From Arabidopsis thaliana (Eukaryota > Streptophyta > Magnoliopsida > Brassicales > Brassicaceae): DNA of 64,000 nucleotides. The stretch covers positions 1,922,101-1,986,100 of the forward strand of contig NC_003074.8 in NCBI RefSeq assembly GCF_000001735.4, in the 5' to 3' direction. Shown piece by piece: positions 1 to 64,000 of the stretch; positions within the stretch are counted from its first letter, which is position 1, and every line of letters begins with the position of its first letter. The translations under genes were made by a program, and so were the position numbers. The notes beneath the pieces were generated by a model. It had not been told where the DNA came from. It made no database searches and saw nothing but the letters and a program-made list of their open reading frames with translations.

Positions 1-530
1 AGGATGCCTGATTTCGGGTCTCAACTCAGTGAAGATGTTTCTCGTATTGACGCTTGCCCGAAAATGAGGTTGTGTGTGATAATTCGGCATCTGTTGGGCT
101 TTATATGGCGGTGCTGCAGGCTTTCTCCAAGTTTTGCGTTTATTGTCATGAAGCGTCCTTTTCTCTCTGTCCAAAAGAATCCTCTGGGCTTCACCAATCA
201 ATTTAAAAGCAGATTCAGCACCGGGGAGCTTATTTTTGTCAGGGTGGAGAAGAAGCGCAAGCCTCTTGTACTGTTTCTTGATGATAACATCATTAGCGAT
301 CTGCTCAACCTGAAGAATACCATACCAATCCATCTCAGTTCCAAACAACTTCTCCGTTGCAGCACAGTGAACATCACAAACCATTATCATACGAGATATG
401 TTCTCCAGGCTGGAATCCATTTTTTGAGCCTTCATTGCAAGCTTACGAGCAGCAGTAAAATCGGTCTTTTTCATCAAACCCTCCGCAAGATCTTTGGCTC
501 TAAGAGCCTCATCTCTGTTGATACTCATTA
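1..530 (-). CDS. DnaJ (Hsp40) domain protein, N-terminal part, runs off the window
   Basis: The minus strand reads openly from an ATG at 528-530 to the window edge, about 176 residues without an intron. The start MSINRDEALRAKDLAE is typical of the large plant J-domain family whose N-terminus (KAMKLA-like helix) precedes the J domain. The J domain follows at about residues 66-130: DWYGILQVE, then YKRLALLLHPDKNK with the HPD tripeptide that stimulates Hsp70 ATPase, then AFKLIGEAQRILLD. Such proteins are co-chaperones, often nuclear or cytosolic; the C-terminal domains that would tell are outside the window. The gene is probably At3g06340. The plus-strand reading frame over the same bases is antisense shadow. 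Confidence 0.9.
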
Positions 531-1620
531 TCAATCCAGTACAAGTATCATAGAACCCCCAACCCAGAGAAAGTAGTAAAAATGACCTTGTCCAATTCCA
601 CTTTTGCTCTGATCCTGCTACAGAAAGAAATAAAACTTGTGTCAGTGTGGTACAACTTTAACTTGAAGGATCATTGCTAAGGCAAAACGTGGATGCAATA
701 TCAATAAATATGATTCTACACTCGCAATATAGAAAGAAAAAAAACATGTTAAAAAGGTATAACCTTTGGAGATTAATTAGAACAAATGTTCCTTTTATGA
801 CATACCAGGACTGAGGAAACAAAATTGAAAATTTGGAAAACCAAAAACCCTAGAAATGTGTCTACGTTCTCTGCAAATACCCATTTTGGTCGGAAGTAAT
901 TAAAGCAAATGAGAAAGAAACCTAAAAGTAAGGAGCTCAACAAAACAAAACAGTTGAAGAACTCATCGGAGAATCGAGAATTCGAACAGCAGAGACAAAA
1001 CCGGCGGCGAATTGTGGAGCGGATAAAACAGAGGAGGGTGGATTCTCCAAATTAAAACCTTTATACGATCAGAGGAATAATTATGAAATAGGAGGTAACT
1101 CAATTGGAGAGTGAGAGAAATTACAGAAACTCACCGGAGAGGAATGAATCCGACTAAAGTTCACGACGCCTGTAATGTGAAACTAAATGCCATCTAATTT
1201 CTTCTTTTGATGATTTTAGTAAATTTAATCAACTTTGGGGTTAATTAGAAAAGATGACGTATTTTAAAGTAATTGCATATCAAACCTTCAATTTTAGTTA
1301 GAATTAAGACTCCTCCGTATGACGCAGAGTATTCTAAACGAATCATCATCAAATCAAATTCAAGTTGGGAAAGAAAAAATCAAAATGGAAAGTGAAGTAC
1401 AAAGAAACGAAGCCCATGTGATGTGAATGTGGATAGAGAGAGAGCAATAAACGCTATGGTTGAGAATCAGTTCTGAATCATTTTTTAATTCTTTGCTGGT
1501 TGAGATTTTGAATCAATCAATAATGGAAACATGAAACTGAAAGAAAAAAAAGAAGAAAAAAGCTTACTTTGGTGAGAGAAGACGAGGAGACGGTGGAGAG
1601 AAATGTGAGCTGCCCGCGAA
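531..1620 (-). promoter_or_regulatory. 5' UTR, 5'-UTR introns and promoter of the DnaJ gene
   Basis: No protein is evident. On the minus strand an acceptor (TTTCTGTAG at about 618-626) lies 87 bases upstream of the DnaJ ATG. Possible donors lie upstream: CCG/GTGAGTTTC near 1135 and AAA/GTAAGC near 1563. This suggests an intron in the 5' leader, perhaps with alternative first exons. These are splice-consensus calls by eye. Confidence 0.45.
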
Positions 1621-1913
1621 AATAAGACAGAGAAAACTGAACCGAAAGTTCTTTTGTGAGATTTTATAATCCATTTTCAATTTGGCGGGTTAAACTGTAA
1701 TTCCTATATTTGCTCTATTTGCTTTGGCGGGAATCAAATAATTCGTTCGTGCGAAATTAATAAATCTCGAAATCCGATGCGTTTTCTTTCGGTTTTCTAA
1801 TAATATCAAATTACGAAATTTACGAAATTTTCAATTTTGAGTTTCAAATCAAGCTTTCATTACAGAAGAACAGTATTTAGAACACCGAGTCATAGTTGGT
1901 GTAGTTCTTTTTT

Positions 1914-2218
1914 GGGTGTGTTGGCAAAATAGTCACTTTTTCAAACTTAATTAGGAAAGTAGTGACTTTACTATTCATAATTTGCAAAGTAGTCATTTTT
2001 CACGGTTTGATTCGTACACTTGGATTGTACATCACTTTTAGTGTGCAAATGTAAAGTGTACGCTGTGTATTTTTTATATACATCTGTACACTAAAAATAG
2101 TGTACAAACTAAGTGTACGAATCAAACAGTGAAAAATGACTATTTTACAAATTATGAATAGTAAAGTGACTACTTTTCCAATTAAGTTTTAAAAAGTGAC
2201 TAGTATGCAACTTAACCC
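1914..2218. mobile_element. Foldback MITE, Mutator-like (9-bp target duplication)
   Basis: A 305-bp element whose two halves are inverted copies of each other. The left arm runs from GGGTGTGTTGGCAAAATAG inward to GATTCGTACACTT. The right arm repeats it in reverse, from AAGTGTACGAATC outward to GCAACTTAACCC. Arms are about 130 bp with scattered mismatches. The element is flanked by the perfect 9-bp direct repeat TTCTTTTTT at 1905-1913 and 2219-2227. A 9-bp target-site duplication is the hallmark of Mutator-superfamily insertions. There is no coding capacity, so it is non-autonomous. The MULE assignment is inferred from the duplication length and long terminal inverted repeats. Confidence 0.85.
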
Positions 2219-2559
2219 TTCTTTTTTATAGTAGACTCATCAAATCAAAGAAACTTAAAAAAGATTAATGTTAGGCTTAATAGTTTATACATATATATAA
2301 ATACAAAGAGAGAACCAGTCATTCGGCTTATGGCCTCAAAAAAGGACATTCTCGGAACATACAAATGGCAATCTAAAGCTTTATTGAATCGACGACTTTT
2401 CATGGAAGTACACACACACACACTTAAGCTATGTCTCAGTACTTTGACATTATTTGCCAGTAGAGTTCCTTTGGAGCTGCACAACAAAGGGACCACCATT
2501 AAGTAGGCTTCTTTTGTTTAAATTTTAATACAACACATGGTTTTGTTCCAGTATTAGTG

Positions 2560-5500
2560 TCACTTACCGGGTAAACCGGTGAAGATCTCAAACTGCTCGT
2601 AAGCCTGCCTGACAAACATCTCTGACCCTGAGACAGTTATGGCTCCACTTTCTTCTGCTTCCCTCAACAGTCTGGTGATTCTCGGAGTGTATACCGCATC
2701 AAAGACCAGTGCATAGTGCTTCAATGCATCCTGGGGGAAACAAAGACAAGCTAGCTTACTAATTTGTCTTATAGATTTAAGATTTCAACAAAGTTTGCAT
2801 GCGATAAGCTGGCTTTTGGTATTTCAATAACAGAAAAAGGATAGAACAGTTCCTTCGTTACCTATAGAAAACAAAAGGATGAGCTGTTACAAGGAGAGCT
2901 TACCTTAGAAATTGGAGTCTCCTCAACATTTGGTTGCATACCCATAGATGTTGTGTTTGCCAAAACCATGCCATCTTCTGGGTGATAGTTATCTAAATCT
3001 GTCAGAGATAACGCTTTGCCTCCTATTGCTTCTGCGAGTTCTAGTGCTCGTTCTTTAGAAACACAACATCAGGAACAAAACAAATCATATCATCAGTTAC
3101 TACATCTAACATTATAACCAATAAAAGACGAGGAGAAGAAGAGTATTGTCAAGGTCGAGCATGACCGGTAATAGAATAATCTAAGGTGTTCACAAAGCGA
3201 AATTTCCAATTAAGGACATGTATTTTACCGTAAGTTCGATTAGCAATTACAACTTTGGCCCCCTTTTCTTTTGCACCATAAGCAAGAGCCTTGCCTGCTC
3301 CACCAGCACCAATAACCACCACTGTTTTACTGGCCAATGGCGAAGAAGAAGAAGGTACACTGCTTGGATCACCTGAACCTGAAAAAACAAACAGAGGAGA
3401 AGGCTCCATGACTAAAACCGAAACTTCTCCAAATGGAGCAAAAAGCTGTGAACATAGACTTACTTCGTAGGCCATCCTCAATAGCAGAAATGGAACCAAT
3501 ACAATCTGTGTTGTAACCCAACAACTTTCCGTCACTTTTTCTCCTTAGTATAGTGTTCACAGCTCCTATAGACTGTATGATATTAAAAGTAAACATTCAG
3601 GTTGAAGCAGGATGGCTATTTATGCTATCTGATAGTGATTGGGGTTGCGAACAAAATTATCTGCTGTTTTTAGCAAATCAGACCTTTGCCAATGGATCAA
3701 CTTCATCACAACATTGCAATGCAGCTTCTTTGTGCGGAATTGTACAGCTGCAGGTAAAAAAGATTTACATCATTCACCCCAAATTTTTCTATGCCTAGCA
3801 AACCTTAACAAATAAAAATAAAATCTGTATGATTCTGTTCACTACTCTAGAGAAAAAACAATTTTTGTCACCGTTATAGCATACCTGAATCCAGCGAAAT
3901 CAGAGGATGAGTATGCTTGAAGAAAGCTTACAAGATTATCAACTAACAGGTGGACATATACTCCATTAAAATCAACTGATTTGAAAGCTTGATTGTGAAC
4001 AATAGGTGATTTGCTGTGGCTGACAGGCTTGCCAATAATTCCATATACCTTTGTGTCAGGACCAATTCTTCTAAAGTTGTAAAGATCCAACAGATCCTTG
4101 ATCGTTGGTTGACCTGGCGCAGAAACTTTACTAGAATCTAAGGTGCCAAAGGTCAAATAACCACCAAATTTCGAACAAAGAATCCGAGACATCAAACCTC
4201 TTTCACCCATAACAAGTCCAATTGTGGGAACCTGAAATTTGAGTGAAAAGTTCAGACGATGACAACATGAAATCACAATCAGAAATCAGCACACAATTGA
4301 TTTAACTGCATGCTAGTACGCACTTACTTGAGCTTTTGAGGTTATATGGAACATGCGAGCAACATCTGCAATGTCCACAGCAGTAGTAGCAATCTTAACA
4401 ATGTCGGCTCCAGTCTGTTGTATTCTTGCAACAAGGCCATCAAGGTCCTCAACAGAAGGGGTATTCTGATAGTTGTGCGATGAAACAATTACTTTGAACT
4501 TTCCAGGCTTCTTTCCGTCAATAGATTTGATGAACTCACTTGCCACCTTAACATACAAATATAAAGTAGGAGAAACTAATTAGCATCAAAAACATCTTCT
4601 AAAATATCCAAAATATATTACGATGGTCACCTGAAGTTCAACATCAATATAATCAGCTCCCAACTCCATGGCCAGACGAAGCACATCCCGTCTCTCATTT
4701 TCATCACCTTCATACTGACCACCTTCCCATTTTGGTCTAAAGAGCAGACATTATACAAAAAACAACATTACTCATACTGCAGCCCAATAAGTAGCTCGTA
4801 ACTTATTGAAAGCTCGACACAATAAAGCACAAGAAGTTCGATATCAAACATTTAAAAAGTCTCAAGCTTGAACACACAAACCTGTAGGTGAATAAAGTGG
4901 GTAGAGGAGATTTCTTAATAATGGTTTTTAGATCCTCAAGAGGATTGAAGTCCTTTAGCCAATCTAATCGAATTTCAACCAAGTCTGCACCCAATTCATG
5001 GGCTTTACTCGTTTCAATCACCATCTTGTCTATTGAATCCGCCATCACTGGAGCACAGATCAAGCTCGGATTCTTCACGATATCATGACTTCCGATCTCC
5101 ATTTCCGTGGAATTTGAAGCCACCTGAGATCACAAAACAGGATAAATTCCACAATCAATTAAAAATCCAACTACTTCTCAGAACTAAACAAAAATTCTGA
5201 AGATCGATTCTAAATAGCTAAACCAATGTTGTACACGAAACATCAAAGTCTTCATCCAAAACTAATACCAAATTTATTTGAAGCGATAAATCTGCAAATT
5301 CATCATTACCTATCCTTCTCCAATAAAAACGGAACAGAAAACAACAAAAGAAAACTGAACTAAAGGAAGAATCACTAACATAGACATTGCTAGGTTCCAT
5401 GCTTCGCCGGCGCCTTTGATCGGAAAATACCACCGGAAACGGTACACTCCTTAGCCGCGGGGACGAAGAATCGGCAAAGAAGCGAGTGGAGAAATCGGCG

Positions 5501-5601
5501 GCTGGAAAACGGAGATTGGCGACGGAGGTAGGTGAAAGTCGGGGTTTGGAGAGTAGACGAGGAGGGTTGGTGAGACGAGCATTAGTTGAAGAAGCTGCCA
5601 T
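2560..5601 (-). CDS. MEE32: Bifunctional 3-dehydroquinate dehydratase / shikimate dehydrogenase
   Basis: Plastid enzyme of the shikimate pathway: converts 3-dehydroquinate to 3-dehydroshikimate, then with NADPH to shikimate. The start ATG at 5599-5601 opens a Ser/Arg/Pro-rich leader of about 65 residues (MAASSTNARLTNPP), which looks like a chloroplast transit peptide. The type I dehydroquinase half follows: SSHNYQNTP holds the catalytic His and GADIVKIATTA the Schiff-base Lys. The dehydrogenase half has KPVSHSKSPIVHNQAF for shikimate binding, TIPHKEAA with the catalytic Lys (exon near 3670-3755), and the NADP fold GAGGAGKALAYGAKEKGAK near 3240-3320. About ten exons are spread over 3 kb. The last codes for QAYEQFEIFTGLPGK and the stop is TGA at 2560-2562. 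MEE32 means maternal effect embryo arrest. The fused arrangement is the normal plant form. The region 2228-2559 is its 3' UTR and downstream sequence. Confidence 0.97.
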
Positions 5602-5993
5602 TGAGAGGCGACAAACAACAACGACCCTTTGCGGCTTTTTTTCACAACTTTTATTGGATTTCTAAATTTTGGTATTTTTAACGTTTTTATACGCTAAAAA
5701 ATGGTAGGTGAAGTTTCGATTAGGCGCAAAAAAAAATTATTTATATCTCCTTTTCATTTTCTGATATTGACAATTATATATGTTTGTTTAAATCATCAAG
5801 AGAAAATTCGTTATCTGTAATCTGAAGTTAAGAATTATAGCAGAACAAATGACATCAACAATATGTGATTTTGTTCACACAAAAAAGAAAGTCAAACAAA
5901 TAGAGGTCAGCAAGTTCTTGAGTCTTTAACTACACTGGTGGCCATTGTTGGGCATGCAATGTAGAAAACTCAGCACGTTTTGCACTACAATAG

Positions 5994-6037
5994 TGGGCTG
6001 CGTTTTTTGGGCCCATAGGAAGCCTCTTTAGTGGGCT
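5994..6037. promoter_or_regulatory. Cluster of three site II (TGGGCY) elements upstream of MEE32
   Basis: TGGGCT at 5994-5999, TGGGCC at 6008-6013 and TGGGCT at 6032-6037 lie about 400 bases upstream of the MEE32 ATG. Site II elements bind TCP factors and are common in promoters of plant housekeeping and ribosomal genes. Their role here is inferred from motif and position. Confidence 0.4.
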
Positions 6038-6226
6038 CGAATTGCATAGCAAACTAAAGAACAATAAATAATAAATAATAATAATAATTCCCACACACCA
6101 CAAAGCTTTTCTTAACTCGCCAATAAACTTTAGTACAAAAGACAACAAAATATTTGTTTAGGAACAACCCAATATAAAATGTGCTTTTTATTTGAACATC
6201 CAACGAGGCAACAACAAACGTAATTA

Positions 6227-6492
6227 GACCATCTCCATTGAAGGTATTTCATAAGAGTTTTTCACAATTAAAAAAATAAAAATAATGAAAATGAAGGAGA
6301 GAAAATGTAGAAAGTTTCTCACTTGAAAAATTTTGAGATATTCTCTACAACCCATCATGACAATTCTCATCTCACTATTGATTCAATTTTTTAACAAAAT
6401 TACTTTTTTAATCAAATAATTAAATTATAATATAATATTAATATTTTTTTTGTTTTAGAAACTTTGTAGGTTTCTCATGGATGGAGATGCCT
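6227..6492. mobile_element. Harbinger-type MITE with TTA target duplication
   Basis: A 266-bp AT-rich element with imperfect terminal inverted repeats, starting GACCATCTCCATTG and ending CATGGATGGAGATGCCT. TTA flanks both ends (6224-6226 and 6493-6495), as expected for PIF/Harbinger insertions. The interior is non-coding. It lies between MEE32 and AGP27. Confidence 0.7.
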
Positions 6493-6875
6493 TTACTCGT
6501 ACTTAGCAATATGTATAATTTGCATTAACATAATATTTTTCAGCAAAAAGTAAAGCACATGTTTATTCGAAAATATGTGCAATATATAAGAGCTTCTACT
6601 AAAAAGTGAAAACTCGATCTACGCCCATCTTCAAGAATTCAGCAAATATATTTTCTTTTCCACCGAACACATCCTTTAAATTGATAAATAATAATCTTTT
6701 TGGAAAAAGGTGAGACAAATTCCATTTAAAATCAATTTATAATATTTTACTATTAGAGCTAAAAGTTTTCTTTTATAGAGACAGTATCATTATTACAACA
6801 CAAAATGCGCTCTCATCAGTTAAGGAAAAAAACAACTCAGCTTTGATTTGTTCATCATTACAGTAACCAAAAAAG

Positions 6876-7253
6876 ATGGCTTCATCTATATTGCTAACAC
6901 TCATCACCTTCATCTTTCTCTCCTCACTTTCTCTCTCTTCGCCGACGACAAATACAATCCCATCTTCGCAAACAATCTCTCCCTCTGAAGAAAAGATCTC
7001 ACCGGAGATCGCTCCTCTCCTCCCTTCACCCGCCGTCTCCTCCACTCAAACCATCCCTTCTTCTTCAACACTTCCTGAACCAGAAAACGACGACGTTTCC
7101 GCAGATCCTGATCCCGCCTTCGCTCCATCGGCTTCTCCTCCGGCTTCATCTCTTGCTTCTCTGTCTTCTCAAGCTCCCGGAGTTTTCATCTACTTTGTCT
7201 TCGCCGCCGTCTATTGTTTCTCGCTCCGGCTTCTTGCCGTTTCAGCTATATAG
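6876..7253 (+). CDS. AGP27: Arabinogalactan protein AGP27
   Basis: Single-exon gene of 125 residues. Residues 1-22 (MASSILLTLITFIFLSS...) form a signal peptide. The mature part is rich in Ser, Pro, Thr and Ala, with acidic patches (EPENDDVSADPDP) and Ala/Ser/Thr-Pro dipeptides that become hydroxyproline sites for arabinogalactan. The C-terminus GVFIYFVFAAVYCFSLRLL is hydrophobic and preceded by small residues (SSQAPG), as in a GPI-anchor signal. The product should sit at the outer face of the plasma membrane or in the wall. The strong minus-strand reading frame over the same bases is a codon-composition shadow. Confidence 0.88.
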   Translation: MASSILLTLITFIFLSSLSLSSPTTNTIPSSQTISPSEEKISPEIAPLLPSPAVSSTQTIPSSSTLPEPENDDVSADPDPAFAPSASPPASSLASLSSQAPGVFIYFVFAAVYCFSLRLLAVSAI

Positions 7254-8737
7254 GTCATTCATATATTTTAGACCACGTACGTCATTATTTTCATGAGTTT
7301 ATTTGTCCCCTAAAAATAACGAATAAAATTAGATTTAGTTTGATTTTCAATTTTTTTTTACTATTTGTATTTTTTATTGTTCTCCACTTAACATTTTGTT
7401 ACAGTTTTAGATTGGTTTAGATGAAAAACGCAAGTAATATATTACGTCAGAACCACATAATTGATGCATAATTAACTTAAGAACTCTGGATAAAAATAAA
7501 AATAAAAACTAATTTACCGTTAAGTGATTCAATACACTTTGAGGACTTATACTTTTCTCTTCTTTTCATTTCATTTGTTCGTTTACTATACACTAACTTT
7601 TTTTTTTTTTTTTATCGCTAAGCTAAAGAACCTTTTGAAAAAGTTGAAATTACGTTTCAAATTAAAGTGACGTCATATGCATGCTTTACAGTATACTGCA
7701 GTTTATAGTAGTATCAAAATCAAACGTTCCAAAAATTTGTACTGTTTACATGCAAATAACACTTGAGTAATTATATGTAGACTACTAATTAATTTCGACA
7801 TAAGTTTATGTAAAACACCAGTTTTTTATGATTATTTTTGTCTTAATCTTGAGACGTGTTTATGAACTGAATGAATGTATTACTTTGTGAATTAACGTAT
7901 TTAAGTATAGTGCATTATTGCATAATTCCTAAAATGCCACAAGGTTAGAGGCGCATGCATGTGAGTTACTGCATATGCTGGCCTCACGGCTAAAAGCAAC
8001 AACAAAAAAAGGTGCCTTCTTTTCTTGTCCCACACTTTATCTTATTTCTGGGGTTTCAAAGTCTCAATATTAAAATTAATAATATCTAGGTGAGAAGAAA
8101 TATGTAAAGGACGTTTCTTGTTTTCACATTATAGGGTTTTATGCGTGAAAGATTGTATATGTTACTATAAGGTTGATTGATACCCACTCACTTTGTCCTT
8201 ATATACGTGCAAGCATAAAAATAAGATTAGATTTCTCAAAAGTTATATTTATATATAAGTTATCAGTTTATTTGTATATTGTCAACAAGTTTCTTGCAAA
8301 ACCCAGTAATAAATTATGAACATTAGAAAGATTCGTGTCCCTTTGTTTTGTATAAGAAGTACAAGAAAGTGTACACAAACTTTAGATTAAAAAATCTGCT
8401 CACGTCCCACCAACGCAAACTCGAATCTCCAAACGCAGACGCTAACGTCTGCATATGAGCTAGGTGTACTCAAGTCACCCCTATATCAGTCCCTATTTAC
8501 ATGGACAGTTACAATTTTTCAACAAAACCACAAACTCAAACAACGAAAAACGGACCGGCTTTACAAAATCACACCACAAACCAAAAAATCACACCGGGCA
8601 AATAAGAACTCACATCCAAAACCATTATACCAAAACTGGAGGCAAAAAATTAGAGCCGGCCCATGTTGCGTCTGCGTCCAACAACGCCAAAAAACGCGAT
8701 CAACAAGTCAAAGATCTTACTCATGTCATTATGGTCA
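7254..8737. other. Convergent intergenic region between AGP27 and NHX4
   Basis: AT-rich, with AGP27's 3' UTR at the left and NHX4's 3' UTR at the right (about 8340-8737). A plus-strand open frame at 8464-8859 is antisense to the NHX4 3' end and resembles nothing I know. I see no RNA gene or transposon ends. Confidence 0.6.
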
Positions 8738-11415
8738 TCAAGGTTCGCCGTTTTGTTCCTTGTTTTCTACTTCTTCACTCCATTGCGGAACACTATTCTC
8801 AATGGGTGAACCTGGAACTACTGGTGAAACGCCTCGGCCACCAAATATGCGACGCATAACTGCGTTATCGAATTTCCTCCAGTAATGATGAATGGCCCTG
8901 GACGGAGATTTCCAGAACATTCTGAAGCTAACATGTTGTTCAGGGTCGTATTCTGACTGGCCTTGGGTACTGAGCAACGGCTCATGGAGGATCGGATCGT
9001 GGAAAGAAGATCTTAGTGTGATCTGCAGCGCGGTCGTGGAGGACTGTTTTGATGAAGGCTGCAAATGTTTGACTAACGGTTTGGTTAGCAATCCAAACAC
9101 CTGCAAAAAAGGTTAGAGATTAGGTTACGTGTTGGATAGGCTAAACCCGATTTGACTTCAGTAGGAAGCAAACCGGTTTGAACAAAGTGTTGAAACGTAC
9201 CACAGTACTGAAAAGAACAACAGTGATGGTACTGGTGATCATGATAGCGTTCCCAAGAACCTTGGTGTGTCCTGAAGTTGTGAACTATGATGTAACAGAG
9301 AGAAGAGATTAAGTCATGGGAACTTATTAAAACCCAAAGATCACTTTTTTATCTTTGTTTCTTGTAGTTCACGGATCAAAACCTGGTTATAAGCAAGAGC
9401 CATTGACACTGCACCACGCATCAGACCAGCCCACCAAATGGTTACTTGTTTCTTTAAGTCTATTTTCTCATCCGGTGAAGACTTTGTTAAATTGGACAAG
9501 AAGGAAAGTGGAAACACGAACGCGGCGCGACCCAGAAGAATAAGCCCAAGAAGTATTGAACTAACTCCAATCGACTGACCAGGACTGCCAAAATTGTTAA
9601 ACAATATTATGAAAATGAAACAAAAGATATTGATGTATTATCACACTCTAAGTCTCACCTGTTGCGTACAACGTCCCATTTCTCGATATCGAGAGCGTCC
9701 ATTCCAACGTAAAGGAAGATAAAAATCTCAGCTAGAAATGACATTGCAGCAAAAGTATGTCTACGCCAAGAAAACGTATACAGTTTAGTCAATCAAGCAC
9801 AACAAATTAGTAGAGTTATTTTCTAATTATTGGGAGAAGAAAAAGAAACTTACTTTGTAGTGACCTTGGATTTATCTGTAACATTGTGCCATGTATAGTG
9901 AGACATAACAATCCCGCAGAAGAACACAGTCAAGATAGAGCTCAAGTGGAATAGCTGCAAAGGATATATGTATCATGTTTTCATTTTCTGTTGGAAAAAA
10001 TGTAACCAAAACGTTTCAAATTTTTCTTATTACCTCTGCCAACATATATGATAAGTAAGCCAATAGCATCATAAGTGCAACTTCACGATCAGTAGAGTGC
10101 CTGATGTTACAAAACAAAACAAAAACAAAGCAAAAGGATTATTAAAGAAAGGGTAAAATCACATTTTTAACCATCAGTAGATACGAATATACCTTCCTAT
10201 ATAGAGCTTCTTGATAACAAAAGCACTGAGCAATCCAGCCTAAAAGAAAACGAGTGAGAATTTTTCGGGTTTAGAAATTTGAGGAGCGGAGAGAAAGAAA
10301 CTTACTGCAACACCAAGTGCTGTGCTTAAGATAAAGAGGTAAAAAAAGTTTCCAGCAAACTCCAAAGCTATGGCTGAATTGATATTTGTGAGGTCGAATC
10401 TCTGTATTGCATTGAAGAGCACGACCGATGTGGCATCGTTCACTACACCTTCTCCAAAGACAAGACTGTACAAGAGAGGTGTCTCGTCTTGATTAAGCAC
10501 CTAGATTTAACAAAGCGTGCAAGTTAATTTTTGATTAGAAAATGTAGTAGAATAATATCTTTGAATGTTTCAGAAAAAAAGTTCTTACTTGCAAGGTGCA
10601 AACAGAGTCTGTAGCAGAGAATATTGCTCCAATGGCTGCAAAATCATCAGTACAGATTTAAACAGTATGAGACTTAATGAATAAGAACTTGAAAAGGGTT
10701 TTCTTTGTTTCAGGGTACCTAGATAGTCCGCAATGGTAAGATCACCGATATTCATTTTCTCGAAAAGATGTTTAGCACCTAGCCATAACAAAAACAAAAC
10801 CGGAAACATCATCAAAATATATGAGACTCATGATATTGAAATGTGGGAGTTGATTGAGATTGGTTTTTTACCAAATGAGATGATAACAAATGAAATGAGA
10901 GTTCCAATAGCACCAAATAACATAATGGTCATGAAGTTGCGAAAAAATTGCTTCTTCTTAACCTGAAACCTGTAACAAAAAAATGTGTTACTCAATTCCG
11001 ACTTTCAATTTTTCATGAAATTCTATATAAAAAGAACTTACCCTGCGTTGAATATAATTGGTGGAAGAAGATAAATAAAGAAGAGATCTTCACTAAACAC
11101 AAGAATCCTTGAGCTTTTGCCTCCACTTATAAGCAAGATCACAATCCCAGTACACGAACCCTATTTTTGCGTAATCCAAATTTAGAATGTTTCTAAGCAA
11201 TGTGTTTAAAGATTTGGGGAAACAAAAAAAACGAAGCTTACAATGATAAGAGCAGTGATTGACTCGTTCATCCACCGAGTCTCCTCAAGCAAGTGACCAA
11301 GCACGATGCAAGCACAAAGCAAAGCTACGAACAAATTCATGGAGACGACCGATGCATGATCAGAAGCGAAAAGAGCCTCTGTTTTTTCCAGCATTGTGCT
11401 TAATCCGATCACCAT
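8738..11415 (-). CDS. NHX4: Na+(K+)/H+ antiporter of the NHX (CPA1) family
   Basis: Vacuolar-type cation/proton exchanger, about 529 residues in many short exons. The ATG at 11413-11415 begins MVIGLSTMLEKTEAL. The frame upstream has only a TTG, so this is the sensible start. The exon near 11050-11090 codes for the LFFIYLLPPIIFNAG segment, the amiloride-binding motif of NHX proteins. DATSVVLFNAIQRFDL near 10390-10460 is the ion-path helix with the conserved acidic residue (ND). Ten or more hydrophobic segments follow. The tail from about residue 430 is hydrophilic (QPSSKQSSTTALQITLRSS, ending NKEQNGEP) with stop TGA at 8738-8740. A donor (CCAG/GTAATATG near 11811) suggests a 5'-UTR intron and a leader exon near 11820-12000. 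Confidence 0.95.
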
Positions 11416-14283
11416 TTCCAAATCTCAGCTTTAAGAGTATATTTCCTATATATATGTAAAAAAACACGAAGCGTGATTTGTGGAATTTAGATTTCTGATT
11501 GAATTAGTATCTAAAATTGTATAGTTTCCTTCTTTAGCCGCCGAGAAAAATTCAAATCACTAAAATTCCTAAATAGGGGAATAATAAAACATTCCAAAAT
11601 CATAATGTTCCAGAAGAATCAAAACCCTGGAAAATTCCAAGAAAATTTGAAAATTCCTTTAGAGTTTGTGTCAGGAAACATGTAATTTATCAATCTTCAT
11701 CAACAAGAGCTCAATTTATCACCTCCATGAACAGTAAAAGGATCTAAATTAAAAAGCATCCACAGAAATGTTTTTAAGAAAAAATCGATAAAGCATTCAA
11801 ACACATATTACCTGGCAGAGTTATGACGAGATTCGAAAGATCGAATGATTCAGTTTGGTCGTAGAGAGGGATGTAACAGTTCTGTTGAAGGGACAGCAAA
11901 GAGACGATCGAAGACGAGAGACCGCCAAAGATGGCGTAAATATATAAATAAAGATTTTTTTTGCAGAGAAGCCAAGTGGAATAGAGAGAGGTCAACGGCT
12001 TTTAAATCTCATATTAGCTAATCTCCATCGTCTATTTATCCATCTCAAGAACTTTATTCCAATTAAACGGTTGAGATGATTTTGTTACACCGTTGTTATG
12101 ACCGTAAGTGGAATTAGCTCATTGGTTATCATGTTGTCGTGTAAAAGGAGTATCAAAAAACAACAGAGGGGAACACGCTTTTATTTTTCTTATGACCAAA
12201 TGTAAATGATCTTAGGATTATTCTCTTTTTAGGAATAAAACTGAATAATATACTGTTTGTACTGTATTCTTTTTATGGCACCGTATTACATAATAGCCAA
12301 ATACTTCCTTAACAGAACTAAATTACGTACTTTGAATGATAACCAGTTTCATAAACTGACCCCAAAATATTTATTTGAATTATATTAATTGTGATAGATG
12401 GGGGTTGTTCTTTCTTATGTCATTCGACGTTTACTTGATAATTAAATATAAGTTGGTCATTTTTTAATAAGGTTTCCACGAATCTCTGATGAAAAATAAA
12501 TACCAAATAGAGAATTTCTTGGTAATCTACATATGTACTAATTAATAATTATGGACTCTTTTTTTCTTGGTCGTTTTTTTTTTTTTTTTTTGTCATGTTT
12601 TCTATATGTACTAATTTTTGGGTCTTGATTAAAATATTGGATGTAAAAAGAGTACTTATTCATCTTCATCATTACAAGGAAATAGCTTTTGTAATATGAA
12701 TAATTAGATAATACTAGTCGCCCAGATGTTTGTTTGTTCGATTTTTTCTTTCACTGTTCTTATTCTTTGCACTTACAGAGAGGGCAAAAGCCAATTCTAG
12801 TGTACCCATTTTGGGGGTCAACATGATTAAGGGTTCATCATTGTACGTCTCGATTTATCCTTTTTCATCGTGTAAATTCCTTTCATCTTCATTATTTTGT
12901 TAGAGATGCAAAATTTGTATTCTAAATAAGAAATCAAAAACCATCTTGAAACATAAAAATAGGTAGTTCAATTGTTTGAAGACCAAGAAACTTAGAATTC
13001 AAGGCTAAAAGTTCAATTTTTCGGTAAGGGTAAGAAAAACATGTACAGGGCAATAGAACTAGTATAAATTCTTAGATTACAGGCATCTAACATATACACG
13101 AAACAAAACAATGTAGTTTTATGATTTTTTGGTAAACTATTGTTTTCAGTTTATTGTATTAATATCTATGAACGTTGTTAACATGTCCGATCCATTGAAA
13201 AGAAAAGAAAAACTAGAGAGTTTTTCAAAGCTATTGGGAGGCTTAACTGGTTGGTCAAATGTGAATGAACCAATCCCATGGTACATGGATATTGAAACAT
13301 TAACAGCAGATTAGTTATAGTAGTGGGTCAAACATGTGACCCTTTAGTTTGGCATTTTGAATGCCTCGTGGTCTGCTTTTGTGTCTCTCCGATCTACATT
13401 ATTATTATCTATTTACTTTTCTTTTAAGACGCCACACATGTTACATGTATATGACATATAACTATAATACATGTATAAATAAGTGTTGACAATTGGAAAT
13501 ATTTCAGCCTCATACTCATACAGTGAAAAGTAACGAATCTATAGTTTAGCTACTTGGATTATTTAGTTTTGTTTTCTTAAGAAAGAAAGAAGAAAGAAAA
13601 GGAATGTAGAAGAAGAAGTAACGAATGATGATAGATTGATAGTGTAAGACACATTAATGACTTCCACATTATGGCCGGTCAAAAGTATCTTTTGATTTTC
13701 AATTTTAGCTGTTACACAACAACAACAAAAAATAGATTCTGAATTAGTGATCAATGGTTAAAATATTTTGGTCATTCCTCATCTACGAAAATGAAGATTT
13801 GATCACCACCGAAACGTATACAGTAGTTGTTTTTTTCTTAATTTTATTGACAAATTCGTGCAATTAATGAGGCGGCTTTATCTAGTCTAGTTTTAGTTTA
13901 TATAGTAGTGGATAAAACTAGTCAACGGATTATATGAAAAAATAAGTGAATTTAAGATCAAACTCATACCAAAAACGTCATGTTTATCATTTTTTGTTGT
14001 TGTTTTTTCCACACAGGTTTATCATCCTTATCCTATCAGCGAATAATAGAAGAAAAAGTACAAATTCTCTAATAAAGCGGTAAAAGCGTTTAAGAAGATG
14101 AAGAAGAAAAAGGAAACGCCTCCAAATCACCATTATTGTCCGAATCTTCTTCGCGTCTCTCACCAACACCACTTCTCCTACCTTCTTCTTCACACCAAAT
14201 GATTCTCTCGTATAATATTCATCAAACCCAGATCATGTTTTCATCATCAATCATCTCTTAAACTCCTCTATAGATCTCACCGC
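11416..14283. other. Divergent promoter region between NHX4 and TLP9
   Basis: Contains the NHX4 leader to about 12000, then about 2 kb of AT-rich DNA with poly-T tracts (for example 12569-12591), then the TLP9 leader from about 14100. Short open frames (13129-13314, 13563-13754, 13987-14193) lack any recognisable domain and sit in low-complexity sequence. I see no structured repeat. Confidence 0.55.
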
Positions 14284-15928
14284 ATGACGTTCCGAAGTTT
14301 ACTCCAGGAAATGCGGTCTAGGCCACACCGTGTAGTTCACGCCGCCGCCTCAACCGCTAATAGTTCAGACCCTTTCAGCTGGTCGGAGCTCCCGGAGGAG
14401 CTGCTTAGAGAAATCCTGATTAGGGTTGAGACTGTTGACGGCGGCGATTGGCCGTCGCGGCGAAACGTGGTGGCTTGTGCCGGCGTTTGTCGTAGCTGGA
14501 GGATTCTCACCAAGGAGATTGTAGCTGTTCCTGAATTCTCCTCTAAATTGACTTTCCCTATCTCCCTCAAGCAGGTTCTCTGTAAATTTTGATTTTTGAG
14601 TATAAAGTGATCGAATTGAAACATAAAGTTAGCTCCTTTACTTCATCTCATAACATATGACAATTCAGTAGCGTTTGCGGTCGCGTTTTAAGTGTTCTTG
14701 TGCTCAGCTCAACAAAAGCTTTTAGTCTCTTTGATCATTGATATATAGATAAACAGTTTCTTGGTTTTGTAAGCTGAAGTATTGGTACTTTTGAATGTAT
14801 TATATGCAGTCTGGTCCAAGAGATTCTCTAGTTCAATGCTTTATAAAACGTAATCGAAATACTCAATCGTATCATCTCTATCTCGGATTAACTACCTGTA
14901 AGTCATCTCTGTTCTTCTTCTAGATTTATCAAGAAAGAGATTACTTCGTTTCTGAGTTCTGAAATTGTTAACAAGAGTCTCTTGTCTAATTTTCTGACAG
15001 CTTTGACGGATAACGGGAAGTTTCTTCTTGCTGCTTCTAAGCTGAAGCGCGCAACTTGCACTGATTACATCATCTCTTTGCGTTCAGACGATATCTCAAA
15101 GAGAAGCAACGCGTATCTTGGGAGAATGAGGTTTGCATATAAAGTTATCTTCTTTCGATATATAAGTATGCATGTTTCCAATTTTCTTATTGTTATTTGC
15201 AAGATCGAACTTCCTTGGAACAAAATTCACGGTCTTTGATGGTAGTCAGACCGGAGCAGCGAAGATGCAGAAGAGCCGCTCTTCTAATTTCATCAAAGTT
15301 TCACCTAGAGTTCCTCAGGGAAGTTACCCCATCGCTCACATTTCATACGAGTTAAACGTCTTAGGCTCTCGGTAAACAGTTTTTACATTCAAGTATGATA
15401 ATGCTTCTTCTAGTCTTTTGACCATTCTGATTTTAACAGTCTTTTGAGGGTATTAATAACAGGGGACCGAGAAGAATGCGTTGCATCATGGATACAATAC
15501 CTATGAGCATCGTGGAGTCGCGAGGAGTAGTAGCTTCAACATCCATAAGCTCTTTTTCCAGTCGGTCATCACCAGTCTTTAGGTCTCACTCAAAACCATT
15601 GCGCAGTAATAGTGCATCATGTAGCGACTCAGGCAACAACCTGGGAGATCCACCATTGGTGCTGAGCAACAAAGCTCCACGGTGGCATGAGCAGTTACGT
15701 TGCTGGTGCTTAAATTTCCATGGTCGAGTCACAGTGGCTTCGGTTAAGAACTTTCAGCTTGTGGCAGTTAGTGACTGTGAAGCAGGGCAGACATCTGAGA
15801 GGATCATACTCCAGTTTGGGAAAGTTGGGAAGGACATGTTTACCATGGATTATGGATATCCGATTTCTGCGTTTCAAGCGTTTGCTATCTGCCTGAGCAG
15901 TTTTGAAACCAGAATTGCCTGTGAATAA
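14284..15928 (+). CDS. TLP9: Tubby-like F-box protein TLP9
   Basis: Five exons by splice sites: 14284-14574, 14810-14897, 15001-15130, 15204-15371 and 15463-15928. They sum to 1143 bases, exactly 380 codons plus stop. The start is [19 protein letters not shown]. The F-box lies at about residues 31-85 ([18 protein letters not shown], then [12 protein letters not shown]) and would bind SKP1 in an SCF ubiquitin ligase. The Tubby beta-barrel fills the rest and ends with [15 protein letters not shown]. The segment GPRRMRC marks the phosphoinositide-binding region of plant TLPs. TLP9 is known for a role in ABA sensitivity during germination. Confidence 0.96.
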
Positions 15929-16209
15929 TGAAGAGACTAACCTTAAATCACCTCCGTGTGCTCGTTGTTGTGGTCTGTAGATGGTGTAGTACTTGTCCAA
16001 AATCTCAGGAACGTTAATAGCTTTCTCTGGATTCTTTCTGACAATTCAAATCTATCTGTTGTATTTATTTGTCTTTCATGCAAAGAAGCGTACCAGAAAT
16101 AGGCTACGATTACGTTTTTTTCTGAAATTTACAAACAAAATTAATTTACTTTGCTACAGGATTTAGTTCACAGGAAGAGGGAAGGTTTGTTTTTTCTTTA
16201 TATGGAAAT

Positions 16210-16563
16210 ATTATCTACAGTGAGTCAAAAACTCCTTGGCTGCAGCATTCTCCTCTTCTTCTTGGCTGCAGCATTCTCCTCTTCTTCTTCCTCTGCTCGA
16301 AGATCATCTTCTGGTAGCTTAAACTGACTAAGGTTCCGGACAAACTCTGTGACGGCATGGAAATGATCTGGGGAAAAGAAAAGTGCTCTCCCATTCTCTG
16401 GTAAGTGAACAGATCTATCGCTGTATTTTCGTCCTTTAGGTTCTCTGTGATCCTCTCAAAACCGCCAAGGTTTGGTTCGGATGAGTTTTGTCCTGAGACG
16501 ATGACTCCGTGTTTCTTGCAACAAGTCTTGATGTGAGCAAGCAATGTCTCAGGGCTCGAGAGA
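16210..16563 (-). pseudogene. Broken gene fragment of unknown family, with a frameshifting tandem duplication
   Basis: The minus strand reads SLSSPETLLAHIKTCC...GGFERITENLK...LFTYQRMGE, then a plausible acceptor (CTTTTCTTTTCCCCAG). After it a second exon-like part reads HFHAVTEFVRNLSQFKLPEDD and a run of Glu. Near the end a 26-bp unit (TTGGCTGCAGCATTCTCC...) occurs twice in tandem at about 16237-16289. Because 26 is not a multiple of three, the C-terminus is shifted. The piece has no start codon or complete domain and I do not recognise the family. It could be a partial duplicate of a gene elsewhere. It lies between TLP9 and the CASP-like gene. Confidence 0.5.
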
Positions 16564-16812
16564 GATTTCAGTGATTGGTATATGAAGAGTTTTCTTGAAT
16601 CTTAATTTGTTGTATATGAAGACCGAATTTTGGATAAAGAAGTTACATATTAGTATATTACGCGACAAGAGATACACGAATGCAACTTCGTACTGTATAT
16701 AGAAACGCATGCTTTTACATTAATATAACATAAACAAAACAAATCAAGACACAGACAAACACGTGTGAACAAATACACAGTACAGGGAAAGGATGGATTT
16801 ATAAGCTTTTGT

Positions 16813-17607
16813 TCATGTTCTCTTGGAGAGTGCTGACCAGATGGATAAAACTAGAAGAAGAAGTGAAGCAAATAGAGATAAGGCAAGCGAAGTTGCGATG
16901 TAACGACAAAACTTGTCGTAGACATTACAGATCTTGTTCCACCCAACTTCTTCGTTTCCTTTCAACGCTATGTACGCAACTCCTCCCGCCGTTCCCGTTG
17001 CAGACGCCAAAATCCCCAGCATCACCTGTTCATATATACATATTCCGGAATTATTACTTAAAACACCCTAATTAACATGGTATATGGAAGTTTCAAAGTT
17101 CCTTGTAAAACAAGTTACCATGTCTAACGAGGCTAGGTAAATGGAGAACTGTGCAGTGAACTCAGGTTTCAAGAGTAGAGAGATGGAGACAAGTGTTGAT
17201 ATGAGCGCATAGAAACTAGCTACCACGAGAGCAACCACGAAGTATCTGCATAGATATATAGCCAATTTAACACATTAAGTTTAAACTAGAAAACATTCCA
17301 TGATTATGATCAAACATGGAGGAATTTAATTAATTAAAGAGACAAACATGAAAGCGGGCGAGTCATTGAACTCGGCGGAGACAGGAGCCGGAGACGAAAC
17401 TCCAGGGAGCTGAGTCATCTCTGTCTGGTCGCTAGTCACCATTACTATAAGAGCAGTCAGAGTGGCGGAGAAAAGCAGAACTCTTGTTATAATGTCTATT
17501 TTACGACAATCTAGGAAACTGGCGGCTGATGAGGGTGGTGGTGTAGCCGACGCGGGAATCGGTTCAGATTTGCCAGTTTCAGGGTCAGGGTTCTCAGTAG
17601 ACGCCAT
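16813..17607 (-). CDS. CASPL1D2: CASP-like four-helix membrane protein
   Basis: Three exons. Exon 1 runs 17607 to about 17349 (MASTENPDPETGKSEP...SPAF). Exon 2 lies at about 17246-17121 (YFVVALVVASFYALISTL...SLDM). Exon 3 runs from about 17025 to the TGA at 16813-16815 (VMLGILASATGTAGGVAY...WSALSKRT). About 199 residues with a hydrophilic Pro/Ser N-terminus and four membrane segments, the MARVEL-like layout of the CASP family. CASPs scaffold membrane domains for Casparian strip lignification; CASP-like proteins of this subgroup are less well understood. The extracellular loop KGNEEVGWNKICNVYDKFC has the two conserved Cys. Symbol from memory. Confidence 0.9.
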
Positions 17608-18965
17608 CAGATGATTCTATAACTCTTTTGTGGATTAGGTTGTGGTTAAGTTTGGACTGTGAGTTATGAAGTTGGCCGCTACATGAGATTATTTGTGAGT
17701 ATATATATATAGATAGTCCCGGTGATGAGTTGTAGTTATTACCCACACGCCAAGAAACAAATTTATATTTATTTACACTATTCACTAATGTATATATACA
17801 GGAACATGAATATCAATTCATTTAATTTCTAGCTTGCATTTTTCATTGTTTAAAATTTCGAAATAGTTTTTGGAAAATTCACTAGATGTTGTAGTTTTAT
17901 TTCAACGTTAACATATAATGTTTGTTACAACAAATTTTGCATGCATATCTATTTTTGATTAATAGAAAAATTAATATATTTCTATAGGTATAAGTTATGG
18001 ATAATGTAGATATATACAATGGGAATGTGTTAGGCCAACCCCGGGAAGGTTGGTGAGGAAATTGGGCGACGGTAATCAAAAACAAAATACAAAAAAGGAG
18101 AGTAAAGAACAGTAGGAGTGGTTAACCAATCATCTGCATGAAAAAGGTAATTTTATACATGCTCTTAGGTATCACTTTGCTTTCTGCTTGTGGCTGCAAA
18201 TCATGTAAATGGATATCTTATTTTATGTAAAAACATTAAACTGCAAGAAACAAATGTCCCAGTAGCATGACCACTTCAGCACTTCTCAAACATATTATAA
18301 TGTTTTAACATGGATAAAGCTATTTCAGATACTAATCCAGTCGAAATAGAGTAGTTTTGTCTTAGCAAAATCACCAAACTTTATCTCTTGATACCAATAC
18401 AGAGTGACTGCACAAGTCTGAGAACAACACAAAAAAAGTCAGACCTAACAGTAATAATATATATGAACTCATCATGATTTTTATTTCATATCTTAATAAT
18501 ACCTAACTGGTTTTAGTAAATCCAAATATATAAAATTAGAGATAGCTTTAACAAATTGGGGGCGATGATCAATCACAAAGATTAAAAATAGTGTAACTGG
18601 AGAATCTTTCTCGAGCAGCTCCAGCATAGTAATAAGTTGGGGAAAATATCGGGCTTGAAAGTGGGTCTTATGGGTCAGTCAGGCCCAACTATGATTAAAC
18701 AAAGCCCAAATCGCGAATGTTCCAAAACAACTCTCTTGCTCAGGTGGCGGGTAATTAATTACTAATTCCCCGTTCGATGAAGCGACTAGTTACATCGTAG
18801 CCATATATTTATTCAGCTTAATCAACGGTTACAAATTACCCTGAAGCTTCGGTCGTTTTGCAATTTGTATCTAAAGTTTCACTTTTTTTTTAAAATCTTT
18901 ATTTTACTTTCTCACAAGCGAAGCGAACCCTCGATCTCAAGGCGAAAGCAGATTTCGTAGCTTCC
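17608..18965. other. Divergent promoter region of the CASP-like gene and CHR11
   Basis: No gene is seen. It has AT-rich sequence with a TATATATATATAG stretch at 17700-17712 upstream of the CASP-like gene. The right end is the CHR11 leader, with a pyrimidine tract near 18880-18910. A minus-strand open frame at 17897-18085 has no recognisable domain. Confidence 0.5.
18682..18708. promoter_or_regulatory. Two site II elements upstream of CHR11
   Basis: GGCCCA at 18682-18687 and AGCCCA at 18703-18708 are site II (TGGGCY on the other strand) elements about 260-280 bases before the CHR11 ATG. They are typical of constitutive, proliferation-linked plant promoters. This is a motif and position call only. 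Confidence 0.35.
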
Positions 18966-24600
<5,635 letters not shown>

Positions 24601-25370
24601 GATTATGTGTTTACGGATCTGTCGAGTCTTTGTTGTTACATATAGTTAAGCTAATGTTAAAAACATAGCAAATGGATTTCATTCTGCTTTCATGAATGTT
24701 TGTCCTGGTTTGACTTGGATTTAATGAAATGACTTAATTATAATTTTGTAGACTTCTCTTCCGTAAAGAAACTGAACAAAAGGATTTGAGGCCATTGGAT
24801 GGCAACTTAGGCTGAAGCTTAAGCAAAAGTTATGAGTTTCTGAGGGATATATGAACAGACGATTTTTTCCACAATTTATTACTTCTTTGTTCAACGGTTG
24901 CATTTTATTTACTTAGAGAGGAGAGATCTGATACTTTTGTGGAAAGAAGATGTACATAGGCATTGTTCGTGCAATGTGCAGTGATTGAATGTAGATGTCA
25001 TTGGATACAACTTACAAGAACGAGGAAGAGAAAATGTGTACACTATATCCGTTTATGCTTCTTTCTACGTTCGCAGACATTTTAAATTACTCCTCCAGAT
25101 TCATGAAGGAATAAAAACAGGGGACTTCTGATGAATGTCGCTTGAATAAGGCCATTTATTAGTAATTCGTTATTCAAGAAAAATAAACAAGAGAGGAGAG
25201 ATGGCCGTATGAGAGAATATATTATATATGGACAAATGGTCAATGACAGAAGCTTTAGTCTCTCTGCTTCCATCAAATCTCAGACCCCAAAAATAATCTT
25301 CTTTTCTCTTTTTTTCTTAATGTTGCTTAGTTCATGAAGAATTGAGAATATTTTCCTCTCTTTTTTTTTT
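24601..25370. other. Convergent 3' region between CHR11 and the CCCH gene
   Basis: Holds the two 3' UTRs. ATTTAATGAAAT at 24720 and AATAAAC near 25180 are possible poly(A) signals. No further gene, repeat or RNA structure is evident. Confidence 0.5.
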
Positions 25371-27428
25371 TTAACTTGAAGTCTTAGCTTCTATGCTGCC
25401 ACTGACGCTGGCTGAGTCACCACTCGTCTCAGCTGGCTCAGGACGGCTCAAGCCACTGACCATAGAAGAAACTGCAGGAGTCACAGCCTCTTTGGTGGGT
25501 TCATTGCTAGAGCTTACTGGAGCTGATGAGCCGCTGAGTGAGGATGATCCGATTGGGTATGGCGCCACGGGCATATCAGTTAGTGATGATGCAGACGGAC
25601 TGTAGCTAAGCGAAGAACTCATTGAGTGATCAAACTTACACGCCGGTCCAAACTTGCAGATTCCGTGTTGAGCAAAGTGAGTGCATTGCGCTACGCCCTG
25701 TCAAATACATTGAAACGTATCATATCAAGACTCGTTGAAAATCTTATATTGGATCGAGTTTGTATCTCTAGAAAAATGAAAAAAGACTTACGGGACGAAG
25801 TGGAAGGCCAATGGAGCTGAGGACAATGCCAGTCTTAGGTGGAACTGCATCTACAGGATGATGGTATCGACACGAAGATCCGAATTTACAGTCACCAGTT
25901 CTCATGAAGTATTGACACTCGGGTTGATCAGGTCGCTGAGGAAACTCTTTTGAGGTGGAATTTGAAGAAGGCACAGATTGATATGTTCCTGTATATGCAG
26001 TCGCTGAAGGAGATAACGGCGTGAGTCCATAAATAGAGCTTGATCCAATAGACGGTTGAGTTCCAGGCGAAGGCATTGCACTTAAAGAAGCCTAAAAAGT
26101 CGATAGATTCATTTACAAAAAGAGTAGCAATGAAGAATCCTACAAAAGCGAGATAAAGGCTTAGAAGATGGATTTACCTGGTAAGGATTCCAACCAGAGT
26201 ATGGAACCATTCCAGGAGGCAGAACCATTGGAGGACCGTAAGGGCTTTGAAGATATGAACCAGTTAAAAAAGAAGGCCTAGTCAAAACTAACCCATATTG
26301 TTGAGACGAAGGAATAGATTGAGATTGAAGTGTCGGATAAATAGTCTGTAGCTGCGGCTGTGGCTGTGGCTGCTGCTGTTGCGGCTGCTGAGGTGGACCC
26401 TGTACAGCGAGTGGCACGGGATGGTTGAATCTACAAGTCAAACCAAATTTACACTGACCGGTTCTCAAGTAATAAGAGCACTCTTTCTCTCCCTGTAATC
26501 AAAATTTTGAAGAGCTTTTAGAGATCATACAATACAATGTGGAAGCATCCACATAACCATTAGAGAGATTAGAAGACAAACCGGGCGTAATGGATATCCC
26601 AAATAACTTAGCGAGACAGGCGCAACGGAACCACCACCACCTCCTTGCCTAGGATGATGATACTTGCAAGAAGCACCGAATTTACACGTACCAGTTCGCA
26701 TAAAATGCTGAGAAAAAAAAAAAAAAAAAAAAAAAAAGTTCACAGATTTCTCTTAAATAAACAAAAGCAGAGAAATTGAAACTGCATTGCTTAAAACCGG
26801 AACATAGTTTGATCAGAAAGAGATTCAGATAACAAAACCTGACAAACCGGATGTCCCATCCTCTCCGGTAAAGCTCCAGCTTCTCCTCTCACACCTCCAA
26901 TAACCTAAACATCAAAATCAGAGCTTACAAAAAACTTCTTCTTAAGCATTTTGGTTTGTTTATATGTGCTTTAATTTAACAATGCCCAGTGACCAATTTA
27001 ACGATCTGATCATCAGACTCTCAGTAGCTGATCTGAAATTGAAATTGGTGAATAAGGAGAAGAATCTGAAACTGAGAAATCATTTACCGCTCCACGATCT
27101 CGTGGGTGATTAAACCGACATCTTGACCCGTACCCGCAAACGCCGGTTCTCAAGTAATAAATACAATCAGGCTCGTCAGGTCTCTCCGGGTACGATTCTC
27201 CACCTCCTCCACCTCCGCCGCCGCCGCTCAACCCTAACCGCCACATCGGAGCTACAAAAACACGCATTTGAATCAGAATTCACAGCTCTAATCGCAGATT
27301 AATCCCGAAAAATCAAAACTTTAACAAGAGACATTACCTTCGACAGCGGTTTCACCACCATGAGAGGTCCATTCAAGAGATGGATCCGATCGCGACCCTT
27401 CTTCACCGGGGCGACCGTACCGCTCCAT
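25371..27428 (-). CDS. CCCH zinc-finger protein with five fingers
   Basis: About 460 residues from ATG at 27426-27428 ([20 protein letters not shown]) to TAA at 25371-25373. Five C-x8-C-x5-C-x3-H fingers can be read: [20 protein letters not shown] near 27110-27170, [20 protein letters not shown] near 26650-26700 (first Cys in the exon near 26840), [20 protein letters not shown] near 26425-26475, [20 protein letters not shown] near 25860-25920, and [20 protein letters not shown] near 25630-25690. Gly-rich, Gln/Pro-rich and Ser-rich linkers separate them. Two conserved LGYPLRP/IGLPLRPG segments follow fingers 2 and 4. This spacing (three fingers, long linker, two fingers) is the plant ZFN/HUA1 clade, which binds RNA or single-stranded DNA. 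It corresponds to At3g06410 from memory. Confidence 0.93.
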
Positions 27429-30400
27429 TGATAGACCCTAATCTCTACAGAGGGAGACAAATCCCTCAAAAGAGCAAAAGAAAGAAGTCTTTTTTTTTTT
27501 TTTTTTTGAGCTTTTGTCGGAATGTTAGAGCTCCGATCAAAGAAGAGTGTTGTGATTGTGAAAATCTGAAAAGGAAAAAAGAAGATCGTAGTTTCGCTTC
27601 AACACCACTCTCACTAGTCGCTTGATCTCTCTCTCTCTCTCTCTGCCTTCAAAGCTGAAAACTTTTTTGAACTAAAATAAAAATAAAATATTTTTATAAT
27701 TTTCGGCTACGATTTTTATTTATAATTTCCCTGGTAACAAGTTTGTGTGTGTGTTATTGCTTTTTGGAAGTGATGGGGAAGTTTTGATCTTTCTTTATGC
27801 GTGGTCGCCTTTTTCGTGGGTGTTTTGCCGGTGGTGGTTAATATACGCGCCAAACATAGACAATTAGTGACCTCTCCTCTCCTCTCTCTCTTCTCTTTTT
27901 TTATTTTATTTCTTGTTTTTTCTTCTCTATTTCTTTTCCTTTTAAATACCAAAATATATTTTAAGAAAATGATAAATTTTACGTAGATATTTTTGTTGGT
28001 ATATAAATAAGAATCTGAAATACAAATTATAAAGCTTGAAAATCAGGTAGAAATATTTTAGAAAAGCTTATTACAACAATCACTAGGCTGCCATATTTGG
28101 TGGTATGTACTTTAAATCATTGAGTCTATAAATTTCTATTTTTTGTTTAATTGTACATTCATGTATAGGAAAGGGACGTTGATTATTAGACTGTTAGATT
28201 TAGTATCGATAAAATACTGTACTTAGATTATAGGAAATATATTTTGTACTACAATTACTATATTTTAGTAAATTAATTGCTAATGAAGTTTTCTCTACAC
28301 AATATCACATCGAATCAAAATGATTTTAATCGAAAATTACATTGGATTGTTTCTTTGTTTTTAAAAAGAATTAAAAGCGATTGTTTATTCTACTTTTTTT
28401 ATTTTAATCAATGGACCACGACACGTCCATGAAGAAATTGGATTTATGGGTCAAATACAATTAAGGCTCCCACTACAAAATGAAAGTTTGATTTTAAAAA
28501 GCGATGAATCTCTCTACTTGTCAAGAAAAAATAGAACATGATGTCCATTTGAGCATGGGCAAAATAGTATTGTGTCACTGATATTGTTTGTTTCCATCCA
28601 TTAAACTCCATTTTCCATAAATCTTACACGTATATACTAATTACTTAAGATGCAACTGTTACAAGAACAATGAACAACATGCCAATCGAAAGCCTTTCTT
28701 ACAAATGATTTTGGTCACCCACTCACCAATCAATTAGTAATACAATTTTTTCCTTCTTGGTTATGAGTTTTCCATGGTATTTACAAACCAATGCTATAAA
28801 TTAATTGTATTTTATGCGATTAAATTATTTTAAAACAAAGAGTACGATAGTTTTTTTTTCTCTTTTTTTGGTAAAATTTATGTCGAATTAACAAGAAGAT
28901 ATAAATATTTATTTTCATATCTGAACTCTGAAGTGAGAGATATTATTTTCCCAACCAAAAAAAAAAAAAATTGTATTCCCATTTTCTTAATTTGGATCTA
29001 TTGTAGCGTCTGACGTTCAGTTGCTTTAGTCAGGCGCGTGGATGGTTTAGAAGATTATTTGAGAGCAATAAGACTTTTACATCACATAAAGAAGTCAAAT
29101 TGGTTTGGTCATGACATGACCAATCCAACGGCAACACAAAGCATTAGGGTGATGATGACCAACGGTCGAGATCTATTCCAAAGTCACTGTCCATTTGAAC
29201 TGATGACCAAACGAACCAGAGGGCTCATTGAGTGTAGTAGGTAAAGAAGCCCATTCTCTTCATAAAAAAAGTTAAGATTTAAACTAATAAGAGTTTTTGT
29301 TCCATTTAATGAGAGTTATTTTGAATAATGAGAAACCAAATAGAATTAAACTCAAAACATTGACATATCATATTAGTTTGTTTCAGTATGGTCACCATCT
29401 AATCAGGCCCGACTCTTGGGAGGTGCTGAGTGTGCTAGTGCACCGGGTCCCAATTCTTTATTCAGTTTTTTCTTTATATTTTAGGGTCCAAATTTTCAAA
29501 TAATTGCAAAACAGGGTCTAGTTTTTTAAATATTTAGAGTTTTAGGTAAAAAAATTTGGAGCATAGCACAAGATCCAATAATTTATTGGGCCGGCCTTGC
29601 ATCTAATAATAAACCCATGTTTACATCCGATAATATATATGTGTGAACATTGTTAAACAAAAGAGAGACAATTTAGTTTGTTATTTGTTGTAGTCTTTTA
29701 ATACAACCCTAATAGAGGTCAAAAAAAAATTATACAGTGGTTTCAAATAGTATCCATCACAATTTTTGTTGTGGTATAACAACTATATTTCTAGATAAAC
29801 TAGTTTTGCACATCTTTTATATTACTATGCAAAAACTATTTTCATAATTTGAACAAAAATAATAATTTCTTATGTATTTATGGGATCCCTATATAACTAT
29901 ATTACATACATATATATAGAGTTTTATGTGAGTGTTTTTGACAACTCAAGCGTTTTATGATTTCAAATAAGCTTTCCGAGGTTCTTAGTATAGGCATTGA
30001 TGCCATTGAAGGAATCAATTTGGAATTTTGGATACGTTGCATAATTAAGAATATTAAAAGAATCCAAGATCTTGCACATACAAAAGAAATTTCATATCCA
30101 ATGCGAATAATACAAGAGTTAAATTGAGGACAAAAAAAAAAGTCTTCTTGGTTAAGACCTTATTTGAGAAACTTATTAGTAAACCAAACCATGAGTATCA
30201 ATTCCATGTCACTTCATGGCAAGAAATAAAAAGTTTTTTTGGTCTGTAAAGTCGAAAAGTGAAAATTAGTCAGCCGAATGAGAGCATTAAAAGCATATTG
30301 CAACGGAAATTAAGAGTAATATTAATAAGTTATTGTACTAATAAAATAAAATACAAAAGATGTGAAGAAGGTTTGACTTGGACAAGAATGAGCCACATGT

Positions 30401-33118
30401 GACCAGCTTTTGGAGATTTTGTTATTCCCCAAAGGATCTTTTGGACCATAACATCCCTCCTTTCTTCATCTACCAAATGTCGGCGAGATCAATTCTTTCT
30501 TTTTTTCTTTATTAATTAAATTGCGTTATATTAACAGTACATTATATTGCTTTCTAATTTTAAAATTACTATTAGTCCCTTATAATATTGGGCACGTTAA
30601 CATCGTTGTCTTATTTGTTGCATGACGTATTTGCTTATATACTTTTTAGTAGTATTTTTGTTTTCCTTTCTTTTTCAAGGTAAATTATACAAGTACGTCT
30701 TAAGTACGTACTTTGGATTTTGATATAGAGATAATGATAAAACTTTAAAACTTGCTAGAAATACATCTTAATCACAAGAACAAGATAACTAAAACCATAG
30801 AAATTAAGTATAATATATTTGAAAAATAATCCTAATTCAGTTTATTAGGGTTTTATTTTGTTTCTTAAACTTGGCAAAGAGTATTAAAAACTAAAAAGGA
30901 TATTTGTATACAATGTTCTCTTTAATCAGTCGAAATGAAAACATTGGTTCTAAGTCTAACAACACAAATAAATCCAGTAACCGAACCTTAGTGGTGAATA
31001 AGAGTTAAGAGAAGCTGATTCTTTAAACCGGACAAATTAAAAACCAACTCAGACACCAGACAACTTCTTGTGTCTTTTTCACAATGGCATCTTCATCCAC
31101 AGTTCATCTGTTTCTTCCAAAAACTTTTACCGACAGGAATACACATAAATATTGACTCATAAAGATTGTAGAATCATTGTGTGGGGGAAACAACAAAAAA
31201 GAAAGTAGAGAGACTGATATAAAAGATGTGTCTAGGAGAGATATATATAACATTTATTCTTTTTGTTTCTTTTCTTTCATATAGTGAAGCCAGCTTAAGA
31301 GTTTTATTTGTCACCCATCTTCATCAGAGGATACCTTAGAAAGATTAAAAGAAAGTCCAAGGAAACAGTCAACAACACATATATTCTAAAATGTTATTCC
31401 TTATCCAGACAGCACCAAAGAGGATATAGATACCTCAACATCTTCAAATCGGGGCTTCGACGTGTTGAGTTTTCTCGTTCTCAATTCCAAGTCACACCTG
31501 AAAGCATCAGTCGATTTACTACCTCAAGATTATGCTTTGATGCCTTCTTATCGTCAGAAACATAAGGAAAGATCATCAAGCCAATGTCCACATGCTCTAC
31601 TAACGCAACAGAAACAAGAATAATTCCATAGACCTGTTTATATCAAAGGAAGAGTACTCTCACTCGCAAGAAACTGTCTCGAGCGACTCTTGACGGGCTT
31701 ATTGAGAAGATAAAACCCATTTATGGTATTGAACGAAACTATTGTTTCTTGGGCAAGTCACAAAAGCTTCAAACTGTAGCTGTGAATCTATTAAATTAGA
31801 GGCCCAATCTGGCCCAAATAGCAGAGTTGTACTCATTCACAATGTAAAATACTGAAATTTATCAAGCAACTTTTAAATTTATGTAGCAACTTTTAAATTT
31901 ATCAATCATATATAGAAAAACTCTTTTTTGTTTTTGTTTTTTGTTTTCTTGAGTTGTTCACATTGGTTAAAGTCGTGATAGAAATACTATAATCTTGGTT
32001 TCGATCCACATAACAAATCATCTTAAACAATAAAACCACCGCAGATTACGACTATACATTGTTTGTCTAAAATTCTGTTTAAAATTAAATTGTCGGTTAT
32101 CCTTTCTTAATCTAATCCTTTTTATAGCAAATAAAAATAACAAGTCTAACTAACACACTGGGAGCACAATTATTACGTCCTGGATCAACTATTTTATTAC
32201 ATTATATCGTGTTTGTAACCGACATTGATATTTATAAATAAGAATGTGGCAGTTAATTAGGAATAACCATCTTTTTTTTTGTCAAGGAATAACCGAATCT
32301 ATATACAAATGAAATGAAAGAGCACAAAAATTCCAAAAAGAAGCTTTGATCCAAATAGTTTTGGACATGGATGGCATCGTAACATCCCCCCAAGAATATA
32401 CTCGATCAATTATTGGTCTCCTTGTGAAATTTTGTTTTATTTGCTCCGAAATATTGAGTTTAGTTTGAGATGGTGCCAACGCGTCATTAATCACTATTGA
32501 ACTAAAATAGAGGCATTAATTAAGTAGTTATAAACTCGTTGGAAACAGAAAAGTTTTAAATCCTCATGTTAGAAGTGATGATTAAGAAGGAATAAAATAT
32601 GTAATCGGAACATAAAATGTGTATAAACAAAAGAGGCAAAATAAACTTGTAGAGAAGATTAACCATATGATGGATGGATATACATAAACAATATTCTAAA
32701 AATTGCGGTTTTCTTAAAAACCTTATCGCATAAAACACACAATCCAAGTCGTAGGGTACACGTTTACCGCCGCACCGACATTGCAATTTCTTTAGGTCTC
32801 ATTTTACCACATCTCCCCAAACTTACGTGCTTCCACGAAAGTATCTATATTCTTTTCTTTTTTTATAGGGAAGAACAAAACGCAAAAAGAGTTTCGTGTG
32901 AATCATCATCACTTGGTCTTATTATTATTGCCATAGTTGGATTATACATAATTTACAAAGTCAAATGTCTTTCTTTTTTTTAGCTTTTCTGTACAATGTC
33001 AGCTAACAACAACAATAACAGTAACAACAAGAGCTGACGTTATTCACAAACATAGGAATCAAACAAATGGATTATTCAGAGTGCGCTTCGATTTCGATAT
33101 GAAGCGACAAATCTTTTG
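27429..33118. other. 5.7-kb stretch with no recognised gene
   Basis: The first part is the CCCH promoter, with a CT microsatellite at about 27627-27642. The rest is very AT-rich with short open frames that resemble no family (29038-29244, 29297-29503, 31308-31565, 32282-32494, 32556-32786). It holds one clear transposon, the hAT MITE at 29404-29599. The block at about 31280-31760 is less AT-rich than its surroundings and could be a decayed gene or a non-coding transcript; I cannot show either. Confidence 0.55.
29404..29599. mobile_element. hAT-type MITE with 8-bp target duplication
   Basis: A 196-bp element beginning CAGGCCCGACTC and ending TGGGCCGGCCTTG, an imperfect inverted terminal repeat of the common hAT form CAGGGCCGGC. 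It is flanked by perfect 8-bp direct repeats CATCTAAT at 29396-29403 and 29600-29607. Eight-base target duplications define hAT insertions. No transposase is encoded. Confidence 0.9.
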
Positions 33119-34174
33119 TTAGCCGAAAGTTTTCTCGGTGCTGTAGCACATGTACAAGAACCCGTCTTCTTCCTTGAAAGTATTGTAGAGAGAGTCCATG
33201 CGACTAGCTGCATAATTCAAGACAAGTGTTAATGGAAAGCTTTGGAAAACTGCAGGTAAAGTCTCACTCTACATGGATGATGATACTTCTTATCTTACCG
33301 GTTTGAGGAAGAGTGTTGTGTACGAAAACAAAGAGAGCTTTGGATGGATCTAACTGCATCCTTTTGCTTAGCATATGGATGAAATGTCCAACAGTCATGT
33401 CTCGTGGGACCAAGTATCTACAATAAACAAATGCGGGATACAGAGTTAAAAACAAGATTATTCACAGTTAGACAGGTTACACTTGGTTTGGTCCAACAGC
33501 TAAATTGATGTCACAACTCACTTGTTCTTCTCCATGTCTGGCAGATCTGCGTTTGAATATTTCTCAATGATCACCTACATAAGTAAATAAAACCCATCCA
33601 TAAATGCTGGAATCTGATGAAGAAACCAAACCAAGAACAGATCCAAATCCCTAAATCAAATTGGTTTGGGTTGTTGTTGGTGATAGATCAAATCTCAACT
33701 AAAGAAGTCGTCTCCGACATTGACCAGAGTGATTGGATCAACACCAAACCGCACAAAATCAGTCAAATTTCAGATCCCAGATCGTATCCATCAAACCATG
33801 GCGAAGAAATTCTAAGATTGAAACAGAGATTCTAGCAAATTCGAGAGATGCAAGTCAAACGAAGACTTTTTTTTAATTGAGTAAATCATTCGAACCCTAA
33901 GGAAATCCACAATCGCACGGCAACTAAGACGGAAACACCAAGAAACAAATCAAACATGAAATTTATGAAATAACTTACAGGTATTCTATCTGGATATTTC
34001 GCAATGATGTTGTTCGACTCCTTCAATCTCTCATCTATATCCTCAAACAAAGATGAAAACTTTGCTTCAGAAGCACATTTCGAAGGAAAAAAAATTCCAA
34101 AGAATCAGAAAGAGATTAACGAAGAACAAACCAGAGGAGAATTGATCCTTGAAAGACTTGACAACAATCCCCAT
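33119..34174 (-). CDS. ATG8H: Autophagy ubiquitin-like protein ATG8h
   Basis: 119 residues in five exons. Exon 1 is at 34174-34133 (MGIVVKSFKDQFSS), exon 2 near 34035-33979, exon 3 near 33577-33523 (VIIEKYSNADLPDMEKNK), exon 4 near 33419-33301 (YLVPRDMTVGHFIHMLSKRM) and exon 5 near 33209-33119. The protein folds like ubiquitin, is conjugated to phosphatidylethanolamine by ATG7, ATG3 and ATG12-ATG5, and recruits cargo receptors to autophagosomes. The reading frame ends STEKTFG followed by TAA at 33119-33121. The conjugating Gly is therefore already C-terminal and ATG4 processing is not needed before lipidation. This is characteristic of the ATG8h/i clade, which resembles animal GABARAPs more than other plant ATG8s. 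Confidence 0.96.
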
Positions 34175-34557
34175 TACAGATTTCACGACGAATGATTCCT
34201 GACCGAATCGGTGTTTTTTTGTTTGCAGAGAGCAGAGGAAGAGGATGTGTTCAATTTTATGTTTGGTTAGTTCGTTTTTGATTGTTCGAGAAGAAACGGT
34301 AAAAGATGAGAGAAAAGAGATTATTTATAGAAAGACGACACGCACTTATCCACTTTTTGGACTTGTCCGATTTCTTGTGCACGTCACAGTTTATCTATGG
34401 GCCTCTATTCATAATTTTGGGCCCATCAAAATATATAACACGCATAGCTGCAAGAACAATCAAGTGTATTACAAACTCTTTTATTCTACTCTTTCAAGTG
34501 AGACATCGATCTCTCCTTGCAGAGAGAGAGAGAGAGAGATTCACACACAAACCGCAA

Positions 34558-36140
34558 TCATCCTGCCGGAAGATTCTCCATCTCTTTTGTAGCAACAGTG
34601 CGATCCATAAGCTTTTGCCTCTCTTGTTCCAAGTAATAGATCTTATCATTCATACCTTCTTTTTCATACGCCTCGACCATGATCTCAAACGTTCTTGAAT
34701 CGCATACGCATTGTCTCTCCTTCATTCTTATGTACACTCTTTCCATCTCTATCAGATCATCTGCTTTAGCACACGCTGATATCACCGCGTTGTAAAAGGC
34801 AGTATTCTCGGGTATCTCAAACTTAGCAGCCAACTGAACACTACTTATCACCTTGTGGAAAAGACCGGCATTGGCATATCCGTTTATGAGACAGCAAAAG
34901 GTCTTTGTGTCTGCTTTCATACCTTCGCTACGCATCTGATCAAATGTCAACTCCATGTTCTTTGCATCACCAACATCCGCAAACGCCTCGATGATATTGT
35001 TGTAGGTTGATGTTGTCCACGGAAACTCTAGCTTTCGCATGTATTCCATGACAGACGACATCTTATCATACATTCTCTTCTTCCCATAAGAACCAATCAA
35101 AATATTGAAAGTCCGAGTCTCTGGCTCAATCCCAAAGTTCCTGAACTTTTCGTACCAGCTCTCCATCATGTCTATCTTACCCATGTTTCCAAACACACTA
35201 AGGATGATATTCATAGTCCACACATCGGGTTTGCAAGCAGTACTCACCAACATATCAGACAAAACTTTCTCCATCTGATCAAACCTTCCGACCCTACCGT
35301 ACCCACTTAAAACTATGTTCTGGGTCACAGTGTTTGGAGTTATCAAACGCTCGTCCATTTCCTTGTATAACGAATCCACCAAGTCAAACTGAGAAGCATC
35401 CACACAAGCCTTGAGCAGAGTGCTGTACGTGAAAACATCAGGTTGGCATTGAGGAAAGCTTTTCATTTTATCAAGAATTGAAAAAGCATCGTCGATGAGA
35501 TTGCTGCGAGTGTAAGCAGCGAGAAGAGCAGTGTAGAGTTCAACAGTTGGTTCAAGTCCTTCTTCAAGCATTTCGTCGAACAGCTTCTGTGCACGATTGG
35601 GTTGACCAGATTTACCGAGAAGAACAAGCAGCTTCATGTAAGTTCCTTCCTTTGGTTGATAAAATGTTTGTTCCCTCAACATATCAAAAACCTAAGATCA
35701 TCAACAAAATACCCAATTCAATCAAAATCATCTTTCAGCTAAATTATACTCGTGATTCAAAATTGAGTTCAAATTCAATCAAACATGAACGAGAAGAGAG
35801 AAAATCGAAATACCTCGAGAGCTTGTAACCACTGCTTTTTGGCGATGAGATCGGACAAAGTTTCAGTGACGGTGTTAACCCATCCGTTAGCTTTGCTTCT
35901 CCTGTCAAGTTTCTTCTTCACATTCTTTATCGGAGTTCTTCTCTGATTAACCGGCTCCGTGATTCCGGGGAATTCGCCGTCTTTCCAAAGCCTCTTCTTC
36001 GTAACACTTCCCGGAGAAGATTTCGAAGCAGCCAAAACGCATCTAACGATGCCCACATCTCTGTGACGAAACCTACGCTTACCTTCGGGGATTCTGGATG
36101 AACATAGCGAAGAAGAAAAGGAGAGAGACATTGACGCCAT
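34558..36140 (-). CDS. EMB2750: P-class pentatricopeptide repeat protein EMB2750
   Basis: Two exons, 36140-35814 and 35691-34558, joined in frame (LE/VFDM), give 486 residues. Residues 1 to about 45 (MASMSLSFSSSLCSSRIPEGKRRFRHR) look like a chloroplast transit peptide. About ten degenerate 35-residue repeats follow, for example VELYTALLAAYTRSNLIDDA and TFNILIGSYGKKRMYDKM. There are no E or DYW editing domains, so it is a P-class protein expected to bind organellar RNA and support processing, stability or translation. Loss in Arabidopsis is embryo-lethal (the EMB name, from memory). The stop is TGA at 34558-34560. About 380 bases separate it from the ATG8H start on the same strand, including a GA microsatellite at about 34521-34539. 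Confidence 0.93.
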
Positions 36141-36589
36141 CGTCTTCTTCCTTCACACCTCACTGTCACTCTGTTTACGGATAATTCCCGTCGATACTCA
36201 TTTCGGTTGGATATGGTAAAATACCGGTTTATATAACCGAACCGGAAACACATTTGATCCGTTCAAATCCCTTAAAAACCGGATCGTATTTTTAAATATG
36301 ATCACATAATTGATCATTTAAAAATAATACGAGGCTATTTTTTTGGTGTTCAAAAAGATAAAAATAATAATATGAAGCTCGCATCTCTGTAAGTATATAT
36401 ATATATAAAACTAAAAGGAAAATCACGAATTATAGTATCAAAAATAGATTTAATAATAAAAATAAGGATTGGTGACTGGTGCACAAAAGGTGGTAACAAA
36501 CAAACACAATCTTGACTAAATTCTATAGAAATATCCCAAAGAAAAAAAAAACAAATCCAGAAAAATATTGTATATTGATTTTGATGATG

Positions 36590-37013
36590 TCGATGTTGAT
36601 GTGCAGATATTACTCTTTTATCTATTGCTTCCGTTGGAGTTTAGTTTTGTGGCAACAGTCTATTGTATGACTATCTGGGGATTTGGGAGTTTATCCGGCC
36701 GGCAAGCATACATTCATTGGTGTTGTTTGCAACGTTTACAACATTGTTATCATCTATCTTTTATTTACCATAGTAAGCTCTCTCTCTCTCTCTGGCTCTC
36801 ACTTATTGATGAATATATAGATAAGTAAACTATTAAACTGGTTTTGATAAGTTTTTAATGCGTGAAACAATTAGGACAAAATGCCGCCGGAGACTAAGAC
36901 CTTCAAGTACATGCCGTTTTGGCTATCGTTAGTTCGTTTCATCAACGCTGGAATTTGGACTGCTTATTCTTTGATCTACATAATTGATATCTACGTCCTT
37001 GTAAGTCCTTTTT
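36590..37013 (+). pseudogene. SWEET (MtN3/saliva) sugar-transporter pseudogene fragment
   Basis: Two exon remnants are visible. Around 36710-36770 the plus strand reads FIGVVCNVYNIVIIYLLFTI, preceded by ELF-type hydrophobic sequence from 36600. This matches the conserved GxVCNVFNIxMY segment of SWEETs. Around 36897-37011 it reads TFKYMPFWLSLVRFINAGIW and then TAYSLIYIIDIYVL, matching SVEYMPFxLSLxxFLNxxxWTxY. A donor (CTT/GTAAGTCC) follows. The N-terminal half and the later exons are absent, and frames between the two pieces do not join. The fragment stops where retroelement-derived DNA begins. It fits my memory of At3g06433, annotated as an MtN3 pseudogene. Confidence 0.75.
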
Positions 37014-37059
37014 TGTTTTTGTTTTGATCTACATAATTGATATCCTTTTTTGTTTTTGT

Positions 37060-38146
37060 AAGAAGGGCGAGCTAAAGAGTTTGAAGAGCTTAAAGGCGAG
37101 CTGAAGAGCTTAAGGCGAGCTGAAGAGCTTGAAGACGAGTTGGAGAGCTTGAAGACGAGCTGGGGGACTTGGTGAAGAGAACGAGTTGATAAGCTTGACG
37201 AAGAGGAGCGAGCTAACGAGCTTCTTGAGAAGGGCTCGCTGACGAGCTACTTGAGAAGGACGAGCTGACGAGCTATTTGAGACGGACGATCTTCGTGAGA
37301 CGGGCGAGCTGACAATGTGCTGTCTCGGTGATAGTCAAGCGAGACGACACGTAGTCCATATTAGAAAGGGGTCAAGCCACACGTAGTTCATATTAGAATA
37401 AGTGAGCTAGGCCGTCATTGGAGGTAGGTCGGCAGGTAGTTGACGAGCCGGCAGATGTGCGACAAGCTGGATGAACCGTGGTAGAGAGACGAGTTGGATA
37501 AACCGAGTTGTTTGCTGAAGGTCTAGACGAGCTGGACGACGAGATAGGTGGACTATGCAGTCAATGGACGAACTGCCGCTAGGCGAGGAGGTAGATGAGT
37601 TTTGTTTTCGAGGGATGAGCTGATAGCTAGACGAGGAGTTGGACGAGCTGTATAGATGACAGCTAGACGAGGAGATGGTCGTTGAGTGGAGCATGAAGAC
37701 GAGCTGAGAAGCTTGAAGACGAGTTGAGGAGCTTGAAGACGAGCTTAGCAGCTTGTTGAGCTTAATGGCGATCTGAAGAGTTTGAAGAGCTTAAAGACGA
37801 GTTGGAGAGCTTGAAGACGAGCTGAGGGACTTGGTGAAGAGAACGAGTTGATAAGCTTGTCGAAGAGGAGCGAGCTAACGAGCTTCTTGAGAAGGGCTCG
37901 CTGACGAGCTACTTGAGAAAGGCGAGCTACTCTGTGTCTGCGTGTCAGGCGGAATTCCCCCCTTCGACATGACATGCTATTCCGTATTTATAGCACTACG
38001 CGTGTAGGGCATTCATCGAGGGATTTGACGAAACTACCCTTCGCCTTAATACTCCTCCTTGGTTTGGAACTTATTTTGGGCTTTTGACTTGGGTTTGGGC
38101 ATTGGGCCAAGTAGGCCCAATCCGACCCCTAATAGTTCGGCAAGGA
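37060..38146 (-). mobile_element. Rearranged LTR fragment(s) of the local Ty3/gypsy-type element, minus orientation
   Basis: Read on the minus strand from 38146 it begins TTAGGGGTCGGATTGGGCC and continues through a U3-like part with a TATA box (CTATAAATAC, complement at 37983-37992). It then enters DNA dominated by degenerate AGCTCGTC / TCTTCAAGCTC repeats, then sequence matching the LTR at 38780-38860 (near 37380-37450), then more degenerate repeats. The normal LTR 3' end (GCATCAACA) and a primer-binding site are not found, so it is truncated or scrambled. Open frames at 37407-37694 and 37745-37975 are by-products of the repeats. It differs from the 38555 LTR by keeping the U3 promoter part. 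Confidence 0.65.
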
Positions 38147-38554
38147 GGAGTATATGATTTTAACCCCCCCCCCCATTAAATCTCCTGATACGTATTGAAA
38201 CTTGAGGGTTTATGGTTTATGTTATGTTTCACTTATTTTGATCGTGTGTTGAGTTTTGTAATGAGGATATTATTATCATGTCTGTTACTTTTGGACTTGT
38301 TAAATTTTCGTAAACGTTGTTGCTTTTGTTGTATCGGGGCACACTTATCCGGATTTATCGATTATGCAATTGCCCTACTACATCACATTATTATTTAAAT
38401 TTGTCTTCAAGTTTTTATTTCGCATAGCACATATATAAAGAAAACGCTTCGTTCAAACTCGTCTGTGAACTCCATAAAACTTATTAAAAAATCCGTCCAA
38501 AAAAATATATAGTATAGTTTGGATCGCATGAAAACATATCTAAACATAAGTCTT

Positions 38555-39102
38555 TGTTAGGGGTCGGATTGGGCCCTTCTCAAGTAGTTCATCAGCTCGC
38601 TCCTCTTCGTCAAGCTCTTCAGCTCTTCAAACTCCTCGGCTCGTCCTCAAGCTCCTCAGCTCGTCTTCAAGCTCTTCCCATCACAGCGACCATGTCCTCG
38701 CCGCCTAGCTGTCAGCTAGTCAGCTCGTCCAACTCCTCGTCTAGCTATAGCTCATCCCTCGTCAACTACCTGCCGACCTACCTCCAATGACGGCCTAGCT
38801 CACTTATTCTAATATGAACTACGTGTGGCTTGATCCCTTTCTAAGGGTACGTAGGCAACCTTTTACAAGGTTCAGCTATAAAACGAATAAACTCTATTCT
38901 TCCTCGGACATTAAGTTCGTCTTCCGGCCTCAAGCTCGCCTTTCATCTACAATCAGCTCGTTCTTACTCCATCAATGCTCGTTGAAGAAATCATCCTTTG
39001 AAATCCGTCCAATTCGCCTAAGTCGCAGGCTCGTCTTTAATAGAAAGATTCTTCCTTCCCTAGAGATCCCATTTTCGTACTTGTGTGATTCGTGCATCAA
39101 CA
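38555..39102 (+). mobile_element. 5' LTR of a Tat/Ogre-like retroelement, U3-deleted
   Basis: A 548-bp LTR beginning TGTTAGGGG and ending GCATCAACA (TG...CA), followed two bases later by a primer-binding site. The U3 segment with TATA box, present in the copies at 41385 and 37983-38146, is missing: GGATTGGGCC is joined directly to CTTCTCAAGTAG. This copy is therefore probably transcriptionally dead. The inverted partner at 49763-50345 shares the deletion. Confidence 0.75.
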
Positions 39103-39104
39103 GT

Positions 39105-39122
39105 TGGCGCGCCAGGTAGGGG
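39105..39122 (+). other. Primer-binding site complementary to tRNA-Arg
   Basis: TGGCGCGCCAGGTAGGGG lies two bases after the LTR. Its complement ends CTGGCGCGCCA, which fits the acceptor end plus CCA of a plant tRNA-Arg (CCU-type, from memory). Arg primers are described for Ogre/Tat elements of the Ty3/gypsy group. Confidence 0.7.
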
Positions 39123-39170
39123 GATAGCTCGAAGATATCTCTCAAAACTACGACCCCGCGACGAAGCAAA

Positions 39171-39806
39171 GTGACAACAAACAGACTACATGGAGCATTC
39201 GATACCGACTCGTCAGGCTCTGGAAGTAAAACGACAACGTCGATCCCCGGGAGAGCCAGTCACTCGACCTCTTCATTCGATATCGCAGCATGTTCGACAA
39301 GAAAAGGACTTCAAGGAACTATCGACCCCATCATCCTAGGCGATGACACTTCCAGCCCGGCAGTCAGGACAATAACACTGACCAACGAGGAAGTGCCGCT
39401 GATTAAAGAGGAACATCCCATAACCTCATTAAACATACCGACCTCGTTATCACTCACGCCTAACCAAGAACAAGAGGAGAAGTCATCAGGCGGACGTCAC
39501 TTGGAGAACCTCGACGATGACACTACCAGCTCGGCAGCTCGGACGATAACGTCAGCGCACGGGAAAACTCAAATAAAGGAAGAATACTACTCGGCGTCAT
39601 CTATTGTACCGACCTCGTTATCGCCCACGCCTGAATACCTAGCGTTGCAAAAAGACCAAGGAGAAGCTTCACTTAGCCGATTTCATCGCCTGGACGATAC
39701 GGCTAAAGCCAACCAACGCGGCGAAGAACTACTCAACATCATCATCGATCATTTAAAGCAGCGCGACGCGATTATTAACCGCCGCCCAAGAGCACATACA
39801 AGATAA
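39171..39806 (+). CDS. Retroelement leader ORF, gag-like position, no recognised domain
   Basis: 211 residues, Ser/Thr-rich and hydrophilic (TTNRLHGAFDTDSSGSGS...), starting 68 bases after the primer-binding site. It contains two internally related segments: PTSLSLTPNQEQEE and PTSLSPTPEYLALQ, each after an IKEE motif. An extra ORF upstream of or at the head of gag is typical of Tat/Ogre elements, but I cannot identify a capsid domain, zinc knuckle, protease or polymerase downstream. The inverted partner at 48958-49385 shares about the first 140 residues. Function unknown and probably defunct. Confidence 0.5.
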   Translation: MTTNRLHGAFDTDSSGSGSKTTTSIPGRASHSTSSFDIAACSTRKGLQGTIDPIILGDDTSSPAVRTITLTNEEVPLIKEEHPITSLNIPTSLSLTPNQEQEEKSSGGRHLENLDDDTTSSAARTITSAHGKTQIKEEYYSASSIVPTSLSPTPEYLALQKDQGEASLSRFHRLDDTAKANQRGEELLNIIIDHLKQRDAIINRRPRAHTR

Positions 39807-40659
39807 AATTAGCCGCATGCACATGAGTCGTTATTCGCATACCCAACCTACGCGAAGAAATTCAGGTTGTCTTAAACCAACCCAGCTCGGCAATTCCTCA
39901 GACCGCTATAAACGAGATACCAAGTGCAAGACCTTCACTCCCAAATCAATTGAGCCATCTCCAGGGTCCATCAGGTCGGATGCGCCATAAGAGATATCGA
40001 TGATCCGACATCGACGATCCGACACTGACGCCAATGTTTAGCGAATACCGCAAAGCAATGACCACACCAAAACGACTAACAAAACACATCATGTCGGCAG
40101 GCTACGAGAAGCTAAACGAAAGAACCAGACGGCTCTGGACGTACACAATGACGCAACCAACCAAACGCCATTTGCGCCATCTTGCAGAGTGAAAGTAACA
40201 GCACCCGCTGGAGCTAGGCGAACTGAAGAAAAGCCAAACTCTCCACAACAGCAAAATTCACATCGTCACTCAAAACGTCGGAGATCTCGTTCCAACGCCA
40301 TCCCACTAAAACGAAGAAAACGATGCCGCTTAGCATAACGTCACGTCGGACGAACGAACTGACAAGAACTAGGGCAGACATTGAGCATCGTCTTTTCGAT
40401 AATTGTATCAACGAACTCGACCGTCAAAACTCGATCGTACCACAAACTCTTGCGTTGAGATAAGTAAAATTTTCGTTTTTGTCGTAATTCAATTCGTCAG
40501 TATTCTTAAAAAGGGTTCCGCTGGACCTCGTAGCGATCGAGCTAATTTACATCGGTGTCCTGGCCCGGCATTCGATCGATAAACGAACGCACGAACCCCT
40601 TAAGTATGCCATGTATCGGTAAAACGGTCTTGGATAAAACCTACACTTAAGGGAGTGCT
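39807..40659 (+). mobile_element. Decayed retroelement interior
   Basis: Between the leader ORF and the tandem array. GC content is higher than in flanking plant DNA, similar to the leader ORF, with many stops in all frames. It contains no reverse transcriptase, integrase or zinc-knuckle motif that I can read. The polyprotein is essentially deleted, so this is a non-autonomous or relic element. Confidence 0.5.
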
Positions 40660-41384
40660 AAGCCGAGCTCCGCGCTCGCACCGTTTCGACGGAATCAATA
40701 GTTTCGACAAACTTTGGTTTCGTCGGACGACAGATTAAGCCGAGCTCCGCGCTCGCACCGCTTCGACAGAATCAATAGTTTCGACAACTTTGGTTTCGTC
40801 GGACGACAGATTAAGCCGAGCTCGCACCACTTCGACGGAATCAATAGTTTCGACAACTTTGGTTTCGTCGGACGACAGATTAAGCCGAGCTCCTCGCACC
40901 GCTTCGACGAAATCAATAGTTTCGACAACTTTGGTTTCGTCGGACGACAGATTAAGCCGAGCTCGCACCGCTTCGACGGAAGTTTCGACAACTTTGGTTT
41001 CGTCGGACGACAGATTAAGCCGAGCTCCGCGCTCGCACCGCTTCGACGGAATCAATAGTTTCGACAACTTTGGTTTCGTCGGACGACAGATTAAGCCGAG
41101 CTCCTCGCACCGCTTCGACGAAATCAATAGTTTCGACAACTTTGGTTTCGTCGGACGACAGATTAAGCCGAGCTCGCACCGCTTCGACGGAAGTTTCGAC
41201 AACTTTGGTTTCGTCGGACGACAGATTAAGCCGAGCTCCGCGCTCGCACCGTTTCGACGGAATCAATAGTTTCGACATCTTTGGTTTCTTCGGACGACAG
41301 ATTAAGCCGAGCTCCGCGCTCGCACCGTTTCGACGGAATCAATAGTTTCGACATCTTTGGTTTCTTCGGACGACAGATTAAGCC
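40660..41384 (+). repeat. Tandem array, about 10 copies of a 65-80 bp unit
   Basis: The unit runs GAGCTCGCACCGCTTCGACG, AATCAATAGTTTCGACAAC, TTTGGTTTCGTCGGACGAC, AGATTAAGCC. Copies end near 40739, 40817, 40887, 40956, 41022, 41094, 41170, 41231, 41308 and 41384. Length variants arise from small deletions (CTCCGCG present or absent, AATCAATAG present or absent). All six frames are long and open because the unit lacks stops, so the overlapping open frames here are artefacts. Tandem arrays just before the 3' LTR are characteristic of Tat/Ogre elements. Confidence 0.88.
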
Positions 41385-41625
41385 TACTTGGCCCAATGCC
41401 CAAACCCAAGTCAAAAACCCAAAATAAGTTCCAAACCAAGGAGTATTAAGGCGAAGGGTAGTTTCGTCAAATCCTTCGATGAATGCCCTACACGCATAGT
41501 GCTATAAATACGGAATAGCATGTCCTGTCACGAGGGGGATTCGGCCAGGACACTTAGAGACAAAGAGTAGCTCGCCCGTCTCAAGTAGCTCGTCCGTCTC
41601 AAGTAGCTTGTCCTTCTCAAGTAGT
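41385..41625 (+). mobile_element. Partial 3' LTR retaining the U3 promoter, fused to the inverted repeat
   Basis: TACTTGGCCCAATGCCCAAAC to TCCTTCTCAAGTAG matches the minus-strand LTR starting at 38146, lacking roughly its first 20 bases. It includes the TATA box and then AGCTCGTC-type repeats. It stops abruptly at 41625 and is joined to a membrane-protein gene fragment, with no LTR terminus at the junction. This points to an illegitimate rearrangement rather than a simple insertion. Confidence 0.75.
41502..41511 (+). promoter_or_regulatory. LTR TATA box facing the hairpin locus
   Basis: CTATAAATAC in the partial LTR. A start site about 30 bases downstream would fall near 41535-41540, some 90 bases before the left arm of the inverted repeat. 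The same box is conserved in the LTR copy at 37983-37992. Activity is inferred. Confidence 0.5.
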
Positions 41626-41626
41626 T

Positions 41627-41968
41627 CACAGAGCACATCGATGGGTGAGAACTGTTATCCCTCTCATACTGACCATCATCTACTTTACTGTCTTCAATTT
41701 CCAAACCCTTGCAGCATCTGTTTTGATCATATCAGTGGTTTTTGGAATTTTCGTGTTGGTTCAGTTGGTTTTCCCTCTAGAAGGATTTTACTTTTTTTAT
41801 GTAGTGCTCATTTTGTTATTTGGATGCTGCTCAGCTGTATTTGCTGGTCAGTATGATCCCAAAACCCAGCCATTTGGGTTCTGCCTATTAACTCTCTTTG
41901 TTTTTGAAATGTTTTTCTACTTTTTCAACTATCCTGGGCCTACTAATAGGGCATTCAGTTTCTATTAG
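41627..41968 (+). pseudogene. Truncated copy of the 200-residue membrane protein gene at 48002-48604
   Basis: It reads from VRTVIPLILTIIYFTVFNF to the end GPTNRAFSFY with stop at 41966-41968. It lacks the first ~95 residues of the intact copy, which are replaced by LTR sequence. A small deletion removes one residue (LILTII against LILLTII). There is no proper start codon, although LTR-driven transcripts would include it. Confidence 0.8.
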
Positions 41969-44307
41969 ATTACTCTCAAAATGATTGTCAGATCTAATTC
42001 ACAAGAGACTTTTTTTGCATGTATAAATATCTGGATATTTAAGCATGACTTAGACTATCTATTTTTTTTTTTATAAATTATATTAGTTGATCTGGTTAGT
42101 TTGGTTAGGAAGGTATTAAAATATTACAAAGTGGATTTTTTTCTTAAATGACCGCTACACTGCTTATCTCGAATTTGGAATATTTCCATACTAATGTTTG
42201 GGAGTAGCCATATAGCCTATTGTTGGACTACCATCATAATATAAACTGTTAGGGTCTAATCTAGATTTTCGATATAAATGTGATATTTGTTTTAGGAAAG
42301 CTCGAACCCTTGGAGAGTGTTTTAGCACATCCCAAATCTCACTAATTACGGATAACTATGCATATATCTATTTTTAGATCTCTTATATTTGAAAACTAGC
42401 TAGATAGATTTTTTGAGACAAATCATTACCATTCAAAGCACCTCATATCTAACTAGATGAATGTGGTAGATGCAACTCTTTTTTTTTCTTTATTAGAAAT
42501 TTAGGATACAGTCTTTATTAGTGAGACGCTATAACTCAACGGAATATTGTTGTGACCAACATTTACCTAATTCGTATCCTTACAATCTCAAGATGGCAGC
42601 ATAGTAAACGTTGGATATATGCTTTATCTTCTTCTTTTTATATCCAAAATATATAACGTTGTTTACCGTAATGCCGTCGAAAATGAGTATCATAGGGGAA
42701 CTTTTTTGTAGACGTTGACAATTCAGTAGGGACCTCAAGATTACAGAAGAAGGAACAAAATAAGGAATGCTTCTGATTCATTGTCCATTGACGAGAGAAC
42801 TTATTGGCCTTTTGCATGTAAACTAATAAATACATATCTTTTTTTTTGTCTAAAAGATAAATACATATCTTAAGTGTCGTCTTTCCACTAAGCAGATTTC
42901 TCACCTGTGCAAATATTGTCCCTCTAAGAAAAACCTTTTCTTTATGTAAACATTGTCCCTAATCATGTTTTCCAATTATGTCTTGGATACTAGACAAAAT
43001 TCGAAAAGACACTCATATTTTTATATACATCCCAATATAAAATTTTTTTATCCTACACTAGAAAACACATATAAAATAGAAATGGCGATGCATGTGAAGA
43101 TATGATAAATTAAGTCTAGGCCTCCGTTATGACCCGAAACAAAATTTCTAAACCGACCGAACCAGTTTTGAAAAGTATCCAACCCTATAAACTCATCATA
43201 AAAGTGTTTATTTTCTAATTTTCAGCTCAATATATGTCAATTCTTATAAAAGCCCCCAATATGAATACCAGTTAAAAAAAAAAAAAATGAATACCAGTTA
43301 CCACGCAGTTGCCCAACGTAAAACTACGATTTCTCTATTATAGCATTAATTATTAGTAAACAAAAATTGTGTAGACTATGATTAATTTAGGGTTTGAAAA
43401 CTTACCTAAACATAAAATGAACAAGCGGATGAATTTTACAACTCCCAATACATTTGGTAATCATATTAAATTATTCTACTATATGAATTAAGCTTATTAA
43501 ACTAAACAATGTCTTTATCCAAGAAGAAATTAAGTACTGATGATGCTGACCGGATGTCAAAAGAAAAAAAAAGTATTGACCAAAAAGTCCAAAAAAAATT
43601 GTTGCCGTTGGGGAAGAATCGCGACCTTCAATCCCGTCGCTGTCATCTTCTTTATATTCTTATTTTTTTATTTTTTATTTTTTACAGAAATCATCTTACT
43701 TTATATAAAAGACAAAATACAGGGGCTTTTAGGGTTGTTTTATTGTTTACTGAAGGAGTAAATAAGTAAATGTTTATCTACAGAAAAAAAATTAAGATTA
43801 CCACATCAAATTGTGTTACTTAGTACTATTAATATAAAATTTTAAAAAGGAAAATGATTACCACTACTCATTATTGGAATACCCTGGATACTTATTAGGT
43901 TTTATCATTATTTGTTTAAAGTAAATTTTTTTGTCTGATTTTTTTTTCTTTCTAAACTATAAAAATTCAAATAATTCGGGTCAATTTTGAAATTACAAAA
44001 TACAAATTATGCATAAATACATGTAAACAAAAACATCATTTGTATGCTTCAATACGAACCTTATGAAAAAAAATCCATTGGCATAACTAATTAAATTAAA
44101 GTTTCACACAAATACAACTGAAAAAAAAAAGAGGGACGAATGCACGTGCATAAACGACAAACAATGAATGAAAATGGTAAAAAAGATTTTATTTTTCTTA
44201 TAAAACAACCCACGGTGCCACTCCTATTTCCTCTCGCTCTTCTTTCTCCACCATTTTCAGATCCATTTCTAAGCTTCTTCCTTTCCCTTTCCCTTTCTAC
44301 ATTGTCA

Positions 44308-45189
44308 ATGGTTAATTTTGGGGATTTTGTTTTCGGGGTTTATCACTTTGTTTACCAGTTTGTTCTCCATCCCATTTACCAGTATGTTATGCGTCCTATC
44401 TTCCTCTTTGTTTACCAGTTTGTTCTCCATCCCATTTACCAGTATGTTATGCGTCCTATCTTCCTCTTTATATTGAGACCTATTTACTTGGGAATCAATA
44501 GGGTTTTGGGAGGGATCTCGTGGTTGTATGGGTTTAGATACACTCTGATGGTGCAAGGTATACTTTGTTACTGGAGAGCGTTTCTATACTTTGAGCGATC
44601 AAGTTTGTGGGAAAAGTTTGTAGAGAAACATGAGAGAAATCACGAAAAATCTTATTTAATCCCACTTTTGTGGACTATGAATGGGGTTTTCCTTATCTTT
44701 ATCATCCTTCTGGTTTTGGCTGCAACTCTTGCGGTAGAAGCCAATATGAGGAAAGTTTTTAATATTCAAGGACAGATTGGAGTTAACTTTTATTGTCTAG
44801 GTAAGAGTACCGGGGAAGTATCAGTTTTAAGGTTAATGGTTTATATAAGTGATCCTGTTGCAGATAAATCGGTAGCTGAAATGAATGTTGCTTCATGCTT
44901 TGTGTGTAGTTATCTAAGCGTTGTTAGTCTTATGAAACTTTGCTATGTGGGGAATGATTTAGGGTTCATAGATGGGATAGCTTCTGTAGCCTTATCTATA
45001 TTCACCCATTATTGTGAAGCCTATCATTGTAGAGTACTTGGGATCTTCATATGTTGGGGTATGATATTGCTAAAGAACATTTTATTCACCGCTTGCTGTC
45101 GACGTTATCTGCAACATGGTCACTTATATAAACCATTAACCTTAAAATTGATACTTCCCCGGTACTCTTACCTAGACAATAAAAGTTAA
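44308..45189 (+). CDS. Unknown multi-pass membrane protein (gene H), C-terminus chimeric
   Basis: From ATG 44308 (MVNFGDFVFGVYHFVYQF) 293 residues are open. The frame is also open from 44140, but 44140-44307 is pyrimidine-rich and looks like a leader. A 20-residue hydrophobic/aromatic unit (FVYQFVLHPIYQYVMRPIFL) is repeated in tandem, then further membrane segments follow (NGVFLIFIILLVLAATLA). The frame crosses the 237-bp loop and continues 85 bases into the right arm, ending LKLILPRYSYLDNKS. That last stretch is the antisense of its own upstream coding sequence, so the natural C-terminus is lost. I recognise no family. Confidence 0.55.
   Translation: MVNFGDFVFGVYHFVYQFVLHPIYQYVMRPIFLFVYQFVLHPIYQYVMRPIFLFILRPIYLGINRVLGGISWLYGFRYTLMVQGILCYWRAFLYFERSSLWEKFVEKHERNHEKSYLIPLLWTMNGVFLIFIILLVLAATLAVEANMRKVFNIQGQIGVNFYCLGKSTGEVSVLRLMVYISDPVADKSVAEMNVASCFVCSYLSVVSLMKLCYVGNDLGFIDGIASVALSIFTHYCEAYHCRVLGIFICWGMILLKNILFTACCRRYLQHGHLYKPLTLKLILPRYSYLDNKS
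44346..44465 (+). repeat. Exact 60-bp tandem duplication within gene H
   Basis: Two 60-base copies starting CTTTGTTTACCAGTTTGTTC, with a perfect match apart from the boundaries. It adds 20 residues in frame. The right-arm copy carries the same duplication (about 45507-45626), with one base difference that changes YVM to YLM, so it predates the inverted duplication. Confidence 0.9.
44868..45104. repeat. Loop between the inverted arms
   Basis: 237 bp present once. It is open in the gene H frame (KSVAEMNVASCFVCSYLSVV...) and reads as plausible membrane-protein sequence. The loop is therefore probably the original continuation of gene H, which the right arm lacks. Confidence 0.8.
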
Positions 45190-45664
45190 CTCCAATCTGT
45201 CCTTGAATATTAAAAACTTTCCTCATATTGGCTTCTCCCGCAAGAGTTGCAGCAAAAACCAGAAGGATGATAAAGATAAGGAAAACCCCATTCATAGTCC
45301 ACAAAAGTGGGATTAAATAAGATTTTTCGTGATTTCTCTCATGTTTCTCTACAAACTTTTCCCACAAACTTGATCTCTCAAAGTATAGAAACGTTCTCCA
45401 GTAACAAAGTATACCTTGCACCATCAGAGTGTATCTAAACCCATACAACCACGAGATCCCTCCCAAAACCCTATTGATACCCAAGTAAATAGGTCTCAAT
45501 ATAAAGAGGAAGATAGGACGCATAAGATACTGGTAAATGGGATGGAGAACAAACTGGTAAACAAAGAGGAAGATAGGACGCATAACATACTGGTAAATGG
45601 GATGGAGAACAAACTGGTAAACAAAGTGATAAACCCCGAAAACAAAATCCCCAAAATTAACCAT
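45086..45664 (-). pseudogene. Second copy of gene H, truncated at the loop junction
   Basis: Minus-strand frame from ATG 45662-45664 (MVNFGDFVFG), nearly identical to the left copy until residue VAD. It then runs into the loop in the wrong orientation and stops after NVDSKR. It lacks the C-terminal membrane segments of the left copy. Confidence 0.7.
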
Positions 45665-48347
45665 TGACAATGTAGAAAGGGAAAGGGAAAGGAAGAAGCT
45701 TAGAAATGGATCTGAAAATGGTGGAGAAAGAAGAGCGAGAGGAAATAGGAGTGGCACCGTGGGTTGTTTTATAAGAAAAATAAAATCTTTTTTACCATTT
45801 TCATTCATTGTTTGTCGTTTATGCACGTGCATTCGTCCCTCTCTTTTTTTTTCAGTTGTATTTGTGTGAAACTTTAATTTAATTAGTTATACCAATGGAT
45901 TTTTTTTCATAAGGTTCGTATTGAAGCATACAAATGATGTTTTTGTTTACATGTATTTATGCATAATTTGTATTTTGTAATTTCAGAATTGACCCGAATT
46001 ATTTGAATTTTTATAGTTTAGAAAGAAAAAAAATCAGACAAAAAAATTTACTTTAAACAAATAATGAAAAAACCTAATAAGTATCCAGGGTATTCCAATA
46101 ATGAGTAGTGGTAATCATTTTCCTTTTTAAAATTTTATATTAATAGTACTAAGTAACACAATTTGATGTGGTAATCTTAATTTTTTTTCTGTAGATAAAC
46201 ATTTACTTATTTACTCCTTCAGTAAACAATAAAACAACCCTAAAAGCGCATGTATTTTGTCTTTTATATAAAGTAAGATGATTTCTGTAAAAAATAAAAA
46301 ATAAAAAAATAAGAATATAAAGAAGATGACAGCGACGGGATTGAAGGTCGCGATTCTTCCCCAACGGCAACAATTTTTTTTGGACTTTTTGGTCAATACT
46401 TTTTTTTTCTTTTGACATCCGGTCAGCATCATCAGTACTTAATTTCTTCTTGGATAAAGACATTGTTTAGTTTAATAAGCTTAATTCATATAGTAGAATA
46501 ATTTAATATGATTACCAAATGTATTAGGAGTTGTAAAATTCATCCGCTTGTTCATTTTATGTTTAGGTAAGTTTTCAAACCCTAAATTAATCATAGTCTA
46601 CACAATTTTTGTTTACTAATAATTAATGCTATAATAGAGAAATCGTAGTTTTACGTTGGGCAACTGCGTGGTAACTGGTATTCATTTTTTTTTTTTTAAC
46701 TGGTATTCATATTGGGGGCTTTTATAAGAATTGACATATATTGAGCTGAAAATTAGAAAATAAACACTTTTATGATGAGTTAATAGGGTTGGATACTTTT
46801 CAAAACTGGCTCGGTCGGTTTAGAAATTTTGTTTCGGGTCATAACGGAGGCCTAGACTTAATTTATCATATCTTCACATGCATCGCCATTTCTATTTTAT
46901 ATGTGTTTTCTAGTGTAGGATAAAAATTTTTATATTGGGATGTATATAAAAATATGAGTGTCTTTTCGAATTTTTTCTAGTATCCAAGACATAATTGGAA
47001 AACATGATTAGGGACAATGTTTACATAAAGAAAAGGTTTTTCTTAGAGGGACAATATTTGCACAGGTGAGAAATCTGCTTAGTGGAAAGACGACACTTAA
47101 GATATGTATTTATTTTTTAGACAAAAAAAAAGATATGTATTTATTAGTTTACATGCAAAAGGCCAATAAGTTCTCTCGTCAATGGACAATGAATCAGAAG
47201 CATTCCTTATTTTGTTCCTTCTTCTGTATTCTTGAGGTCCCTACTGAATTGTCAACGTCTACAAAAAAGTTCCCCTATGATACTCATTTTCGACGGCATT
47301 ACGGTAAACAACGTTATATATTTTGGATATAAAAAGAAGAAGATAAAGCATATATCCAACGTTTACTATGCTGCCATCTTGAGATTGTAAGGATACGAAT
47401 TAGGTAAATGTTGGTCACAACAATATTCCGTTGAGTTATAGCGTCTCACTAATAAAGACTGTATCCTAAATTTCTAATAAAGAAAAAAAAAGAGTTGCAT
47501 CTACCACATTCATCTAGTTAGATATGAGGTGCTTTGAATGGTAATGATTTGTCTCAAAAAATCTATCTAGCTAGTTTTCAAATATAAGAGATCTAAAAAT
47601 AGATATATACATAGTTATCCGTAATTAGTGAGATTTGGGATGTGCTAAAACACTCTCCAAGGGTTCGAGCTTTCCTAAAACAAATATCACATTTATATCG
47701 AAAATCTAGATTAGACCCTAACAGTTTATATTATGATGGTAGTCCAACAATAGGCTATATGGCTACTCCCAAACATTAGTATGGAAATATTCCAAATTCG
47801 AGATAAGCAGTGTAGCGGTCATTTAAGAAAAAAATCCACTTTGTAATATTTTAATACCTTCCTAACCAAACTAACAAGATCAACTAATATAATTTATAAA
47901 AAAAAAAATAGATAGTCTAAGTCATGCTTAAATATCCAGATATTTATACATGCAAAAAAAGTCTCTTGTGAATTAGATCTGACAATCATTTTGAGAGTAA
48001 TCTAATAGAATTTGAATGCCCTATTAGTAGGCCCAGGATAGTAGAAAAAGTAGAAAAACATTTCAAAAACAAAGAGAGTTAATAGGCAGAACCCAAATGG
48101 CTGGGTTTTGGGATCATACTGACCAGCAAATACAGCTGAGCAGCATCCAAATAACAAAATGAGCACTACATAAAAAAAGTAAAATCTTTCTACAGGGAAA
48201 ACCAACTGAACCAACACGAAAATTCCAAAAACCACTGATATGATCAAAACAGATGCTGCAAGGGTTTGGAAATTGAAGACAGTAAAGTAGATTATGGTAA
48301 GCAGTATGAGAGGGATAACAGTTCTCACCCATCGATGTGCTCTGTAA
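45105..48347 (-). repeat. Inverted repeat, right arm
   Basis: Reverse complement of 41627-44867. The homology ends at about 48347 (ATGGGTGAGAAC region, minus sense, just after CAGAGCACATCG). Beyond that the right side continues as the undisturbed 5' part of gene G, while the left side changes to LTR sequence. Confidence 0.95.
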
Positions 48348-48604
48348 ACTGGAGATGGAGCTTCAGAGAAAATGGAATGCAAGACTGGAATCACATAGAT
48401 AGCTACAACAAACATTACCAGATAAGAGACATCCATCTGGATCTCCAAGGCATTCACAGCACCCACAGCTCCAAAAACGCAGAGAAAAGCCATGATAGTC
48501 CAACCAAATCTGGTTACTGGATCATTCACACCAAACACTTCAACTCTCTGGGGAATCTTCGTCTTTCCTTTATTATTTTGGTTTCGCTTAGATTTTTTGG
48601 CCAT
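48002..48604 (-). CDS. Unknown 200-residue membrane protein (gene G), intact copy
   Basis: One exon from ATG 48602-48604 to TAG 48002-48004. The N-terminus is basic and Asn/Lys-rich (MAKKSKRNQNNKGKTK). Hydrophobic segments follow at about residues 35-52, 60-76, 97-140 (two passes), 146-165 and 172-190, giving five to six passes. I recognise no catalytic motif and no family. The leader (48605-48780) contains a GAAA microsatellite near 48691-48710. Residues from about 95 onward are also present in the left arm, so hairpin-derived small RNAs could match this mRNA. It probably corresponds to At3g06435. Confidence 0.7.
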   Translation of the reverse strand: MAKKSKRNQNNKGKTKIPQRVEVFGVNDPVTRFGWTIMAFLCVFGAVGAVNALEIQMDVSYLVMFVVAIYVIPVLHSIFSEAPSPVYRAHRWVRTVIPLILLTIIYFTVFNFQTLAASVLIISVVFGIFVLVQLVFPVERFYFFYVVLILLFGCCSAVFAGQYDPKTQPFGFCLLTLFVFEMFFYFFYYPGPTNRAFKFY

Positions 48605-48957
48605 TGTTGCCGGGGTTTTTCTTTTATAGAGATGGAGTTAGGAAGATGAACTGCGACGGATAAGAAAGATGCTTTAAAAGCGACGGGAAAAAGAAAGAAA
48701 GAAAGAAAGATGCTCTAAAACTAGGGTTTGCTTCTTTCTTTAAACCGGGAAAGTAAGTAAAACCATGTGCTGCTTTTGACAACTGTCATCCGCTCACTGT
48801 TTTTTATTTTTGGAAAACCACTAAGTTTTATTTTTATTTTGGTTTTAGTTAATAGCATACCGTGTTGATTCGTCTGCTAGCCTTTTTAAAAAGTAATGAT
48901 TTTTTTACCTGCAAATAACTAGGTTGAAAAAGTAATAATAAAATTTTTTTACATACC

Positions 48958-49385
48958 GAGTAGTATTCTTCCTTTATTTGAGTTGTCTTCCCGTGCGCTG
49001 ACGTTATCGTCCGAGCTGCCGAGCTGGGAGTGTCATCGTCGAGGTTCTCCAAGTGACGCCCGCCTGATGACTTCTCCTCTTGTTCTTGGTTAGGCGTGAG
49101 TGATAACGAGGTCGGTATGTTTAATGAGGTTATGGGATGTTCCTCTTTGATCGGCGGCACTTCCTCGTTGGTCAGTGTTATTGTCCTGACTGCCGGGCTG
49201 GAAGTGTCATCGCCTAGGATGATGGGGTCGATAGTTCCTTGAAGTCCTTTTCTTGTCGGAGAACATGCTGCGATATCGAATGAAGAGGTCGAGTGACTGG
49301 CTCTCCCGGGGATCGACGTTGTCGTTTTACTTCCAGAGCCTGACGAGTCGGTATCGAATGCTCCATGTAGTCTGTTTGTTATCAC
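48958..49385 (-). pseudogene. Retroelement leader ORF, right inverted copy, truncated
   Basis: Minus-strand frame (ITNRLHGAFDTDSSGSGS...), nearly identical to the frame at 39171, until KEEYYS at 48958. After that the reading enters unrelated AT-rich sequence (48849-48957) and ends. The element was broken here when it became joined to the gene G leader region. Confidence 0.75.
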
Positions 49386-49422
49386 TTTGCTTCGTCGCGG
49401 GGTCGTAGTTTTGAGAGATATC

Positions 49423-50040
49423 TTCGAGCTATCCCCCTACCTGGCGCGCCAACTGTTGATGCACGAATCACACAAGTACGAAAATGGGATCTCTAGGGAA
49501 GGAAGAATCTTTCTATTAAAGACGAGCCTGCGACTTAGGCGAATTGGACGGATTACAAAGGATGATTTCTTCAACGAGCATAGATGGAGTAAGAACGAGC
49601 TGATTGTAGATGAAAGGCGAGCTTGATGCCGGAAGACGAACTTGATGTCCGAGGAAGAATAGAGTTTATTCGTTTTATAGCTGAACCTTGTAAAAGGTTG
49701 CCTACGTACCCTTAGAAAGGGATCAAGCCACTTCGAGCTATCCCCCTACCTGGCGCGCCAACTGTTGATGCACGAATCACACAAGTACGAAAATGGGATC
49801 TCTAGGGAAGGAAGAATCTTTCTATTAAAGACGAGCCTGCGACTTAGGCGAATTGGACGGATTACAAAGGATGATTTCTTCAACGAGCATAGATGGAGTA
49901 AGAACGAGCTGATTGTAGATGAAAGGCGAGCTTGAGGCCGGAAGACGAACTTGATGTCCGAGGAAGAATAGAGTTTATTCGTTTTATAGCTGAACCTTGT
50001 AAAAGGTTGCCTACGTACCCTTAGAAAGGGATCAAGCCAC
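49423..50040 (-). repeat. 309-bp tandem duplication spanning LTR end and primer-binding site
   Basis: 49423-49731 and 49732-50040 are direct copies, each running from TTCGAGCTATCCCCC to GGGATCAAGCCAC. I see about one base difference, so it is young. As a result the primer-binding site occurs twice (49434-49451 and 49743-49760). Confidence 0.9.
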
Positions 50041-50345
50041 ACGTAGTTCATATTAGAATAAGTGAGCTAGGCCGTCATTGGAGGTAGGTCGGCAGGTAGT
50101 TGACGAGGGATGAGCTGATAGCTAGACGAGGAGTTGGACGAGCTGACTAGCTGACAGCTAGGCGAGGAAATGGTCGCTGAGTGATGGGAAGAGCTTGAAG
50201 ACGAGCTGAGGAGCTTGAGGACGAGTCGAGTTTGAAGAGCTTAAAGGCGATCTGAAGAGCTTGACGAAGTGGAGCGAGCTAACGAGCTTCTTGAGAAGGG
50301 CGAGCTGATGAACTACTTGAGAAGGGCCCAATCCGACCCCTAACA
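49763..50345 (-). mobile_element. LTR of the retroelement, right inverted copy, U3-deleted
   Basis: On the minus strand it begins TGTTAGGGGTCGGATTGGGCC at 50345 and ends GCATCAACA at 49763. It is joined to the primer-binding site of the outer duplicated unit. A second LTR 3' portion occupies 49454-49731. The same U3 deletion is seen as in the left copy. Confidence 0.75.
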
Positions 50346-50812
50346 AAGACTTATGTTTAGATATGTTTTCATGCGATCCAAACTATACTATATATTTTTT
50401 TGGACGGATTTTTTAATAAGTTTTATGGAGTTCACAGACGAGTTTGAACGAAGCGTTTTCTTTATATATGTGCTATGCGAAATAAAAACTTGAAGACAAA
50501 TTTAAATAATAATGTGATGTAGTAGGGCAATTGCATAATCGATAAATCCGGATAAGTGTGCCCCGATACAACAAAAGCAACAACGTTTACGAGGACAATG
50601 AATAAGACACTAATGGCACCTTTGACACGCTCCTGGCCTATAAACTATGGTTCGAATATGTTTGTAGATATGCTGATTGAGAGAATCTACAAAGACAGAT
50701 AATAGCCAATATACTCTGACATACTCGAGCCAGTGTGTCTTTAACTGGGAGAACTTCTTCCTGAAGTGTGAAACAGAACCAGAAAAGTTACATACGTACA
50801 TGCTCGAGAGAT

Positions 50813-53172
50813 TTATTCGCAGCAAATAGATTGGTTCTCTTTTTGCAGCTTCTCCCAAAGACACAAAATTAGTCTAGGAGTTTGGTAATGAACAAGAATG
50901 TAATTTGATTTACAATCACTGTTATGAAATCTTTTGTCATTGATGTACTTCACTCTTTTTATCGTCTGGTTGAATTGTTGAATCCATATCCCCATCGCCA
51001 CATCTTCCAGCTTGAAAAGCTTTCAACAAACAACATAAGAACAACGTCACTTATGATATCTAGGATTCGTTATATCTTAACTCTATGGTGATGAAACTAC
51101 AAAACTCACTCCAAGATCTCTTTGACGGTGACCCTTCACCACAAATTTCGCTATATCATGAGAGATGATGTAGCCAGGGCCATGTGCCCATGGAGGGTAT
51201 GAATCTAAAGGCCATTCCTTCACAAAGAGAAAGCCATATATGAGTCTCTAAGAGGATTAGAGCCCACAGAGGTGTGAGAAATATTGAGAAGTTTTACCTC
51301 TTTAGGGATAAACCATTTGCTGCCTTGTTCACGGTCCGGTGATGAATCAAATGAGATCAAACCGTACAGAAGGGCACTAGACGGTCTTTCTTCTAGACTT
51401 GATAGGAGCTCATCAATCCGTACAAACGCATCATCATCCGTCTTCATTATGTATTTTGCTGGGATGACTTTGGTCTGTATCAACATGGAGAAACATCCAT
51501 CAGAGAGGGATTAACCAAGACAAGGCAAGAAGTGATATCTCATAGTTTCTATGTTTGTGTAAACTACTAGTAGCTTACCCCGAGAATGCAAAGCGCAACT
51601 GTTTTCAAGCTAAGTAAACCATAGTAGTCAACAAATGGCATAAACTGAATGTCTCCATATGCCTTAGATTCTCTCCACATCTCTAAATTGACTTTTTCAT
51701 TTGTGTGCTGAGTAAAAGAAACGCCAAGTTAATGCTAAGATATGTATAAATCCAAGGAGGAATGTTAGCTTGCAGAGGTACTTACAAGGCCAATGAGAAA
51801 TCGAACAGCTACTTTGCCAGATCTTACTGCCTCGTATTGCATCCAAGATCTTCTCAATGCCATACGCCGCTTAAAATTATTTCCAGTGGAGAAAACACCC
51901 ACCAATAGTTCTATTCTTGTCCCGGAAAGAGATGGAGCTTTAAGTTTCTCTTCTATGATTAAAGATGCATGGTCATCGGGAATGGGCAGTCTTGTGGCTA
52001 AGACAGATAAAATTTTCAAACCACCTGAGACTTTGACTGCACTGACTAACCATGGCTCGAGCTTCTGAAAATTAGATATGTCAGTTTTAAACAAAGCAAC
52101 AACCTCAAAACTAACATGGTATAGTCATCCTTTACCTCCCTGTAAGCAAATGAAGTCTCGTGCCGCCCATTTATCGTCATATGAAAACCTTCTAAGCCAA
52201 ACCACAATGCGGCAGTGAAGGGACTCCCTTTGAGAAATGGAAAATTAGCATTTGAAAGAGAAAGTTCCATAGTTGCATCATCGTTGGAACTCTTTTCCGA
52301 AATGATTCTACCGGTCTGTTTGTTGCAGAGAGGAAGTTCATCAACTACAATGGTTGCCAAGAGACTTTTCAACAATCCATCGAGATGACATACAAGAGAA
52401 AAGATATGTGAGTTCTGTTACCTAAATGATTTTTCAATGATCCATGATATTGGCATCGCTCTTCGTTTCCCCAACCTAGCTTCTCTGTCCATGTATTTTG
52501 CACTATCGATGGTTTAGAAAAGTTCACATTGTAACGCAAGATTATTGGCCGACGAGTTTCTCCTGATAATCCCGAGCCAACGAGCTGAATCTGGAAGCTA
52601 CTAGAATGTTCATCAGGAATACCAACCAAAGTTATTGAAGAATCTTCAATTAAACCACAAGGAAGCTCAAGAAGTACATGACTTAAACCAGACAAATCCT
52701 TATCAAATGCAGTGACAAAATCCGGACAGATTCTTCTAATTTCCTTAGAGACCATACCAGAAGAATAAGCTCTCTTCTCTCTATTGATTTCTAAAACCAA
52801 ACCTTTCATTGCCAATGTAGCTTCTTCTATCCCTTGAGCAGTTTCTGGCAAAGCATCTGGCCTTTCAAGAAATGGACGCATTCGAGACCATACAAGCATT
52901 CCATTGGACACTTCTTCTTCTCCAAAAAAGCTCTTGTTTGAAAATAGATAATCAAGATCTTCCAAAGTCATAAAATGTGGCTTCTTTGCGGGTTCATGAA
53001 CACTCTCTCCTTCTATACTAGAATCATCCACAGTGTGAGTGTGATCAGATTGTTCATAACGGATGATGAAGATCAATGTAAGAACCATAATGGAGACTCC
53101 CACCGACCAATCCCTCATTCTGACTGAAGTGAAACCAAATTTGAATCTCACCACTGACATGAATTGCTTCAT
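50813..53172 (-). CDS. GALT3: Hydroxyproline O-galactosyltransferase, GT31 with galectin domain
   Basis: Golgi type II enzyme that adds the first galactose to hydroxyproline of arabinogalactan proteins. The start ATG is at 53170-53172 ([14 protein letters not shown]), just after an acceptor (ACTTTAG). An upstream in-frame ATG at 53217 lies in the preceding intron. A membrane anchor ([18 protein letters not shown]) sits at about residues 20-37. The galectin-like domain spans about 170-350 ([19 protein letters not shown], then [19 protein letters not shown]). The GT31 catalytic domain has [20 protein letters not shown] (51890-51940), the DxD motif [14 protein letters not shown] (about 51402-51450) and [18 protein letters not shown] (51145-51215). 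The last exon reads EDVAMGIW to SICCE with TAA at 50813-50815. Symbol from memory (At3g06440). Confidence 0.94.
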
Positions 53173-53984
53173 TGAGTAACCTAAAGTAAAACGCAGATTA
53201 CGAATTAGAGTTAGCATAATCCGATTCTTATTCTCACAATCCTAATAAAAGAAGAACTCAAACAATGGTCAACGAACTTTGGAACCGGTGTTGTATACTT
53301 CAGACATAACTAACCAGAGACATTTAAGCTAAAAGAAGAAAGATTAAACTGAATTGGTGCAGAAAGGATCAGTCTTTAATGGATATAAGGAGACCCAGAA
53401 GCAAGATCATAGTAAATTGTTGTTTACTATTACTTAGCACTAACAAAGAAATATAGCTCAAAAGAAAAACAGCTTAGTCACTGTTTCAATAGCTGAAAAG
53501 TTGTGTTTATTGTAAAATTGAGAAGCTTTACCCGTTTTATATTGAATTTCGATGATCTTTCAAGTACATAATTCATGAAGATCCAAGATCAGCCAAATGC
53601 AGTTTCAGAGCCCAGGCAGAGACGACGAAGGCCAGCTGAAGCAGAGAGCATCTTGTTGCTATAGGAAACGACGTTGTTTTATATAACAACGAAACGATGT
53701 CAGTTATTTACAATGAAAACGATGTCGTTTTAACTTTTTTGTATTGCTTTGTTTTGTACTCTTGGACTACTAACTAGGACTCTAATAATTTTTTTTGTCC
53801 ATTTTTTTGTACTTGGAGATCAAAATCATTTCAAATTTTCCTGAAATAAACAAATTCTCCGAGAGATAATCTTCTTTTCATTTCTTAAATCTCATAATGA
53901 CAGGCAAATGGAATAACTTGGCTATATAGGATTGGTTGGTTAGAACAAATATGAATAGAGAGAGAGACTACACTATACTGTTTA

Positions 53985-56900
53985 CTAAACAGACTTTCCT
54001 AAATTAGAAAGTCTCTGTTCTCCTCCTCCACCACCCGTGGCGGATCGTGGACTGAACGGAGCTCTTCCAGCGGACGATCGTGGACTAATCTCTCCACCTC
54101 CTCTGAAATCACTTAAGCTCCGAATGTACACTTTCTCCGACACCCTTGGATTCTGAAAACTCACCACTCTTCTCATCAACTCCACTCCTCCTCCCGCCGG
54201 CGAACCTACCGTCGATCCACTTCCTCCACCGCCTAGCTTCAAGCTGCTCACTTTCCTTATCTCTCCTCTGCTTCTCGTAAACATTCCGTCCATCACTTCT
54301 CCACTATCCGCAAACGACGTCGCACGGCTCACTTCCCCTTCCTGCACACAACCACGAAGAAACCAGTATATTACCGGTATGTTCTCGATAAAGCCTTAAG
54401 CTTTTGAAGAGAAGAAGAAGAGAATTAATTACCGGTTTGAGATTGAATGATAAGATAGCAGGTGCTTCTTCATACTCTGCAGCATCCAAGTCTTGAAGAT
54501 GAGCTCCTTTGAAGAAATTAGGCAACACATATTGCCTAACTGGAACAAGAAACATTATCATCAACGGGAACAAAACTCCGGCCACCGGAACCCACGTGAT
54601 GCCAAAGCAGACCAGTAAGTAAGCGGTTTGAAACAGAGTAAACATCGCCATTGTCTTAAACGGAACCGTTTCAATAAACACAGCATGATTATCCTCAAGA
54701 ACTCTGCACAAAAAAAGAGACCAAAGTTCACAGAGACCATGAGAATACACCAACAACAAGATTTTCAGATTGATGAAGAAAGGTTTGTTTTTTACTTGAA
54801 TCTTCTACTTGGGGCAGTGAAGAGAAGCACGATCCTTTCCCAGAATTGATTCCCTGGGAGGCTTTCGATTGCCATGTAAGCGAAGTAACCCCAAAGAACC
54901 GAGCTTGGGATTCTTTTGATCAAAGGCATTGCTGCAACACATCCAGCCACCATCATAGCTTGAAGAAAGTTGCTTACTCTTTGTTCTTTTACTTCTACTG
55001 GCAGAATATTCTCCACTTCCGTCTCTATATCGAACACTGTTTCATCGACCAGTGCATCGGCGTTTGAAGCCTTTTGAATATGTGACTGCTTGAGTCCTTG
55101 AATCTGATATTGCACCGTGCTTGATCAGGGATGAGTTAAAAAGGTCAAATTATAAACTAATATATAGATGATACCAACATACCCGAGAAGGCTCTTGGTG
55201 TATCAGAGGGCTCTGCATTTGTTGGTAAGCTTCTTCCATGCTTCCATAGACTTCTCCAATTGTTGCATTGTTTCTGATGCATTTACGCGCAGCTGCCACG
55301 AGTTTGTTTCGAAGTAACTGCACATCAACCAGTTTTTAAATGCCTTTTGAGAAATACAATTGAAGGCCTACATAAAACACACTACAATATGTAATCAAAC
55401 CTGGTGATTCAGTGTTGCCAAGCTTTTTGTGTGCATTGGAGACTGAGGGATGACACCATTGGATGGAGGAATTCCGATGAGACCGCAAAGGATTGTCTAC
55501 AAAAGAAGAGTTCCAACCTTTCATATTTCGTAACTGGTCAAGTCAATAAATCAGTCAAGAAAAACATACACTTCATCTCTTACCAAGAAACCTAGAAGAA
55601 ACAGATCATAATGGTAAGCAGGAGGCTTTCTCAGATTGAAATCTTCCTGCTGTGCGAGCTGCGAGGCTACACTATGGTCAAAGTAGTAAAGAACCGCAAT
55701 CATTGACGCTGGAACAACCGCTAAAAGAATGTAAAGCACAGGTACATCCACCATCTCCTGCAGTTTATTCATCATGCACTTTCATGAATATCAACATGAA
55801 GCATTAATAGTAAAGAGAATAATAAGTGTAGAGGAAGTGATTAGTGCCTTAATGACAGTCCAATTCTGATATGCACCAGGAGACCATGGATTAGGACTAA
55901 CAAGACGTCTTGGTATCCCTTGAGGAACACTTTTCCAAGGTATGTATGATATACAAGTCCACACTACCACCATTACTGGAACACCATAATCTGCTATAAA
56001 CCCACGTAACCATTCTGCAATGACAAGGATACCGATGTTCCTGAGGTTCTTGCTTGGAGAAGTAAATGACTTTTAGACAGATTTTTTTGGTTTTTGATTC
56101 ACTGTTTGAATAAATATCAAGGTTCCTTACCAGCACCAAATCTCCAAGACCTTGCTTTTCGGCTTTTTAGTCCAGTATAGAGAAGTCCAGAAGACAAAAC
56201 CAAACCGAACATTCCATTTGCAAACACCCAAGCAGGTTGAAACTCAGCTGATCTTGGATTTGTTCTTCCGGGGACACCAAACTCATCCACAATGCCCTGA
56301 AAAGTAGAGTTTCAACATAAAGGAATGCCTTTGGTGCAAATGCTAGTATAAGTTGTGAATGTAATTGATAAAGAAAGCTCTTTTACTTACTCTAATGGCT
56401 TCTTGCATGAAAAGCATGGCTATTAGAATACCAAACAGTTCCCCAGCAAGTCGAGTGAATCGATTGATGAAGGTGCAAGCGCCTAATACAGCTAACAAGA
56501 ACAACAACAGCCCCGTCCACAAGCAAACCCTTAAAAAGAAATCATCCATGAAAAACAAAAAGGACAATGCCCCTCTCATAAATTTTTGAGACTTTAAAAG
56601 CTTTTGAAAGGAACTGAGCTATGCAAAGAGAAAAACTTGAGTTTACCATCCGGTCCACGCTAGAAAGAGATTAGAGCCCAAATCCGTTCTACTTTTAGCA
56701 AAATTGAACATGAAGGTGTACATTATAACAGTAGGCTCTGCAACACCAAGAATCAACAATGGTTGTCCACCAATAATGGAATGTATCACTCCACATAATG
56801 CAGTCGAAACTAAGGTTTGAACAGCGGTAATCTTCCCATCTTGTTGCAAAAGAAACAAAACACACAAGTTTTCTGTTACTCTCACAATAATCAAAGACAG

Positions 56901-57203
56901 ATTATTTGAATGAGGGAACAAAAAGAGTTATCATATACCAGTATCTCTTTCCAACTGTTCTCCAAATGTAATCACCGGAATAGCGGATGCAAAGAATATG
57001 TAAGTTGTTGGTGCCAGAATCCTATAATATTTTTGCATAAATTAAGTTACTATCAAAGCTCAAGCATCAACATTTCCTGAAAAATGAATATACCTAAATC
57101 CAGCTCTGAGACCACTGATCCAATCTTGCTTGTAGCAGTTGAGTCTCCCTTTGACATCTTTCTTTATACCCTGAAACGGGACAAAGCTCTCTGCTTCGTC
57201 CAT
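53985..57203 (-). CDS. BOR3: Boron (borate) efflux transporter, SLC4/BOR family
   Basis: Plasma-membrane anion-exchanger-like protein that exports borate. ATG 57201-57203 ([20 protein letters not shown]) is followed by about twelve exons. Family segments visible: [25 protein letters not shown] (57020-57110), [18 protein letters not shown] (56720-56770), [19 protein letters not shown] (56200-56260), [10 protein letters not shown] (55590-55610), [18 protein letters not shown] (55420-55480) and [25 protein letters not shown] (54830-54900). The C-terminal tail is Gly/Ser/Arg-rich with stop TAG at 53985-53987. Borate transporters of this family are regulated by boron-triggered translation control and endocytosis. 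I did not find a clear AUGUAA element in the short leader visible here. Confidence 0.95.
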
Positions 57204-58784
57204 GTAGATTTGGTGTGTTCAAGTTTTCAGTGTCCTACAAAACAACACTCAGTTCTGTTAAAACTCAAAACCCAGGATTATGATGCATGATTAAGATAAA
57301 GCATGTAGTAACCAAGATAGGAAATCTGATACAACTAGAATGATTTAGATTGAAAAAAATTCCAATAGTGTAACCAAAATAAACAAAGAGTAACGAATAA
57401 ATCTTAATACCCTTTTAATTACTAAGAAACTCAGATCCGAATACAAATATTTGCAGGAACCTTAAAAGAAACCCAAAGAAATGTCTTCAAAAGCGTTAAT
57501 TGCGGAGGATGTCTTTAAAAGGAGTTATGTAGATTTGATAATGGGTGATTTGGCAAACAAAAAGGTGAGAACTTTACAACACATTTAGTACGGAAAGCTC
57601 ATAGAAAAATCAAAAGCTGGCGAGAAGTAAAAAAGTCATGGGATCTCTGAGCTTGGATTCAAGAATGACTGAGAGAGAAAGAAAGAAAAACACTTACCAG
57701 AGACAAATCAGCTCAAAATGACTAAAGGAACACAACTTTAGAAGACTGAGAGAAAATAGCTTTCGTTTTCTAGGCTTGACCTCTCTAGTCTCTATACAAG
57801 AGCCGTGGGAGATTTTTTATCAGTTAAAAACTACTGCTGGAGGAGAAAAAAACAACAGTAAAATTGGATTTTAAAAAAGGGAAGAGAGTGTGATGTGTTG
57901 AGATCTGATGAGAGGAGAGAGATGTCTGTCTCTGTGTCTCTTTGACTCCGGTTTCAGACAATGCTCGTGATTGGTTTTGTACACTTCTTCCGCCTAACAC
58001 GGCGTTTAAATGTCTCTTATCACTCTTTTACCAATTTTTCTATAAATGAGATTAAGTTAAGAGTCAAGTTGGTTCATTTATCTCATTCTCATCTCTTCCA
58101 AACTAAGACATTTTTAGATTTTTGAGTCATACATTTTTCTCGGATTGATGAATTGGAATCTTTTTCCAAAAACATGTCACATTTTCTGACAATGACGATT
58201 TACTTGATTTAATGGGTTTTTAGTTTTTTACAAATTCTTTGGACGAATTTTCCTAATAAATATCTTCTATTTACTAGCTAGTGGCATCCTAATCTACAGT
58301 ACTAATGGGCGGTGATTTCCAGCACTCACTGATTAGAAAATACTAGTTTGCTAACCATTTTTTATAGTATTCATTTTTCTCGCATAATTTATACTATAAT
58401 TTTAATTCACTCTACAAACATCTTTTTTTTTTTCTTTTGTAATACACTCTTTTGTATTTTATTAAGATACGAAACACATACATCAAGCTAAAAAGGTCAT
58501 AGACAACAAACTAGCCAAAGCAAAACATAAAACCTAAGACTTTTCAAAACGAAAAGCCCAACTATGAAGCCCAACAAGAAGAAACCGCATCAGAAGAGAT
58601 ATCAATCTTATTCTTAGCCCAACACATTACCAAAAAGAAATCTTATTCTTAGCCCAACAAGCAGAGAGAGAGAGAGACTCAGACTACCTTAGGGATCCGT
58701 TTTTCAACTTTCCCCCAATTTCTCTCCAGAAATCGAATCGAACTTTGTTCTTCTTCTTCGTCCAAGCTTTAGAATCGAAAATCG
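57204..58784. other. Divergent region between BOR3 and the SDE2-like gene
   Basis: BOR3 leader exons with a 5'-UTR intron (acceptor TTTTGTAG near 57236-57243) lie at the left. The leader of the SDE2-like gene (about 58690-58784) lies at the right. Between them, about 58430-58670 resembles the 3' tail of a minus-strand transcript: an oligo-T tract at 58423-58434 lies beside a minus-strand AATAAAA. A 20-base unit (ATCTTATTCTTAGCCCAACA) occurs twice, near 58604 and 58640. I cannot assign it to a family. Confidence 0.45.
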
Positions 58785-59955
58785 ATGGCGGATCAAAGTT
58801 GTAAGCCGTTGCAGTTTTTCGTGAGACTACTCGACGGAAAATCAGTAACCCTAACCTTTTCCTCTCCGATAGCGTGTGGCGAGCAGATCAAGCAGCGGAT
58901 CTTCGAGCAAACGAAGATTCCGACGCATCTACAGAGATTGATAAGCGGAGGATTCCAAATCCCCGGCGCATCCGCGATTTCTCAGTCTGACACCACCATG
59001 AATCTTGTCCTGTCCCTCCGTGGAGGCAAAGGTGGACTCGGATCGTTACTTCGTAATGTGGTTATGAAAGCTGGACAGAAGAAGACAAACAATTTCGATT
59101 CGTGTAGGGATATGAGTGAACGGAGATGTAAACGCCGAGAACAGGCTTCAGGAGTGGAAGGATGGTGAATAAGGGAGGAATTTTGAGAAAAAGGCTCTTG
59201 AGTATCTGAAGGAGCAATCCAATAATGCTAAACAAGGTGTTGGAGATGGAGCTACGCAGAAGAATGTCAACAAGTATAAGGGGGGATCTGATAAGTGTAT
59301 TTTGGCTGTGCATTTGGCTTTGAACGAAACTTTCAAGAATGGGAATAAGAGAAAAGGGAAGAAGATGGGTACTGCAGAATCTGAAAAATCGAAACGAATC
59401 AAAATATGGAATGGAAAGAGAGCTGTTGAAGATAGTGACAGTGATGATAGCAGTGACGAGGAAGATGAGAAATCTGTTGTTGGTGGTCAAGTTGATTCAG
59501 ATCATAAGGATACTGATGAAAGCTCAGGCTCTGTTTTGGATGGATCCCATGATGGTGAGAACGACTTTGTAGTGCACCAAAGTTCAGATGTAGTTAAGGG
59601 AGAGATCACGGTTGTTCAAAGAATTAACGAAGAGAAGATGGATGATTTTGCTGTTGCTGATGCAATGGATCAACTTGAAAAGGTGGAGAAATCAAGTGGA
59701 AACGATGATTTTGTCGTAAAGAGAGGAGGAACTGCGAAAGAAAGAGTGTGTTGCAAACCTGTTGAACCGCTTAACTTTGCTGAGTTCAAAGCAGCCACAG
59801 ATATGGAGGTTTTGGGGATGGAGAGATTGAAGACTGAGCTTCAGTCACGCGGTCTGAAATGCAGAGGGACATTGCGAGAGCGAGCTGCGAGGCTATTTTT
59901 ACTTAAATCAACGCCCCTCGATAAGCTCCCGAAGAAATTACTGGCCAAGAAATGA
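58785..59955 (+). pseudogene. SDE2-like protein gene (ubiquitin-like plus SAP domain), intronless and broken
   Basis: ATG 58785 opens MADQSCKPLQFFVRLLDGKS, a ubiquitin-like fold ending in LSLRGGKGGLGSLL. The GG-KGG site is where SDE2 precursors are cleaved to release the lysine-led fragment that joins spliceosomes. After residue ~110 (CRDMS) the frame shifts through a small deletion near 59116-59128 and ends at 59168. A second lesion, an in-frame TAA, lies at about 59168-59170 in the alternative frame. Downstream the coding pattern resumes without interruption to 59955: acidic Ser/Asp region, then a C-terminal SAP-type domain (ERLKTELQSRGLKCRGTLRERAA, split here as read at 59818-59890). No introns interrupt it, which suggests a retrocopy. 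It corresponds to At3g06455, I believe. A truncated ubiquitin-like peptide could still be made. Confidence 0.7.
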
Positions 59956-60580
59956 AGACCAACATCCATCTTCAAAAAGATTACACCCTTTTGAAGTTTT
60001 TTGGCTTGTAGTTCAAATCATACAAGCCATTATGTAAATAAGAAATGTGTGTTAGATGACAAGGCCTAGGAGTTCAAATGTTTCAGTTATCTTTGGTTAA
60101 GTCCCTACCGAAATGGGTTCTAAGCCCAAATGTTTTAAAAACCTATAGCCTTATTTGAAAAAACGACAATTTTCAGTCACCAAGCCTAAACTTCCTCTTA
60201 TTAAAGACAAGTTTTTCTCCTTTTAAAACACCATTAGCATTAATCATCATCACATTGATAACTAGATTTTACGATATTACCTTCCCACGTTATGCTTATG
60301 CATGATAAAAAAATATTGATGATGCATTCATTACGATATTACCTTCCCACGTTATTCAAATTGGTAAGCCTCTGATGACCCCATCGTCTCTCTCCCATAT
60401 CAGTGCCGGGAAACCGGAGCAGTTGCGTGACTTAGAGTATTCATGACGCAATGGCACCGTTGTACTTCATGTTCCAAAACAAATAAGAAGACGCAACGCC
60501 ACCATCCGTTTACTCCATTAGTATGTGTATATAAGCCATATCAAACTTCAACTCCTCCAAACTAACTTCGCTAGAGAATA
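59956..60580. other. Promoter region of the first ELO gene
   Basis: A 25-bp direct repeat (TTACGATATTACCTTCCCAC + GTTAT) occurs at 60269-60293 and 60331-60355. Homology to the second ELO promoter starts right after it (60357, ATTGGTAAGCCTCTGAT). No gene is seen. Confidence 0.6.
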
Positions 60581-61477
60581 ATGGCATCTGTTTACTCCAC
60601 CCTAACCTACTGGCTCGTCCACCACCCCTACATTGCCAACTTCACGTGGACCGAAGGTGAAACACTAGGCTCCACCGTTTTCTTTGTCTTTGTCGTCGTC
60701 TCCCTTTACCTCTCCGCCACATTCCTCCTCCGATACACCGTCGATTCACTCCCCACACTCGGTCCCCGCATTCTCAAACCAATCACAGCCGTTCACAGCC
60801 TCATTCTCTTCCTCCTCTCCTTAACCATGGCCGTTGGTTGCACTCTCTCCCTAATCTCTTCCTCGGACCCGAAGGCGCGTCTCTTCGACGCCGTTTGTTT
60901 CCCCCTCGACGTGAAACCTAAGGGACCGCTTTTCTTTTGGGCTCAAGTCTTTTACCTCTCGAAGATCCTTGAGTTCGTAGACACACTTCTCATCATACTC
61001 AACAAATCAATCCAACGGCTCTCGTTCCTCCACGTCTACCACCACGCAACGGTTGTGATTTTGTGCTACCTCTGGTTACGAACACGTCAATCGATGTTTC
61101 CTGTTGGGCTCGTGTTGAACTCGACGGTCCATGTGATTATGTACGGGTACTATTTCCTCTGCGCTATCGGATCGAGGCCCAAGTGGAAGAAGTTGGTGAC
61201 GAATTTTCAAATGGTTCAGTTTGCTTTCGGCATGGGGTTAGGAGCCGCTTGGATGCTCCCAGAGCATTATTTCGGGTCGGGTTGCGCCGGGATTTGGACA
61301 GTTTATTTCAATGGTGTGTTTACTGCTTCTCTATTGGCTCTCTTCTACAACTTCCACTCCAAGAACTATGAGAAGACTACAACGTCGCCTTTGTATAAGA
61401 TCGAATCCTTTATATTTATTCACGGAGAGAGGTGGGCAAATAAAGCGATTACATTATTTTCCAAGAAAAACGATTAA
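60581..61477 (+). CDS. ELO-type fatty acid elongase condensing enzyme (GNS1/SUR4 family), copy 1
   Basis: Single exon, 298 residues, from MASVYSTLTYWLVHHPYI to TLFSKKND. ELO proteins are multi-pass ER membrane enzymes that condense malonyl-CoA with long acyl-CoA. The histidine box LHVYHHATVV (61030-61060) is intact, as are KILEFVDTLLIIL upstream of it and STVHVIMYGYYFLCAIG (61119-61170). There are about seven hydrophobic segments. The C-terminus lacks a clear di-lysine signal but ends in KK-rich FSKKND. It is a tandem paralogue of the gene at 62106; the extra tail from about residue 267 (TTTSPLYKIESFIFIHGERW) is specific to this copy. Plants make most very-long-chain fatty acids with unrelated FAE1-type enzymes, so the role of ELO genes here is less settled. 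Confidence 0.93.
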   Translation: MASVYSTLTYWLVHHPYIANFTWTEGETLGSTVFFVFVVVSLYLSATFLLRYTVDSLPTLGPRILKPITAVHSLILFLLSLTMAVGCTLSLISSSDPKARLFDAVCFPLDVKPKGPLFFWAQVFYLSKILEFVDTLLIILNKSIQRLSFLHVYHHATVVILCYLWLRTRQSMFPVGLVLNSTVHVIMYGYYFLCAIGSRPKWKKLVTNFQMVQFAFGMGLGAAWMLPEHYFGSGCAGIWTVYFNGVFTASLLALFYNFHSKNYEKTTTSPLYKIESFIFIHGERWANKAITLFSKKND

Positions 61478-62105
61478 ATTGTCATGATTATTATATATAT
61501 ATCTAGTTTGGATATGTTGATGTGTGTTGTTAGTTGTTACTGTAAAATGTTGGGATGCATGGTTTGAAATTGTTTTATATATTAACGAATAAGATGACAA
61601 AATATATAAAAATGTCACATAAAATCATCATGATCGTCTGATTCTTCTTATTGCATACATCTTTCTATACAACATTTGCCAACCAACGTTTCTTTAAAGG
61701 ATTGGACACTGAGATTAGTTCTATAATATTTTTTATGCCTACCAGTGTTGGTTCATCAACCACTGGTCGTACCAAACCCTCTCTTTATGATAATGGAGGA
61801 GAGAGTGACCACGGTTTTTAAGAGCCGCCGCTGCTACAATGGGCCTATCTCGTAGTCCTCATAAACCGGGCTAGAACTACGGGCTACGGCGGCGTGGCCC
61901 AATTCAACAAATAACAACAACAGTAGCATATCATCTAAATATAATATTATACGATACTATACTTAAAAAAGATAAAAACAAGATCCTCTGGGACCCACTT
62001 TCATGAAAATTAGCCAATTGGGTAAGCCTTTGATCCTTCATCTCTCGCTAAACCATATCTTCAAACGTCAACTCCCCAAACTTCGTCGGCGATTCACCGG
62101 AGGCT
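61478..62105. other. Spacer between the ELO genes
   Basis: Contains the 3' UTR of copy 1, the RH40 tail remnant (61750-61900) and the copy 2 promoter. Homology with the copy 1 promoter begins near 62018 (ATTGGGTAAGCCTTTGAT). Confidence 0.7.
61750..61900 (-). pseudogene. Decayed duplicate of the RH40 3' coding end
   Basis: GGTTCATCAACCACTGGTCG (61750 on) matches 63603-63622 at the RH40 stop. Further in, CATAAACCGGGCTAGAACTACG matches 63798 on (rich in RS-domain codons), and CTACGGCGGCGTGGCC matches 63961 on. Large internal deletions have removed most of the region between, and stops interrupt it. It has the same orientation and order relative to the ELO gene as the real RH40. Confidence 0.8.
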
Positions 62106-62942
62106 ATGGCATCAATTTACTCCTCTTTAACCTACTGGCTCGTTAACCACCCCTACATCTCCAATTTTACTTGGATCGAAGGTGAAACCCTAGGCTCCAC
62201 CGTCTTTTTCGTATCCGTCGTAGTCTCCGTTTACCTCTCCGCCACGTTCCTCCTCCGATCCGCCATCGATTCACTCCCATCACTCAGTCCACGTATCCTC
62301 AAACCGATCACAGCCGTCCACAGCCTAATCCTCTGTCTCCTCTCCTTAGTCATGGCCGTCGGTTGCACTCTCTCAATAACCTCATCTCACGCGTCTTCAG
62401 ATCCGATGGCGCGTTTCCTTCACGCGATTTGCTTTCCCGTCGACGTTAAACCTAACGGACCGCTTTTCTTCTGGGCTCAAGTCTTCTACCTCTCGAAGAT
62501 CCTCGAGTTCGGAGACACGATCCTCATCATACTCGGCAAATCAATCCAACGGCTATCCTTCCTCCACGTGTACCACCACGCGACGGTTGTGGTCATGTGT
62601 TATCTCTGGCTCCGAACTCGCCAATCGATGTTTCCGATTGCGCTCGTGACGAATTCGACGGTACACGTCATCATGTACGGTTACTACTTCCTCTGCGCCG
62701 TTGGATCGAGGCCCAAGTGGAAGAGATTGGTGACGGATTGTCAGATTGTTCAGTTTGTTTTCAGTTTCGGGTTATCCGGTTGGATGCTCCGAGAGCACTT
62801 ATTCGGGTCGGGTTGCACCGGGATTTGGGGATGGTGTTTCAACGCTGCATTTAATGCTTCTCTTTTGGCTCTCTTTTCCAACTTCCATTCAAAGAATTAT
62901 GTCAAGAAGCCAACGAGAGAGGATGGCAAAAAAAGCGATTAG
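62106..62942 (+). CDS. ELO-type fatty acid elongase condensing enzyme, copy 2
   Basis: Single exon, 278 residues, MASIYSSLTYWLVNHPYI to KKPTREDGKKSD. It has the same His box LHVYHHATVV (62560-62590), SKILEFGDTILIIL before it and TNSTVHVIMYGYYFLCAVG after it. The C-terminus KKSD (-4, -3 lysines) fits an ER retrieval KKXX signal. It differs from copy 1 by a four-residue insertion (SHAS) in the second loop and a shorter tail. I recall the pair as At3g06460 and At3g06470. No intron is seen. Confidence 0.93.
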   Translation: MASIYSSLTYWLVNHPYISNFTWIEGETLGSTVFFVSVVVSVYLSATFLLRSAIDSLPSLSPRILKPITAVHSLILCLLSLVMAVGCTLSITSSHASSDPMARFLHAICFPVDVKPNGPLFFWAQVFYLSKILEFGDTILIILGKSIQRLSFLHVYHHATVVVMCYLWLRTRQSMFPIALVTNSTVHVIMYGYYFLCAVGSRPKWKRLVTDCQIVQFVFSFGLSGWMLREHLFGSGCTGIWGWCFNAAFNASLLALFSNFHSKNYVKKPTREDGKKSD

Positions 62943-63596
62943 ATTGGTTTCTTGGACAATAAGTAAAACCTCTCATTGTGTCTTGAATTGTTGATTAGTT
63001 TCCACACAAAAGGATTAATTGTCTTGAATTGTTGTTTATTTTGAAATTTTTGTCTGTGTTGTACTTGCAAATGTTGAGATACTTTTGTACTTGTATGAAT
63101 ATAAGATGACAGAAAATATCAAAATATCACAAAAGTCATGACATGGACTCATCATCTCTAATTCTTTGACTGAAAAGTACGTTCAATCTAAAGAATTCAT
63201 GCAATGATGTAAGCAAGAATTGAATTTAAACATCGTTCACCATTCCAAGAACATTGTAAATTTATCATCTCTAAATGCTGTATCTGTCTATCTAGAAGAC
63301 TAGAATTACAGTTTTTCCCAAGTTCTTCCTTTGATGCTAGTCTAGATTTTTCTGAAGGCAATAGAAGGCGTTTACATAAACGATAAAAATTCTCAAATAC
63401 ATTACAAACTAATTCTCCATGATACAACAAGAACATGAGAAAAAAATAAAAAAATGAAAATAAAGAAACCTCAGCCAACAAATCTGAGAAGACGTGTCAG
63501 CTGTCTGATTTGGTGAATCCATTCAATACCCAAAAAATTTGGGGTGAGCTTGTGATATCTCCGTAGTGAGGATTTATATCATTCTATGATTTGGTT
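62943..63596. other. Convergent 3' region between ELO copy 2 and RH40
   Basis: 3' UTR sequence of both genes. A minus-strand open frame at 63197-63481 is AT-rich and has no recognisable domain. Nothing else is seen. Confidence 0.5.
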
Positions 63597-64000
63597 TTAG
63601 GGTTCTTCATCAACCACTGGTCGTACTAAAGCCGCTTCTACCTCCGATTCAACAACCCCATTCCCTTGTCTCTCAGACAAGGATGTAGGAACCACGTTTT
63701 CAATCGCTGCCGCGGCATTCATGTCCAGGTTCACTACAGATTCAACTGGTGGTTTAATATCAAACCCAGAAACACGTGGCGCTCTATCTCGTCTTTCATA
63801 AACCGGACTAGGACTACGGCTATAGCTTCTGCTCCTGTTATGACCACCTCGGTCACGGCTATGTCTAGGGCTGCGACTCCTTGAACGTGACCAGCTCCTG
63901 CTACGGCTACGGCTACGACTATAGCTCCCGCTCCGGCTTCGACTCCGGCTATAGCTCGAGCTACGGCGCCGTGGCCGAACCAAATCAGGACTTCTGCTGC
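63597..64000 (-). CDS. RH40: DEAD-box RNA helicase RH40, C-terminal RS domain (partial)
   Basis: The minus strand is open from the window edge to the stop at 63597-63599. The first codons read SRSPDLVRPRRRSSSYSRS. A long Arg-Ser domain follows (SRSRSRSWSRSRSRSPRHSR), then GFDIKPPVESVVNLDMNAAA, ending EAALVRPVVDEEP. RS tails of this type close the RH14/RH40/RH46 group of nuclear DEAD-box helicases that start with a WW domain. The helicase core is outside the window, so the family call leans on the tail and on chromosomal position (At3g06480). An SR splicing factor is the alternative. Confidence 0.7.
   Translation of the reverse strand, partial: SRSPDLVRPRRRSSSYSRSRSRSGSYSRSRSRSRSWSRSRSRSPRHSRDRGGHNRSRSYSRSPSPVYERRDRAPRVSGFDIKPPVESVVNLDMNAAAAIENVVPTSLSERQGNGVVESEVEAALVRPVVDEEP

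Follow-up and report, generated by a model that had tools for sequence, protein, structure and literature searches.

The inverted-repeat locus IR71 of Arabidopsis thaliana is a standard probe for Dicer-like (DCL) activity and for mobile siRNAs, so that knowing where it begins and ends, on which side its promoter lies and how it arose helps in the interpretation of experiments that use it. In the sections of the published texts consulted here, IR71 is described as giving a ~3-kb dsRNA that DCL2 and DCL3 process, with DCL4 acting secondarily, with siRNAs of all sizes reduced in dcl1-11 and with transcription said to rise under heat shock (PMC12825306). The size profiles in these texts disagree: one gives mainly 22 and 24 nt (PMC12825306), whereas another, which lists the locus as ATSL133150, describes sRNAs "enriched in 21 nt" together with high methylation in all contexts (PMC5910406). 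RTL1 cleaves the precursor, which is visible in flowers of dcl234 (PMC4687873), and the siRNAs are RDR independent (PMC3091872). A meeting report adds that siRNAs or their precursor move from shoot to root in grafts, with a T-DNA line at the locus used, and that methylation in cis and silencing of reporter transgenes in trans have been seen (PMC2902426). Dicing by several DCL enzymes, independence from RNA-dependent polymerases and siRNA mobility had all been named in a first-pass annotation of the DNA studied here, and all three are thus in print. A search of part of the literature found no published account of how IR71 arose or varies in nature. With a probability of about 0.92, we read IR71 as the source of a right-to-left, minus-strand hairpin RNA cut by DCL enzymes, and as the central part of an inverted duplication of ~12.3 kb that was later trimmed unequally.

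Identity and structure of the inverted repeat

The DNA analyzed is a window of 64,000 nucleotides (C3:1922101-1986100); positions below are those of the window unless a contig is named. By genome search, the inverted repeat lies at C3:1963727-1970447. TAIR10 Chr3:1962100-1972099, reverse-complemented, was used in a 2026 paper for "IR71 secondary structure prediction" (PMC12825306, consulted in part); this interval corresponds to window positions 40000 to 49999, and the repeat falls inside it. Position and published interval together support identification of the locus as IR71 of the reference accession, with C3 equated with Chr3 by its number, in agreement with the first-pass annotation. Because this identification holds, the locus is already known, and what is new is the structural account of its surroundings. 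The same annotation had equated IR71 with At3g06435. The literature consulted in part treats this code as an expressed, hypothetical or uncharacterized gene, or gives it bare, in stress or methylation gene lists, and no link to IR71 was found there; one such list marks its region from -388 to +77 as non-methylated.

Self-blastn of the window returned a single inverted match, 41623-44867 against 48350-45105 (3,249 columns, 98.86% identical, E = 0), and a chance origin is excluded. Global alignment of the core arms (Table 1) gave 3,238 aligned bases with 30 substitutions (99.07% identity without gaps) and five gap events; the longest perfect run between the arms is 379 bp. Paired coordinates sum to 89970-89973 throughout, as had been read from the letters. 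The inverted duplication with its 237-bp loop is therefore real and sits where it had been placed: the left arm and loop stand as first given, while the right end moves by one base, from 48347 to 48346. Long inverted repeats pose problems in assembly, and the structure might be an assembly or cloning artifact of the reference. We regard this as highly improbable, as the arms are distinct sequences that differ at 30 sites and by 5 gaps and have different neighbors at their ends. In addition, the precursor RNA, the Dicer-dependent siRNAs and the T-DNA line at the locus, as described in the available parts of the published texts, fit real DNA (PMC12825306, PMC4687873, PMC2902426).

A minus-strand RNA running from 48604 to 41627 has a predicted fold of -5,618.7 kcal/mol, in which 3,228 of 3,348 pairs join the arms in register; by alignment and predicted fold, this is a long, near-perfect inverted repeat that can fold as a single RNA. 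Such a transcript would fold back into a stem of ~3.24 kb, 99% paired, with a 237-nt loop. DCL2, DCL3 and DCL4, helped by DCL1, would then cut the stem into siRNAs of 21, 22 and 24 nt, a step that is published, and RNA-dependent polymerase would not be needed because the hairpin RNA supplies its own second strand.

Genome searches covered an assembly of 119,662,809 bases in 7 contigs. With 41627-48347 as the query, at least 11 match rows were obtained (5 of 5 candidates scored); those listed are the query itself, arm on arm, a 340-bp relative on Chr4 (88%) and three places of 79 to 87 bp on contigs C5, C3 and C2 (74 to 85%). Two other classes were considered and rejected. For a terminal-inverted-repeat transposon or MITE, no other copy of an arm is present among the matches listed, the longest outside match being the 340 bp at 88%; for a MIRNA gene, Rfam 15 at gathering thresholds gave 0 matches to catalogued RNA families over the whole window.

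Table 1. Features of the IR71 region, in window coordinates
Feature	Position	Strand	Basis
Short relic outside the duplication, similar to the 3' side of the gene 2 relative on Chr4	38135-38307	+	Weak
Left outer flank; neighbor 38307 unduplicated (outer breakpoint)	38308-38554	+	Two genome matches; junctions
5' LTR of LTR element, internally shortened	38555-39102	+	Comparison with solo LTR in L025
Internal part of LTR element, left arm; ~76-bp tandem array at 40675-41384	39103-41384	+	C4 match; TRF
3' LTR fragment directly abutting gene 1 sequence, where the left-arm deletion ends	41385-41622	+	LTR order; junction compared with right arm
Left arm of IR71 stem	41627-44867	+	Alignment with right arm
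Gene 2 ORF, 349 aa, from left arm through loop into first bases of right arm	44140-45189	+	ORF list; genome search
Loop, 237 bp, probable unduplicated middle of gene 2	44868-45104	.	Colinear with C4:2073270-2073609 (88%), jointly with left-arm end
Right-arm counterpart of gene 2 ORF, 248 aa	45086-45832	-	ORF list
Right arm of IR71 stem	45105-48346	-	Alignment with left arm
Gene 1, intact 200-aa ORF, putative membrane protein	48002-48604	-	ORF list; genome search
Presumed promoter side of hairpin transcript	48605-48955	-	Single copy as part of 48351-48955; motif scan
Right-arm copy of LTR element: internal remnant and LTR with 309-bp tandem duplication (49422-50040)	48956-50345	-	Alignments; TRF
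Right outer flank, inverted copy of 38308-38554	50346-50592	-	Genome search

The loop and the surrounding duplication

The loop lies within the gene 2 ORF. Neither this ORF nor its right-arm counterpart matched a Pfam family at or above the cut-off (best E of 0.2 for one and no family for the other), and a partial relative of gene 2 is found at C4:2073256-2073614, where the DNA is 88% identical over 340 bases (C4:2073270-2073609). This Chr4 relative runs in step with left arm and loop as far as 45106, where the two part, and it is not colinear with the junction of right arm and loop. We therefore read the left-arm/loop junction as the ancestral sequence and place the rearrangement breakpoint at 45104/45105. 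The loop would then be the unduplicated middle of gene 2, within which copying turned back. Approximately 2 bp (TT, by eye) are common to both sides of the breakpoint, which is compatible with microhomology-mediated template switching. When the arms were compared with three outside loci for exact runs of 18 nt or more, one run was found, of 32 nt and in the Chr4 gene 2 fragment; there was none in L006 or L007. The Chr4 fragment, with its 32-nt identical run, is thus a candidate trans target.

Previously unnoticed, the inverted duplication extends beyond 41627-48347, as 38308-39594 pairs in inverted orientation, with gaps, with 48956-50592 (self-blastn and alignment). Its outermost part, 38308-38557, has exactly two matches in the assembly, the second of which is inverted and 100% identical (C3:1972443-1972692, equal to 50343-50592). 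Next to this flank, each side carries a copy of an LTR element. A solo LTR of the family at C3:22767 kb (L025) has TG...CA ends and, by eye, the 5-bp repeat ACAGT on both sides, and positions 201 to 2827 of the LTR-element query have a 95% match at C4:11208672-11211326. Only 39103-39594 of the left-arm internal part has a right-arm counterpart; 39595-41622, which holds the rest of the element, the tandem array and the 3' LTR fragment, has none. Beside the outer end, the relic at 38135-38307 is closely flanked by the starts of two LTRs placed head to head (38134 and 38555). Its likeness to the region 3' of the Chr4 gene 2 relative is weak (38136-38204 against L008 5325-5389; local alignment score, 54; 28-bp blastn match, E = 1.7e-4), and it may, as a lead, be what is left of a tandem second copy of gene 2.

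Two elements of one family that inserted independently, in opposite orientation, could also have come to flank the 3.24-kb inverted repeat. The family is common (at least 92 match rows assembly-wide, with 40 of the 59 candidates scored), and the stretch 37063-38134 holds a further fragment in the opposite orientation. Yet the non-LTR flank 38308-38554 is duplicated as well, at 100% identity and nowhere else in the assembly, which refutes independent insertions unless the flank came by a separate conversion, and both copies carry the same shortening near the LTR start (at 38555 and at 50345). We consider independent insertion improbable. Because the flank is unique to the locus and common to both sides, we infer that the stem is the core of one inverted duplication of ~12.3 kb, 38308-50592, rather than part of a site of two insertions. 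The outer comparison over 38825-39594 (9 substitutions, 761 matches) is near the stem rate. Counting against this account, the 249-bp flank comparison holds 0 substitutions, versus ~1% elsewhere.

Under the single-duplication account, the event would have copied the flank, part of the LTR element, gene 1 and most of gene 2, and a separate deletion in each arm, between the LTR element and gene 1, would have followed. The left-arm deletion would have removed the promoter side from that arm, leaving a gene 1 promoter possible on one side only. This order, duplication and then two deletions, is the simplest reading and is not proven. On balance, we lean toward a history in which one fold-back duplication of an LTR element and two genes gave a symmetric palindrome, which unequal deletions then turned into a hairpin gene with a one-sided promoter, read in one direction. 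Should this hold in general, hairpin siRNA loci may usually pass, as they arise, through a stage in which one arm loses its promoter.

Gene 1 and the direction of transcription

The product of gene 1 is a putative membrane protein, as judged by its hydrophobic sequence. Elsewhere in the assembly, gene 1 matches one sequence only, a 28% relative on C5 with a 229-aa ORF; Pfam gave no family at or above the cut-off for gene 1 (best E, 0.23) and none at or above the curated cut-off for the C5 relative (best E, 0.83). The left arm keeps just the last ~116 residues of gene 1 (open to 41968). The 5' end of the gene and its upstream region (48347-48955) are present in the right arm only, with no left counterpart, and 48351-48955 is single copy in the assembly. 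Since only the right arm keeps these parts, transcription of the hairpin probably runs from right to left and starts upstream of gene 1, as the published use of the reverse complement also suggests. We infer that 48605-48955 is the promoter side, and the outer LTR arms are predicted not to be part of the main hairpin transcript. One-sidedness of the promoter fits the orientation in which IR71 was used in the published interval (PMC12825306, consulted in part).

In a motif scan of the 351 bp upstream of gene 1, a telobox-like AAACCCTA was seen 125 bases ahead of the ATG, and TATAAA 24 bases ahead of it. A perfect two-unit heat-shock element is absent from these 351 bp, so the reported heat response is not explained by the scan. 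Both this absence and the placement of the TATA-like site just 24 bases from the ATG were counted against the promoter reading.

Gene 1 might still be a working protein gene, the mRNA of which merely reads into the hairpin. Its 200-aa ORF is intact and has the 229-aa relative on C5, the frames are kept in both arms, and the single indel in the gene 1 overlap is of 3 bp. Against these points, 12 of the 16 sites that differ between the arms in the gene ORF parts change a residue, so that these parts show no trace of coding constraint after the duplication, and the ORF lies mostly within the stem, where its RNA would be diced. We therefore think a working gene unlikely and retain the reading of a hairpin gene.

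Divergence, age and relation to known systems

At a substitution rate of 7e-9 per site per year, the divergence of the arms (0.93%, 30 of 3,238) would correspond to a rough stem age of ~0.66 million years, assuming no gene conversion. This age would make IR71 specific to A. thaliana, which would be testable as presence or absence among accessions. Substitutions are more frequent in the ORF parts (16/899) than in the rest of the arms (14/2,339; p = 0.003), with p = 0.016 when edges are trimmed and p = 0.095 under a longer ORF definition; an even-spacing test of the arm differences gave p = 0.31. Uneven divergence along the arms is thus too weak to build on. The differences comprise 12 transitions and 18 transversions (p = 0.10 against 55% transitions and p = 0.0009 against 70%, both yardsticks being assumed). 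Where relatives allowed sites to be polarized, the LTR part held 6 left-derived and 3 right-derived sites, and in the part of the stem covered by the Chr4 relative 3 of 3 were left derived, by eye (combined, 9 versus 3; p = 0.15).

Young MIRNA genes are said, in work of Allen et al. from 2004, to be born by inverted duplication. They would share with IR71 an origin by inverted duplication of gene sequence, but IR71 differs from them in its kilobase-long, near-perfect stem and in yielding many siRNAs rather than one miRNA. IR2039, the other standard endogenous inverted-repeat locus, is paired with IR71 in PMC5910406, with similar processing and high methylation in the part of that text consulted; it is a separate locus, compared here by its published description. 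The closest system is IR71 itself. In the portion of the published text consulted, nothing is said of the outer duplication, of the LTR element or of how the loop arose, and for the stem there is no difference: the chromosome interval, the ~3-kb length and the direction (reverse complement) are the same in PMC12825306.

Differences within the inverted duplication

The two inverted arms of the IR71 hairpin stem differ by 12 transitions and 18 transversions; in this small sample transitions are few for a locus described as highly methylated in a passage of PMC5910406. The tandem duplication within the right-arm LTR copy is absent from the left arm; either it is younger than the inverted duplication proposed to have produced both arms, or the left copy was lost.

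Other repeats and a gene remnant

The direct-repeat units are probably related genes lying in tandem. The exon-like MtN3/SWEET sugar transporter remnant matched Pfam MtN3_slv with an E value of 0.00031 (21.2 bits, slightly under the cut-off of 23.7) and is truncated by LTR sequence starting at ~37063. The foldback is a repeat of an ordinary, MITE-like kind, having numerous relatives (at least 79 match rows in the assembly, with 40 of 44 candidates scored).

Positions of features in the window
Feature	Position	Length	Identity
IR71 left arm	41627-44867
Tandem duplication	49422-50040	309 bp	99.7%
Direct repeat	60581-61370, 62106-62901	~800 bp	82.5%
MtN3/SWEET remnant	36881-37003
Foldback	1920-2211	~290 bp	82.8% (self-inverted)
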